Of a DNA stretch of 64,000 bases, positions 1 to 64,000 are shown piece after piece. How positions within the stretch are numbered: position 1 is the stretch's first letter; every line of letters begins with the position of its first letter. The DNA is from Closterium sp. NIES-65 (taxonomy: Eukaryota > Streptophyta > Zygnematophyceae > Desmidiales > Closteriaceae): contig CANXME010000532.1 in assembly GCA_948144175.1 (NCBI GenBank), forward strand, positions 2,281,001-2,345,000, written 5' to 3'. A program made the translations under genes and the position numbers. The notes beneath the pieces are model-generated. The model searched no databases, was not told the DNA's origin, and was given only the letters and a program-made list of their open reading frames with translations.

Positions 1-1511
1 CCCGGTCCTGCTCCTTCAAGTGTGTTTCAGGTAGACCCTCCTCCCTTGACTGCGCCGGTTGAGGTCACTGGTGACTCAGGTCCTGCTCGGGGTGCTGCTT
101 CTGGGGGTGCTGAGCCTTGGGGTGCTGAGCGTGGGGGTGCTGAGCCTGGGGGTGCGGAGCCTGGAGGTGAGGAGCCTGGGGGTGCGGGGACTGTAGGTGC
201 TGAGCCTGGGCGTGAGGAGTCTGGGGGTGCTGAGTCTAGGAGTGCTGAGTCTGGGGGTGTTTCACCTGAGGGCGGTGAGGCGTCTTGTGAGTAGTCTCCC
301 TGGGGCGGCCGTCTCCGTAGTCGCTCCGCCGGTACCTTGTCGCTGCACTCTCGTTGTCGACTCCCTCTCTCCCCACAGCAGTTGCTTGAGTGGTACGTTA
401 GCCGTCAAGGACGCGCTGCTGGATTTAGGGGCCCTGCTGAGGGAGGCGCTGGAGCTGGTGACTCTACTATTGGAGTTGTTTCTGTTGGAGGTTCTGGAGC
501 TGCTGAGGATGCTGGAGGTGGAGGTTATGGAGCTGCTACAGGTGCTGGCGCTAGAGGTTCTGGAGGTGCTACGGGTGCTGGCGCTAGAGGTTCTGGAGGT
601 GCTGCGGGTGCTGGCGGTGAGAGTTCTGAGTCTGCTGTTACGAAGTTTCCTTGGAGTAGCCGCCTTCGTCCGCGTGTGCCTCTCACTTCACAGCAGCTGC
701 ACGACTGGTACGGTCGCCGTCAGGGTCGCGCTTCTAGAGCTCGGGGCTCTGCTGCTGGAGGTACTTCTGCTAGCGTCACTAGAGCTGGGAGCGGTGTTGG
801 TCCCGGAGGTGCTCATACCTTAGGTACTGGAGCTGGTGGGGGTGGAGGTGCTGAGCCTGAGGGTACTGCTGCTCGAGACCCTGGGACTGAGGTGTCGGTT
901 CTGGGAGTGCTGCTGCTCATGGAGTTGGTCCAGTAGGAGCTGGAGCTCAGGGTTCTGGAGCTGCTGAGGGTTCTGGAGCTTCTGGAGGTGCTGGAGCTTC
1001 TGGGGGTGCTGGAGCTGCTGGTGCTGGTGGCACTGCACAGCCACACCTGTTCTTTGCTCCACCGTCTCCGTCGTCTCAGCCACCGTCTGACTCTGTGCTT
1101 CGCCAGGTTCTTAGTCTCCCTTCGTCTATTGGTCTTCCGTTACAACCTGGCTCACCGCTGCCTGCTCCTTCTCCTTACACTGAGCAGACAGGGGGTTTTA
1201 CTGAGCGTCGTGAGCCTGCGTCGCGTCCTGTCTCGCCTGCTCGTTCTGGTAGTTCCGGTCGCCGTGTTCCTCGTTCGCGTCAGCCGGTTGTCTCCGGCAC
1301 CCACCTCGTCCTTCCTCTCCTCCGCAGCGTGTTCCACTACCGTCCCCTCCTGCGTCTTCTCCGCCTACCGTTCCTGAGCATGAGTCTGACCGCACCCATG
1401 CTGCTCACCCTACTGTCACGCATCTACTAGCCACAGTTGTCACTGACCCATCGTCTAAGTCTGCTGCTTCGTCTGCCTTTGTTGCTGAGCTTGTTCACTT
1501 TGCTGCTGCCT
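1..1511 (+). pseudogene. Copia pol linker between integrase and RT (low complexity)
   Basis: Between integrase and reverse transcriptase this lineage has a long repetitive linker. Here positions 90-280 encode a tandem array of the type GGAEPGGAEPGG, followed by Ser/Gly/Ala-rich repeats to about 1030 (repeated 'ggtgctggcgctagaggttctgga'-like units) and a Pro/Ser/Arg-rich part. A more conserved stretch around 1560-1780 (reading PSVGGECAL... and SYAEAIAGEYSSKWQ) leads into the RT. The reading frame shifts several times, so three frames carry pieces of it. The same linker occurs in Cop-C, Cop-D, Cop-F and Cop-G with different repeat numbers. Its function is unknown. Confidence 0.7.
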
Positions 1512-1535
1512 GACGTCTAGACTACGCCGCTAGTC

Positions 1536-3203
1536 TTGTTGCTGAGTCGAAGTCTATCTGTCCTCCGTCCGTCGGGGGTGAGTGTGCTCTTGGCACGGAT
1601 GTCCTTGAGGACAGGCACGAGGACCTTGAGTGTCTTGCAGCCGCTGCGCCTCATCTCGTGTCCATGCTCCTTGCCCCTGAGGGAGACCCGGATGCTCCAG
1701 ACATCCCGACCCCGCACTCTTACGCTGAGGCGATCGCGGGTGAGTACTCCTCTAAGTGGCAGACAGCCATGGATGCAGAGATGGCATGCCACAGGCACCT
1801 ACGTCGACAAGGTTCCCCCTACTGAGGCGAACATCGTCAGTGGCATGTGGATTTTCGAGGTGAAGCGGCCACCAGGTTCTCCGCCTGTCTTCAAGGCTCG
1901 TTACGTTGCTCGAGGTTTCAGTCAGCAAGAGGGAGTTGACTTCTTCCAGACCTTCTCCCCCACCCCAAAGATGACCACTCTTTGGGTGCTGCTGCACGTT
2001 GCCGCTCAGCGTGACTACGAGCTTCACTCTCTTGACTTCAGCACAACTTTCTTACAGGGAAGCCTGCATGAGGAGATCTGGCTGCGCCTCCCTCCTGGCT
2101 TCACTGGGTCGTTCCCTCCCGGTACCCAGTGGAGCCTCCGGCGGCAGGTCTACGGTCTCCGCCAGGCGCCACGTGAGTGGCACGACACACTGAGGACTAC
2201 ACTTGCGGCTCTTGGGTTTGCTTCTTCGACTGCTGACCCGTCGCTGTTTCTGCGCACTGACACTTCGCTGCCGCCGTTCTACATCCTCGTGTACGTCGAC
2301 GACTTTGACTTTGCTACTGCTGACACTGAGGCTCTTGCCCTGGTGAAGTCGGAGCTGTAGAAGAGACACACGTGCAAAGACCTGGGTGAGCTGCGCAGTT
2401 ACCTTGGCTTGCAGATCACCCGGTAAAGAGCACGCCGCACCATCATACTGACTCAGTCACACATGGTGCAGCAAGTCCTTCAGCGCTTCGGCTTCACCTG
2501 GTCCTCGGCACAGGCCACTCCTCTGGCTACAGGTCACTCGCTCTCAGCTCCACCGTCAGACGAGTCCGTAGAGCCGAGTGGTCCTTACCCAGAGCTTGTT
2601 GGCTGCCTCATGTACATGATGACTTGCACTCGTCCTGACCTCGTGTACCCTCTTGGCCTTTTGACCCGCTACGTGGCTCCTGGTCGGCACCAACCAGAGC
2701 ACATGGCTGCTGCCAAGAGGGTACTGTGCTACTTGTGCAGTACATCAGGCATGGGGCTCGTGCTTGGAGGTAGGAGCTCAGTTGTTCTCTGTGGGCACTC
2801 AGACGCTTCTTGGGTTGACGACCAGGCTACACAGCGTTCGTCACAGAGTTACACCTTCAGCCTTGGCTTTGGTTCAGTTTCTTGGCGTTCTACACGCTCG
2901 TCTTCAGTTCTCAGCTCCAGTTGTGAGGCTGAGATCTACGCCACAGCCATGGCTGCACAGGAGTTACGCTGGCTCACCTACTTGTTGACCGACTTGGGAG
3001 AGCGGCCTCATTCTCCTCCAGTGTTGTACGTCGACAACAAGGCTGCCATTGCTTTGTCTGAGGAGCATAGACTGGAGCACAGAACGAAGCACATCGCTCT
3101 GCGTTACTTCCTGGCTCGAGAGTTGCAGCAGCGTGGCCAGCTTCGTCTGCGTTACGTGGCCACTCGGGCCAACACTGCTGATATATTCACCAAGGCACTT
3201 TAG
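1536..3203 (+). pseudogene. Copia reverse transcriptase-RNase H (degenerate)
   Basis: RVT_2-type reverse transcriptase begins near 1790 (YVDKVPPTEANIVSGMWIF). It includes the motifs KARYVARGFSQ, SLDFSTTFLQG, the catalytic YVDD (about 2293-2304) and the pre-RNase H block TCTRPDLVYPL. RNase H follows with HSDASW, SSCEAEIYA, YVDNKAAI and the terminal ADIFTKAL at 3180-3203. Stops at 2358 (CAG to TAG by comparison with Cop-C) and at about 2425 (TAA) split it into reading frames 1536-2360 and 2463-3203. The enzyme would copy element RNA into cDNA in virus-like particles. This copy cannot make it intact. Confidence 0.9.
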
Positions 3204-3473
3204 TCTGGTGATCATCAGCGTTTTTGCACTTTGCTGGGACTTGTGCCCACTCTTCCTCACTTGCTGTAGACCTTGTTTGTACTATGATCTATTTATATAT
3301 ATCTGCATACTTGCTTTGCTACGTAGAGATCACTGTGATGTTTGTGTTGCATATATACCTCTGCATGTGAACGGGCCTTGTGGCCCTTTGTTTGTGCTCA
3401 GTATGTGTGGTGAAGTGTGATCCACCCTGAGCTTGCTTTGCTTTTCTTGACTGGTCTTGTGACCTCTTGCTCT
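3204..3473 (+). other. Cop-A 3' untranslated region
   Basis: No gene is seen here. The segment runs from the pol stop to the polypurine tract. From about 3390 it contains the sequence 'gtgctcagtatgtgtggtga' and 'gtgatccaccctgagcttg', which also precede the 3' LTRs of NA-1 (8147-8220) and NA-3 (49190-49260). That shared block is the best evidence for descent of the NA elements from this Copia lineage. Confidence 0.7.
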
Positions 3474-3494
3474 CCCCCACTTTGCCTATGGGGG
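3474..3494 (+). promoter_or_regulatory. Polypurine tract in a hairpin, Cop-A
   Basis: CCCCC (3474-3478) and GGGGG (3490-3494) flank the loop ACTTTGCCTAT directly before the 3' LTR. The G-rich arm is the polypurine tract that primes plus-strand cDNA. The same hairpin with a longer stem (ACACCCC/GGGGTGT) precedes the 3' LTRs of NA-1 and NA-3. Confidence 0.6.
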
Positions 3495-3604
3495 TGGGTC
3501 AAACATATGTTTATATCATATTTGTGGGTAGGCTGTAGTGGGGTAGATTATGTGGGGTATAACCCCTTAGGGTTTTTCCTTGTACTCATTCTCTCGATAG
3601 TGCA
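3495..3604 (+). repeat. 3' LTR of Cop-A
   Basis: About 110 bp. It carries the core shared by the LTRs of this lineage (GGCTGTAGTGGGGTA, then GTATAACCCCTTAGGGTTT, then TTGTACTCATT) and ends at TAGTGCA. The expected TGTCA start reads GGTCA here, so the first base seems mutated. Its right end falls at the same internal CA at which the 3' LTR of NA-1 ends. The 5' mate and target duplication lie outside the window. Confidence 0.7.
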
Positions 3605-3710
3605 ACTCACCCATGCCTAGCTTCTAAGAAGTGCAGATGGCCGGGTCGAGGGGGCGGCCCGACACGCCCTTGGCAGCCGTCATGTTGACCGTACTGGGCG
3701 GGCAGGTGGC

Positions 3711-3846
3711 TGTCAGAATCCCAGCCACTAACCACTGGGATAAAAGGGCTTGTTAAGTAGCGGGTCAGTGCGCCCATAACCCCCCAGGCCAACATGCTAG
3801 TAGCCCTTCCCTAGGATCAATCGGGTATCACCAGTGAACTTTGACA
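3711..3846 (-). repeat. TRIM-1 3' LTR
   Basis: 136 bp with TG...CA ends in the minus-strand sense. It starts TGTCAAAGTTCACTGG and contains the inverted motif CCCAGTGGTTAGTGGCTGGG near its end. Confidence 0.9.
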
Positions 3847-3915
3847 CCCCCCCGCACTGGGATGCCCGAAGTGCATACACCGGGATTCGAACCCGAGACC
3901 TTCACTCTGATACCA
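3847..3915 (-). other. TRIM-1 interior: primer site plus tRNA-like T-arm
   Basis: In the minus-strand sense the interior reads TGGTATCAGAGTGAAGGTC, then CGGGTTCGAATCCCG, then a short tail and the polypurine run. GGTTCGAATCC (3893-3883) is a perfect match to the Pol III B-box/T-loop consensus and sits in a 5-bp stem (CGGGT/TCCCG type), as in a tRNA T-arm. AAGGTC before it resembles a tRNA variable loop. There is no complete tRNA: no acceptor stem partner or anticodon arm is visible. Confidence 0.7.
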
Positions 3916-4051
3916 TGTCAGAATCCCAGCCACTAACCACTGGGATAAAAGGGTTTGTTTAGTAGCGGGTTAGTGCGCCCATAACCCCCCAGGCCAACAT
4001 GCCTGTAGCCCTTCCCTTGGATCAATCGGGATCACGAGTGGACCTCTTACA
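3916..4051 (-). repeat. TRIM-1 5' LTR
   Basis: 136 bp and the direct repeat of 3711-3846, with about a dozen differences. It is immediately followed, in the minus-strand sense, by the tRNA-Met type primer-binding site. Confidence 0.9.
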
Positions 4052-5564
4052 GTGGCGGGGATGGTGAGCGGGTCGCAGGACAGGGGGATGACCGGGATCA
4101 CTGTGGGACCCCCGTAGCACGCTGTGTCCTGCACCTGGTGGTGGGTGGTGGGAGGTGGGGAGGTGGGAACTGGGCATGGCAAGTTCAAGAAGCAGCAGCA
4201 GTGAGGAGCGGCACACGGAAGAAGCTGACAAGAAAAAGGAGCGTGCGTGCAAGCTGCTGTGATATGAACGCGAGCGCCTGGTTGACTACCCTGGAGCGCG
4301 CTGACTTGGGGGCGACGCTCTGACTTGGGGCCGACAATCTGACTTTGGGGCGACGCTCTGACTAGGGGGCGACGCTCTGACTTGGGGGCGACCTGCAAAT
4401 GGACTCACGGAGAATGTGGCGTTGAAGCCGGGGATCTGCTGCACGATGAGCGGCACGATCATCAGCTCGAGCATGTCCTCGGGATATATCTGCTCACGTT
4501 GCCCAACATGGAAATCCCTACTGCACGCGAACGCCGCAACAGAACGGAATTCGACAAGAGATTGGAGATCACTGTAGCCATTGTAATTTCGGAATGGAGA
4601 TTGGAAGGAAAATTCCATAGGGTAGAGCAAAACCACTGTAATTTCGGGATGGAGAGTTTATAAAGGAAAGTCAAAAAGTGTGACAGGAGCGAATCTACTG
4701 TAACACGGGAACGTGTAACGCGGATCTGACATGATATCATTGAGCAGGCGTTGAAAATCGCTGCGTAGTAGTCGATGCCGCAGATCTGCAGCATGTACTT
4801 GCCGGGCTTGCCCGTGAGGTGGTTGCCCGAGTCTGCCACACACGCTGGCGAGAACAACGGAGCAGAAACGGGGGAGGCGGAGGGGGGTGGGAAGGCAAAC
4901 AGCTAGCGGGTGCGAGTTAAGTGCCGCAGTGCGTTGAACGAACGAGTGGGGTTCGTAGAACATGCAGTGTTCAGGTTAACGTTGGTTTGGTCTGCTTGCT
5001 ATCTGTCTCACCGGGATTGCACGCACGGCACAGGCGAGTTGCTCGACGATGTGCGCGCAGATATCATTGCCCTTCATGAGAGTACTGATCTGCACGCACA
5101 CACTCTTACATACAAAACAATTTTTTTTGGAACAATTTTGCAGAGCAGGTGCAGCGTGTAAACGAATGCAGCCCGGAATGCAGGTAGGCAGGCAGGCAGG
5201 CGGCACTGATGCTTCGTCTAGATTGAAACATCGATTTCCTTATCATCGCGCGACCACTTACGCTAGCCGTCACGGAGATACCGGCGATATGCCCCACACC
5301 GGGCAACACCGCGGCGGTAACGTTAATGGCGAGCGCCTGAACGGCGAAGGCATCAGGGCAGCACGACATGCGCGACGCTCCCACACACCGCGTGGGGGGC
5401 ACTGCTGGCTTCGTCGATGACTTGCCCGTAAGCGGACAGTTGGGGTATGCCGTCCCGGCATTGGAACTAGACGGGAGCAGCAAAAGCGTCGCAGCAAGCA
5501 GCGCCGTGAGAAGCTTCGCCGCGTTGAAGCGGCGATTCCAAGTCTTTGCCAGCCAAGTGGCCAT

Positions 5565-5894
5565 GATGGGGAGAGCTGTGAGCCGGACAACGCTCGCTGG
5601 TCAGCAGCAGGTGGCAGGAAATTACGACAGGGCTGGAACCGAACTGAAACAGGGGGCGCCGGACAGGCAGACTGTTGCTGGGTTGCACTTTCACTTGTGT
5701 GTGCTTATGGTTTGTAAGTGTAATCACGTTGCGTTACGAGGTGAGAATCTCGTGTAAGGGGCACAAACAATCTGGGGCCGGCAAGGCTCTCCGACCGAAC
5801 CGCCAAAGTTATCCATACCCCTACCGGGGACGGAACCTGGCCAGGCCACTTTCGCCAGGGGAAACAATAAGGGCAGTGCTTCAGACATTCCTTC
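5565..5894 (-). promoter_or_regulatory. 5' flank of HG-1
   Basis: Upstream region and 5' leader of HG-1. It is collinear with 59809-60190 upstream of HG-2: both contain 'ctggtcagcagcaggtggca', 'gcagactgttgctgggttgcac' and 'aatctggggccggcaaggct' in the same order. The match stops at 5894, where the Cop-B LTR begins. No clear TATA box could be assigned. Confidence 0.55.
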
Positions 5895-6331
5895 TGTAGG
5901 GCTGAGTGCCCCTTAGGATCTTTGGTAGGGTTAAATTCTGAGTAAAGTGATGTAGTAGAGGAAGCAAGTGAAGTCCTTGAACCACCTTGCGCTGGTATGT
6001 GAGGGCAAAGTAAGTTGTTTAAAGCAAAGAGATACAAGATTATACATGAATATAAAAATATGAAGAGACATAGTTATAACTACTTTACTGTTGCTGTTGC
6101 GGTTCGATACAGTGCGACTCGAGAAACTGCTCAATGTCGAGTCAGTTGTGTGTCCTTGCTGTCGCGCTGCATTTGTCAGGTCAAAGGTCGCTGACCTTTG
6201 ACTTTCGCGTAACCTCCAACGGTTACATCAACCTCCGAGGGTTGACTCGTTGGTGCCTCGATATGCTCTGCTTCGCTTGTGTCTTGGTGTTTCGACACGA
6301 CAGAGGCGCTTAAGATTGTTTGTTCCCAACA
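5895..6331 (-). repeat. 3' LTR of Cop-B
   Basis: In the minus-strand sense it begins TGTTGGGAACAAACAATC right after the purine tract GAAGCGAAGGGGAG and ends CCTACA at 5895. The length of about 437 bp and the TGTTGGGAAC start are typical for plant Copia LTRs. The partner LTR is absent from the window. Confidence 0.7.
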
Positions 6332-6821
6332 CTCCCCTTCGCTTCTGGAGTGTTGCTGATGGTGACGTGGCTTTGTCTAGTCAGCAGCATGCAGTATTCG
6401 AACTTCTGTTTTCCGAGCTTCTTGGTCAAGTAGTCAGCTGCCATCTCGGACGTGGGATAGTAGGATAGTTCAAGTTTCCCCTTCTCGATCTCGTCTTTCA
6501 CTAAGAAATATCGCAGAGCGATATGCTTTGTTCTATTCGCGAATCCACTTTTGTTGGCGATGCGAATTGCAGATTGGTTGTCGCAGAACAGAGTGAAGTT
6601 GGGTAACTCGGCTAACTTCGCTTCTTCCAGCAGCTCGCAAAGATAGAGTCCTTCCTTGGTGGCTGAGCAGAGTGCAATATATTCTGCTTCACGTGACGAG
6701 AGAGCAATTAATTCCTGCTTACTCGATTGCCAGGAGATCGGTCCGATAGGTTCGAGGCGGTAGATATAGCCAGTGCGGGAGCGCCTTTTGTCTGAGTCGC
6801 CAACGTGATCAGGGTCGACGT
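6310..6821 (-). pseudogene. Cop-B RNase H, C-terminal part
   Basis: Reads YVDPDHVGDSDKRRSRTGY, then QELIALSSREAEYIALCSATKE, DNQSAIRIANKS, RTKHIALRYF and ADYLTKKLG, all standard Copia RNase H blocks with the catalytic D, E and D positions present. NA-1 separates it from the rest of pol. Deleting NA-1 and one GACGT joins LISY to VDPDHVGD in frame, which proves the insertion site. Confidence 0.9.
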
Positions 6822-6945
6822 TGTCAGAATATTATGCTCTAGCTTGTAGTGGGGTGCTCTATAGCGAGTACAACCCTTCTAGGGTTTGCTATTTGTATCC
6901 TCATTCTTGCTAGTGCAGCCCTCTTCTTCCTTCTAAACTTTCTCA
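6822..6945 (+). repeat. NA-1 5' LTR
   Basis: 124 bp from TGTCAGAAT to TTTCTCA. It contains the lineage LTR core TGTAGTGGGGTG, GAGTACAACCCTTCTAGGGTTT and TATTTGTATCCTCATT. Its first 96 bp match the 3' LTR with two differences. The last 28 bp are absent from the 3' LTR. Confidence 0.88.
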
Positions 6946-6957
6946 TGCTATCAGAGC
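6946..6957 (+). promoter_or_regulatory. Primer-binding site of NA-1
   Basis: TGCTATCAGAGC is complementary, with one mismatch, to the 3' end of initiator-Met tRNA (ideal TGGTATCAGAGC). A short palindrome, GGATCGATCC, follows at about 6974. Confidence 0.8.
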
Positions 6958-7036
6958 AGGTCGATCCCCTTGGATCGATCCTGTGGGTGGGCTTAACACC
7001 TCCCTGCTTCCGCTGCAACTACTACCACTACACTCG

Positions 7037-7212
7037 GTGCCGCACGCCCCGTGGCGTGTGGCAGTTTTCTTCCCGCCGTGCGCCCCGAGGCGCGCGGCGG
7101 TTTTCTTCCCGCCGTGCGCCCTGAGGCGCGCGGCGGTTTTCTGCCCGCCGTGCGCCCCGAGGCGCGCGGCGGTTCTCTGCCCGCTGTGCGCCCCGAGGCG
7201 CGTGGCGGGCTT
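7037..7212 (+). repeat. Tandem hairpin array in NA-1 leader
   Basis: About five units of 36 bp. The first has CACGCC-CCGT-GGCGTG (7043-7058), a perfect 6-bp stem with a 4-nt loop. Later units have GCGCC-CCGA-GGCGC followed by GCGGTTTTCTTCCCGCC or GCGGTTTTCTGCCCGCC. The unit resembles a chain of tetraloop hairpins. NA-3 has about seven such units. Cop-D has one hairpin of this type after its primer site. Confidence 0.8.
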
Positions 7213-7590
7213 TGGCCCCGTCAACCGGCGCTTCGCCCTCGGGAGGCGCCGCGACGAGCGACGGGGACCCGTTCGTCGCCCCCCGTCGCCCGTCGTGGCC
7301 TGCACGCGGCCCGTATAGGCAGCGGGCGGCCCGTACGGGCTGCGCCAGGCCAGCGCGCGACCCGTACGGACTGCGCCAGGCCAGCGTGCGACCCGTACGG
7401 GCTGCGCCAGGCCCGCGCACCACCCGTACGGGCTGCGCCAGGCCCGCGCGCGGCCTGTACGTGCGGCGCCAGGCCCGCGCGCGGCTCGGGCCGCCTGCGC
7501 GCGGCTCGGGCGACCCTACCTGCGGCCCTGGCCTCGACCCCGTCGCCCTACCTATTGCTCGGGCCCGTCGCCCTACCTACGGCACCGCCT

Positions 7591-7609
7591 CCCCCCCCCC
7601 CCCCCCCCC
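7591..7609 (+). repeat. C19 tract in NA-1
   Basis: An uninterrupted run of 19 C, followed by TTTTCCCGTCGCCCGTC. NA-2 has 26 C followed by the same sequence, so the tract is an element feature rather than chance. Confidence 0.85.
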
Positions 7610-7859
7610 TTTTCCCGTCGCCCGTCACGGCTCCTTCGGGGGGTGGCGGATGTGTACTATTCCCTGCTCCTCCTCCTCCTCCGTCTCCCTGTGCTGCAGC
7701 TGCCGCTGAGGGGGGGTGGACTTGTTGGAGCCGGTGGAGTGGTACTAAGGGGGGGTGAAGGGGGAGTGGAGCTAGGGGTGTAGCAACGGGTGTGTGTCAG
7801 GGGGAGTGGGATCGTTTGGGAAGCTGAATAAAGGTTGCCGTCGTGTCGCCAACAGCACC

Positions 7860-8050
7860 TGTATTCCGGGGAATTGCTCCGGTAGCCCAGTCGTAGCCAC
7901 CGCCCGTGGGTCCGTTGCTCGTCTGCCGCTACTTTAGCCGCGGGGCCAGTTACTCCAGTATTCCGGAGCGTTGTTCCGGTAGCCGCTGTGCCAGTGTGCC
8001 TCCTGTTGCCCGTGTGTCTGTAGCTTCAGCCGTCGCCTCCTATCTCCTCT
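7860..8050 (+). other. Structured 3' domain of NA-1
   Basis: A non-coding domain conserved in NA-1, NA-2 and NA-3. It contains two hairpins about 100 bp apart, CCGGGGAATTGCTCCGG (7866-7882) and CCGGA-GCGTTGT-TCCGG (7963-7979). Between them are 'ggtagcccagtcgtagcca', 'cgcccgtgggtccgttgctc' and 'gtctgccgctactttagccg'. The domain is duplicated internally: both hairpins are followed by GGTAGCC. An RNA role, for example packaging, is inferred. Confidence 0.6.
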
Positions 8051-8236
8051 CCTCTCACTCTCTCTCCTCCTCCTCACTTGCCAGTTGTGACTACCACTAG
8101 CTTTGCTCATAATTGTGAACTTAAACTATTGCTTCCTTAACTTGTGCTCAGAATGTGTGGTGACATTGTGATCCACCCTGGGCTTGTACTGCTTTGCTTG
8201 CTCTGCTGATTACACCCCACTTCGGCTATGGGGGTG

Positions 8237-8332
8237 TGTCAGAATATTATGCTCTAGCCTGTAGTGGGGTGCTCTATAGCGAGTACAACCCTTCAAGGGT
8301 TTGCTATTTGTATCCTCATTCTTGCTAGTGCA
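8237..8332 (+). repeat. NA-1 3' LTR (short form)
   Basis: 96 bp, ending at the internal TAGTGCA rather than at the TTTCTCA end implied by the 5' LTR and primer site. It is nevertheless followed directly by the GACGT target duplication. Confidence 0.88.
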
Positions 8333-8337
8333 GACGT

Positions 8338-10330
8338 AGCTGATTAATTTAGTCGGTGTAGTTGTGTTCTTTTAGTAGGTTAGGCCGATCGTTGAGGTAC
8401 TGACGAAGTAGTGGAGAGCGCGGTCGAGCTCCGCCAGGTGTTCTGCTTCAGGTCTTTTGAGGTAGGTGGCGAGCTGGCTTGCGGAGTAGAATAGATCTGG
8501 GCGGGAGGTGACGGCTGTGAAGAGAAGGCTGCCCAGCTTTCTCTGGTAGTCGCGTATCCCGACGGATTTGAGTAGAGAGGGTCCTTCCTTGAGGTTTCTT
8601 GTCGTGTAGCGGTAGGGCGTAGAGATGGTGGTAGGTGTGAGCGCGAAGCGTTTGGCGATGGTGTCGGTGTACTTAGCGGCGTTGAGGTAGATCGCGCCTT
8701 CTTCTTCCCGAATGTTCAAGCCGAGGTACTGTGTGACGGTAGAGGAGACCGTAAGTGTGAGGTCCCTCTGAAGCTCCCCTTCGAACCAGGTGGTGATGTC
8801 GTCAGTAGAGCCGATGTAGAGTAGGTTGTCTACGTAGACGATCAACAGAATGTAGTCGGTGTCTTTAGTGAGTCGGTACATTCCTTGGTCGTGAGGTAGT
8901 TGGCGGAATCCGATGCGAGTGAGGCGATCGTATAGGTACTGTTGCCATAGCCGCGGAGCTTGCTTGATCCCGTAAAGTGATTTCAGTAGTTGATAGACTT
9001 GGTTAGGTTCCCCGTTGGTACCGTGTGGGAGCTCGACGAAGATTTCCGCGTCGACGGGTGCGTAGAGGAACGCGTTGGCGACATCGATTTGCCGTAGCTT
9101 CCTTTTCTTCATGGCGGTGATCGCGAGGAGGATTCGAAGTGAGGTATGTCGGCTGACCGGGGCGAATGTCTCGGTGAAGTCCCGTACGTGCTCCTGATCG
9201 AATCCACGCACAACCCAGCGTGCTTTGAACTTCTCAATTGTGCCGTCTGCTTTTGTTTTAACGCGGAAGACCCATTTCCCGGTGAGAATGGTCTTGTTCC
9301 TTGCCACGCTGATGGGGACAACTTTCCAGGTGTTCCGTTCCTCCAACGCTTTTAACTCTCTGTCCATGACTTCACGCCATTTTTCCCTGTGTTCCCCCCC
9401 CAGAGCCTGCTGAACCGTTGCAGGCTCCTTAGGGAGAGTGTTGCCATGGACTGCGGTGACGAGTCCGAGAATCTGCAGTCCAGTCTGTGAGTAGCGGGGA
9501 AGAGTTGCGTCCTCGGGATAAGTTGCTTCATCTCCCGCTTCTGGATCGGGTATGAAATTCGGTCCTATTCGTTCTTCTTCGTTGGTGTTGACCGTCGCAG
9601 GTGTTACGTAACCGTTGTCGGCAAAGTGGTAGAAGGTTTCGGCGTTGGCGCTTTCGCGAGGGTTGTCTTCGTCCATGGGAACGTTTACGGAGCAAAACGG
9701 GAGAGGTCTGGCTTCTTCTGATGCGTTGTCCACATTCTGCTCGTCCCAGTCTGCTTCGTCCGCTGCTGAGGCGAAGGCTCGGTCACCACGAAGACCACCT
9801 GTGGGATCTTCATTTCCTTGCAAGTTGGCAAGGTACGTCCGGAGCGTGAGCCATTCGTAGAAAATTACGTCACGTGCTGCTAATGTTTCCTTGGAGTGGA
9901 CGTCGAAGATTTTCCACGCGTGGTAGTTCTTTTCGATGCCCAGGTGTAGTCCCCACTGTGCTCGTTGCGAAAATCGGCACGCTCGCGCTTCTGGGGGTCG
10001 GTACTGTACCATGCACCTGAAAACTCGTAACATTTTTGTGCTGCCCTGTTTCCCTGTCCATAGCAGATGCGGTGACGCGTTGTTCGGAAGTGAAGACGAC
10101 GACAGCAAATTGTGCAGCATGACAGCGTGGTCCATTGCTGCAGGCCATTGGTGGCTGGGTAGCCGCATGCCACGTAACAGTTTGCGCATGGTGTTCTGCA
10201 AGGTCCTGTTCATTCTTTCTGCTACTCCTTGCTGCTGATGGGCGTAGGGAAGGGAGATGAGCTGCTTGATTCCCCTTTCCGCCAGGTACTGCTTGAATCG
10301 CTGAGAAGTGTACTCTCCCCCTCCATCTGT
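8338..10330 (-). pseudogene. Cop-B integrase C-terminal part and reverse transcriptase
   Basis: In frame with the preceding segment after the TAG at 10331. It starts TDGGGEY and GVAERMNRTLQN (second D and the E of the integrase DDE triad), then has the C-terminal integrase region (SPHLLWTGKQ, FRCMVQYRPP). RT begins at about residue 290 of the main 613-residue frame: GKWVFRVK, KARWVVRGF, IDVANAFLYAPV, LLKSLYGIKQAPRLW. The catalytic box reads YVDN where YVDD is required, so the RT would be inactive. The frame ends at TAA 8370-8372, then resumes into KLISY before NA-1. Confidence 0.88.
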
Positions 10331-11461
10331 CTAGAAGCTTTTCAGTTGTACGCCCGACTCTCTCTCTACTACTGGTAGCCAGGCAACGAAGGCTGCGAGT
10401 GCCATGTCGCGGCTAGGTAGGTTTAGGTGCCAGACGTAACGGGTGGCGGCGTCGATGGAGGTGATCGTGTAGTTGTATGTGACTTGTCCTGGTTCCCGAT
10501 TGAACAGGATATCGCTGTACACCTTCTCGAGTGGTGCGTACGAGGGAGCGCTTGGGTTGTGATGTGACGCGAATGGTCGATGCGGTAAATCGCCTTCAGG
10601 GCAGGTGAAGCACGTTCCTCGTGCTCGTTGAAGTTCTCGTCCGTCGAGTAGTAGTAATGAGTCCTTGTTAAGGACTCCTGCTCTTATTGTGTTGTTTAAC
10701 ACAGTGTTGCTTGGGTGTCCCATGCGTGCGTGCCAGATGTCTTCGGAGGCGCGGTGTCCGGGTGAGCGTTGATACGCCTCGGAGTTGGAGTAGAAGCTGG
10801 CGGTGAAGTTTGTGCTTCTATGGACTTCCCGTTGAGTCGGATTCAGCTGTTGTGTGGGTGTTGGTGGTGCTTCGTTAACGAGGACTGGTGTCGTTGTTCC
10901 TGCTACTGCCGATGATGTCTCCGCTGCTGCCGATGTTGTCACTGCTGCTGCCGATGATGTCTCTGCTACTGCTGATGTTGTCACTGCTGCTGCCGATGAT
11001 GTCTCTGCTGCTGCCGATGTTGTCACTGCTGCTGCCGATGATGTCTCTGCTGCTGCGGAAGTTGTTGCTGCTGCTGCCGAATGGTGTGTTGTTACTAACG
11101 CACGTGTTCGTTCTGCTTCAGGAATGGTATGTGAATACCAGAAGCCTTCCGGACTGAAGTCGGGGTCGAGATCCGGCGGGTGCGTCCAAGATGTGAAGGT
11201 GACCATCCCGTCACTGTCTGCGGTGCCCAGGTCTGGGACGAAATCGAGAATGAAGACATTGTTCTTCAGGACCGCCTTTCCGATGTAGAGGCCGCCCTTC
11301 CCGTGGCACAACTTGAACTCCTGGGTGGTACTGTCCGCTTCCAGATGTATGCCTTTCGCCATCAACTGACTGACGCTCAGTAAGTTGTAGCCAAGTCCTT
11401 CTGCTATTAGGACTTTGGACATTTGCAGTATGACATTCGTCTCTCGTGACTGAAGTTGCAC
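10331..11461 (-). pseudogene. Cop-B protease tail, GAG-pre-integrase and integrase N-terminal part
   Basis: Reads GYNLLSVSQLMAKG, a repetitive Ala/Thr/Ser insert, then the zinc-binding block WHARMGHPS...CFTCPEGDLPHRP (H, H, C, C all present) and the integrase core start VYSDILFN...SIDAATRYVWHL. It stops at a TAG (10331-10333) directly before TDGGGEY. The next frame is the same, so this is a single nonsense change within the catalytic core. Confidence 0.85.
10883..11085 (-). repeat. Ala/Thr/Ser tandem repeat within Cop-B pol
   Basis: About five imperfect 42-bp units encoding alternations of SAAAVTTSAAAETS, placed between the protease and GAG-pre-integrase regions. It is also open on the plus strand, which explains spurious Leu/Met-rich frames there. 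Confidence 0.8.
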
Positions 11462-11488
11462 TACTCCTTGTCGTCGTGTGCGCAGGTT

Positions 11489-12485
11489 CTAATTATTGGC
11501 GACGGTGATGATGACTTCTCGTTGAAGTTGGTGCTCGCGTTGAAGGAAACGTCCTGAAGAGCACATGTGTTGTCCGCAGCAACTGTCCAAGAACCATGTA
11601 TCCTTCCCGGACGGCTCGCTTTGGGCGATGGCGGCGTACGTCGGGTTTGGTTGAAGTGACTCGCGGCGAGGCGTGCTGTTGTCGAGTTGTTCTTCTGGTG
11701 AGTAATATGGTGGTGACTCAGTTACGCAGGAGTCACTCAGCCTTGCCATGCATCTGACGATGTTTCTTGTTCCTTTCGCAGGTTGTCCCGTTGATGTTGT
11801 TGAGACGTGTACTGAAGTTGTCGGATTTGCTTGCGTTGAGGCGACTTGACTGCTTGAAGGGCGAAGTTGGCGTTGTCGATTTGGGCAGTGCGTACGAGGA
11901 TGCCCTGAAGTCTTGCAGAGGTGGCAGAACGGAGGTATGATTTTCGGTCGATTGTTGTTGTTGTGGCGGCGTTGAATGTGAAACGCGAAATTCGGGCACT
12001 GACACCTTTCTCTTGTGTCCTTCTTCTTGCAGGTCCATGTCTTGCTGTTCGGCGTGGATTTCAGCGCAAAGTGCTGCTTCAGAGATTTCCCGTGGGCTCG
12101 TAGTATGGCGCGAGTGGAGCGCCGGTGAGGACCAAGACCGCCGATGACAACCGTGACGAAGGCGTCCTCTGAAATCGATCCTCCACATCGAAGAAGCTTA
12201 TCGCGCAGCTCGCGGCAGCGACTGATATACGCCATTCCCTTTTCGCCTGGTTTCATTTCAATTGTAGTTAGCTGCGCCATCAACCAACTTTGGTTTACGC
12301 TGTCTGTTGCTTGATACAGGCTCTTCAAGTGATTGTACGCGAGCTCCGCGGAGTTGCCGTAGCCTCGGTAAGACCGTATGTTTTGTTGTTGAGTTGGAGT
12401 GATGTTCCTCAGTAGTATTGTGTACTCCATCATTGATTGATAGGTGTACTGCTGCTTCTCATACTGTGTGCCATTTGTTGGGTAT
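11489..12485 (-). pseudogene. Cop-B gag and protease start
   Basis: The open frame runs upstream of the Met at 12433 to the junction at 12485 (QYEKQQYTYQSMMEYTILL), so the true gag start is lost. UBN2-type gag (AYNHLKSLY, IEMKPGEKGMAYISRCRELRDKL) is followed by the zinc knuckle CHLCKTSGHPRTHC (near residue 170) and the protease active-site region WFLDSCCGQHMC (D-S-C in place of the common D-S-G). The stop at 11489 separates it from the rest of pol. A local frameshift near 12150 is possible. Confidence 0.82.
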
Positions 12486-12608
12486 TGTCAAATCATAATG
12501 TTGTGTAGGCTGTAGTGGGGTAGCCTGTATGGGGTACACATTTCTAGGGCTGCATATTTGTACCACATTCCATTCCTTAGTGCATTCATTCTCGTTTCAG
12601 TTTTCTCA
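12486..12608 (+). repeat. Cop-C 5' LTR
   Basis: 123 bp from TGTCAAATC to TTTTCTCA. The core motif is GGCTGTAGTGGGGTA, then GGGGTACACATTTCTAGGG, then TATTTGTACCACATT. Confidence 0.85.
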
Positions 12609-12700
12609 TGGTATCGAGCAGGTTCCCTCGTGGGAACTGTGCCCAGGGCCCACCAAGTGGAAAGTTTATTTTCCTGCCCGGAGCGCGCTCAGCCCGAGTC
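12609..12700 (+). promoter_or_regulatory. Cop-C primer site and leader hairpins
   Basis: TGGTATCGAGCAGG at 12609 is the tRNA-Met primer site with one base missing. It is followed by the hairpin GTTCCC-TCGT-GGGAAC, the shared motif GGGCCCACCAA, and a second stem GGAGCGCG...CGCGCTCC (about 12680-12706). Confidence 0.7.
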
Positions 12701-12764
12701 GCGCTCCCCTCTCTGACTTCGTCGAGCTGCCCTAGCGGCTACGTCGCGCCGCCTTAGCGGCCCC

Positions 12765-13460
12765 TGATTCGTCGCCCTACCTACGGCCCCGGCCCCATCG
12801 CCCTACCTGCGCCCCGGCCCCGTCGCCCTACGTGGGCCGCGGCCCCGTCGCCCTACCTGCGACCCCGGTCCCGTCGCCCCACCTACGACCCCGGTCCTGT
12901 CGCCATACCTGCGGCCCCTGCCCCGACCCCGTCAACCTACCTGCGCTCTGGCCCCGACCCCGTCGCCCTACCTGCGCCCTGGCCCCGTCGCCCTACCTGC
13001 GACCCCGGCCCCGTTGACCCACCTGCGACCCCGGCCCCGTCGCCATACCTGCGGCCCCTGCCCTGGCCCCGTCGCCCTACCTGCGCCCTGGCCCCGGCCC
13101 CGTCGCCCTACCTGCGCCCCAGCGCCGTCGCCCTACATGCGACCCCGGCCCCGTAGCCCCACCTGCGACCCCGGCCCCGTCGCCATACCTGCGGCCTCGG
13201 CCCCGGCCCCGTCGCCCTACCTGCGCCCCGGCCCCGTCGCCCTACCTGCATACCGGCCCCGTCGCCCTGCCTAAGGCCCGGCCCCGCCGCCCTACCAGCG
13301 GCCCCGCCGCCCTACGTGCAGTCCCGCCGCCATACCTGCGGCCCCGCCGCCCTACCTGCGGCCCCGCCGCCCTACCTAGGGCCCCGCCGCCTTACCTGCG
13401 GCCCCGCCGCCCTACCAGCGGCCCCGCCGCCCTACCTGCGGCCCCGGCGCACTACCTGTG
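12765..13460 (+). repeat. Tandem-repeat leader of Cop-C
   Basis: Roughly 25-30 imperfect units built on CCCCGTCGCCCTACCTGCG (12765-13275) and then on GCCCCGCCGCCCTACC (13275-13460). It lies between the primer site and gag and has no start codon context for a protein. The Cop-D leader has a different tandem repeat at the same place. Confidence 0.85.
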
Positions 13461-13686
13461 GTCCCGGCCCCGTCTCCTACCACCCGAGCCGCCCGAGTAG
13501 CCGAGGAGCCGAGCCGTGGGTGCCGCTGAGCCGCAGTTGCTGCCGAGCCACCCGAATCACCCGAGCCGCCGTGTTGCCAAGCTCCTGTGCTGCCGAGCTG
13601 CCCGAACCGCCCTGTCTGGTAAGAGCAGCGCCTCTTTCACTGCACTGCTTCTACTGTACTGCTAGCGCTGCTAGTCTACTGCTATC

Positions 13687-13911
13687 ATGGCTACCCCCAG
13701 TGTTCTCGCTTTTGAAGCAGAGGGTCCGGCCATTGACTTTGACGTCTGGGTAGATGACCTGCAGCTTTTCCTACAATGCGATAGGGCAGACGGTCTCTCC
13801 CTCTTTGACCTCACCTCTGGTGCCTCTCCTGCCTTTGCTGCCGATGCCGACGCCATTGTTTGCTCGCACTGGGCCACTCGAGATGCTGCTGCACGTCTTG
13901 CTGTGCGTCGC
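13687..13911 (+). pseudogene. gag: Cop-C gag, N-terminal part
   Basis: Starts MATPSVLAFEAEGPAIDFDV and runs to AARLAVRR, where Cop-D cuts it. The same start (MATPTVLAFDAEG, MATVSVLSFDAEG, MATINVLTFDTDG) is found in Cop-D, Cop-F and Cop-G, which fixes the start codon. Confidence 0.88.
13907..13911. repeat. Target-site duplication of Cop-D
   Basis: GTCGC here and at 19716-19720. Joining the flanks at one copy gives AVRR-HLPTTERAHFSQ, matching the uninterrupted Cop-D gag. Confidence 0.95.
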
Positions 13912-14022
13912 TGAGAAAATATGAACGAGAATGAAATGACTATGAACGAAGTGAGTACAAATAGGAAACCCTAATTTGGGTTGTACCCCCTATGGGATAC
14001 CCCACTATAGCCTACAGAAACA
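13912..14022 (-). repeat. Cop-D 3' LTR, truncated
   Basis: 111 bp that match 19585-19695 with one visible difference. The U3 start (TGTCAGAACATATAGC...) is missing, and the match ends at CAGAAACA, where pol coding sequence begins. Confidence 0.9.
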
Positions 14023-15600
14023 GGAGGGGGAACAGCGTCAACGTAGGTGCCTGTGGACTTCCAGGAAGCCATCTCTGCATCCATAGCTGCCTGCCACTGA
14101 GAGGAGTAGGGACCCTCTATCGCCTCCGCGTAAGAGCGCGGAGTCGGGATGTCTGGTGCATCCGGGTCTCCCTCAGGGGCTAGCAGTACAGACGCGAGAT
14201 GAGGTGAAGCGGCGGCCAGACACTGGAACTCCTCCTGTCTGTCCTCAAGGACGTCCGTGCTAAGGGCACACTCACCCCCGACGGACGGAGGACAGGCAGA
14301 CTCAGACTCAGCGACAAGACTGGCAGCGTAGTCTAGACGACAGTGCGCAGCAAAGTCGACAAGCTCAGTGACAAGGGCAGACGCAGCAGACGACTCGAAG
14401 GAAGGGTCAGTGACAGCAGTAGCAAGGAGACGCGTGACAGTAGGACTGGCAGCACGAAGAGAGTCCGACACCGGGTCGGCAAGAGCAGGAAGAGAGGAAG
14501 CAGGAGGAGAAGGCAAAGGGGCACGCAGAGGAGCAGTGGACGGACGCAGTGACATCCGGTGCGTGCCAGGGACAGGAGGAGGACGCGACCCGCGACCACT
14601 AGCGCGCGCAGTACGAACAGGCGACGCAGGACGAGACGCAGGCTCACGACGCTCAGTAAGACCTCCAGTCGGACCAGCGTAGGGAGAAGGAGCAGGCAAA
14701 GGGGAGGCAGGCTGTAGCGGTGGCTGTGACTGGACAGGCGGCGGACCCTCTAAGGGAGGAGGAGGAGGACCAGGAGAAGGTGTAAGACCAAGAACCTGCT
14801 GCAGGAGCGGAACGAAGTACGGTCGGGGCCGCGCGGCGACGCCAGAAACAGCAGGGACAGGACTAGTACCCCCAGCAGGAGTACCCGCTCCAGCAGCACC
14901 TCCAGCAGCACCTCCAGTAGCTCCAGAACCTCCAGTAGCACCACCAGGAGCACTGACAGGCGGACCTCCAGCGGCAGTCCCAGTGCCAACACCCTCAGCA
15001 GCACCAGCTCCAGGAGAAACCGCAGACCCAGCAGCTCCAGTACTCCCAAGACGAGCACCTCCGGGACCCGCGGCAGTGGCACCCTCTGCAGGCGAAGAAA
15101 CTCCAGCACCAGCAGCACGCCTCCAGCGCCTAGCAAACCACTCACGCAGCTCCTGTGGGGAGAGTGGCTCACGGCGAGACGAAGCACCTCCAGGCACAGC
15201 ACTCCCAAGCTCAGCACCCCCAATCTCAGCACCTCCAGGCTCACCACCCCCAGACTCCGCACCCCCAGACTCTGCAGTCCCAGGCTCAGTACCCCCAGGC
15301 TCAGCACCCCCAGGCTCAGCACCCCCAGACTCCGCACCCCCAGGCTCAGCACCCCCAGGCTCAGCACCCCCAAACTCCGCACCCCCAGGCTCAGCACCCC
15401 CAGGCCCAGCACCCCCAGGCTCAGCACCCGCAGCAGCACCAGAGTCACCAGTGACCTCGACAGGCTCGACCGCGTCTACCTGGGACACACCTGAAGGGGC
15501 AGGACCCTGAGGGGGTAGGGGGTCTACCGGGGGGGGACCTGGTACCAAGAAGAGCGGGGGCGGGGGAGGGACGGAGTGCGGTAGGGGAAGAGGCGGTAGT
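14023..15600 (-). pseudogene. Cop-D linker and start of RT
   Basis: The frame 15896-13971 holds the end of the integrase region, Pro-rich sequence, the GGAEPGGAEPGG array (about 15450-15190), Gly/Ala-rich repeats, and the conserved pre-RT block (CPPSVGGECALSTDVLEDRQ, DAPDIPTPRSYAEAI, YSSQWQAAMDAEMASWKSTGTYVDAVPPP). After VPPP it runs into the LTR and ends GYNPN at 13971. It is one frame off the protease-integrase frame, and the shift lies in C/G homopolymers near 15530-15600. Confidence 0.82.
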
Positions 15601-17395
15601 AGGGTACCGACTCGTCGAACGTGACGTCCTGGGAGGACAGAACACGTCGAGAGGTGGGGTGGTAGAACTGCCACCCAGGGGCGTCGGGGGGGAACCCCAG
15701 GAAGACGCAGGGAGAAGCGCGAGGGGACAGCTTGTCCGCAGACAGGTCGCGGACAAACGCCCGAGATCCCCAGACCCGGAACGCCGACGCATCGCCAACC
15801 TTCCCCGTCCACAGCAGGGCTGGGGAGGTCTCCGGCCTGGAGACCCTGGGGTGGAGGTTGATCTGATGCGCTGCGTACCTGACCGCAAACGGCCACAGAA
15901 AATGGGGGGCAGCCGCATGCATCATGGACGTACGGGCGACGTCCATGACCATGCCAATGCGGCGCTCAGCAATCCCATTTTGCTGCGGAGAGTCCGGAAG
16001 CGTGAAGGACTGGCGGATGCCTCGCGCACGATAGTAGGTACGTAGAAGGGTAGAGGAGAACTCTCCGCCTCTGTCCGAATGTAGATGCAACACAGGAAAG
16101 TCGGAGCCAAAGCTCTGCCTGAGCTGAAGACGAGCTGCGCGGATCCAGTCAATCAGCACCCCAGTGACCTCACCCTTGCTGCGCAAGGGGAAGACTGTGG
16201 TGTAACGCGAGTAGTCGTCAACAACGAGCAGGAAGTAGCGCTCCTGACCCTGTCCAAGGACGCGGGCTGGGCCCCACACGTCCATGTGAAGCGTCTGCAA
16301 CGGGGCCTCTGTCGGAGGAAACTGGGAGGAGTGAGGGGCAGCACGCTGGCGCCCCTCGACATAGGGAACACAGGCAGGGCCAGGGCCCTGAGGAAGGGGA
16401 GGGAGGGACCGGGGAAGACCAGACACAAGAAGACGGGAGGCCATACCTCTGAGCCGAAGCAGAGAGGGGTGGCCAAGGCGGTGGTGCCAGAGGAGGGTCT
16501 CGTGAGACAGACGACGACACGAACAGGGGGCAGACTCAGGGCCAGACCTGGACGCTGCAGCAAACACCTGACCAGACGAAGGGACCCTACCAGACTCAGT
16601 ACCTGGAGGAGAAGCAGTGGTCAGTGTGTACAGGCTCGACCCCGGCCGACGTGTAAACGTAGCCAGGTGGCGACCTGTGCTAGCCTCCGTGCAGTGTGTC
16701 ACCCGCTGACGAGCAGGAGTGAACTGGTGGACACCCACATCCTGTAGGTCAGCACCACTCACCAGGTTCGTCGAGAACGAGGGGAGGTAGAGACCAGACA
16801 GGGTGCCAGAGGGGGCCGCCGGACACGGAAGGACCGTGGAGAAGCGAGACAGGACAGGCCCTCCAGAGGGGTCAGCCAGGGACACCGCAACCGGCCGACT
16901 CAGCGGCGTGAGAGTGGTGCGGTCCCGAAAGAAGGAGCGAGACGCTCCAGAGTCAAGGGTGAAGGTGTGAGAGGCCGAAGCCGACACAGTACCTGAGAGG
17001 GCAGACTCACCAGTACCTGAGAGCACAGACGCACTGGCACCTAGAGCAGCAGCCTCACGAGTACCTGACGCAGCAGTACCAATGCCCGGGTCGGGCGGGA
17101 AACACCGGTAACAGTCATCCTCATCACTACCAGTCACAACATACATAGCAGAAAGAATAGCATCAAAGTCAAGATCATAAATAGCTACACCAGCCCTAGA
17201 CAGCTCCCCCCAGCGGGGGATCTCAGCGGCCTTCGGAAACTGCTGAGGCCAGGCGTCGGTCAGGCGGCCAAAGCAGCGGCGGGCTGTGTGGGTGCCTCCA
17301 CACCTCTCCCCCGCACGGTCGCCGGTGCGAAGAACGTAGGGGCAGGGACCAAACGCACCACCACGCTGACGCTGCAAGTACCACTCACGGAGCTG
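15524..17395 (-). CDS. pol: Cop-D protease-integrase segment
   Basis: Continues gag in the same frame after a TAG at 17396-17398 (CAG in Cop-C). Order: variant zinc knuckle CPYVLRTGDRAGERCGGTHTARRC at its start, protease active site TFTLDSGASRSFF (about 16945), GAG-pre-integrase WHHRLGHPS with only the first Cys of the CxxC pair (CVPY), and integrase core with HMDVWGP, SDRGGEF and NGIAERR giving the D, D and E residues. It then has the C-terminal VWGSRAFVRD and FLGFPPDAPGW. The protease and integrase motifs look intact. The product would depend on reading through the TAG. The RT is missing downstream. Confidence 0.85.
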   Translation of the reverse strand, partial: QLREWYLQRQRGGAFGPCPYVLRTGDRAGERCGGTHTARRCFGRLTDAWPQQFPKAAEIPRWGELSRAGVAIYDLDFDAILSAMYVVTGSDEDDCYRCFPPDPGIGTAASGTREAAALGASASVLSGTGESALSGTVSASASHTFTLDSGASRSFFRDRTTLTPLSRPVAVSLADPSGGPVLSRFSTVLPCPAAPSGTLSGLYLPSFSTNLVSGADLQDVGVHQFTPARQRVTHCTEASTGRHLATFTRRPGSSLYTLTTASPPGTESGRVPSSGQVFAAASRSGPESAPCSCRRLSHETLLWHHRLGHPSLLRLRGMASRLLVSGLPRSLPPLPQGPGPACVPYVEGRQRAAPHSSQFPPTEAPLQTLHMDVWGPARVLGQGQERYFLLVVDDYSRYTTVFPLRSKGEVTGVLIDWIRAARLQLRQSFGSDFPVLHLHSDRGGEFSSTLLRTYYRARGIRQSFTLPDSPQQNGIAERRIGMVMDVARTSMMHAAAPHFLWPFAVRYAAHQINLHPRVSRPETSPALLWTGKVGDASAFRVWGSRAFVRDLSADKLSPRASPCVFLGFPPDAPGWQFYHPTSRRVLSSQDVTFDESVPYYRLFPYRTPSLPRPRSSWYQVPPR

Positions 17396-17398
17396 CTA

Positions 17399-17436
17399 AG
17401 GGGCGGGGACGGTGCGAGAGCGCTGCTGCTGCTGTG

Positions 17437-17467
<31 letters not shown>

Positions 17468-18529
17468 CTGACCACCCCCAGAGCTGCTCCGCTGAGACGA
17501 GCCACCCCGACCCCCGCCGCCACCGCCACTCCCGCCTCCACTGCCACCCCCGTCTCCACCGCCACCGCCCCCAGCGGCACCCTCACCCCCGCCTCCTCCG
17601 CTACCTCCTCCGCCGCCACCTCCGCCTCCACCGCCTCCACCAGTACCTCCACTCCCGCCACCACCTCCACCGCCACCCCCACTCCCCCCGCCACCCCCAC
17701 CTCCCCCGCCACCGCCCCCTCTAGCTCCACCCGCTCCCTTGCCCCCTTTGCCCTTGCCATTGCGGCGTCTACCGCTGGGGGCAGACGCCGCACCGACCGA
17801 CTCAAAACCAGCGAGGTCGGCCGCAGCGGCAGAGGCGACAGAGGGCAGCAGGGGGGAAGGAGAACACCCCTCAAAAATAGGGGTGCGAGGGTCACCCCGA
17901 GAGGCCCCTACAGCGACGATGCTCTTCTCAGCCACTAGCAGGGACTCCTCAAGGAGGTCGACAGTGAGGGTGGTGGGACAGACAGAGAGAAACTGGTCCC
18001 TAACTACACGAAGGGACTCAGGGAGACGAGTGACGAGAAAGTAGAGAGTGATGTACATGGGAGGAGGGTTTGCGGCGCGGAACTCAGCAGGAAGGGCAGC
18101 GCGGTAGCGAGCGTCACTAGCGCGGAGGTGGGTAACGAGGTCAGCAACAGTGGGAAAGGCAGCAAGGTCAGGGAAGAGAAACGGTAGCATGAGGCGGCTA
18201 AGTGTAGCGGAGGAAGGGGAGGAGTAGCGTGCAACTACAGCGTCGTACAAGGCCTGAGCGGTCTTGCACTGACTAAAGTGGGCACGCTCGGAGGAAGGGA
18301 GGTGGCGACGCACAGCAAGACGTGCAGCAGCATCGCGGGTCGCCCACTTGGAGCGAACGGCGGGGTCTGCATCAGCAGGAGGGGCAGGGACAGCGCCAGA
18401 GACAAAGTCAAAGAGAGAGACCTCATCTATCGCATCACACAGTAAGTACAGCTGCAGGTCCTCAATCCAGACTGCAAAGTCAATGGCTCTACCCTCAGCG
18501 TCAAAAGCTAGGACCGTGGGGGTGGCCAT
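17399..18529 (-). CDS. gag: Cop-D gag
   Basis: The start is set at MATPTVLAFDAEG (18529) rather than the upstream in-frame Met, by homology with Cop-C, Cop-F and Cop-G. The first 230 residues form the capsid-like domain (WIEDLQLYL, TRDAAARLAVRRHLP, YDAVVARYSSP, SRLMLPFLFPDL, YITLYFLVTRLPESL, EKSIVAVGASRGDPRTPIFEG). Then come GRRRNGKGKGGKG, a Gly tract of about 100 residues, and a poly-Gln run before the TAG at 17396. It should form the particle that packages element RNA. Confidence 0.85.
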
Positions 18530-18854
18530 GACAGCAGCTGACAGTCTCACCGGGCAGGAAAAGTCGGGTAGGTCAGCGGCACAGTAACACAGCCCAGGAG
18601 CAGCAGTGGTCCCACAGGAGCAGGAGCACGGCTCCTCTGGCGGCTCGGGCGGCTCGGGCGGCTCGGGCGGCTCGGGCGGCTCGGGCAGCTCGGGCGGCTC
18701 GCGCGGCTCGGGTGACGCAGGGGCTCACGGGCGGCGCGGGCGGCTGCACGGGCGGCGCACGGGCGGCTGGGGCTGCTCACGGGCGGCACGGTGGGCGGCT
18801 GCACGGGCGGCTGCACGGTGGCGCGGCGGGCTGCAGCACGAGCGGCGGGGCAGA

Positions 18855-19500
18855 CGGCGGGCCGTAGCGGGGCTGTAGCTGGGGCCGACGGCAGGCTGTA
18901 GTAGGGCCGGCGGCGGGCTATAGCAGGGCCGGCGGCGGGCTGTAGTGGGGCCGACGGCGGGCGGTAGCGGGGCCGACGGCGGGCTGTAGCAGGGCCGACG
19001 GCGGGCTGTAGCGGGGGCGACGGCGGGCTGTAGCGAGGGCGACGGCGGGCCGACGGGGTCTAGGCGGGGCCGACGAGGGGCTGTAGCGGGGCCTAGGCGG
19101 GCCGACGGGGCCTAAGCGGGGCCGACGCGGGGGCGTAGCGGGACCTAAGCGGGGCCGACGAGGCCTAAACGGGGCCGACGCGGGGCCGTAGTGAGGCCTA
19201 AGCGGGGCCGACGAGGCCTAAGCGGGGCCGACAGGGCCTAAGCGGGGCCGACGAGGGGCCGTAGCGGGGCCTAAGCGGGGCCGACTGGGCCTTAGCGGGG
19301 CCGACTCGAGGTCGTAGCGGGGCCGACGGGGCCTACGCGAGGCCGACGAGGCCTAAGTGGGGCCGATTAGGGGCCTAAGTGGGGCCGACGAGGGGCCTAA
19401 GCGGGGCCGACGAGAGGCCTAAGAGGGGCCGACGAGGGGCCTAAGCGGGGCCGACGAGGGGCCTAAGCGGGAGCACGGCGGTAAGGGCGACACGGAGGGT
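18855..19500 (-). repeat. Tandem-repeat leader of Cop-D
   Basis: About 30 imperfect units of 19-25 bp based on GGGCCGACGGCGGGCTGTAGC and GGCCTAAGCGGGGCCGAC (plus-strand spelling). It lies between the primer site and gag. The upstream part (18640-18720) is a GGCTCGGGC repeat. No protein is supported. Confidence 0.85.
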
Positions 19501-19515
19501 CGCTAAAAAAAAAAC

Positions 19516-19584
19516 GCGCGCCTCGGGGCGCGCTTCGGTGGGCCCTAGGAACAGTCCCTAGGAAGGGACCTGCTCTGATTCCAT
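19516..19584 (-). promoter_or_regulatory. Cop-D primer site and leader hairpins
   Basis: In the minus-strand sense TGGAATCAGAGCAGG (19584-19570) is the primer site. It is followed by GTCCC-TTCCTA-GGGAC, the shared motif GGGCCCACCGA and the hairpin GCGCGCC-CCGA-GGCGCGC (19533-19516), then T10. The last hairpin has the same stem and loop as the repeated hairpins of NA-1 and NA-3. Confidence 0.8.
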
Positions 19585-19715
19585 GAGAAAATATGAACGA
19601 GAATGAAATGACTATGAACGAAGTGAGTACCAATAGGAAACCCTAATTTGGGTTGTACCCCCTATGGGATACCCCACTATAGCCTACAGAAACAAGTAAG
19701 CTATATGTTCTGACA
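19585..19715 (-). repeat. Cop-D 5' LTR
   Basis: 131 bp, TGTCAGAAC to ATTTTCTCA in the minus-strand sense, with the core GGCTATAGTGGGGTATCC, GTACAACCCAAATTAGGG and TTTCCTATTGGTACTCA. Confidence 0.92.
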
Positions 19716-20863
19716 GTCGCCACCTGCCTACCACTGAGCGCGCACACTTTAGTCAGTACAAGGGTGCTCAGACCTTGTACGACGCTGTCGTTGCGCGCTA
19801 CTCCTCCCCTGCCACTGCTGCACTGAGCCGCCTCATGCTACCGTACCTCTTCCCTGACCTTGCTGCCTTTCCCACAGTCGCTGACCTCATTGCGCACCTC
19901 CGCACTAGTGACACTCGCTACCGTGCTGCACTTCTCGCTGAAATCTGCGCCAAGAACCCCCCCCCCCCAATGTACATCACCCTCTACTACATCGTCACCC
20001 GCCTCCCTGACTCTCTGCGCGTAGTCAGGGACCACTTCCTCTCGGTTTGCTCCACCACTCTCACCGTTGAGCTCCTCGAGAAGGCCCTCCTAGCAGCAGA
20101 GAAGAGCATAGTCGCTATAGGAGCCTCTCGTGGTGACCCTCGCACCCCCATCTTTGAGGGGTGCTCCCCCTCCCCCCTTTTGCCCTCTGTTGCCTCTGCC
20201 GCTGCGGCCGACCTCGTTGGGCTTGAGTCGGTCGGTGCGGCGTCTGCCCCTAGTGGGAGACGCCGCCTTGGCAAGGGCAAGGGGGGCAGGGGCGCTGGGG
20301 GTGCTAGCGGGGGCGGTGGAGGAGGCGGTGGAGGCGGAGGAGGGGGTGGGGGTGGCTGTGGGGGTGGTGGCGGGGGTGGAGGTATCAGTGGCGGCAGTGG
20401 AGGCGGAGGCGGTGGCGGCGGTGGCGGTGGGAGCGGAGGTAGCAGAGGTGGCAGAGGTGGCGGCGGTGGAGGAGGCGGCGGAGGAGGAGGCTGCGGCGGC
20501 AGAGGCGGTGCTGGTCGGGGTGGTGCTGCACAGAGGGTCGGCTCAGGTGGTGGTAAGCGCCAACAGCAGCAGCAGGAGCAGCGCCCTCGTGACGCTCCCC
20601 CACCTCAGCAGCTCCATGAGTGCTACGCTGCATGCCAGCGGGGTGGGGGTACAGGTCGGTGCACCTACGTCCTCCGCACAGGCGACCGCGCGGGTGAGCA
20701 GTGTGGGGGTGCGCACCCCACCCTGCGCTGCTTTGGTCGCCTGACGGACGCTTGGCGTCACTTGTTCCCGGAGGCCACTAAGATCCCCCGCTGGGGTGAG
20801 CTGTCCAGGGCGGGAGTAGCTATCTTGATGCTATTCTTGCTGCCATGTATGCTGTGTCTATAA
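19716..20863 (+). pseudogene. gag: Cop-C gag, C-terminal part
   Basis: Resumes in frame after the GTCGC duplication: HLPTTERAHFSQYKGAQTLYDAVVARYSSP. The capsid-like domain, GRRRLGKGKGGRG, a Gly tract of about 90 residues and QQQQQEQRP follow, then the variant knuckle CTYVLRTGDRAGEQC-GGAH-PTLRC (C-x13-C-x3-H-x4-C). A deletion of about 8-14 bp near 20827 removes YDLDF (present in Cop-D) and shifts the frame, giving the false end LLPCMLCL. Confidence 0.85.
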
Positions 20864-21342
20864 GTGATGAGGGTGACTGTTACTGGTGTTATCCGCCCGA
20901 CCCGGGCATTGAGACTGCTGCTCTAGGTACTGGTGAGGCTGCTGCTCTAGGTGCTAGAGAGGCTGCTGCTCTAGGTGCCAGTGCGTCGGCTTACTCAGAT
21001 TCTGGTGAGTCTGCGCTCTCAGGTACCGCGTCGGCTTCGGTCTCCCTCACCTTCACCCTTGACTCAAGGGCGTCTCGCTCCTTCATTCGAAACCGCACCA
21101 CACTCACGCCGCTTGGTCGGCCAGTTGCAGTCTCTCTTGCAGACCCCTCTGGGGGTCCTGTCCTCTCTCACTTCTCCACTGTCCTCCCGTGTCTGGCGGC
21201 CCCCTCTAGCACCTTGTCTGGTCTTTACCTCCCCTCGTTCTCTACGAACTTGGTGAGTGGTGCTGACCTACAGGATGCGGGGGTTCACCAGTTCAATCCT
21301 ACGAGTCAGCGGATGACCCACTGCACGGACGCTCGTACAGGC
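20845..21342 (+). pseudogene. pol: Cop-C protease region
   Basis: Reads SDEGDCYWCYPPDPG, then repeats of AALG, then TFTLDSRASRSFIRN. The protease active site LDSGAS of Cop-D is LDSRAS here, a change that should abolish activity. It ends at TGA 21343, where Cop-D has CGA (Arg of TGRHLATF). Confidence 0.82.
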
Positions 21343-21345
21343 TGA

Positions 21346-22308
21346 CACCTGGCCACGTTTACACGTCCGCCGGGGTCGAGCATGTACACCCTAGCCACTG
21401 AGTCTCCTCCTGTCACTGCGTGTGGTCAGGTAGCTGCGTCGGGTCAGGTGTTCGCTGCAGCGTCCAGGTCTGGTCCTGAGTCTTCCCCCTGCTCGTGTCG
21501 CCTCCTGTCTCACGAGACTCTCCTGTGGCACCACCGCCTTGGTCACCCCTCCCTGCTTCGTCTCCAAACATGGCCTCCCGTGTCCTTGTCTCTGGTCTCC
21601 CCCGGTCCCTCCCTCCCCTTCCTCCGGGGCCTGGCCCTACCTGCGTCCCCAGTGTCGAGGGGCGGCTGCGGGCTGCCCCTCACTCCTCCCCGTTTCCTCC
21701 GACAGAGGCCCCGCTGCAGGACGCTTCACAAGGACGTGTGGGGCCTGGCCCGCGTCCGTGGACAGGGTCACGAGCGCTACTTCGTGCAGGTGGTTGACGA
21801 CTACTCGCGTTATACCACAGTCTTCCTCTTGCGCAGCAAGGGTGATGTCGCTAAGGTGCTGATCGACTGGATCCGCGCAGCTCGTCTCTTGCTCAGGAGG
21901 AGCTTCGGCCTGGACTTTCCTGTTCTGCGTCTGCACTTTGACCGAGGCAGAGAGTTCTCCTCTGGCCTTCTGCGAGCCTACTGTCGTGCACGAGGCATCC
22001 GCCAGACCTTTACGCTTCCGGACTCTCCACAGCAAAATGGGATTGCTGAGCGCCGCATTGGCATGATCATGGACGTCGCTCGTACGTCCATTATGCATGC
22101 GGCTGCCCCCCATTTTCTGTGGCCGTTTGCGGTTCAGTACGCCGCGCATCAGATCAACCTTCACCCCAGGGTCTCCATGCCGGAGACCTCCCCAGCCTTG
22201 CTGTGGACGGGGAAGGTTGGCGATGCGTCTGCGTTCCGTGTCTGGGGATCTCGGGTGTTTGTCCGCGACTTGTCTGCGGACAAGCTGTCCCCTCATGCTG
22301 CTCCTTGA
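21346..22308 (+). pseudogene. pol: Cop-C integrase
   Basis: GAG-pre-integrase WHHRLGHPSLL with CVPS (second zinc Cys replaced), then the core LHKDVWGLARVRG, VVDDYSRYTTVF, HFDRGREFSS and QQNGIAERRIGM, keeping the D, D and E residues. It ends at 22308 (DKLSPHAAP), where a deletion relative to Cop-D removes the PCVFLGFPPDAPGW region and the frame changes. Confidence 0.85.
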
Positions 22309-24139
22309 CGAGTCGGTCCCCTACTACTCCCTCTTCCCCTACCGCACTCCGTCCCTCCCCCCGCCTCCGCTCTTCCTTGTGCCAGGTCCCCCTCTGGTAG
22401 ACCCCCTCCCCCCTCAGGGTCCTGCCCCTTCAGGTGTGTCCCAGGTAGACGCAGTCGAGCCTATTGAGGTTACTGGTGACTCTGGTGCTGCTGCGGGTGC
22501 TGAGCCTGGGGGTGCTGACTCTGGGAGTGCTGAGCGTGTGGGTGGAACGCCTGGGGGTGCTGGGCCTACGGGTGGTACTACTGGGGGTGCTGAGCTTGGG
22601 GGTGCGGAGACCGGGGGTGCTGAGCCTGGGGGTGCTACGACTGGGGGTCCGGAGCCTGGGGGTGCTGCGTCTGGAGGTGCTGAGCCTGGGGGTGCCACGT
22701 CTGGAGATGCCGAGCCTGGAGGTGCGGAGCCTGCAGCAGCTAGGCGTGCTCGTGTGGCGTGTAGCGGTTCTGGGCCTGGCGGTTCTCCGGGTGCTTCATC
22801 TCGGCGGGAGCCGCTCTCTCCGTAGGAGCTGCGCGAATGGTTTGCTCGGCGCTTGAGGCGTACTGCTGGAGTTGGAGCTTCTTCGCCTGCTGAGGGTGCT
22901 GGTGTTGCGGGTCCCGGAGGTGCTTGTGCCGCGAGTATTGGAGCTGCAGGGTCTGCGAGTACGCCTGGAGCTGGAGCTGCTGAGGGTGTTGGCGCTGAGG
23001 CAACATCCTACTCCTCTCAGTGGCAGGCAGCTATGGATGCAGAGATGGCGTCCTGGAAGTCCACAGGCACCTACGTTGACGAGGTTCCCCCACCTGGGGC
23101 GAACATCGTCAGTGGCATGTGGATTTTTAGGGTGAAGCGGCCGCCGGGTTCTCCGCCTGTCTTCAAGGCGCGTTACGTGGCTCGTGGCTTTAGTCAGCGG
23201 CAGGGAGTTGACTACTTTCAGACCTTCTCTCCCACCCCGAAGATGACCACTCTTCGGGTGCTACTGCACATAGCCGCTCAGCGTGACTACGAGCTTCACT
23301 CTCTTGACTTTAGCACAACTTTCTTGCAGGGCAGCCTACACGAGGAGATCTGGCTGCGTCGCCCACCTGGCTTCACTAGGTCTGTCCATCCTGGCACCCA
23401 GTGGAGGCTCCAGCGGCCAGTCTACGGTCTCCGCTAGGCGCCAGGTGAGTGGGATGACACAGTGAGGACTACACTTGCGGCTCTTGGGTTTGCTCCTTCT
23501 ACAGCCGACCCGTCCCTGTTTCTGCATACCGACACTTCTTTGCCGCCGTTTTACATCCTCGTGTACGTCGACGACTTGGTCTTTGCCACAGCTGACACTG
23601 CTGGACTCGCCCACGTGAAGTCCGAGCTGCAGAAGAGACACACGTGCACAGACCTGGGTGAACTGCGCAGCTACCTTGGCTTGCAGATCACTCGGGACAG
23701 AGCACGCCGCACCATTACCTTGACTCAGTCACACATGGTGCAGCAGGTCCTTCAGCGCTTCGGCTTCACGTACTCCTCGCCTCAGGCCACTCCTCTATCT
23801 ACTCGCCACTCACTCTCAACTCTGCCTTCGGATGAGTCCGTAGAGTCGAGTGGCCCGTACCCAGAGCTTGTTGGCTGCCTCATGTACCTGATGACCTGCA
23901 CACGACCTGACCTTGCATACCCTCTTAGCATTCTTGCACGCTTTGTTGCTCCTGGGAGACACAGACCGGAGCACATGGCTGCAGCGAAGAGGGTGTTGCG
24001 CTACTTGTGCAGTACGTCGGGCATGGGGCTAGTGCTTGGAGGGCAGAGTCTAGTGGTCCTCACTGGGCACGCAGACGCTTCTTGGGCTGACGACCAGGCT
24101 ACACAGCGGTCGTCACAGGGTTACACCTTTAGCCTTTGA
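22309..24139 (+). pseudogene. pol: Cop-C linker, RT and partial RNase H
   Basis: 22480-22740 encodes the GGAEPGGA array, and 22850-23000 a Gly/Ala-rich remnant joined directly to YSSQWQAAMDAEMASW by a deletion of the usual pre-RT block. RT runs from about 23090 (VSGMWIFRVKRPPG, KARYVARGFSQ), with TAG at 23435 (CAG in relatives), then YVDDLVFATADT (about 23563-23598) and CTRPDLAYPLSIL. RNase H begins with GHADASW and ends at SQGYTFSL (24139), where Cop-E starts. Confidence 0.87.
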
Positions 24140-25086
24140 GTCAGGAGCCATCCCAAGATGGACAGCCCACACAGCAGCAACTTCTAGCTTGTGCCTCTGC
24201 TCCTTAGGCACCATCACAAGCCCCACACACGCAGCATGTCAATAGATGGCTTCTTCCCAAGCCAACGCTCGTACGACACCCAATGCTTGTCGCCAACATG
24301 CGTCAAGACCCTGTTCTTGACCGTGATGACATGGCGAACGGCATCAGGCCAGAACTTGTACGGCATCCCAGCAGCCCCCAACAAGGTCTTAGCCGCCTCG
24401 CCAATAGTCCGGTTGGCACGCTCAGCAATGCCGTTCTGGTGCGGTGTTCCAGGGCAGGTTAGCTGATGTCGGATGCCATTTCTCTTGAGGAACTTGGTGA
24501 ATTCCGCTCCAAGGAACTCTCCACCTCGATCGCTCCTCAGCACCTTCACCAGCCGCATCGCTTGCCGCTCCACCATCGGCAACCAATCCTCCTTGATCGC
24601 CGCTGCAGCATCGCTCTTCTTGGACAAGGGACGTGCCCACGTGAAACAGCTCCATTCGTCCACCATGGTAAGGAAGTACAGCACTCCCCCAGTCCCCTCA
24701 GTCCTCATAGGACCCACCAGGTCCATGTGCACCACCTCCAATGGTGCCTTCACTGATCCCTCCGCTCGTGGGAATGGGAACCGCGCAAACTTGTTTTGCA
24801 TGCACGCCTCGCAGCTGCCATAGTGAGTGCCATCTCCTTGTAGTTGCAGCCCATGCACGCACTTCTCTTTGTGCATCACCTCCAGTGTAGAAACAACCAC
24901 GTGTGCGAGCCGCCGATGCCAAGTCTCCCAATCCGCTTGGCCCGAGGTAGCCGACGCCTTCACCGCCGCGCTTCCTCCAATCAGCTCCTCTCCTTGCATA
25001 CCTTGCTGCTCCTCCTCGGTGACGCTCTCCTCCATAGATGCTGCCACTGCCGCCTTGCCCGATTTCCGCCAAGGGAGGACCGGGAT
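24140..25086 (-). pseudogene. pol: Cop-E integrase
   Basis: Zinc-binding block WHRRLAHV...CEACMQNKFARFPFP is intact (H, H, C, C). The core has EVVHMDLVGPM, RSDRGGEFLG and PHQNGIAERANRTIGEAA, with D, D and E present. A frameshift at about 24220 after MLRVWG ends the frame, and the C-terminal sequence continues to 24140 in another frame. Confidence 0.88.
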
Positions 25087-25089
25087 CTA

Positions 25090-25623
25090 CCACATCCGCT
25101 TGTGGACATCTCCCTTCCACTGCAGGTCCCAAATGAGGCGCTCATCGTTGTAGGCACGATAGTGCTCTGAGCCAATCGTCTCGGTGTTCACACCCGCATC
25201 TCCCAACTGGCCAGTAGAAATCAGGTTCGCGCACAAGTCCGGCACCCACAGCACATTCTTCAGCCCCACGAGCTCTCCATCCGCTCCCATGAACTTGGCG
25301 CATCCCATGCCCATGACCTTGGCCTTGGCACCCGTCGCGGATGTGACTGTAGAGATGGGTGCGGGCTGAATCTCATCAAGTAGGTCCGCACGAGGAGTCA
25401 TGTGCCAAGAGCTCCCGGAGTCAATCACCCAATGGGTGAGGGGGTGTAGGAGAACCTTGGCAGCCATAGCGTGGTCGGTTGCGCCTTCGTTCACGAAGAA
25501 GAAGAACCCGGCCTTCCGCTCCTCAGATTTGCCGCCTTTCTTCTCATCCTTCTCCTCTCCACTAGCTCCCATGACTCCCCCACTCCTCGTGCCACCATGC
25601 TGGTTTCTTGATGAAGGCGGGGT
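25090..25623 (-). pseudogene. pol: Cop-E protease region
   Basis: In the same frame as gag after the TAA at 25624. The active site is HWVIDSGSSWHMTPRADLL (D-S-G-S), followed by VLWVPDLCANLISTGQLGDAG, the usual Copia protease tail. It ends at the TAG 25087-25089. Confidence 0.85.
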
Positions 25624-25626
25624 TTA

Positions 25627-26541
25627 ATCCTTGGGTCGTTGGTAGCACTTCCGCCAACGATGTCCGCGCTTCTTGCAGTAGAAGCACACCTCCCCTTGAC
25701 CCCCGCCGCCATCCTCCTTAGGGTTATCCTTGTTCTTGCCCTTCCACTTCTTCTTGAAGCCACTCTTTCCACCTCCAACTCCATAGCCAGCCCTCTCTTC
25801 CGAGCGCTCCACACTCCGCCGCCGCAGGTCCTCCTCTAGGATGCGCGCGCGAATGTAATCCACGCTCCATTGGGGTTGTTGGGAGCTGAGGTTGATCGCT
25901 AGGGCAGACCATGACTCCGGCAGCCATATCACGATCTCTACGCATTGCACGAGCTCCGGGTACACCACACCGCCTCCTTGGAGCTTCGTGAAGATGTCGC
26001 GCATCTCATCCAACACCGGTTGCATCGGCTCTCCATCAACGAACTTAATGTCGCGCAGCCGCCGCGGGAGTAGCACGATGCCGGTAGCATGTGTCGGTGA
26101 GTGCACATCTAGAAGCTTCCTCCAAGCCTTGGGGCCACACTCTAGATCACCCAAGAGGTCCTTGATGTGGTCAAGTTGCCGTCCGCCCACCGCTTGCACC
26201 ATGAGCATGTACGCGTCGAACGATCGCTTCATCCACGCTCCTTTCAGCTCCGCGGCCTGCGGCATCTTCTCCTTTCCCTCCAACAAATCAAATAGCTTGT
26301 ATTGGGTGTACATCAGCCTCATGCGGAAACTCCAGTGCTCGTAGTCCTCCCCCATGAATTTCTCAATAGAGAAAGCTTTCACAGGATCCACGGTAGTAGG
26401 AGATGGTGTAGAAGAAGTAGGTAGCGTAGGGTTGGCTGGTTCGTGAGTCCCCACTCCTCCACCAGCAACTGCCCCCTGCTCTCCAGCCTCTCTACTTCTA
26501 TCCATCTTGCCACTAGCACCTCCGGAGTTCATACCAACCAT
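25627..26541 (-). CDS. gag: Cop-E gag
   Basis: 305 residues from MVGMNSGGASGK. UBN2/DUF4219-type gag: FMGEDYEHWSFRMRLMYTQYKLFDLLEG, AWRKLLDVHSP, LVQCVEIVIWLPESW. A basic region GFKKKWKGKNKD precedes the canonical zinc knuckle CFYCKKRGHRWRKC near the C-terminus. The length is normal for a Copia gag and the frame is open. The next Met at 26532 is an alternative start. Confidence 0.87.
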
Positions 26542-26760
26542 ATTGAGGCCTTATGAACGGGGGAAACTTGAGAAATCGTTTGGAGAGAATTCTGCCAGAA
26601 ATTTTGATTCTACAAAAATCGCCGTCGCGGACTCCATACTTCGAATTAGAACGCGATTCGACCACCAATTGAAATTTTGCAAGCCGAGCTACTAGAGAAT
26701 GGTCTCACTTGACAACATTGGTTGAGAATCAACGACGATTTGTCGTCTCAAAGTTGACTA

Positions 26761-26775
26761 CCCGCTCTGATACCA
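26761..26775 (-). promoter_or_regulatory. Cop-E primer-binding site
   Basis: TGGTATCAGAGCGGG in the minus-strand sense, a perfect initiator-Met tRNA match over 12 bases, two bases after the LTR end. Confidence 0.85.
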
Positions 26776-26777
26776 CT

Positions 26778-27536
26778 TGTTGTTCAGGATCCGTCATTTT
26801 GAGAGCTTACGAAGAAGTCAATTCTCAACTAAACGCAAATCCGCTCAGTAAGAAGTTGCGCCTTAGTCTTAGCTACCATCTCCAAGTTGAATTAGTCATT
26901 AAGATGGTCTATAGAGTGAGAACCAAGTAAAAACGTCCAGCAGCCGCATGACTAGAATGGTGGAGGAAGTACAAGCATTAAGGCATAGGAAGTTGGAGTT
27001 GGGAACCTCCAAGAGAACCATGAGAGGGAAGGGTTTCTCCAAGAGCTAGAGAAGGATGGTAAGAACCTTCCTAGCAGCAAGGATGCAACCCTCATCATGA
27101 GGTCCTTGAGGTGTCACATGCAAAATCCAATCTAGTTGGATTTTGCCTAGGTGTTGCAACATTTGCAACCCATGCTAGAAAGTTCTAGCCACTCCAATCC
27201 AAAAGTCAAAGTTGCCTTCCTAACCACCCAACCAAAAATCCCTTTATAGTCATGTCCCAAGTAATCACCCAAATTAGATATAACCCCAAAAGGTAATAAG
27301 AAATCCAAATCTTGGAAATCTTGTAACTTGGGCGATCTTGGTGTCGTTGGAAAGCTCTGGATTTCTCCTACATGATCAAGCATTTAGACTTGGAGAAAAA
27401 ACAGAGAGATGATAATATCCAACAGCCATGCACAATGACATACGCTCATGCAAATCATGCAAGCACAAATAGCACGAGCACTCGGCAGGACGTTAGGATG
27501 ACATGCACTCAGAATGACGTGCATCCAACACACACT
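26778..27536 (-). repeat. Cop-E 5' LTR
   Basis: About 760 bp ending GAACAACA next to the primer site, probably starting TGTGTGTTGGATG. AT-rich compared with neighbours. The start is inferred because no second copy is present. Cop-F LTR sequence begins right after it. Confidence 0.6.
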
Positions 27537-27621
27537 CTAGTGAGTACACCCCTTTTTGGGTTTCATATTTGTACTCATCCTACTGCTCAATACAATCATT
27601 CCTGTACATTTCATTTTGACA
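27537..27621 (+). repeat. Cop-F 5' LTR, truncated
   Basis: Only the last 85 bp remain: GAGTACACCCC, GGGTTTCATATTTGTACTCAT, ending TTTTGACA. The first half, including GTAGTGGGG, was lost at the junction with Cop-E. Confidence 0.75.
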
Positions 27622-28083
27622 TGGTTTCAGAGCACGAAACCTGCTAGGATTTTTTTTATGGCCCACCGAATCGTTCCGCTCGTTCCTGCCCAAAGCGCCT
27701 TAGCGCTGTTCTCTCCTGCTGTCACTCACACTGCCTTGCTGTCACGCGCGCTGCCTTCCCTGCCTGCACGTTGCTGTGTACTGTCGCGCGTCCCTCCTAC
27801 CCACGCACCTGCTGGCCTGTGCGCTGTCGCTGCTGCCAGCCCGTCGCTTGCGCCCGGCCTGCGCGCTGCCTACGCGCACCCTGCACGCCCCTGTGGCTTA
27901 GAGCGCTACTCGCGCTGCCCGCCTGCAGCCTACGCCTGACCTACGCGCAGCCAGCGCGCACCCCACCCGCACCCTACGCGCACTCAGCGCGCACCCCATG
28001 CGCATCCCGCGTGCACCCCTGCGCTCGGCATTTTCGTGCTACTGCTGCTGCCACTTACGCAGGTCCTACTGCTGCATGCGCAG
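27622..28083 (+). other. Cop-F primer site and leader
   Basis: TGGTTTCAGAGC (27622-27633) is the primer site. The motif TGGCCCACCGAATCGTTCCGCTC follows, as in Cop-G. The rest is a GC-rich leader with repeats such as GCGCACCC (27900-28020). No gene is seen. Confidence 0.75.
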
Positions 28084-28219
28084 TGTCAGAATGTTATGTT
28101 TGTCTAGCCTGCAGTGGGGCACTCAATAGTGAGTACAGCCCAACTTAGGGTTTCCAATATGTACTCAACTGCTTGCTAATGAACCTCCTCTCTTCTTCAT
28201 TCTCGTTCTAATCTTCACA
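28084..28219 (+). repeat. NA-2 5' LTR
   Basis: 136 bp, TGTCAGAATG to CTTCACA. It carries GAGTACAGCCCAACTTAGGG and TTTCCAATATGTACTCAA. It differs from the 3' LTR at a handful of positions. Confidence 0.88.
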
Positions 28220-28705
28220 TGCTATCAGAGCATCTACGCTCCTGGCCTGTGGTCCCATCTAACTGCTTCCGCTGCTACTCTGTGTTCGGCACGCCCCGTG
28301 GCGTGCCCCTCGCGCTACTCTTAGCGGACCCGTTGCCGCCCTTCCAGGCCCCTCGCGGCCCCTTCGCGGCCCCGTCGCCGCCCCTATCGGCCCCGTCGAC
28401 GCCCCTTCGCGGCCCCGTCGCCGCCCCTATCGGCCCCGTCGACGCCGCCAGCGGCCCCGTCGCCGACCCTAGTGGCCCCGTCGTTGCTCCTACCAGCCCC
28501 GTCGCCGCCGCCTGCGGCCTCGTCGTCGACCCTAGCGGCCCCGTCGCCGCTCCTATTGGCTCCACCGCCGTCGCCAGCGGCCCCGTAGTCGCCGCCAGCG
28601 GCCCCGTCACCGCCTCCAGTGGCCCCGTCGCCGCCACTTGCGGCCCCGGCCTCACCCTGGCCATGCCCCGTTGCCAGCCGCGGCGCACCGGGGGCACGTG
28701 CACCG

Positions 28706-28731
28706 CCCCCCCCCCCCCCCCCCCCCCCCCC
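28706..28731 (+). repeat. C26 tract in NA-2
   Basis: 26 consecutive C at the same relative place as the C19 tract of NA-1, with the same 3' neighbour sequence. Confidence 0.85.
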
Positions 28732-29019
28732 TTTTCCCGTCGCCCGTCGAGGCGACCTGAGGGGGCCGCACGACCTGGGGGAGGGGGGCGAGCATCGCCC
28801 CTTCTGCCGCCTGTTTTGGCGCCCTGGGAGACCGCGCATCCCCCCCCCCCCCACCCCCCCCCCCAACCTCCCTACCCGCTGTCCTGCCCTGCCCTGTGTT
28901 AGGGTCTGGGGGTGGCGAGTAGGGGGTGACGGGTGTGTGGTCTCCCCTGCTCCTCCTCCTCCTTCGTCTCCCACTGCTGCAGCTAACGCTGAGGGGGGTG
29001 GATGTGTGGGAGCCTAGGG

Positions 29020-29110
29020 TTTAGGGTTTAAGGGGGGTGCTGTGGGGGTGGAGCTAGGGTTTTGAGGGAGATGGATGTGTGTGAGCCTGTGGTTTAGGGT
29101 GTAAGGAGGG
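29020..29110 (+). repeat. Telomere-like AGGGTTT motifs in NA-2
   Basis: AGGGTTTAGGGTTTAAGG at about 29018 and further AGGGTTTT and GGTTTAGGG motifs to 29100. NA-3 has GGGTTTAGGGTTTAAGG at about 48779. This is the plant telomere unit (TTTAGGG) in two copies. Confidence 0.6.
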
Positions 29111-29214
29111 TGCTATGGGAGTGGAGCTAGGGTTTGAGCAGGGGGTGTGTGTCGAGAGGTGTGGGGCAGCTGGAGGAGGTTGGTTGAACGGAGGTTGTCG
29201 TTGTGTCGTCAGCA

Positions 29215-29470
29215 GCACCAGTAGTCTGGGGCGCTGCTCCGGTAGCCCAGTCGTAGCCAGCTGTGCCAGTCGCCCGTGGGTCCGTTGCTCGTCTGCCGCT
29301 AGTCTTAGCCGCGGAGCCAGTTACTCTAGTAGTCCGGAGCGCTATTCTGGTAGCCGCTATGCCAGTGTGACTCCTGTTGCGCGTGTGTTTGCAGCTTCAG
29401 CCGTCGCCTCCTATCTCCTCTCCTCTTACAATCTCGCCTCCTCCTCCTCACTTGCCCTTTGTGAATGACT
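29215..29470 (+). other. Structured 3' domain of NA-2
   Basis: Hairpins CTGGG-GCGCTGC-TCCGG (29226-29242) and CCGGA-GCGCTAT-TCTGG (29334-29350), both followed by GGTAGCC or GTAGCCG, with the same intervening blocks as NA-1 and NA-3. The second hairpin keeps pairing through a G-U pair. Confidence 0.6.
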
Positions 29471-29538
29471 CTAGCTTTGCTCGCTATTGTGAACTCCTGC
29501 TCTATGCCTGCTTACACCCCACTTTGGCTATGGGGGTG

Positions 29539-29671
29539 TGTCAGAATGTTATGTTTGTCTTGCCTGCAGTGGGGTACTCAATAGTGAGTACAGCCCAACT
29601 TAGGGTTTCCTATATGTACTCAACTGCTTGCTAGTGAACCTCCTCTCTTCTTCATTCCTCAATTCTTCACA
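29539..29671 (+). repeat. NA-2 3' LTR
   Basis: 133 bp, TGTCAGAATG to CTTCACA, preceded by CTATGGGGGTG. Confidence 0.88.
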
Positions 29672-29960
29672 CGCTGCTGCTAAGCTCTGCTGCTGCTTCT
29701 AAGCACTGCTGCTGCTACTAAGCACGCTACTACTGCTATTGCTCCTGCAAGCGCTACTGCGGCTGCACCGCCCAGCCAGTACCGCACCGCCCTGCCGAGC
29801 CGCTCCGCCCAGCCCGAGCCGCGCCACCCTACCCGAGCCGCACTGCCCTACCCCTATTGAGCAGCACCGCCCTACTGCTGCTACTATTGATGCTACTACT
29901 GCTACAGTTACTGCACCTTCTGCTACCGCAACTACTGCTGCTACCGCTTCTCCTGCTACT
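29672..29960 (+). other. Cop-F leader, part after NA-2
   Basis: CTG-rich tract (29672-29740) followed by CCGCCC/GAGCCG repeats and GCTACTACTGCTAC repeats up to the gag start. The related Cop-G has a long GCA/CTG tract at the same place. No gene is seen. Confidence 0.6.
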
Positions 29961-30881
29961 ATGGCTACCGTCTCGGTTCTTAGCTTCGATGCGGAGGGTC
30001 GCGCCATTAGCATTGATGTTTGGCTCGATGATCTCCAGCTTTACCTGCAGAGCGAGGCTAGGGATGGCATTTTACTTTTCGCGCATACGTCCGGATCCCT
30101 CATAGCCCCAGCTGACACAAAGGTAGCAGATTATTCAAAGTGGCTCATTCGTGATGCTACTGCCCGCCTTGCTGTCCGCAACCACCTTCCGCGAACACTC
30201 CCCCGCTTTATATCACCCTGTACTTCCTCGTCACACGCCTCCCTGACTCCCTCCGTACTGTTAGGGACCACTTTCTCGCCCTTGACCCCACGGAGCTCAC
30301 TTGCCTTGCTAGAGAAGTCCCTTTCGAGGTTGAGACCAGTACTGTTGCTGTCGCTGCCTCTCGTGGGCACTCCACGCTCCCCCTTCTAAGTGTGCTTCCT
30401 CCCCTCTCATTCCATCAATTGCTACTACTGTTGCTGTCGACCTCCTAGTGGGAGGCGCAACAACAGCAAGGGCAAAGGGGGTAAGTGTGGAAGGGGCGGC
30501 ACTAGCGGTGGTGGTAGCGGGGGTGGTGGTGGTGGGGGTGGAGGCGGACGGGGTGGTGGAGGCGGCGGGGGTGGTGGAGGCGGTGGGGGCGGTGGAGGAG
30601 GTCAAGGTGGAGCTGGCAGGGGTGGTGGCTATGGCGGCTCCCCTCGTGGAGGTGGAGGCTATGGGAGTGGACAGAAGTTGCCGCGCCTCCCGGACAACCC
30701 CACCAACCAGCAGCTTCGTGAGTGGGTTCTCCAATATGGTTCCTCTGGGGGCTCTAGTCGCTGCCCGTATGTCAAGCGCACTGGTTTCAAGAAGGATCAG
30801 ACCTGCGGAAAGGGTCACACTGAGTATAAGTGCTTCGGCCGTCTCGAGGATGCCTGGGTGGCTGAGTACAGTGAAGAGTAG
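29961..30881 (+). pseudogene. gag: Cop-F gag
   Basis: Starts MATVSVLSFDAEGRAISIDV. After AVRNHLP (about 30190) a deletion of some 100 codons removes YDAVVARYSS...RLMLP, and the sequence resumes, frameshifted, at PPLYITLYFLVTRLPDSL. A second frame (30390-30881) carries GRRNNSKGKGGKCG, a Gly tract, and the variant knuckle CPYVKRTGFKKDQTCGKGHTEYKC, again C-x13-C-x3-H-x4-C, followed by FGRLEDAW. Confidence 0.83.
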
Positions 30882-30884
30882 GTT

Positions 30885-32560
30885 GTGCCCAATTGGTTGC
30901 AACTGATCAGGATGGGAGTAGATGTGTATGCTCTTGACTTTGCCAAAATCAGTGTTGCTATCTATGCTATGTATGTTGTTGAAATGAGTGTTGAGAGTGC
31001 GTATTACTCGTGTGTGCCTTGCCATGCTAGTGTCAATGCTGCTGCACTAGGTGCTAGTGAGTCTGCTGCCGCTCTAGGTGCTAGCGTTTTTGCTACCACA
31101 TGTGCTAGTGAGTCTGCTGCTAGTAAGTCTGCTGCCTTAGCTGAGGTCCTGCACACTTTCACACTTGACCCAAACGCATCTTGTTGCTTCTTTCGTGACT
31201 GCATCACAGTCACACCACTTGCCGCACCGGTCCCAGTCTCACTGGCTGATCCCTCAGGGGGTCCAGTAGTCGCACGAGCCTCCATTGTCCTCTCCTGTCT
31301 GGTAGTTCCTTCTGGCTCTCTTTCCGGTCTCCACCTCCCCTCGTTCTCGACAAACTTAGTGAGCAACGCAGCCCTGTAGGATGTATGGGTTGATACCTTT
31401 ACTCTTGGAGGGCAGCGTGTGGCAATCTGTACGTGTTCACGGACTGGCCGTCACCTTTCTACGTTCACTCGGCAGCCTGGGTCTAGTCTGTACACGCTGA
31501 CCACTGCGTCTGCACAGGTGGCTTCATCCGGTCAGGTGGTTGCGTTATGTCAGGTGGCTTTATCAGCTCAGTTAGCTGCGTCTTGCCCCTGTCGGCTACT
31601 CACGCACCCAACTCAGCTTTGGCACCACCATCTAGGCCACCTCTCCCAGCAGCATCTGCGCATCATGCACTCCCCTTGTCTCTGGTTATCCCAGGTCCCT
31701 GCCCCCCCTCCCGTGCTCGCCTGCCCCGCTGTGCCTTCCCTGCGTCGAGGGGCGGCAACGCGCCGCTCCTCACTCCTCCTCATTTCCTTCGACCACTGCT
31801 CCTCTGCAGACTCTCCACATGGACGTGTGGGGCCCTGCCTGCGTCCGTAGTACTACTTCCTGCTGGTCGTTGAGGACTACTCGCGCTACACCATGGTCTT
31901 CCCCTTGCGCAGCAAGACGGCCGTCTGCGGTATTTTGATCCCCTGGATCCGCGTTACTTGTCACCAGCTGCGCGCGGTTTCGGAGGGACCTTCCAGTCCT
32001 ATGTCTGCACTCTGACAAGGGCGGTGAGTTCTCTTCCAGCCTCCTTGAGGAGTTCTGACGAGCAGAGGCCATCGTCCAGTCATTCACGCTTCCGACCTCT
32101 CCACAGCAAAAATGGGATTGCTCAGCGTCGCATTGGCTTGATCATGGAGGTTGCTCGTACCTCCATGATCCATGCAGCTATTCCCCATTTTGTGTGGACG
32201 TTTGCGGTCCGATACGCTGCGCATCACCTCAACCTCTGGCACCGTGTCTCTTTGCTAGAGAACCCCCCCCCACATTCCATTGGACGGGAAAGGGTTGGTG
32301 ATGCATCAACATTTCAGGTCTGGCGCGCTCTCCCTTGTCCGCGATACCACCACGAGCAAGCTCTCTCCTCGCACTCTCCGTTGCGTCTTGCTTGGCTTCC
32401 CCAACGACGCCCTGCCCTGGCAGTTTTATCACCTTGCCTAGGGTTGAGTTCTATCCTCCTAGGACGTCACCTTTGACGAGTCGGTCTGCTACTACTGGCT
32501 CCACCTGCACGGGTCCCACCCGGTCCCCCTGCCGCCCCTCTTCCTGGTACTAGTCCCCCC
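30885..32560 (+). pseudogene. pol: Cop-F protease and integrase remnants
   Basis: 30885-31379: TFTLDPNASCCFFRDC, where LDSGAS has become LDPNAS, so the protease is dead. A TAG at about 31378 precedes the GAG-pre-integrase remnant (TQLWHHHLGHLS). Integrase pieces HMDVWGPACVR, YSRYTMVFPLRSK, and QQKWDCSASHW (frameshifted NGIAQRR, with the catalytic E changed to Q in frame 31958-32476) are spread over several frames to about 32560. Confidence 0.75.
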
Positions 32561-34040
32561 CACCGGTAGACACCCTCCCCCCACAGGATCCTGCTCCTTC
32601 AGGTGTGTCTCAAGTAGACACACCCCCCTTTGTTGAGCCTTTGGAGATCTCTTCTAACTCCTATGGCCCTAATGAGGGGGGTGACCCAGCTGCTGACGAC
32701 ACGGCGGCCACTCGCCGCTCTCCTCGCTAAGAGACCCCCCCGGGTTTTTCCGCCTCAGCCGTCTTCGCCGCCTCTGCAGCCTGCTGCTGTGGACTTTGGA
32801 GCTGAGACTGCTGGTGCTAAGCCTGGGGGTGCTAAGCCTGGGGGTGCTGAGACTGGCGGTGCTGAGTTTGAGGGTGCTAAGACTCAGGGTGCTGAGACTG
32901 GGGGTGCTGAGCCTGGGGGTGCTGCGAGTCCTAGTGCTGGTGGAGCCGTGGGTGACCCTGTTGGAGGTCCTGAAGTTGGACAGCCGCAGCTGCCTAGTCG
33001 ACTCGAGACGCTCTCGCCGCAGCAGATTTGAGAGTGGATCATTCAGCGAGGCCGTCCTAGTGGTGGAGGGTATGGAGTTACAGCTTCTGGAGTTGCTGGT
33101 GCTGGAGGTGCTACTGGTGCTGGAAGGTGCTGAAGGTGCTGCTGGTGGTGGAGGTGCTAGAGGTGCTACTGGTGCTGGAGGTGCTAGAGCTGCTGACGCT
33201 GGAGGTGCTGGAGGTGCTGCTTGTGCTAGAGGTGCTGGAGGTGTTGCTGGTGCTGGAGGTGCTAGAGCTTCTAGTTCTGGAGGTGCTTCTGGAGTGCTTC
33301 GTCACCTTCTAAGTCTCTTGCCAGTTGCTACTGAGTTCCTTGTCGCTGGTACTACTCCTCCGTTACTGTTTCCACCGACGGACCACACTCAACCACAGCT
33401 ACTGCCTGGGTAACCGCTACCTTCTCCTGCTCGTTACACTGGGGTGACAGAGTTCATGATTGAGTGTCCAGAGCCTGAGGCTCGTGCTTCCACTCCTGAG
33501 CGTCGAGAGCCTGAGACTAGAGCCTCTGTCCCTGCTCGTGTTAGTCATGTTCCTCGTCCTCGTGCTCCGGCTGTTCCAGCTATTCACGATATGACACTCC
33601 GTCCTTCCTCTGTTCCACAGCGTGTTTTCCTGCTGCCGTCTCCTCCTGCGTCCTCTCTGTCTCACGTGCCGAACCCTCCGTCTGACCTTGTTTGTGCTGC
33701 AAGTCCGACTGTCACTCGTTTTCTTACCAAGTGTGTGATGGACCCTTCGTTTTCGTCTACTGCTGCGATTGCCTTAGTAGCTCAGCTTGTTGACTTTGTT
33801 GCTATGTGTCGTCTTGTCTTTAGCTCCAACTGTCCCCCGTCCGTCGGGGGTGAGATTGCCCTTGGCTGTGATGTTCTTAAGAATAGACAGTTTGAGCTTG
33901 AGTTCCTGGCGGTTGCTACACCTCATCTCGCTACCATGGTGCTTTGCCCTGAAAGAGACCCGAATGCACTGGACATCCCCACCCCGCGCTCTTACGCAGA
34001 GGCGATCTCGGGTGAGTACTCCTCTTAGTAGCAAACAACC
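32560..34040 (+). pseudogene. pol: Cop-F linker
   Basis: Contains the GGAKPGGAETGGAE array (32790-32930), an Ala/Gly array with GGTGCTGGAGGTGCT units (33060-33300), Pro/Arg-rich sequence (33420-33600) and the pre-RT block CPPSVGGEIALGCDVLKNRQ and DALDIPTPRSYAEAI (33830-34020). The antisense of the 33100-33300 array gives a spurious Ser/Thr-rich frame. Confidence 0.7.
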
Positions 34041-35860
34041 ATGGACACAGAAATGACTTCCTGGAAGTCCACAGGCACCTACGTCGACGAGGTTCCCCCT
34101 CCTTGGGCGAACATTGTCGATGGCATGTGGATTTTCAAAGTGAAGTGGCCACCAGGTTCTCCGCCTGCCTTCAAGGCGCGCTATGTTGCTCGAGGCTTCA
34201 GTCAATGTGAGGGGGTCAACTTCTTTCAGACCTTCTTCCCTACCCCGAAGATGACCACTCTTCGGGTGTTACTTCACGTTGCTGCACAGCGTGATTACGA
34301 GATGTGTTAATAGGAGTGGAGTGTTGGACCCGCTCTCGCTTGGGCAACGCCGACGACTTGGTCGGATGTGCGGGAGACGCAGCCGACCGTTCACAGTGAA
34401 GGAGCTGCTCAACGGGCTTCGTCGAGCTGCAGGGTGTCACTGTGGGGTTTCCGTCGACCAGGGGTGCTCGATGGGCGTAGCTGACTCGGTTGGGCGATAA
34501 GTGGGCCGTCGACGAGGAGTGCCAGCTCGACAGAGAGGTCGACGGAGCAGTCTGTCGACCTGACATGTGAGCAACGATCGACGAGGGGAGCTCGGCGACA
34601 TAAACTAAGAGTTCTGGTTGACGGAAGGGGTCCATCGACCAGGGGGCAGCTCGACAGGAGCTGTGGTTGACCAGAGGCACCTGGTGGTCGACCGGAGGAC
34701 CTGGTGGTCGACCGGAGCATTTGGTGGTCGACCAGAGTACCTGGTGGTGTCCAGGTCGACCAGGTAACCTGCTCGGCGAGTTCTACGGAGGCACGCGAAC
34801 GTCGTCGAGGTTGCGATGACGAAGGTGACTTCAGGGTGGTATCCTAAGGTCGATGTGGTTCGTCAGGCGCAGACAACAGCCGATGGATGCACAGTAATGC
34901 AAGGCGGGCCAATCGTCTGCGCGCACCTGCGAGCGTGCGCACTGCTGTGTTCTACCAGGCAATGCTGGACCTGCTACTCCCGTGAATGTGCAAGCGCTAA
35001 GAAACTAAGCAAAGCTACGATCACTCCGATTAGTTCATGCCAACCTACGTAGTCTCGCTCACTACCGTTGTAGAGTGATTCTCCGCAAGCTGCACTGCCT
35101 CGACTTCTTGACTGCCTTCTTACGGGGCACCCTTCACGAGGCCAATTGGTTGCTTCATCCACGTGGCTTTACTCGGTCGTTTCCTGCGGGCACCCAGTGG
35201 AGCCTACGGCGGCCAGTCTATAGCCTACGTCAGGCGCCCTGAGAGTGGCACGACACACTAAGCACGACACTTGCGGCTCTTGGCTTCGCTCCCTCGATTG
35301 CTGACTCATCGCTGTTTCTGCGCACAAACACTTCCCTGTCGCCGTTCTACGTCCTCGTGTATGTCGACGACTTGATCTTTGCTACTGCTGACACTTAGGC
35401 ACTGGCCTCGTGAAGTCGGAGCTGCAGAAGAGACACACTTGCACTGACCTGGGTGAGCTGTGCATCTATCTTGGCTTGCAGATCACTAGGGACAGAGCAA
35501 GGCGCACCATCACGTTGACTCAGTCTCACATGGTGCATCAGGTCCTTCAGCGCTTCGGCTTCACCTTCTCCTCGCCACAGCCTACTCCTCTGCCTACAGG
35601 CCACTCGCTCTAAGCTCCACCTTTGGACGAGTCCATAGAGGCAAGTGGTCCATATCCAGAGCTTGTGGTTTGCCTCATGTACCTGATGACCTGCACTCGT
35701 CCTGACCTTGCGTACCCTCTTGGCCTTCTGGCTCACTACGTGGCTCCCGGTAGACACCGAAAGGTGCACTGGGATGCTGCGAAGAGGGGTACTGTGGTAC
35801 TTGTGCAATACATCGGCCATGGGCTTGGTGCTTGGAGGACGGGACTCACAGGACACTCAA
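34041..35860 (+). pseudogene. pol: Cop-F RT and partial RNase H, interrupted
   Basis: The first part, 34041-34301, runs TGTYVDEVPPPWANIVDGMWIFKVK to AAQRDYE. A 788-bp insert follows. The second part resumes at 35090 with LHCLDFLTAFLRGTLHE and contains YVDDLIFATADT (about 35358-35393), a TAG at 35396, then KSELQKRHTCTDLGEL and CTRPDLAYPLGLL. Near 35830 it reaches the start of RNase H (MGLVLGG) and then breaks. Confidence 0.85.
34302..35089 (+). mobile_element. 788-bp insert in Cop-F RT, solo-LTR-like
   Basis: It interrupts the RT between AQRDYE and LHCLDF with no coding sequence of its own. It starts near TGTGTTAATAGGAGTGG and ends near CTCCGCA, and has repeated GTCGACC and CTGGTGGTCGACCGGAG units (34430-34770). 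The size and TG...CA-like ends suit a solo LTR, but I could not find a clean target duplication, so the exact ends and class are uncertain. Confidence 0.45.
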
Positions 35861-35884
35861 AATTGCTCACAGTACCACTGAGCT

Positions 35885-37304
35885 CCGCCCTCCAAGCACA
35901 AGGCCCATGTCCGATGTAATGCACAAGTAACACAGCACCCTCCTAGCAGCTTCCCAGTGCTCCTTCCGGTGTTGACCGGGAGCAACGTAGCGAGCCAGGA
36001 GGCTGAGAGGGTAAGTGAGGTCAAGTCTTGTGCACGTCATCAGGTACATGAGGCAACTTACAAGCTCTGGATACAGACCATTCGGCTCTACGGACTCATC
36101 CAAAGGTGGAGTTGAGAGCAAGTGGCCTGTAGGCAGAGGAGTGGGCTGTGGTGAGGAGAACCGGAAACCGAAGCACTGAAGGACCGTTTGCACCATGTGT
36201 GACTGAGTTAGAGTGATGGTGCGCCTCGCTCTGTCCCGGGTGATCTGCAAACCAAGATAGCTTTGTAGCTCACCCAGGTCTGTGCAATTGTGTCTTTGTC
36301 TTCTGCGATGGGTCAGCAGTCGAGGGAGCAAAGCCATGAGCCGCAAGTGTCGTCCTCAGTGTGTCGTGCCACTCTCGGCGCCCCTGACGCAGTCTGTAGA
36401 CTGGTCGCCGAAGGCTCCTCTGGGTGCCCTCAAGAAACGACCCTGAGAAGCCAGGTGGACGGCGCACCCAGATGGCCTCGTGGAGGCTGCCCTGTAAGAA
36501 GGCAGTCGAGAAGTCAAGGGAGTGCAACTCGTAGTCATGATGTGCTACAACGAGCGACAACACCTGAAGAGTGGTCATCTTCGGGGTAGGAGAGAAGGTC
36601 AGAAAGAAGTCGACCCCGTGACGCTGACTGAAGCCTCGAGCAACGTAGCATGCCTTGAAGGCAAGTGGAGAACCCGGTGGCCGCTTCACCCTGAAGATCC
36701 ACATGCCATTGACAATGTTCGCCAGAGGAGGAGGAACCTCGTCAGCGTAGGTGCCTGTGGACTTCAATGAAGTGGAGTACTCACCCGAGATCGCCTCTTC
36801 GTAAGTGCATGGAGTAGGGATGTCTAGAGCATCTGGGTCTCCCTCAGTGCAAAGCATCATGGCAGCGAGATGAGGTGCAGCAGCTGCTAGGTGCTCAAGC
36901 TCAAACTGCCTATCCTCAAGAATGTCACAGCCAAGGGAAATCTTACCCCTGACGGACGGAGGACGGCCAGGGTCACAAACAAGACGCGCAGCGTAGTCAA
37001 GACGGCACATAGCAACAAAGTTAACTTGCTCAGCTACTAGGGCAGTCACAGCAGGGGACGAAAATGAAGGGTCAGTCACATCTATGGCAAAAAAATGAGT
37101 GATGGTCGGCCTGGCAGCACGAACAAGGTCAGACTCAGGATCAAGAACGTCAAGAAGAGAAGATTCAGGAGGTGACGGTAGGACAACACGATGTGGAACA
37201 GGGGTAGGACGGAGTGCCATAATGAGTGCCTGGGACAGCCGGAGCACGAGAACGGGCAACACGACGACCACAAACAGGTGTGGAAGCACGAGATATAGGC
37301 TCAT
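35885..37304 (-). pseudogene. pol: Cop-G pre-RT block and RT (YVDD deleted)
   Basis: Contains RPPSVRGKISLGCDILEDRQFELEHL, GMWIFRVKRPPGSP, KACYVARGFSQ and LDFSTAFLQG. At about 36305 it jumps from STADPS to KTKTQLHRPG, that is, straight to the CTDLGEL block. About 40 codons including YVDD are missing. The last part reads TCTRLDLTYPLSLLARYVAPG and ends at GLVLGGRSSVVL. Confidence 0.85.
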
Positions 37305-38160
37305 GACGCTCAGTCAGGGAGTCAGTCATCTCAGTGTAAGGAACAGGAGCAGGGAGCGGGGAGGCAGGTAATAGTTGTGGCAGAGACGGGTCAGCAGGTG
37401 GAAACAACAGAGAGTAGTACTAGCGATAGGGAACTCAGTAGCAGGTGGCGGGAGACTGAGAAGGTGGCGAAGCATAGACGGCTGAGCAGTCGCACCCCCA
37501 GAACCACCAAGACCTCCAGGTCCAACAGCACCTCCAGCACCAGCAGCAACTCCAGCACCTCCAGCACCAGCAGCTCCAGCACCTCCAGCTCCAGCAGCAC
37601 CTCTAGTACCTGCAGCATTTCCAGCACTATCAGCACCTCCAGTACCAGCAGCTCCAGCACCTCCAGCACCAGTAGCACCTCCAGTACCTCCAGCACCTCT
37701 AGCACCTCCAGTACCAGTAGCACCTTTAGCACTACCTCCAGCTCTAGCAACTCTAGGACCTCCAAAACTCCAAGCTCCACCCCAAAGCGGCCTCGCCAAA
37801 CTACCCACTCGTGAAACTGCTGCGGCAAGGGCGCCTTGTCATGTCCTCCAGCAGGAGCACCCGCAGCTCCACCACCACCAGGTTTCGTGGCGCCCCCAGA
37901 GTCAGCACCCCCAGTGTCAGCACCCCTAGAGTCAGCACCCCCAGTGTCAGCACCCCTAGAGTCAGCACCCCCGGTCTCTGCACCACCTGTCGGAGCACCC
38001 CCGGGACCAGCAGCTCTAGAGTCCGCACCCACAGCGTCACCACCCCCAACAACACCAAAGTCCACAGCGACAGGCTGCGGAGGCGGTGAAGACAGCCGAG
38101 GCAGAAAACCCGGGGGGGCCTCCAAGCGTGGAGAGCAGTGAGAGGCCGCCGTCTCGTCAG
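37130..38160 (-). pseudogene. pol: Cop-G linker
   Basis: GGADTGGADSRGADTGG array (about 38040-37890), a Gly/Ala array with GGTGCTGGAGGTGCT-type units (37500-37740), and a Pro/Ser/Arg-rich part. Same order as in Cop-F. Confidence 0.7.
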
Positions 38161-38199
38161 CGGTGGGACACCCTCCTCAGCTGGGCCAGAGGAGTCAAA

Positions 38200-39306
38200 A
38201 GAGATCTACAAATGCTCAACCAAGGGGGGTGGGTCCTCGTGAGACACACGGGAAGGAGCAGGATCCTGTGGGGGGAAGAGGTCTACCAGGGGGGTTACTG
38301 GAACCAAGAAGAGGGGCGGCGGGGGGACCGGGTGGGACCCGTGCGGGTGAAGACGGTAGAAGTAGACCGACTCGTCAAATGCGACGTTCTGGGAGGACAG
38401 AACTCAACGCAAGGCAGGGTGGTAAAATTGCCAAGGCGGGGCGTCGTTGGGGAAGCCAAGGAAGACTCGACAGAGAGTGCGAGGGGAGAGCTTGCTTGCA
38501 GTGGTATCGTGAACAAGCGAGAGTGCACCCCAGTCCCGAGACGTCGACGCATCGCCAACATCCCCCGTCCAACGTAGAGTGGGCGAGGTCTCTGGCATAG
38601 AGACTCGGGGCCAGAGTTTGAGATGATGCGCAGCGTATCAGACCACAAACGGCCAAAAAAAATGGGGAGCAGCCACATGGATCATGGAGGTACGAGCAAC
38701 CTCCATGATCAAGCCAATGTGATGCTCAGCAATCCCATTTTGCTGCAGAGAGGCCGGAAGCGTGAACGATTGGACGATGCCCTCGTCTCGACAGAAGTCT
38801 GCAAGGAGTTCAGAAGAGAACTCAGCGCCTCTATCAGAGTGCAGAAGTAGGACTGGAAGGTCCCGCCGAAACCGCTTGCGCAGCTGGCGACGAGTAGCGC
38901 GGATCCAAGGGATCAAAACATCATGAACACCCGCCTTGCTCCACAAGGGGAAGACTGTGGTGTAGCGCGTATAGTCATCAACAACCAGCAGAAAGTAGCG
39001 CAATTGCTCTGTCCACATGGAGAGTCTGCAGAGGAGCAGTGGTTGGAGGAAACGAGGAGTGAGGAGTGGCGTGCTGCCGTTCCTCGACGCAGGGAAGGCA
39101 CGGCGGAGCAAGCAATTGCAGGAGGGGGGGCAGGGATTCGGAAAGGACAAGGAGACGGGCGTGCATGCTGCGGAGACGCGGCAAAGAGGGGTGACCGACG
39201 CAACTACCTGTGCAGACTCAGTGGTCAGTGTGTACAGGTTAGACCCAAGTTTCTGTGTGAATGTGGCGAGGTGGCGGCTAGTTAGTGAGCACGTACAGAT
39301 CGCCAC
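38200..39306 (-). pseudogene. pol: Cop-G GAG-pre-integrase remnant and integrase
   Basis: HLATFTQKLGSNLYTL at the start, then a deletion-shortened zinc block. The core has YFLLVVDDYTRYTTVFPL, LLHSDRGAEFSS and SLQQNGIAEHHIGLIMEVART: second D and E present, but the DVWGP segment is largely deleted. A further frame (38598-38404) has LRWTGDVGDAS and FLGFPNDAPPWQF. Confidence 0.78.
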
Positions 39307-39309
39307 GCG

Positions 39310-39760
39310 CTCACCCCGAGTTTAGGCATCAACCAACACATCCTGGAAGGCAGCATTGCTCACCAAGTTTGTAGAGAACAAGGGGATGTGGAGACCTGAA
39401 AGAGAGTCAGATGGGACTATCGGACACAGGAGGTCAGTGGAGGCCTGTGCGACGATGGGGTCCCCAGAGGGATCAGCTAGTGAGACCGGGACAGGAGAAG
39501 CAAGCGGTGTGACTGTGGTGCAATCACGAAAAAGCAACGTGACATGCCTGGGTCAAGCGTGAAAGCGTGCAAGGCCTCAGCCGAGGCAATAGACTCACTG
39601 GCAATAGACTCACTAGTACTTGTGGCAGCAGATGCACTAGCACCTAGAGTGGCAGCAGACTCACTAGCACCTAGAGCGGCAGCCTCGAGACTAGCAGCGC
39701 AAGGCACACACGAGTAACAGGCACCCTCAGCACTAGTAGCATCAACATACATAGCATAAA
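39310..39760 (-). pseudogene. pol: Cop-G protease region
   Basis: Reads EGACYSCVPCAASLEAAALGASES repeats, then HAFTLDPGMSRCF, where LDSGAS has become LDPGMS, and after a frameshift LFRDCTTVTPLASPVPVSLADPSG. Not functional. Confidence 0.75.
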
Positions 39761-39799
39761 GTCTCTTCTTGATCTAAACAAAGTCAAGAGCAAACACAT

Positions 39800-41078
39800 G
39801 TATTCCACTCGCTAGCAGTCCCAGCCAGTCCGGTATCTCCTGCTCATCCCCATACTCGGTGCGCTTGGCATCCTTGAGATGGTAGAAGCGGCGATACTCA
39901 GTGTGCCCAGTCTTCCCACATGCCTCACCCTTCTTGAGACCCCTCTCCCGGATGTACGGACAACGAACAAGACCCCCAGGGGAACCACACTGGACAACCC
40001 ACTCACGAAGCTACTGAGGTGGCAGTGTGTCTGGGAGGCGTGGCAGCTGCTGATGTCCACCGCCAGAGCCTCTGCCGCCGAGAGCTGAACTCCCGTAGCC
40101 TCCACACATGCCAGCTCCACCTCGACCGCCACCCGAGCCCCCTCCACCCACCCCACCTCCTCCGCCACCCCTGCCACCTCCACCGCCACCACCACCGCCT
40201 CCACCCCCGCCTCCAACACCACCACCACCCCTGCTACCATCCCCGCTACCACCCCCACCAGCGCCACTCCCACCACCCTTATCCCCCTTGCCCTTGTCGC
40301 TGCGGTGCTTCCCAGTAGGAGCAGACGAAGCGCCGACCTTCTCAGCACCAAGGAAGTCGACAACAGCAGCAGAGGCAACTAAGGGTATGAGAGGGGAAGG
40401 AGCACACCCTTCAAAGAAGGGGGAGCGGGGAGTGCTACAAGAGACAACGATAGCGGCAGTAGTGGTCTCACCCTCGAGAAGGTACTTCTCCAGCGAGGCA
40501 AGCGTGAGCTCAATGGGGTCAAGAGCGAGGAAGTGGTCCCAAACGGTGCGAAGGAGTCAAGGAGGCGAGTGACGAGGAAGTACAGGGTGCTACAAAGCGG
40601 GGGGGGGGGGCGAGGGGGGGGGGGAATCGCAGTGAGGAAGGCCGGCTTGAGATCGGCGCGGTAGCAAGTCTCACTAGCGTGAAGGTGGGTGAGGAGATTA
40701 ACAATAGTGTGGAAGCCTGAGAGCTCAGGAAAGAGATATGGCAGCATGAGACGGCCAAGGGCAGCAGTAGAGGGGGAGGAGTAGCGAGAGACTACAGCGT
40801 TCCTCAGCCGTCTTAAGCTGGCCAAAGTGAACGCGCACATCTAGCGGCAGCACACTATGGACAGCAAAGCGAGCCGCAGCATTGCGTGTGGGCCACTGAG
40901 AACGAAGGGCTCGGTTTGCCGATTCAAGAGGGGCAGGGAGGGAATCGGACATGCGCTCTAACAGAGAGACATCGTCGCTAGCCTTACTTTGCAGGTGCAG
41001 CTCGAGGTCCTCAAGCCAGACGTCAAACCTAATCGGGCGACCATCTGTGTCAAAGGTGAGGACATTAATCGTAGCCAT
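39800..41078 (-). pseudogene. gag: Cop-G gag
   Basis: The start MATINVLTFDTDGRPIRFDV at 41078 is fixed by homology. WLEDLELHLQSKA, RNAAARFAVHSVLP and a frameshift at about 40800 follow, then SRYSSPSTAALGRLMLPYLFPE, a G-run (40595-40623), TLYFLVTRLLDSF, GKGDKGGG, a Gly tract (40260-40100) and a knuckle remnant (CPYIRERGLKKGEACGK, GHTEYRRF) in which the last Cys is lost. Confidence 0.82.
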
Positions 41079-41205
41079 AGTGGGCAGTAGCAGTAGGTAC
41101 AACGGCAGCAGCAACAACAGCAGCAGCAGTAGAAGAAGCAACAGCAGCAGCTGCTGCTGCAGCAAAAGCAGGAGCAGCAGCAGTAGCAGCAGAAGCAGCA
41201 GCAGA

Positions 41206-41236
<31 letters not shown>

Positions 41237-41872
41237 GCAGAAGCAGCAGCAGCAGGGCTCGGGCTGGGCAGCGCGGCTCAGTAGGGCGGGGCACAGGAGA
41301 GCTTGTGGCAGCCGCAGCGCAACAGCATGAGCGGCAGCTGCAGTAGCGGGTGCGCGTGCGGGGCCAGCAGCAACAGCGCAGCAGCAGCCGCGTAGGGGGG
41401 GGCGGGGGGGGGGGGGGGGGGAGGGGGGGGGGGGGGGGGGGGCACTCGCGTAAGGGCAGCAGCCCGCGCAGCAGCGGGCAAGGCGTAGGGGCGCGCGGGG
41501 CAGCACGCAGTGCACGCTGCAGGCGGGGCGCGTGGGCGTGCGGGGCTCATGCAACAGCGCGAGCAGCGCGTGAGACGGTAGCGCGCGGGACGGCAGCAGC
41601 TCGGGCAGCGAAGGGAGCGTGCGGGGCAGCACGCAGCGCGCGCTTCAGGCGAGGCGCGCGGAGGCCGCGAGCGTGCGGGGTGCAGGCAGTAGCGCGAGCT
41701 GCGTGCGGGGCGCAGGCAGAAGGTGCGCGGGCAGCAGGGCTCGCGAATGCGTAGGGGCAGCAGGGCAGGGCAGCGCAAGGGCGCTTTGGGCAGGGCAGAG
41801 AAGCACGGTAGCGTTTCGGGCAGGGTAGAGCGGAACGATCGGTGGGCCCTCGAAAAAATCAACCGAAAACCT
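41079..41872 (-). other. Cop-G leader: CAG/CTG and poly-C rich
   Basis: Plus-strand 41100-41265 is an imperfect CAG/GCA triplet tract. 41394-41442 is almost pure G (C-rich in the sense of the element), and the rest is GCGCGC-rich. The motif GGGCCCACCGATCG follows the primer site. The poly-Leu protein frame over the triplet tract is not credible. Confidence 0.7.
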
Positions 41873-41884
41873 GCTCTGAAACCA
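41873..41884 (-). promoter_or_regulatory. Cop-G primer-binding site
   Basis: TGGTTTCAGAGC in the minus-strand sense, directly next to the LTR. Same variant as Cop-F. Confidence 0.85.
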
Positions 41885-42015
41885 TGTTAGAAATATCTGT
41901 GCAGGAAGGAGATTGACTAACAGGATTGGGAGTACAAGTATGAAACCCTAGAATGTTTTACCCCTTAAGGCTAGCCCCACAACAGCCTACAGAACAGAAC
42001 ATACAATGTTTGACA
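41885..42015 (-). repeat. Cop-G 5' LTR
   Basis: 131 bp, TGTCAAACATTG to TATTTCTAACA in the minus-strand sense. Core: GGCTGTTGTGGGGCTAGCC, TTCTAGGGTTTCATACTTG. Confidence 0.85.
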
Positions 42016-42893
42016 ATAACTGACTGACTGCTGCTACGTTCCTATATAATATAACTGAATATATATCATTGTTATTACCTCTACACAATTACAATCCTTG
42101 TGTCCGGCTATCCCTCGGCCGGCGCAGTGGCATCACGTGCCAGGCCAGAAGTGCTACCTCTGAAACACGATTGCCACGATTTCGCACGATTGCCTGACGA
42201 GGCTCACTGAAACAGCTTGTGTCAAAGATTTCGAGCGACCAAATTCATCGAACAGCAATGTAATTTTTCCGAGTCTGGAAAACAGTGTTTATAACGAAAT
42301 CGCTCGCATGGACCAGTCTGACAAGGGGTTAGCCTTATAGGGGTCCATAGGAACACGCTCTCCCCACCGCATGGACGCCGTTATCTTCCTAGAGTATTTT
42401 CGCTAATCTAGCGACTTTTGGATTGTATCAGTTCGTGGGCAGGGAATCTACAAGGGGCAGGGCAAATTTGCGGGCAGCGGTTGAGCATCATGTATATTAC
42501 AAAGCGTGCTTCGCGAAGAAAGGCCCAGCCCGCTTGTGGCCACTGAAACGGCGACGATTGGGGGGCAACAACCAAAAAGGATTTGTGCACTCAAGTGACA
42601 AATGCAATTCTTTCGTTTGGCCGTGATTGACCAGTAGACACGAGTTTACCGACATTCGTTCTTGACCAGCCTTGCATTCTCACTCAATAGCATGCTCTTT
42701 AGGTACGGTAGTTGGATATCAAAGAATAGCAACCAGAGTGTCTAAGCAAACCACAAACAAAGCATTCGCAATGCAATAGGCTATAGCACACAATGCCAAC
42801 CACAGTAGGTCAGACTCAAGAGGGCATTCTCTTGTGGCTATTGGGCCAAAACTCAGACCCGTGAGCATGCCCCACAGCCTGCACGCCTGAATC
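42016..42893. other. Unassigned region 3' of HG-2
   Basis: No gene is seen. 42040-42075 is AT-rich (CTATATAATATAACTG). The rest has ordinary composition with only short open frames. The part nearest 42893 should be the 3' untranslated region and terminator of HG-2. No polyadenylation signal could be assigned. Confidence 0.4.
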
Positions 42894-43385
42894 TCATACC
42901 TCCACCATGAGCACAACCATCAGCAGCAGCAGAACCGCAGCAGCGAGAGAGACTCCACTCGGCCCTTCAGCCTTGGGGGGAGGAGGAGAGGGGCTAGGGC
43001 CAGCGGGAGGAGGAGGGGCAGATGGGGGGGATGGAGGCACGACGCTTGGGGGAGGAGCACCAGTAATGGGCGCTGGCGGCGAGGAGGTAGGCGGAGAAAG
43101 GGCAGGGGCGGGAGGGGAGGGCACAGGAACAGGAGCAGGAGGCAAAGGAGTAGGAGTGTAGGGGTAAGGAGCATTGATGTCGTTGCCCAAAGTGTCAGGG
43201 AAGGGCCAGGTGGCGTTGGAGTAGGGGAAGTGGGCGCACATGGCCGGGTCTAGGGGGCGCCCCGCCACACCCTTAGCAGCCGTCATGTTGACCGCACCGG
43301 GCAGGCAGGTGGCGGGGATGGTGAGCGGGTCGCAGCAGAGCGGGAGGACCGGGATCACTGGGGGACCCGAGTAGCACGCAGTGTC
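42894..43385 (-). pseudogene. HG-2 exon 5: Pro-rich stalk and C-terminal anchor
   Basis: Begins after CAG with DTACYSGPPVIPVLPLCCDP, continues VNMTAAKGVAGRPLDPAMC, SNATWPFPDTLGNDINAPY, a Pro/Ser/Ala stalk of about 70 residues (PPAPVPVPSPPAP and similar) and the hydrophobic end GVSLAAAVLLLLMVVLMVEV then stop. The hydrophobic tail with no cytoplasmic domain is what a GPI-anchor signal looks like. Confidence 0.75.
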
Positions 43386-43573
43386 CTGCACGTGGTGGTG
43401 GGTGGTGAGCATGTGAAGTTCAAGCAGCAGCAATGAGCAGCAGTGAGCAACGGCAGGGGATAATTTGGCGAGAAAAATGAGCATGCACGCAAGTTGCTGT
43501 GATGTGAAAGCGAGCGCCTGGGTTGACTTCCCTGCAGCACTCTGACCACGGCTCGACCCGCAAATGGACTCAC

Positions 43574-43689
43574 GGTGAAGGTGGCGTTGAAGCCGGGGAT
43601 GTGCTGCGCAACGAGCGGCACGAGCAGCATGTGGAGCATGTCTTCCGGAGATATAAGCACGTCGTCGCACATCTTGAAAAGATCCCTCA
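43574..43689 (-). pseudogene. HG-2 exon 4
   Basis: Bounded by GCGTGCAG and GTGAGTCC. Encodes RDLFKMCDDVLISPEDMLHM, then LLVPLVAQHIPGFNATFT. The matching HG-1 exon reads EDMLELMIVPLIVQQIPG. Confidence 0.7.
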
Positions 43690-43764
43690 CTGCACGCGAA
43701 CGCCACATCAAAACGCAACCCGGCAAGTGAATGGAGATTGGAAGGATATAGAGGAACAGGACTT

Positions 43765-43803
43765 GAGAATGGGAATGGGAATGGGAATGGAGAATGGGAA
43801 TGG
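43765..43803 (+). repeat. GGGAAT hexanucleotide repeat
   Basis: Five to six units of GGGAAT with one GGAGAAT interruption, at the left junction between HG-2 intron 3 and the Gag-L element. Confidence 0.75.
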
Positions 43804-43899
43804 GAACAGGCCTCTTTTCCTTCCGGGCTCATCGCACCTCCCATTGTATGCCCTACTTCTTCCCCTGCAGGCGGACACTCCCATGCCCCCATTTCCTTG

Positions 43900-46800
43900 C
43901 TCTCACTCTCTGCTTCCTCCTGCTCCTGGGCTTTATCCCACACTGAACCTTCCCATCCTCCTACCCGTAGGTCTCCTTGCCCCCAGTCGCACGCCATCTC
44001 TACCTTCATGCTCCTCACACCCGTCTTCGTTCTTCTCACGGCTTCTTTCACCATTTTCTCCCCCAGCAGCTGTGAATGTTCTTCCCTCAGCTTCCTCACA
44101 TGCCGGTTTGTCATCATACTTCCCTGCACTTGCTTCTCTGCCTTTAGTTCACACGACCGTGCCCCCACCTTCTCGTCCTTCCATTCTGCCTTCGCTGCTG
44201 CTGTTACACACGCTCCCGCCCCCACCTGCTCTTCCTTTTCCTCTGCCTTCGCTGCTGCTGTTACACACGCTCCCGCCCCCACCTGCTCTTCCTTTTCCTC
44301 TGCCTTCGCTGCTGCTGTTACACACGCTCCCACCCCCTTCTTCTCGTCCTTCTCTTCCCCTTCTGCTGCTGCCCATGCCCCCACCTTCTCGTCCTTCCCT
44401 TCCGTGCCTGCCGCTACTGGTTCATCCGCCCCTGCCCCCACCTTCTCGTCCTCCTCTTGCGGTTCTGGTGTTACTTGCACACATACCCATGCCCCCACCC
44501 TACTTAATTGCTTCCTTTGTCCGTCCCTGCCCCCATTGCGCCACCCCATGTCTTCATGGCGACGCAGCACCGCACAGGAGTACTCTGGCTCCTGCTCGTC
44601 TTCCTCCTCTTCCTCTTCCCTCGCGTGCAGTCCTGCTGCCTTCTCCGTCTTGCCTCCCAAAGCCTGCAGCTGAGCCCGCAATCTTCGTATCTGAGATTCT
44701 ATTTCCTCTTGTGACCTCCTCGCTCCCCCAATCCTCTGATAGCAGTCCTTCTGCTGATGCCCCCTCTTCCCACACACTTCGCAGGTTGGCGCGCCAGGGC
44801 AGTTCTGACCGCGGTGCCCTGGTTTCCCACACACGTCGCAGTTCTTGCAATTCACCCTCACATGTCCTGGCTGTCCACACCTGTAGCAGGTCTTCGTGTC
44901 CGTCCTTCTCTCATATTGCTGCTCCTCTCCGCCTCCCGCCCCCGGCATCATTGCTGCCGCCCAGGTGGGTCGCATCTTCTCAGCCACCCTTGGCAGGTAT
45001 GCCTCATAACGCCTCTGTGCCAGCTCCACCTTTTCTGTTAGCTCAAACACTTCCTCCAGGCTTGCTTCTGCCCCCAGTTCTCTCATTTTCAGTTCTCCGG
45101 CCAGCCCATCGTCCAATCCTGCCAGGAACTTACTGATCAGCATACTGCTGTCGGTACACACCACATCCTCGGCCAGGTTCATGAGCCGCCCATAATACGC
45201 CAGCAACGACTCGTCCTTCCTGCGTTTGAAGTCCTGAAACTCCTTGATTCGCTCTGCCGTGTGTCCTGGGAATTGCTTGCGCAGCCGTTCCAGGAACAGT
45301 GACGTAGGGTCATCCCCATCCTCCTCTGCCCTCCTCAGCCACTCATGCATCTTCATGCGATACAATGTTACTGCTTCCCCACCCAGAGTGTTCGGCAGAC
45401 TCAAAAAGAAGTCGATGGGGTCCATCCCACTCCAATCACACCTGTACTTGACATTCCCAATCTGCATCAGATAATTCTTCAGATTAGTGCTTGTCCCTCC
45501 ATTCCCGGTGAAACGCACTGGCACCTCTACTTGTGGTGGCGCCTGCATGCCCCCTCTCCCTGAGTCCCAGGTTCCCATTGCTCCTCGCTCCGCGCGGCTA
45601 ACTTCTCCTCTGTGCTCCCTCATTCCCCTGCTGCCAGTACTTGTCCCATACAGCACCCTGTCTATCCCTTCTCTAGCAGCTCTGGCTTCGCTGGATCCTT
45701 CTCCTGTTTGCCGTGGCCTCCAGGGGCCCCTCGGACTCGGACTCCTCCGTTCCTCCTCGTAAGCCTCCCTTTGCCCGCCTGCTTCCCCCCAACGCCTTTC
45801 CCTCTTCTCAGACGAATATTCCTGGAATCGCCCTTCTTGCTTCCTCCTTTCCCGCTGCTGCCGGTCCTCTCTCTCACGAAACTCTCTCCGTTCTTCCTGC
45901 CTGCTCCTCAGCCCTTCTCTCCTTCCAGGGACATATCCTTCCCAGCTTTCCTCCCTTTGGCCTGATCCATGGCGTGCCCGCCTGTCGCTCTCTTCCTCTT
46001 CTCCGCTCTCTGTTTCATACTCGTGCATCCCATCCCGTCGCATGTGCTGCTTGTCACCTCTTCTCCCTTGTCCGCTCAGGTCCTGCTTCTCCCTCATCCC
46101 CGCTCCAGGTTTCCTTCGCCCTCCTCGCCTTCCCTTGCACCCCTCTCTTTCTTCAGGGCATGACTTCTTCTCCCGCCGATCCGGCTTCCCGCGTCGGCGC
46201 CGCTCCAGATTATACCCATAGTCCTTTTCTTCACTATACTCATGTTCCTTCTCTTTACGCAGCTCCTAATTACTCCCTCTCGTCTTCTCCCTCCCTTCCT
46301 TCCTCTCAAGGGCCTCTCCTTCCCAGCGTCTCCCTCGTCCGCCTGCTCCTCGGCGCCCATGATCCTCTCTTCCTCTTGCTTTGTCACTTCCCGGATCCTC
46401 CCCTGGGGACACCTTTCGCCGGCAGTGCTCTTCCTCACCCCTTCTCCTGTTTATCTCTCTCTCATGCCTCCCCCTTGCCTCTCCGACAGGTTCCTGCACC
46501 AGCCCTGCTCCCGCGTACGGATACTCTTCTATTTCTTCTCTGCGCGCTCTCGCATCCGCACCCGTGGAGTACTGCGACGAACACTCTCTGCCCTTAACAC
46601 GCGCTTCCCACTCCTCCGTCCGCTGCCGTGCAGGCGAGCGCTGCGCGCGCCTCCTATCGCGGTCGTCCTCACTTTCCTCTCCCCCCTGCTCTGGTGATCG
46701 CCATCCGCCCAACGCCATGCACCTCCTACACTCATGTCCGCGTCTCGGCTTAGGCGAGCCATACACTCCCGCTTGCACGTCTCGCCTCCTCTCTTCCTTA

Positions 46801-47395
46801 CGGCTGGCTTCTGGCGCGCGCTTAGCCTCCTTGCCTTCACCGTGCCTTGCATTACTTTTGCGCAGCCTGCTTGGCGAGCGATCTGCATCTGTGCCCCCGC
46901 GGCGCCTCGCATCATTCTCAGGCAATTCGCCCGCCGAACCGCCCGCATCCGCGCTCCCATGGCGCCTCGCGCCATTCCCGCGCATTTCGCCCGTCGAACC
47001 TGCTGCAACCGCGCTTCCGCGGCGCCTCGCATCATTCTCAGGCATTTCGCCCGTCGAACCGTCAGCATCCGCGCTTCCACAGCGTCTCGCATCATTCCCG
47101 CGCATTTCACCCGTCGACCCAGCTGCACCCGCGCTCTCGCGGCACCTCGAGCCATTCCCGCGCATTTCGCCAGCACAACGATCCGCATCCATGCTCACGC
47201 GGTGCCTCTCGCCACTCCCGCACGCTTCGCCAGCAGAACGAACTGCCTCCGCGCTCCCGCGGCGACCTGCGCTACTCCCACGCACTTCGTCTGTTGAGCG
47301 GCTTGATCCCGTCGCCTTTCCGCGCTCTTCGCGTTTCTCTCCACGGCGACTCTCGCCTCCCTCACGCATGTCGTCCGGCGAGCGATCTTGTCACC
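43900..47395 (-). pseudogene. Gag-L: giant gag-only element, minus copy
   Basis: Reading frames 47369-46266 and 46097-42894 together hold one gag: an Arg/Glu/Ser/Gly-rich N-terminal half with about eight 20-residue repeats (GSADADGSTGEMPENDARRR type), then a Retrotrans_gag-like domain (VEVPVRFTGNGG, FFLSLPNTLGGEAVTLYRMK, QFPGHTAERIKEFQDFKRRKDESLLAYYGRLMNLAED), three CCHC knuckles (CYRCGQPGHVRVNC, CDVCGKPGHRGQNC, CEVCGKRGHQQKDC, about 44830-44690), and C-terminal repeats of ACVTAAAKAEEKEEQVGAG. A frameshift at about 46266 separates the two parts. No protease, RT or integrase is present. The frame happens to run on through HG-2 intron and exon 5, which is chance. Confidence 0.78.
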
Positions 47396-47397
47396 GA

Positions 47398-47416
47398 ATA
47401 TGCACTTCGTGCATAT
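47398..47416. repeat. Perfect palindrome ATATGCAC-TTC-GTGCATAT
   Basis: 8-bp perfect stem with a 3-base spacer, at the 5' edge of Gag-L. Function unknown. Confidence 0.7.
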
Positions 47417-47654
47417 GCGATAACAGTTGGTGCGCGGGTGTAGATGCAAGTGTAGGTTCATGTGTAGTCTTTGTATGATTACAATTTGTGGGTGAGTTGC
47501 TGGGGAGTATGGGGGGTTGAGGCGAAGTTGTTGGGAAGGGTTAGAGGAAACATCGAGGGGTGGGAATCTAACGAGCCAATCTGAAGCAACTGGGCCTGGC
47601 TCGAGGCGCACATCGAGAAGTGTGCGACTGAGCCAGGTTCAGGTAAATTCAGTA
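47417..47654 (+). other. Spacer between Gag-L and Gag-R with nested stem-loop
   Basis: No gene. CCTGGCTC (47595-47602) pairs with GAGCCAGG (47630-47637), and inside it CGCACA (47607-47612) pairs with TGTGCG (47621-47626). This would be a stable nested stem-loop in the presumed 5' leader of Gag-R. Confidence 0.5.
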
Positions 47655-47813
47655 CCAAACACCCTCTCGTTGCTTTTCTCCTGTTATTCTCTCATATTAG
47701 TGGAAAGCTGTTACCTCAGATCTAGCATCCGGTGGCACTCCACTATGGGAGGACCTACAGGGTGAGGGAGGAAACTCTTTCATAACAGGAGAAAAGCCGA
47801 GAGAACGTTTGGG
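47655..47813. mobile_element. MITE-1: 159-bp foldback element
   Basis: Inverted ends CCAAAC...CTCTCG..GCTTTTCTCCTGTTAT (47655-47687) and its near complement (47782-47813). The inner 16 bp are perfect (47672-47687 and 47782-47797). CAGTA flanks both sides (47650-47654 and 47814-47818) as a candidate target duplication. No coding capacity. The right CAGTA overlaps the ATG of Gag-R. Confidence 0.65.
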
Positions 47814-47873
47814 CAGTATGGACTGCCACGAGCTGCGCTGGCAGCAGATGTACTCACGTCGGGAAACGCCGCC

Positions 47874-48003
47874 TGTCAGAATGTTATTCTTATGTTCTAG
47901 CCTGTAGTGGGGTGCTCTATAGCGAGTACAACCCTTCTAGGGTTTGCTATTTGTATCCCCATTTCTGCTAGTTCAATCCTCTTTCTTTCTTCTAATTTTG
48001 ACA
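47874..48003 (+). repeat. NA-3 5' LTR
   Basis: 130 bp, TGTCAGAATG to ATTTTGACA, with TGTAGTGGGGTG, GAGTACAACCCTTCTAGGG and TTTGCTATTTGTATCCCC. Confidence 0.95.
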
Positions 48004-48015
48004 TGGTATCAGAGC
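48004..48015 (+). promoter_or_regulatory. NA-3 primer-binding site
   Basis: TGGTATCAGAGC, an exact complement to the 3' end of initiator-Met tRNA, immediately after the LTR. Confidence 0.9.
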
Positions 48016-48094
48016 AGGTCGATCCCCTTGGATCGATCCTCTGGGTGGGCTCACCACCTCGTTGCTTCCGCTGCAACTGCTACTGCTACTCTCT

Positions 48095-48375
48095 GTGCCG
48101 CACGCCCCGTGGCGTGCGGCATTTTTTCTTCCCGCCCTGCGCCCCGAGGTGCACGGCGGTTTTCTGCCCGCCGTGCGCCCCGAGGCGCGCGGCGGTTTTC
48201 TGCCCACCGCGCGCTCGGGGCGTGCGGCGGTTTTCTGCCCACCGTGCGCCTCGAGGCGCGCGACGGTTACCTGCTTTGCGCGGCGGTATTCTGCACGCCA
48301 TGCGCTCGGGACGCGTGGCGGTTTTCTGCCCACCGCGCACCTTGGGCGCACGCGGCGGTTTCGCGTTCCGTCGAC
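48095..48375 (+). repeat. Tandem hairpin array in NA-3 leader
   Basis: About seven imperfect units of 36-40 bp, each with a GCGC...GCGC hairpin followed by GCGGTTTTCTGCCC-ACC or -GCC. More diverged than in NA-1. Confidence 0.75.
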
Positions 48376-48899
48376 CCGCACGCCCGTCCCCGTCGACCTG
48401 CGTGCGGCTCCTCGTCGCCCTTCGCGGCGGCCCCGTCAACCCGCGCGCGGCTTCCGGTCGCCCTTCGTGGCGGCCCCGTCGACCCGCGCGCCGCCCCTGG
48501 GGACCCGTGCACCCGTCCCCGTCGACCCGCGCGTCACCCTGCGGCCCCCCTCCCCGCACACCTGAGTTCGATTACCGCACATCCGAGTTCGCTTCCCGTA
48601 AGCTTGTGCACGCTTCACGCACACCTGAGCTCGCTTACCGCACACTCAGGGTATGGGGGTGACGGGTATGGGGGTGATGGTTGTGGGGGTGTCGGTTGTG
48701 CGTGCCGTCCCCTTCTCCTCCTCCTTCGTCTCCCACTGCTGCAGCTGTCGCTGAGGGGGGTGGTTGTGTGGGAGACTCGGGTTTAGGGTTTAAGGGGGGT
48801 GCGTGGGAGTGGAGCTAGGAGCGTATCAGCGGGTGTGTGTTGGGGGAGTTGGATAGTTAGGGAAGCTGCATGGAGGTTGCCGTCGTGTCGTCAGCAGCA

Positions 48900-49110
48900 C
48901 CTGTATTCCGGGGGCTTCGCCCGGTAGCCCAGTCGTAGCCAGCTGTGCCAGCCGCCCGTGGGTCCGTTGCTCGTCTGCCGCTACTTTAGCCGCGGGGCCA
49001 GTTACTCCAGTATTCCGGGGGCTTCGCCCGGTAGCCGCTGTGCCAGTGTGCCTCCTGTTGCCCGAGTGTCTGCAGCTTCAGCCGTCGCCTCCCAACTCCT
49101 CTCGCTCTCA
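48900..49110 (+). other. Structured 3' domain of NA-3
   Basis: Two identical hairpins CCGGG-GGCTTCG-CCCGG (48908-48924 and 49015-49031), each followed by GTAGCC. Relative to NA-1 (CCGGA/TCCGG) the innermost pair changes from A-T to G-C on both arms, and this has happened in both copies. Confidence 0.65.
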
Positions 49111-49281
49111 CTCCTCCTCCTCACTTGCCCGTTGTGACCACCACTAGCTTTGCTCATAATTGTGCACTTGAACTTACTTCTTGAACTTGTGCTCAGAATG
49201 TGTGGTGACATTGTGATCCACCCTGAGCTTGTACTGCTTTGCTTGCTCTGCTGATTACACCCCACTTTGGCTATGGGGGTG

Positions 49282-49411
49282 TGTCAGAATGTTATTCTTA
49301 TGTTCTAGCCTGTAGTGGGGTGCTCTATAGCGAGTACAACCCTTCTAGGGTTTGCTATTTGTATCCCCATTTCTGCTAGTTCAATCCTCTTTCTTTCTTC
49401 TAATTTTGACA
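49282..49411 (+). repeat. NA-3 3' LTR
   Basis: 130 bp, indistinguishable from the 5' LTR, preceded by CTATGGGGGTG. Confidence 0.95.
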
Positions 49412-49794
49412 CCGCCGTCGCGGAGGACGCGCTCGCAGGAGCGAGGAAGATCGCGGGAGTGGTCGCCAAGGTGGGCGGCGGACCACGCAGATCTGCACGT
49501 TGAAGGGCGTCGAGATGGAGGCGAGGACGATCTGCACGCGGGATCGGAGCCCAGGCCTCAACCGTCCAGCGGTGACCCTTGGAATCTGGCACGCGGCCAG
49601 CAAGGAGAGGGTGTAAGGCGTCGCGACGATGCGGACGTGGTGGACTCGTCGGATTCGGCAAACGAGGCCGACGACGAGGAAGAAACACACAAGATCCCGA
49701 TGGTGCGGGATGGTGAAGAGGAAAAAGGCGCGGAAGAAGAGCGCGACGACGGGAGCAAGGACGCGGGAGCAATTGGCTCGCCGGAAGGGATGCG

Positions 49795-50340
49795 CGGAGG
49801 CAGCGCAAGGCGCCGCGGAAGCGCGGATGCAGGTCGCGCGGCGGACGAAATGGGTGACGGCAGCGTAAGGCGCCAGGGGAGTGCGGATTCAGGTCGCGCG
49901 GCGGACGAAATAGGTGACGGCAGCGTAAGGCGCCATGGAAGCGCGGATTCAGGTCGCGCGGCGGACGAAATGGGTGACGGCAGCGTAAGGCGCCAGGGAA
50001 GCGCGGATTCAGGTCGCGCGGCGGACGAAATGGGTGACGGCAGCGTAAGGCGCCAGGGAAGCGCGGATTCAGGTCGCGCGGCGAACGAAATGGGTGACGG
50101 CAGCGTAAGGCGCCAGGGAAGCACGGATTCAGGTCGCGCGGCGGACGAAATGGGTGACGGCAGCGTAAGGCGCCATGGAAGCGCGGATTCAGGTCGCGCG
50201 GCGGACGAAATGGGTGACGGCAGCGTAAGGCGCCGCGGGAGCGCGGATTCAGACGATTCGACGGGCGAAATGCGCAGGGATGGCGCGAGGCGCCGCGGTA
50301 GCGCGGATGCAGACGGGTCGGTGGGCGAAATGCTTGAGAA
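49795..50340 (+). repeat. 60-bp tandem repeat in Gag-R
   Basis: About nine units encoding GSVRRQGSADSGRAADEMGD. The central six differ by only one or two bases, so recent amplification or conversion is likely. Gag-L has the older, more varied form at 46860-47300 on the other strand. Long antisense frames across it (49558-51663) are by-products of the repeat. Confidence 0.9.
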
Positions 50341-52862
50341 CGGCGCGGGGCGCCGGGGGAGCACGGATGCAAATCGCTCGCCAGGCAGGATGCGCGGAAG
50401 TAACGCAAGGCGCGGCGAAGACAAGGAGGCTGAGCGCGCGCCAGAAGCCAGCCGTGAGGAAATGAGGAGGCGAGACGCGCAGGCGGGTATGTATGGCTCG
50501 CCTGAACCAAGACGCGGACACGAGCGCAGGAGGCGCCTGGCGTTGGGTGGAGGGCGATCACCAGAGCTGCGGCGAGAGGAAAGGGGGAACGACCGCGGTA
50601 GGGGGCACGCGCAGCGCTCGCCCGCACGGCAGCGGCAGGAGGAGGGGGAAGCGCGTGTTAAGGGGAGTGAATGTTTGTCGCAGTACATCGCGGGGGCGGA
50701 TGCGAGAGCACGCCGTAAAGGAATGAAAGAGTACCCGTGCGCAGGAGCAGGGTTGGTGCATGGAGCCTGACGGACAGGCAAGGGGGAGACAAGAGAGAGA
50801 GACACACAGGAGGAGGGATGAGGAAGAGCGCTGCCAGCGAGATGTGTCCCCAAGGAAGGACTCGGGAAATGCCAAGGGAAGGGTAAGAGAATATCATGGG
50901 CGCCGAGGAGCAGGCGGACGAGGGAGGCGGTGTCAAGAAGATTCCCCTGAGGGTAAGGAAGGGAGGGAGAAGACGAAAAGGAGTGATGAGGAGCTGTGTG
51001 AAGCGAAGGAACATGAGTATAGTGAAGAGGAGGAATATGGGTATAATCTGGAGCGGCGCCGACGCAGGAAGCAGGAGAGGCGTGAGAAGGTGAATCACTC
51101 ATCAGAGCAGCAGCGGGGGCGGGCGGAGGAGCAACAGGAAGTGCGCGAGGACGAGTTCTCACCTGATCCGCGTTGGCAGCGCGGAGGAGGGCGGAACGGA
51201 GGGTCGCGCTCGCCTGAGGTGCGTCAGCACCATGATGGGAGGCAGGGGGGCGGGTCGCGCTCGCCTGATCGGCATGGGCAACATGATAGACGACAGACTG
51301 GCGGGTCTGGCTCACCTGATCTGTGGCGGCACTACGCGGGAAGGGCAAGGGGTGAGACACGTTCGCCAGGTCTGCAGCGCAAGCAGGGAGGGAGATGGGA
51401 GGAGGAGTGGCATCTGCAAGACAGTCGCCGCGGGCACGGAGGGAGAAGGGACGAGAGATCCCCTTCGCCCGAGAGGCACTGGAAGCGAGGAACACATAGA
51501 GAAGGCTGGGCGAGGGCGCATTACTCGCCAGAGAGGCAGTCGGGGCGAGCAGGAGCACGGATGAGTGTGGAGGACATGCGAAGGGAGGTGGGACAGGACC
51601 AGCGCGGACGCGAAGGGGGAGGCGGCGGGCTGGCATACAGCACGGAGCGCGCCAGAGTGGCAAGGGAAAGAATCAAGAGGGCAAGGGAGAGGGAGTCATC
51701 AGGAAGGCAGGCGAGAGGTCTGAGTAAATCATGGGGAGACGGTCGGGGGAGCACGGCGATGTTTGAGCAAGTGGAAGTGCCGGCGCGATTCGCGGGAGAT
51801 CAGCGCACAGGGCCCTCACTCAAGAACTACTTAATGCAAGTAGGGAATGTGAGATACAGGTGCGAGAGGAGTGGTATGGACTCGGTGGATTTTTTTCTGA
51901 GTCTGCCGAACACACTGGAAGGGGAGGCGGAAACGCTGTACAGAATGAAGATGGATGAGTTGCTAGAGAGGGCAGGAAGGTACGGGGAAGACCCCACGGA
52001 AGCATTTCTGAAGCAGTTACAGCGGCAGTTTCCAGGGCACACCGCGGAGAAGATAAGAGAATTTCAGAATTTCAGGAAGGGGTGGAGCGAGTCGTTGCTT
52101 ACCTACTACAACCGGCTGATCAACCTGGCGGAGGATGTAACATGTGCAGACATGGGCCTTCTTGTTAGCAAGTTCCTGGATGGACTCGACAGCACCATGG
52201 GAAGCGGATTGCGGATGAGGGTGTACGAAATGGGGGCAGACACAACGCTGGATGAAGTCTTTGAGTTGGCAGAGAAAATAGAGTTTGCGCAGAGGAAGTT
52301 TGAAGCGTACCGGCCACAAACGACAGAGAGGAGCCGTGGGCCGATAAGGGCAGCAGCAATGGTATCTGAAGATCAGGGAAGGTCAGAGGAACGAGGGGAT
52401 GGTAGGGCAGACAACAGGACCTGCTACAGATGCGGACAGTCGGGGCACGTTAGGAGAGATTGCAAGAACTGTGATCGCTGTGGGAAGCCAGGATACTTGA
52501 GGAGAGAGTGCCCAGATGCATCGTGGTGTGAAATTTCCAGCAAGAAGGGACGTGAAGCGAAGGACTGCTACCAGCGGGAGGGGACAGCAAAGGGGAACCC
52601 GGAAGAGCTGGAACATGAGCTCAGCAGGCTACAAGCACAGCTGCAGGCACTCAGACAAAGGCGGGAAGTAGAGGCAGGAACGAGCGCCAGGGATGAGGAT
52701 GACAGGGAAGTAGAGCAGGAGGTGCAGCGCGCGTACGTGGCATGGAAGGGAAGGGAAGAGATGGGACTACGGAGTGGAGGGAAGGACGACCTCCAGGAGC
52801 ACCGACAAAAGGGAGGAGAGAAGGGGCAGCAGGCAGAGGAGACGACACCAAGGGACGTTGTA

Positions 52863-53000
52863 GAAGAAGAAGAAGAAGAAGAAGAAGAAGAAGAAGAAGA
52901 AGAAGAAGAAGAAGAAGAAGAAGAAGAAGAAGAAGAAGAAGAAGAAGAAGAAGAAGAAGAAGAAGAAGAAGAAGAAGAAGAAGAAGAAGAAGAAGAAGAA
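52863..53000 (+). repeat. (GAA)46 microsatellite
   Basis: 138 bp of pure GAA/TTC, in frame as poly-Glu in Gag-R. On its right (53001-53130) lies, in inverted orientation, the segment that encodes the AAAKAEEKEEQVGAG repeats in Gag-L. Confidence 0.95.
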
Positions 53001-53194
53001 GCTCCCGCCCCCACCTGCTCTTCCTTTTCCTCTGCCTTCGCTGCTGCTGTTACAGACGCTCCCGCCCCCACCTGCTCTTCCTTTTCCTCTGCCTTCGCTG
53101 CTGCTGTTACACACGCTCCCACCCCCGGCGCGACAGGACAGGAGCAAAACCACTGAAAACAGGACATGACAGGAACGGGGATCTGACATATTAT

Positions 53195-53289
53195 GTATTC
53201 GCAGGCAAGGAAAATTACTGACATGAAGTCACCACTGCAGATGCGCAGCATGTACTTGCCGGGCTTGCCCGTGACGTAGTTGCCCGAGT
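53195..53289 (-). pseudogene. HG-2 exon 3
   Basis: Starts after GTGTGGCAG with DSGNYVTGKPGKYMLRICSG. HG-1 has DSGNHLTGKPGKYMLQICG. The 3' boundary is approximate, because no clear GT donor is conserved between the two copies. Confidence 0.6.
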
Positions 53290-53506
53290 CTGCCACACTC
53301 GTCGGTGAGAACAAGAGCAGAAAAGGGAGCCCGCGGCAGCGGGGAAGAGGGAGAGGAAGGGGGAGAACGGGCGCGGTAAGGCGGGGGGAAGGCAAGCGGC
53401 TAGGGGCTGCGAGTGAAGTGCTGCAGAGCATTGAACGGAAGTAGTGGGATTCGTCGAAAATGCACCAGGGTTGGTTGGAGCTGGTTTGGTGTGCTGGATG
53501 GCTCAC

Positions 53507-53588
53507 CAGCGCTGCACTGCACCGCGCACGCGAGTTGCTCAAAGATTTGCAGGCACATGTCAGTACCAGTCGTGATGAAAGTACCCAT
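53507..53588 (-). pseudogene. HG-2 exon 2
   Basis: Encodes MGTFITTGTDMCLQIFEQLA then CAVQC, ending at a GTGAGCC donor. HG-1 has the related GNDICAHIVEQLACAVRA. The acceptor is uncertain by a few bases. Confidence 0.6.
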
Positions 53589-53771
53589 CTCCACGCACGA
53601 CACGAGGCTCTCGTGAGCGCACACACACACATACAAGCACAAAACAAGACTTCTTGGTTCCTTTTGCAGAGCAGGTGCGTGTAAACGAACGATGACCAAA
53701 ATTGCATGCAGGCAGGCAGTGCTGCTTCGTTTAGATTGAAACGATTCCCGTATCATCGCGCGACCACTCAC

Positions 53772-53914
53772 GCTAGCCGGGACGGATGAGACGCCGTCGA
53801 TACCCTGCACACCCGCGGTGACCGTGGCGGTATCGGTAACGCCGAGCGCCTGAACGGCGAAGTTAAGGTCAGCGCAACCATTAGGGCAGCACGACAGGTG
53901 CGACGCTCCCACAC
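53772..53914 (-). pseudogene. HG-2 exon 1, second part
   Basis: Continues exon 1 after Gyp-1: VGASHLSCCPNGCADLNFAV to SSVPAS, ending at a GTGAGT donor. CACAC at 53910-53914 is the target duplication of Gyp-1. Confidence 0.75.
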
Positions 53915-54406
53915 TGAAACGTTGCTGGCAGGGAAGTAGCAGCCTTAGTAGGCCAGGAAAACGAGGATAGAGTGCTCTCTGGAGTTCTCTGGAAATTGCA
54001 CTATGACTTCACAAATTTCACAGTACAATTTTATAGAGCACATTCAAATATCGAGTCGCACTCCCAAGTCGCGACTCTCTCTGAATTTCTCAATGGTAAC
54101 CCAACCCCTTTGAAATGAACCTGCCGTGAAATTCAGAGAATTATTGCGGTACGGGATTGGACGGCGAGCTTGGTTACGGGGCTGTAATTCCGTCGGTGTT
54201 GTTGGCGAAGTCGGCGAGCGGTCGGAACTTCGGTGTTCTGCGTTTCGTAATTTTCGCGCGAGGGTTTGTGTTGGGCTGCGCGTCAGGACCTGGTCGCCCA
54301 GCTGCAGGTTGAGGCGTTTGACCAATACGAACAGTTGGTGAGGTGGCGCTTGACTTCCGCCCACCTGCACTGTACTTGGCAGCATTCGGCTGCCACACTG
54401 TTACAT
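53915..54406 (-). repeat. Gyp-1 3' LTR
   Basis: 492 bp, near-identical to 59138-59628. TG...CA ends in the minus-strand sense. Confidence 0.95.
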
Positions 54407-54429
54407 TACTTCCCCCTCCAAGTGGCGCC

Positions 54430-55600
54430 GTCCACGGCGCCAAACCGTGGCTGGTCAAATACTGATTCACAGGAGTTGCGGCACGGTCAAGGTGGCTCTC
54501 TGGTTCCCATGAGTCGTCACTAGTGGGCTGGTCCTTCCAATGAACAAGAAACTCGCGACCATGAGGTGTGTCGCGATGTGCAGTGATAGATGCAACCTCA
54601 AACAGGTCGGGGCTGCCTTCGAACATCGGTGGCAGTTGGCGTGTGGCTGGACGGTCGTGTGAAGGTGCACGGAAAGGGCGGAGGCGCTGGACATGGAAGA
54701 CGGGGTGAATCTTCATATAGCTGGGCAGTTGGAGACGGTAGGTGACTGGTGAGAGGACTCGGGTGATGGTGAACGGGCCAATAAAGCGAGGGGCGAGTTT
54801 TCTGGTTGTGCCTTTGCGTAGGAGAGGTAGGTGGTTAGTGGAGAGTAACACTTGATCGCCAACCTTGAAGCGTATATATTTGCGGTGGGAGTTGGCATAG
54901 TGGGTCTGTTTGGCTTGAGCTTTAAGGATGGAGGTGCGAGCGGCATCAATGGCTGATTCGAGTGAGTTGAGGAACTCAAAGGCTGCTGGTGCGTGGGAGA
55001 GGTGGGGGGGTGGGGTCATGGGGAGGCGGGGGTGCTGTCCGGTTGCGAGGTAGAAGGGTGGCTGGCCGGTGGAAAGGTGGGGTGTGCTGTTGTATGCGAG
55101 TTCGATGGCAGTGAGGTGGAGATCCCAATCAGTTTGGCAAGCAGTAACTTGTGCACGGAGGGAGTCTTCAAGCGTGCGGTTCATCCGCTCGGTTTGTCCG
55201 TCCGTTTCAGGGTGATACGCGGTAGAAAACTTCAGCCGGGTTCCGTGAAGCTTGAAGAGGCTCTGCCAAAAGTTACTCAAGAAGCGGGGGTCACGGTCTG
55301 AAATGATGGCGGATGGGAGACCATGTAGGCGGACTATGTGATCGAAGAAGAGTCGGGCTGTTTCGGGTGCGGTGACGGTTGTGTGGGTAGGAATGAAGTG
55401 GCTCATTTTGGAGAGTCGGTCGACGACGACTAGGATAGCGTTGTAGCTGCAGGGTGTGCGGGGCAGATCCATGATGAAGTCCATGGTGACTTCATCCCAC
55501 ACTTTGGTAGGTGGAGGGATGGGCTGAAGGAGTCCGTAGCGGTTGGTGGTGCGTGCTTTGAGTTGTTGACAGGTGCGGCAGGTGCGTATCAGCATGCATG
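54430..55600 (-). pseudogene. pol: Gyp-1 integrase with chromodomain
   Basis: Zinc-binding end [15 protein letters not shown], core VTMDFIMDLPRTP, VDRLSKMSHFIPTHTTVTA, ISDRDPRFLSNFWQ and YHPETDGQTERMNRTLED, giving the D, D and E residues. Then FKVGDQVLLSTNH, LAPRFIGPFTITRVL and VFHVQRLRPF (GPY/F region), and the C-terminal chromodomain FEVASITAHRD, FLVHWKDQPTSDDSWEPES. It is one frame off the RT frame (shift near 55600). The chromodomain should guide insertion by binding histone marks, as known for chromoviruses. Confidence 0.92.
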
Positions 55601-58155
55601 CGTGGCCAATGGTAGTCGTTGGAGAGGCGTGCGTAGGTCTTCTCAACACCAAAGTGGCTGCCGGTAACGGTGTCGTGGTATTCGGAGAGTAGCAGCTGTC
55701 GTAAGGAGCGATCTGCAGGGACACAAATGGTTTTGGTGACGGTGTTATACCAAAATGGGTCTTCGAATGAGTAGGCCAGGTCCTCGGGTGCTTGCTTGAC
55801 AAAAAACAGGTCACGTTTGTAGGTGCGCTGAAATTTCGTGATGAAGGTATCATCCCAAGTGATGCTGCTGATTCCATGGAGTTGCAAGGGTGGGTTCGGA
55901 GTGTGAGGTGGAGGTGATGAGGTGGGGCTGGTTGGGGAGTGGTGGGGCTGGTTGGTGGTTGGTTTGGGCTGGTCGGTGGGTGGTGGGGCTGGTGGTGGTG
56001 GTGGTCGGGACAAGATGTCGGCTGGGTTGAGTTTTCCGAGGCGGTAGATAATCTGAAGTGAGGGTACGAACTGCTCCAAAAACTCAGCCCATTGGGCTTT
56101 GCGGCGGCTGAGCACAGGCTGTGTTTTCAAGTGTTGAAGAGGGCGGTGGTCGGTGTAGACGGTGACGGGCTGCAGCTCCACGTAACAGCGCCATGTCTTG
56201 ATTGCGTGGACAATGGCAAGGAGCTCCCGATCGTGTGTTGCGTAGTTGCGCTCTGCCGGTTGAAGCTTGCGTGACTCGAAAGCGAGTGGCTGCATCCCAT
56301 GGCCGTGGTCTTGACAAAGAATGGCACCGACAGCGACATCGGAAGCATCGGTCCATATGAAGTATGGGCGTGAAGGGTCGGCGACGGTGAGGACTGGTGC
56401 AGAGGTGAGTGCTGATTTGATTGAGTTGAAAGCAGTCTGCTGCGGTATTCCCCATTGAAAGGCAGCTCCTTGACGGAAGAGATCGGTCAAAGGGGCGCAG
56501 ATGTGAGAGAAGTTGAAAATGAATTTCCGGTAATACTTGGCGAGGCCGATGAAACTTTGCAGCTCCGCTACCGTGCGTGGGGCTGGCCAATCAGCAAGGC
56601 ACTGGACCTTTGCGGGGTCCATAGCAATGCCTTTGGAGCTGATGACATGGCCGAGAAAGCCGATGCTTGAACGGGCGAAGGTGCACTTGGAGAGCTTGGC
56701 GTAGAGGCGGTGTTGGCGAATCTTGTCGAGGACGATGCGTAGGTGCTGAGCGTGTTCCTCGAGTGAATTGCTGAAAATGAGGATGTCATCGAGGAACACG
56801 ATGACAAAGCGGTCGAGGAAGGGCTGAAAAATGTCGTTCATGAGTCCCATGAGCGTGGCTGGTGCGTTGGTGAGGCCGAACGGAAGTACGCGGAACTCGA
56901 AGTGGCCGTAGCGGGTTCGAAACGCCGTCTTGTTGATGTCGTCTTCGGCGAGCCGGATCTGGTGGTAACCGGAGCATAGGTCGAGCTTGCTGAAAACTGT
57001 TGCTTCCCCAAGCATGTCGAACAACTCCTCGACACGGGGTAGCGGGTACTTATTCTTGATTGTGATGGCGTTGAGGGCGTGGTAGTCGATGCAAAGGCGC
57101 AGGTCACCTTCCTTCTTGCGGGTGAAAAGCACAGGGGCAGTATATGGTGAGGTGCTTGGGCGGATGAAACCCTTCTCGAGAAGGTCATCGAGTTGACGGC
57201 GGAGCTCCAAAAGTTCAGCGGTGCTCATGCGATAGGTTGGGCGCACGGGCGGTGTAGAACCTGGAATGAGGCGGATGCTATGGTCAATAGCACGCTCGGG
57301 TGGAAGTTCGGCGGGAAGATCTTCGGGGAAGATGTCGGTGTAGCCTTGGAGTAACTTCTGTATAGGTGATGGGAGAGAGTTGGGTGATGGTTCAAATTCG
57401 GGAGCGGTGAAGATGACTAGGAGATGATGAGGAGGAGGTGGTGATGGAGGGGTGGGGGCTGATGGATTGATAACTTCAGAGGCGGGGCGGATGATGGGAC
57501 GTCGTGGCTGCTGGGTTGGGTGGGGTGGAGAAGGAGGAGGTGTGTTGATCACTTCGGGGGAGCCGGGTGGTGTTGGCTGCTGCACGGGAGCTATGCGAGG
57601 AGGAGGGAGAGGGGGGATATGGGAAGATGGAGATGGGACAGGTTGGGGTGGATGGGTTGATGAAGCGGAACTGGTTGGGGATGACCATGGTCGGCGAAAG
57701 GAGTGGGATGGGAGGTCGTAGTTGCCGACGGTGACAGTTCCGTTGCGCCAATAAATCCGCGGTCCAAACTGGTGCAACCATGGTTGACCGATAACGCCTT
57801 CATACCCGCCGAGGTGCAGTTGCTCGGACGTGACCGTCGCCTCCAAGCTTCCAAACATGCAATGCACAGGGAGGAGAGTAGGTCCGCAGCGCCGCCGAGT
57901 ACCATCTGCCATGATCACGTCCTGCGGGTTGCTGTTGGGATCTTCGGGGAGAAAAAGTTCAGCAGCAATTGAGGGAGAGAGGAAATTTGCTGAAGCACCG
58001 GTATCGAGCAAAAAGTCAACGTAGCGATTCTTTATTTTTGCGTATAGAATGATGGCGGGGAATGGAGCGTTGGATGTGGTGTAGAGTTCAGAGGTGCCGA
58101 TGAATAATGGAGTCGGGAGAAGCGGGGCATGCGATGCGTCAGAGGTCTGCCCCAC
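55600..58155 (-). pseudogene. pol: Gyp-1 protease, RT and RNase H
   Basis: Protease [17 protein letters not shown], a Pro-rich spacer, RT with [33 protein letters not shown] and the catalytic FLDD ([13 protein letters not shown]), RNase H with [35 protein letters not shown] and YTDHRPL, then [11 protein letters not shown], and the integrase N-terminal region [21 protein letters not shown]. All catalytic motifs are present in this long open frame of 887 residues, so the only visible defect is the shift at its 3' end. Confidence 0.92.
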
Positions 58156-58903
58156 TGCTACTGGCGCTGTCCGTTTCCCGGAGACCTTTCAAAGTTGCAG
58201 CGGTTCGGGCAATGCCGCCACGTAGGCGGCTCGCACCTACTTTCCCGCACGAGTAGCACGTAAGCGTGGACTGGTTGCGTGCACGCTGTTCCACCACACC
58301 GAGCTCCATGGGAGAAGGACCGTTGGTGTGGTAGGTAGGTCCAGCAGTGGTGTGCTGCCCGGTTCGTCCTTGGAATCGCTGGTATGCTGCAAAGTTGATG
58401 GTGTCAAAACGCTGGCGACACGAATCATCTCATCCGACGTCGTAGCGCCGCGGAGTTTGACCTCGGTGCGGATTTTTCGGCTTCAGCACCCGCTTGAATT
58501 TGTCCATCAGTTCAGCAGCAGGGATATCAGGGATCTCAAGCACGAGCTCGCGGAAGCGGTTGATGTACTCAGCGATCGAGCGATGTTGGCGTAATTCAGC
58601 GAGGTTGTCACGTGCGCTCTCGATGGAGCTGACCGGCTCGAAGTTCATTAATAGCGATGCAGAAAACTCTTCCCAAGTTGAAATCGTAGCATGGCAACTC
58701 TGCCACCAAGTAGCAGCTGCACCCCTCAGCATCATGCCGGCGTGCCGAGCCCACTCCGCCCGGTTGACATGACAAAGGGAGAGGTATTCTTCCACTTGGA
58801 AAAGCCACCGTCGCACCGGTAAGTGGCGTTTTCCAGGGATGAACGGCTCGGGTTCGGGTACTTTGGGTCGTGCAGATGCCACAGCAGGTGCTGGCGTCGG
58901 CAC
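58156..58903 (-). pseudogene. gag: Gyp-1 gag and zinc knuckle
   Basis: 58903-58430: MPTPAPAVASARPKVPEPEP, then the gag domain (RRWLFQVEEYLSLC, WARHAGMMLRGAAATWWQSC, FEPVSSIESARDNLAELRQH, YINRFRELVLEIPDI). A frameshift at about 58445 and another within the knuckle (CYSCGK, then C...H...CPNRC in the next frame, 58250-58195) separate it from protease. Confidence 0.85.
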
Positions 58904-59137
58904 CTGTGTGCCCAGGAGTCCACGTTCCTGGAGTTCGCCGAGGATCCGGTTGTCAAAAGTAGTTGAACGAGTAAGAAGTACGAGTAGATTAAACTAGGGC
59001 CTAGGCTTAGTAGCCTAGGCCCAACTAGAATGTCGAGCGGGTTTTGCCTAGGGTGAAGTTCGAGTGAGTTGTGAGGAGAAAATTGTGAAGAATGATTTCA
59101 CTATAGATTTCGAAGTACATATAGCAAAGGAAACAAG

Positions 59138-59628
59138 TGAAACGTTGCTGGCAGTGAAGTAGCAGCCTTAGTAGGCTAGGAAAACGAGGATAGAGTGCTC
59201 TCTGGAGTTCTCTGGGAATTGCACTATGACTTCACAAATTTCACAGTACAATTTTATAGAGCACATTCAAATATCGAGTCGCACTCCCAAGTCGCGACTC
59301 TCTCTGAATTTCTCAATGGTAACCCAACCCCTTTGAAATGAACCTGCCGTGAAATTCAGAGAATTATTGCGGTACGGGATTGGACGGCGAGCTTGGTTAC
59401 GGGGCTGTAATTTCATCGGTGTTGTTGGCGAAGTCGGCGAGCGGTCGGAACTTCGGTGTTCTGCGTTTCGTAATTTTCGCGAGAGGGTTTGTGTTGGGCT
59501 GCGCGTCAGGACCTGGTCGCCCAGCTGCAGGTTGAGGCGTTTGACCAATACGAACAGTTGGTGAGGTGGCGCTTGACTTCCGCCCACCTGCACTGTACTT
59601 GGCAGCATTCAGCTTCCACACTGTTACA
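59138..59628 (-). repeat. Gyp-1 5' LTR
   Basis: 491 bp, the mate of 53915-54406. Confidence 0.95.
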
Positions 59629-59633
59629 CACAC

Positions 59634-59808
59634 ACCGCGTGGGGGGCACTGCTGGCTTCGTCGGTGGCTTGCCGGTCAGCGGACAGTTGGGGTACGCCGT
59701 CGCGGCTATGGTACTAGACGGCAGCAGAAGAGTCGCCGCCAGCAGCGCCGTGAGAAGCTTCGCCACGATGAAGCAGCAATTCCATATCTTCGCCAGCGAA
59801 GTGGCCAC
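59634..59808 (-). pseudogene. HG-2 exon 1, first part
   Basis: MATSLAKIWNCCFIVAKLLT, then the hydrophobic signal peptide (ALLAATLLLPSSTIAA) and YPNCPLTGKPPTKPAVPPTR. It is cut by Gyp-1 just after this point. HG-1 (MATWLAKTWNRRF) supports the start codon. Confidence 0.78.
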
Positions 59809-60190
59809 GATGGCGAGAGCTGTGAGCTGGGCGACGCTCGCTGGTCAGCAGCAGGTGGCACTAGAAACTACTACTATTACCACACCGCGGCTGGAACCGA
59901 ACTGTATGAGGGAGCGCGGACAGGCAGACTGTTGCTGGGTTGCACTTGCACTTGCGTATGCTCATGGTGGGTGGGTGGGTGTAATCGCGTCGCGTCGCGA
60001 GGAGAGAATCCCGTGTAAGGGGCACGGACAATCTGGGGCCGGCAAGGCTCTCCGACCGAACCGCCAAACTTATCCGCTCTGCACTGGGTGCTCGTTAGAC
60101 GCACCTCCTTTGCCCTTGATTCAAATGGAGGGGCAACCTGGCCACCTTCGCCAGGGGAATCAAAGAGCAGTGGTCAGACATTCCTTCAAC
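59809..60190 (-). promoter_or_regulatory. 5' flank of HG-2
   Basis: Collinear with 5565-5894 upstream of HG-1 over about 330-380 bp, so it includes the shared promoter and 5' leader. Similarity ends at about 60190 (AGACATTCCTTC). No TATA box could be assigned with confidence. Confidence 0.5.
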
Positions 60191-61564
60191 ATCGCAACTC
60201 TGCAGGTGTTCGCCGGGAAACAGCCGGCGGTAAGCTTGGCGATATCGCATCCCTGCAGTTTGCTTGCGGTGTTTTTTTCTAATTGCCCTCTGTTTCCGAG
60301 CTGCCTGCGATCTCCCACAGTTACCCTTATTTCGATTCGTGCAGTCACGGAGTAGTTAGCGGGCAATTGGTGCAAAACTCATCCTGTCGATGAACACCGC
60401 TCGGTGAAATTCGGTGCGGTGGTGTATAGAGCTCTGCGCTGAACTAATATTGTAAAAAAAATGGTGAAGACTGAATATGAACACGTCAATGTTATGCGAA
60501 TCGCTTGTAATTTTGCATGAAGAAATGAAAACGCGTACGCCTACGGTTACCATAACTTTTACCGTTGGCGAATGACCGTAGCGGTAACCAGGTAAATGAG
60601 CCTTTCGGACGGCTCATTTTCAGCGCGCGAAAAATCCAGCTGGACCAGAATGATGACGGAGTCGCACACCCTGTTACGTGCGAAAATGGCACGTAACTTT
60701 TTGCTTTGTCGCCATGGCAGTTAGGGCCGAAGGGTGTGGAACGCGGTTGAGAACGTTTTTGCGCAAGTTTTATCGGTGCCTGCATCATGCGGCCGTTCCC
60801 CTCCAACCCCTCCATTTCCCTCCTCACTCAAAGTGCACATTATTATCGTAGTGGTAAATAAGTAGCCCGCCATGGCGCCTCCCTGGAACCCGCTAACTCG
60901 CTGGAACCGCCCGTTTTACCCGAGTTTGGCGGTTTTTTTTTTAAGGAAACGACGCCTCGCCATCCATTCTTTGCCTCGTACCGCATGCTAGACGGGTGCT
61001 CGTCCAGCTTAGGGTAGATCGTAGGGCGCGGGCCGAGCTCAATTTTTTAGATGTACTAATTTTAGGGATGCCATAGCCCGAAACGCGATTTCGACGACAC
61101 ACCAGTGCATGCGCGGCGTGCCGACAAGGCGTACACTTTCACACTTGCGTCCCGCTGTTGCAGATCCACGGGCCGCGAGGGTTTCGCCGTTTTGGTTTCT
61201 CTACATTAGTTTTAGGGTCGGCCCGGCAGAAATAGCGACTTCGTCGCCGTACCATCGGATGCGCCGCGTGCCGACGCGTGGTATATTGCGCGAAAGTGCC
61301 GCGGCTTGAGGGATTAGTGAGGTCAGTACCGTTTTTAGTGTTTTTTGGCTTTTTTTTTGCCATGTTCGTTTTAGAGCCACAGATTTGCCCCCTCTTGCCA
61401 CTGAGGGCCATGACCGTTTGTGCTCTGTGGCCTTTGCATGCAGGTCCAGGGATGCTGTTGAAGACCATATATGTTAGACCTTGCTTGTTATTCTTCACTA
61501 TTTTAGTTGTTCTCCAAGCTTGCACCACAGGGTGCTATAGATCATTGTATCCCTATAATTGATA
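60191..61564. other. Region between HG-2 and the transposase-like gene
   Basis: No gene is supported. It is of moderate GC with T-runs (60933-60942, 61351-61360). Between 61080 and 61280 a segment containing GCGA-TTCG and ATGCGCGGCGTGCCGAC (61109-61125) recurs after 150 bp as ATGCGCCGCGTGCCGAC (61259-61275). Such repeats could be the subterminal repeats of a DNA transposon, or promoter elements of the downstream gene. I saw no convincing terminal inverted repeat. Confidence 0.4.
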
Positions 61565-64000
61565 ATGGAGTTTACATGTGCCTGTGGATTCACCTGCACT
61601 ACTGGACAAGGCTTGATTAATCACAAAGTGTTTTGTAGAAAGCGCCCAACTGCGTCAGAGAGTGCAAATGTACGGATTCTAGAGGGTTTGAAGCGCAAAC
61701 GAGCTAATGACGTGAACCGGCTGCTGCGTGCACGAGTTGCTCCGCGTGCCGCAGCAAGTCCGCCTTTGACCACTAGCGGAGCACCATCTGCACAAACCAG
61801 TGTGAACCCTCCCCCGTTTGACTTTCCGACGTCGGATGACAGCGACGGCGACGGTGATGACATAGAATTCTCAACAACGGATGCATCGGCAGATCTTAGT
61901 CCACAGAAGCTCCCATTTGACACAAACCTGGCTTTGGCGAAGGCGATTCGGGGTTTTAATGGAGGCATGGGGATGTCGGCAACTAACATTAATACTCTAT
62001 TGAGCGTTTTGCACGAGGCCGGTTACATGAAGCCATCATACAAGAACAGTGCTGGCTTGGCGAAGTACGAAAAGTCTTTACTTGCGGAGGCTACGGGCAC
62101 GGTGGAATGGAGAGCTGTCGAGGTGGAGTTGAGCAACGGCATGAAAGTTACTATACACGTAACCTCCATAGTCGAAGCATTGGTGGCGATGTATTCGGAC
62201 AACGCGAACAGAGACGGCTTTGTGGTGAAACCGGCAGCAGTCTACACGTCCGACAAGAAGCAGTGGATATACGCAGGGCCCGAGACGGGAGATGGATGGA
62301 TTAAGATGCAAGAAGAATGCCCGAGGGGTGGTGTAATTGCAGCGTGCATCCTGTACAGCGACGGGACAAACTTGAGCAACGATGGGCGTGTTACGGGACA
62401 TCCGGTATATTTCACACTTGGAAACGTCACGCTCAAGAATCGTTGGCAACCACACGGGCATCGGATGGTTGCTATGCTTCCGCCACTTCCGAACGTGGAC
62501 TCGAGGACGGACGAGGGGAAGGCGCTTCATCGGGAGGTATTCCAACTGGCTTTGGATGTGGTTCTTAAAGAGCTCAAAGAGGCATCTTACGAGTGAGTGT
62601 CTATTGAGTGTGCGGGTGAGTGCTTTTCATTCTACTGGGTGTGGGTGTGTGTGTTGCAAGTATGCTTTATCGCTACGATGAGTTTTTTCTTGCTCACCTC
62701 ATGTGCAAATCCACTTCCCCTCCCCTTATAATTGTATCTTTCCTATGTTCATCACCCTTTTCTACCTACATAGTGGCATTGTAATAGAAGACCCTTTTGG
62801 GCAGACGCAAGTGGTATTTCCCGCTGTCTACGCATATGTGGCTGATCACCCGGAAGTGTGCAAGCTGGCGGGGATGTTTGCAAGTCACAAGGTGATATTC
62901 CCGTGCCACAGGTGTCTCGTGAAACGTGAAGACATAAGCAACATGGAGGCGGTGGTCGAATATCGCACGGAAGTCGATCAGGGCGATAAAGTTGAGGCGT
63001 TGTTGGCGTTGCCGAGTGGGCCCGAGCGGAACAAGGCATCAAAATCAATCAGCACCCATCCCATCAAGGTACGTATGGTTTGCGAGTGCGTCCATACGTT
63101 TTGCGTGCGTATTTGTGTGTGTACGCGCGTCTGTTCCTGCCTCTTTAGTTCGTGCGTCGTTATTCTAAGAATCTGCGTGCATGCGTTTCTCTGTCTTGGT
63201 TGTGTGGGTTAAATTAAGTGTGTGCTAACAGTTTTTCACTTACTCGCCCCCGCGCAGGTAGCCTTGTGGGGCTTCAGAGGCGGACGTACCCCTGTCGGCA
63301 ATCCATACCGAGCCTTACTTGTCGAGGTGATGCACGCGATGGACCTTGGTGTCTTCTTGCACATCGTTTCCTGCATTCGAGCGTATTACGCACGAGATCG
63401 CGACTTTCTGCGTTCCCTCGACACCGAGTTGCAGCGCATTGCGACCGACACCCGAATCTCGGGTTTCCGTATCCCATCTTCCGAGAAGGGTGGTTACTTT
63501 GCGGGTGCTGCACGGTTTCAGGCGTTTGAGCATCGCGCAGTGATGCAAGTGATCACGATCGTGCTTGCAAATTGCGGCGTGCCGAACTCGGTGGTTGGTG
63601 AGGTGGCAGCATTCGTGGATTGCTACATGCTCGCAGCCCGGCGTTGGTATCATACCTCGAAGACGCTACAAGAGCTTGATGAGGTCATCAAGAGGTAAGC
63701 ATCTTTCTCAACTGTGCATGGTTGCTTGTGTTGTTCTCTTTCTTGTTCAATGTCTCTCATACCTTGCATTCCATGCTTGCCAATGTGTTGCGATGTCTTG
63801 TGTTACTAATTTTTTCGCGCCCATTGAGTTTTGTCTCTTCAATGTTCTTCATGTGTGCCATACCCACCAACAGGTTGATTCCGCTCTTGAAGGAAGTCTT
63901 TGCAGGCCTTCAGAAGTCTGAGTTTGACATCACCAAAGTGCATTCATTGGCACACGTGGTGGAGGACATCATTCGATCGGGGGTGCCGATGCATTACAGC
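61565..64000 (+). CDS. Transposase-like gene (Plavaka/CACTA type, tentative), 5' four exons
   Basis: Exons 61565-62592, 62774-63068, 63258-63694 and 63874 to the window end. All three introns are GT-AG and phases agree across them. The protein starts MEFTCACGFTCTTGQGLINH with a C2H2-like finger (C-x-C...H...C), then a basic NRLLRARVAPR region and an acidic stretch. Later blocks are VVFPAVYAYVADHPEVCKLA, FPCHRCLVKRED, LLVEVMHAMDLGVFLHIVSC and HSLAHVVEDIIRSGVPMHYS. The order of N-terminal finger, ADHPE...CxxC, 'D-LG-HIV' and a late His-rich block resembles Plavaka transposases of the CACTA superfamily. ATG at 61565 is the first in frame. No stop interrupts it. A domesticated host gene is an alternative. 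Confidence 0.6.

Follow-up and report, generated by a model that had tools for sequence, protein, structure and literature searches.

LTR elements that encode no protein are known as TRIMs and LARDs. In the passage of PMC4558846 that treats size, TRIMs are below 4 kb and typically 0.5-1 kb, and LARDs are above 4 kb; the corresponding passage of PMC10886601 gives TRIMs as below 1000 bp. The packaging signal is said, where PMC4558846 deals with it, to be conserved in secondary structure only. The relevant part of PMC7215508 already claims that both LARDs and TRIMs have conserved RNA structure. As stated in the portion of PMC4717578 on plant TRIMs, 278 of 289 subfamilies have no retrotransposase-encoding relative, and TRIMs occur in Chlamydomonas, Volvox and the red alga Chondrus. 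In the titles and abstract openings of retrotransposon literature listed for Closterium, desmids and Zygnematophyceae, no report of a protein-free LTR element was found.

The DNA analysed here, referred to as the window, is a stretch of 64,000 nucleotides from Closterium sp. NIES-65 (assembly GCA_948144175.1, contig CANXME010000532.1, forward-strand positions 2,281,001 to 2,345,000). Three insertions in it, NA-1, NA-2 and NA-3 of the preliminary description, are labelled E1, E2 and E3, and the protein-free family as a whole is referred to as NA. The element under study is E3. Its parts and its two relatives are listed below in window positions.

47874-49411, + strand: E3 (NA-3), intact, 1,538 bp
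47874-48003, + strand: 5' LTR of E3, TGTCAGAA...GACA, 130 bp, same sequence as the 3' LTR
48004-48015, + strand: PBS TGGTATCAGAGC of E3, tRNA-iMet type, perfect match
48017-48039, + strand: leader hairpin 1 of E3, GGTCGATCC-CCTT-GGATCGATCC
48097-48120, + strand: 10-bp leader hairpin of E3, GCCGCACGCC-CCGT-GGCGTGCGGC, followed by a T-run
48124-48640, + strand: GC-rich leader of E3, hairpin units of ~36 nt in tandem, fast-evolving
48714-49100, + strand: conserved non-coding core of E3, formed by the GCTGCAGCT block and the twin-hairpin block
48908-48924, + strand: twin hairpin 1 of E3 (CCGG...CCGG)
48953-48983, + strand: 31-nt segment, the same in E1, E2 and E3 (4,749 genome sites with at most 3 mismatches)
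49015-49031, + strand: twin hairpin 2 of E3
49114-49281, + strand: 3' segment of E3, homologous to the 3' UTR of Copia, with the polypurine hairpin at its end
49260-49281, + strand: polypurine hairpin CCCCACTTTGGCTATGGGGGTG of E3
49282-49411, + strand: 3' LTR of E3, 130 bp, followed by the perfect target-site duplication (TSD) CCGCC
6822-8332, + strand: E1 (NA-1), parts ordered as in E3, LTRs of 124 and 96 bp, flanks GACGT/GACGT
28084-29671, + strand: E2 (NA-2), parts ordered as in E3, LTRs of 136 and 133 bp, flanks CGCAG/CGCTG

The sequences bear out the preliminary description of these elements as real LTR insertions. The coordinates are exact, and the LTRs, PBS, polypurine hairpin and TSDs are present, the TSDs being perfect in E1 and E3 and imperfect in E2 as had been claimed. 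The poly-C tracts described for NA-1 and NA-2 are found in E1 and E2, and the fixed order of modules is seen in all three elements. We take the primer to be tRNA-iMet from the PBS TGGTATCAGAGC, which is perfect in E3; E1 and E2 each depart from it at one base, with TGC in place of TGG. E2 seems to have inserted into a Copia leader. The 3' LTR of E1 (8237-8332) has 96 bp against 124 bp in its 5' LTR, and its internal CA end abuts GACGT; the same GACGT borders the 5' end of E1, which looks like an integrated cDNA with a shortened end. Inside the core of E3, at 48778-48799, lies GGGTTTAGGGTTTAAGGG, and TAGGGTT occurs in the LTRs of NA and of many Copia elements; both are presumably telomere-repeat-like motifs.

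NA resembles the TRIMs in its short LTR pair, in a PBS and PPT that bound a non-coding interior, in the 5-bp TSD and in being free of protein. It differs from them in its ~390-nt conserved core and hairpin-array leader, and in its total length of about 1.1-1.7 kb. The preliminary description had placed the elements above classic TRIMs in size; this holds for the usage of less than 1 kb (size passage of PMC10886601), whereas under the usage of less than 4 kb (that of PMC4558846) they fall within the class and are less odd than was claimed. A further difference is that homology of NA to autonomous Copia elements is visible at both ends, in contrast to the plant subfamilies without a coding relative counted in PMC4717578. 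With LARDs such as Sukkula, whose RNA secondary structure is described as well conserved where PMC7215508 treats it, NA shares a non-coding internal domain, conserved in NA. However, NA has only ~1.5 kb in total and LTRs of ~130 bp, against the more than 4 kb given for LARDs in PMC4558846. Cassandra, Helenus and Ajax are also protein-free LTR elements (passage on these in PMC10886601). They contain 5S- or tRNA-derived parts, whereas E3 has no Rfam match at the gathering score: two matches at E up to 1 are both far under it, and a known RNA family was ruled out on this ground. The autonomous Ty1/Copia elements of the host share with NA the LTR motifs and ends, the PBS, a GC-rich leader, the 3' UTR and the polypurine hairpin. 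They differ in encoding gag-pol and in leaders that, in the five folded, do hardly better than shuffled sequence, and the core was not found in the copies sampled.

The abundance of the family was assessed in the 874-Mb assembly (2,400 contigs) with reversed patterns as controls. The 31-nt segment of the core, with up to 3 mismatches, has 4,749 sites, the exact PPT/LTR junction 5,355, and the exact PBS/leader 24-mer, with its third PBS base left free, 2,904; each reversed control gave 0. The further copies number in thousands, and those sampled share the core and not the LTRs alone. If each junction stands for a copy of ~1.5 kb, NA would occupy roughly 8 Mb, or ~0.9% of the assembly. The back-translated DIFTKA motif, which marks Copia pol ends, occurs 14,325 times in the genome.

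For the TSD test the element boundaries were set by the PBS and PPT, without searching for a duplication. A perfect 5-bp TSD was found in 18 of the 27 measured copies, and at least 4 of 5 positions agreed in 20 of 27; flanks paired across different copies gave 4 and 20, respectively, of 702. The sampled locus L001 is E3 itself, so that distinct copies give 17/26 perfect and 19/26 with at least 4 of 5. The boundary rule fails on the shortened 3' LTR of E1, which is therefore counted among the misses. Of the 52 loci, 25 had a PBS or PPT outside the strict patterns and were excluded. In 23 of the 27 copies the identity between the two LTRs is 94% or more. E3 and L002 differ at one of 1,537 sites, yet their TSDs are CCGCC and CGTAC, which points to recent movement of the NA family.

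A possible trace of priming is seen at the third PBS base. Among 100 listed sites of the 2,904, counted by hand, 93 have C and 7 have G, and neither A nor T occurs. By plain mutation from C, T is expected most often. G is present in E3 and L002, and C in the sister copies L003-L008 and L011. The copies with G would fit occasional rewriting from the CCA end of the primer tRNA. A tRNA-like repeat, TGGTATCAGAGC...GGTTCGAATCCCGG, possibly a SINE, was observed at L053:2533, L016, L023 (minus strand); ARAGORN called no tRNA in these three loci.

NA and Copia are homologous in their LTRs, at the primer site and over the final ~170 nt, where the polypurine hairpin lies. NA thus has LTR, PBS and PPT homologous to the Copia cis parts, and no gag-pol of its own. 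We compared NA with 30 autonomous Copia 3' ends, sampled in the order of the contigs: the 3' segment is matched by 28 (over at least 50 nt), the LTR by 28 (at least 40 nt) and both by 27; L058 has the LTR match only, L053 the 3'-segment match only and L056 neither. A single strict pattern detects the polypurine hairpin in 24 of the 34 autonomous loci. NA-like LTR and leader sequence is also present in the window at 12487, 27535 and 41999-. The Copia reverse transcriptase fragment at window 1536-2360 is best matched by proteins of Closterium sp. NIES-54 and NIES-53, and the 120 matches listed out of 4,230 all carry Closterium names. Gypsy-type proteins are encoded at 54174-58155 on the minus strand, where a chromodomain adjoins the integrase.

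LTR stretches of the sampled Copia elements are 63-78% identical to the NA LTRs. One of these elements, L071, is a Copia copy with LTR stretches 96% identical and 5.3 kb apart. GAGTACA lies at the right distance in 110 Copia 3' ends, and the LTR stretches of the 4 examined are 63-77% alike. Among the sampled Copia there was no autonomous element with an LTR of the NA type and, at 63-78% identity, none that stands out as the mobilising partner.

The profile of the core was compared with the window, which itself contains several more Copia elements, and with loci L039-L076, mostly covering 1.5 kb on each side of a pol end (L070-L072 are stretches of 7.4 kb, and L071 has both LTRs). It matched E1-E3, the NA copies in L060 and L069, which adjoin Copia elements, and L056 (E 9.5e-9 and weaker); there was no other match below E 0.3 in this set, the sampled Copia included. 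A tree was constructed from the last 120 nt and 112 nt of LTR, with 19 NA rows (16 unbiased copies plus E1-E3) and 29 Copia rows. All 19 NA rows lie on one side of a single branch, with the Copia rows on the other (support 100/98; 0 of 500 shuffles); 8 of 37 Copia loci have no row, the row of E1 overruns its short LTR, L058 and L059 gave the same row and are probably a single place, and the bootstrap is not fully settled. The NA copies therefore look like one long-lived lineage and not the product of repeated deletions.

Conservation along the element was measured as pairwise identity in 40-nt windows, with gaps as differences, in 18 whole elements: E1-E3 and copies picked by the exact core 31-mer, a choice that biases the set. 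The identity in the 5' LTR is 0.83-0.89 in the first 80 nt and then 0.44. The PBS and the GC-repeat leader have 0.24-0.77, and the stretch directly upstream of the core has 0.05-0.61 (0.05 being one 40-nt window); the values rise to 0.61-0.97 for the core and to 0.77-0.91 for the 3' segment. For an unbiased set we went along the contigs and took the 16 exact PPT/LTR sites met first, 5 of them already sampled and 11 new. The ~390-nt core is present in all 16. The 31-mer has 7-10 mismatches in 6 of them, and so diverged subfamilies exist. In this set the core windows range over 0.57-0.83, two upstream windows have 0.32 and 0.57, and one 3'-segment window has 0.42. Within the sampled loci the interior is neither random between copies nor recognisable as decayed gag-pol, and on both points the preliminary description stands.

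The preliminary description attributed the conserved interior to selection on RNA structure. The fold of each segment was assessed as the mean z of 8 copies with 30 shuffles each. In the leader, the segment GCrep a has z -7.8 in the sense and -7.3 in the antisense strand, and GCrep b has -3.3; the first 100 nt past the LTR have -1.3 and the 3' segment -0.6. Among 22 NA-type leaders, with L056 included and the E3 sister copies left out, the 160 nt after the PBS have a median z of -5.75, and 21 of 22 are below -2 (L056, -1.8). In 190-nt windows the leader z ranges from -10.7 to -0.1 in E3 and from -7.3 to -2.0 in E1, while E2 is weak, at -1.7 to -1.3 (about -2 in the 160-nt test). Five autonomous Copia leaders gave -3.1 to +2.8 in the same windows, little better than shuffles; a further stretch, W22117-, had wrong boundaries and was set aside. 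The leader hairpins are real, as had been claimed, and in strong excess over shuffled sequence in most copies, with E2 the weak case. They are near-perfect palindromes, which makes both strands score alike, and the fold test does not separate RNA from DNA. The main hairpin unit (27-29 nt) is nearly identical among copies, one sequence making up 35 of 83 units with the E3 sisters included, so that spread of the repeat alone could explain much of the fold excess. Because the units are mostly identical young repeats, the compensatory changes noted by eye are few (L009 and L032). At the place of the 10-bp hairpin of E3 (48097-48120), L032 and L056 have different stems by eye, that of L056 being of 10 bp.

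In the core the picture is different from that claimed. Its two segments have mean z of +0.7 (core1) and +1.6 (core2), no better than shuffled sequence. The covariation check of the twin hairpins gave a divided answer. Pairing is kept: 94.3% of cells are paired in 32 less diverse copies and 90.3% in 43 copies including diverged ones, no shuffle of 500 being as high in either set and slid controls of the larger set reaching at most 52.0%. The covariation score, however, exceeds shuffles in the smaller set (0.102 against 0.074; 1/500) and not in the larger one (0.135 against 0.132; 174/500), and pairs changed on both sides are ordinary in both (110/500 and 91/500). In the 43 copies 11 cells are changed on both sides (1/500), but one slid control has 15; the most diverged type is one column off in hairpin 1 of this alignment, which counts against structure. 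In view of the fold and covariation results together, the claim that selection on RNA structure explains the conservation of the core is unsupported. The core looks constrained as sequence and not as a strong fold. Hairpin loops that might act as kissing sites are palindromic, by eye, in some subfamilies only.

A second protein-free LTR element was found at L056:1559-3020, with an LTR from ~1559 and its own 3' LTR from ~2805. A PBS-like TGGTAGCAGAGC, a leader hairpin, GC repeats and a GCTGCAGCT block follow in order. The GCTGCAGCT block gives the 9.5e-9 match, to the first 76 positions of the core profile, and the twin block is absent. The LTR and 3' end differ from those of NA, and the family is represented by this single locus. 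The leader and GCTGCAGCT block are therefore shared more widely than the twin block.

Several other explanations of the interior and of the origin of NA should be considered. It might be decayed gag-pol or hide a small conserved protein, since open frames of 251 and 280 amino acids cross the GC-rich leader of E3 and 57 of 151 indels in the core and 3' segment of the 18 copies are multiples of 3 (39 of exactly 3 nt), a small residue in favour of coding. However, the two frames have no Pfam match, each of the 18 copies has stops in every frame of the core and 3' segment, 80 of the 151 indels are single-nucleotide, and the three reference codon positions have substitution rates of 0.09, 0.13 and 0.12. 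Core matches in the window outside E1-E3 are also short and weak. An interior without coding sequence, as first described, agrees with these results; decayed gag-pol was ruled out by them, and a coding interior of either kind is hardly credible. Repeated origin of NA by internal deletion of autonomous Copia would account for the Copia-like character of both ends, and the passage of PMC4558846 on TRIM origin presumes reduction of autonomous elements. This origin is disfavoured by the 3'-end tree described above and by a core present in 16/16 unbiased copies and in no sampled Copia, and we regard it as very improbable.

The conservation of the core may be viewed in other ways as well. Recent common ancestry without selection would agree with the many young copies (LTR identity of at least 0.94 in 23/27), but other segments drop to 0.3-0.45 while the core stays within 0.61-0.97 (biased set) and 0.57-0.83 (unbiased set); the repeat-rich leader is not a clean neutral yardstick for this comparison, and ancestry alone seems improbable. 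A constraint at the level of DNA, as an internal promoter or a chromatin or nuclear-organisation signal, is consistent with conserved sequence without fold excess and with the telomere-repeat-like GGGTTTAGGGTTTAAGGG. It is a possible reading, though we would not expect it to be the correct one. Less probable again, and offered as speculation, is that the NA lineage, through several subfamily radiations, evolved its own packaging or dimerisation module from the hairpin-array leader and the ~390-nt core, which would outcompete the Copia genomes whose proteins it uses; the leader design, with part of the core, recurs in the second family, L056.

The reading we prefer, with considerable confidence, is that E1-E3 and their kin form one protein-free Copia-type LTR lineage, an oversized TRIM that would be moved in trans by Copia proteins. 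The mobilisation by Copia is very likely in view of the homologous cis parts. The RNA would be transcribed from the 5' LTR and packaged by the Gag of a resident Copia element. Presumed tRNA-iMet would prime it at the PBS, the plus strand would be primed at the Copia-type polypurine hairpin, and Copia integrase would insert the copy with a 5-bp duplication. More tentatively, the hairpin-rich leader and the conserved core may serve as cis-signals for packaging or dimerisation.

NA is a real and abundant protein-free Copia-type family with an unusually large conserved non-coding core within the TRIM/LARD kind. In our judgement, little is understood of how the Gag of another element selects protein-free LTR elements for packaging. 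With thousands of copies, diverged subfamilies, a core absent from the sampled relatives and abundant related Copia, NA opens this question to direct testing. Desmids are algae close to the land plants, and NA would be an example from them.
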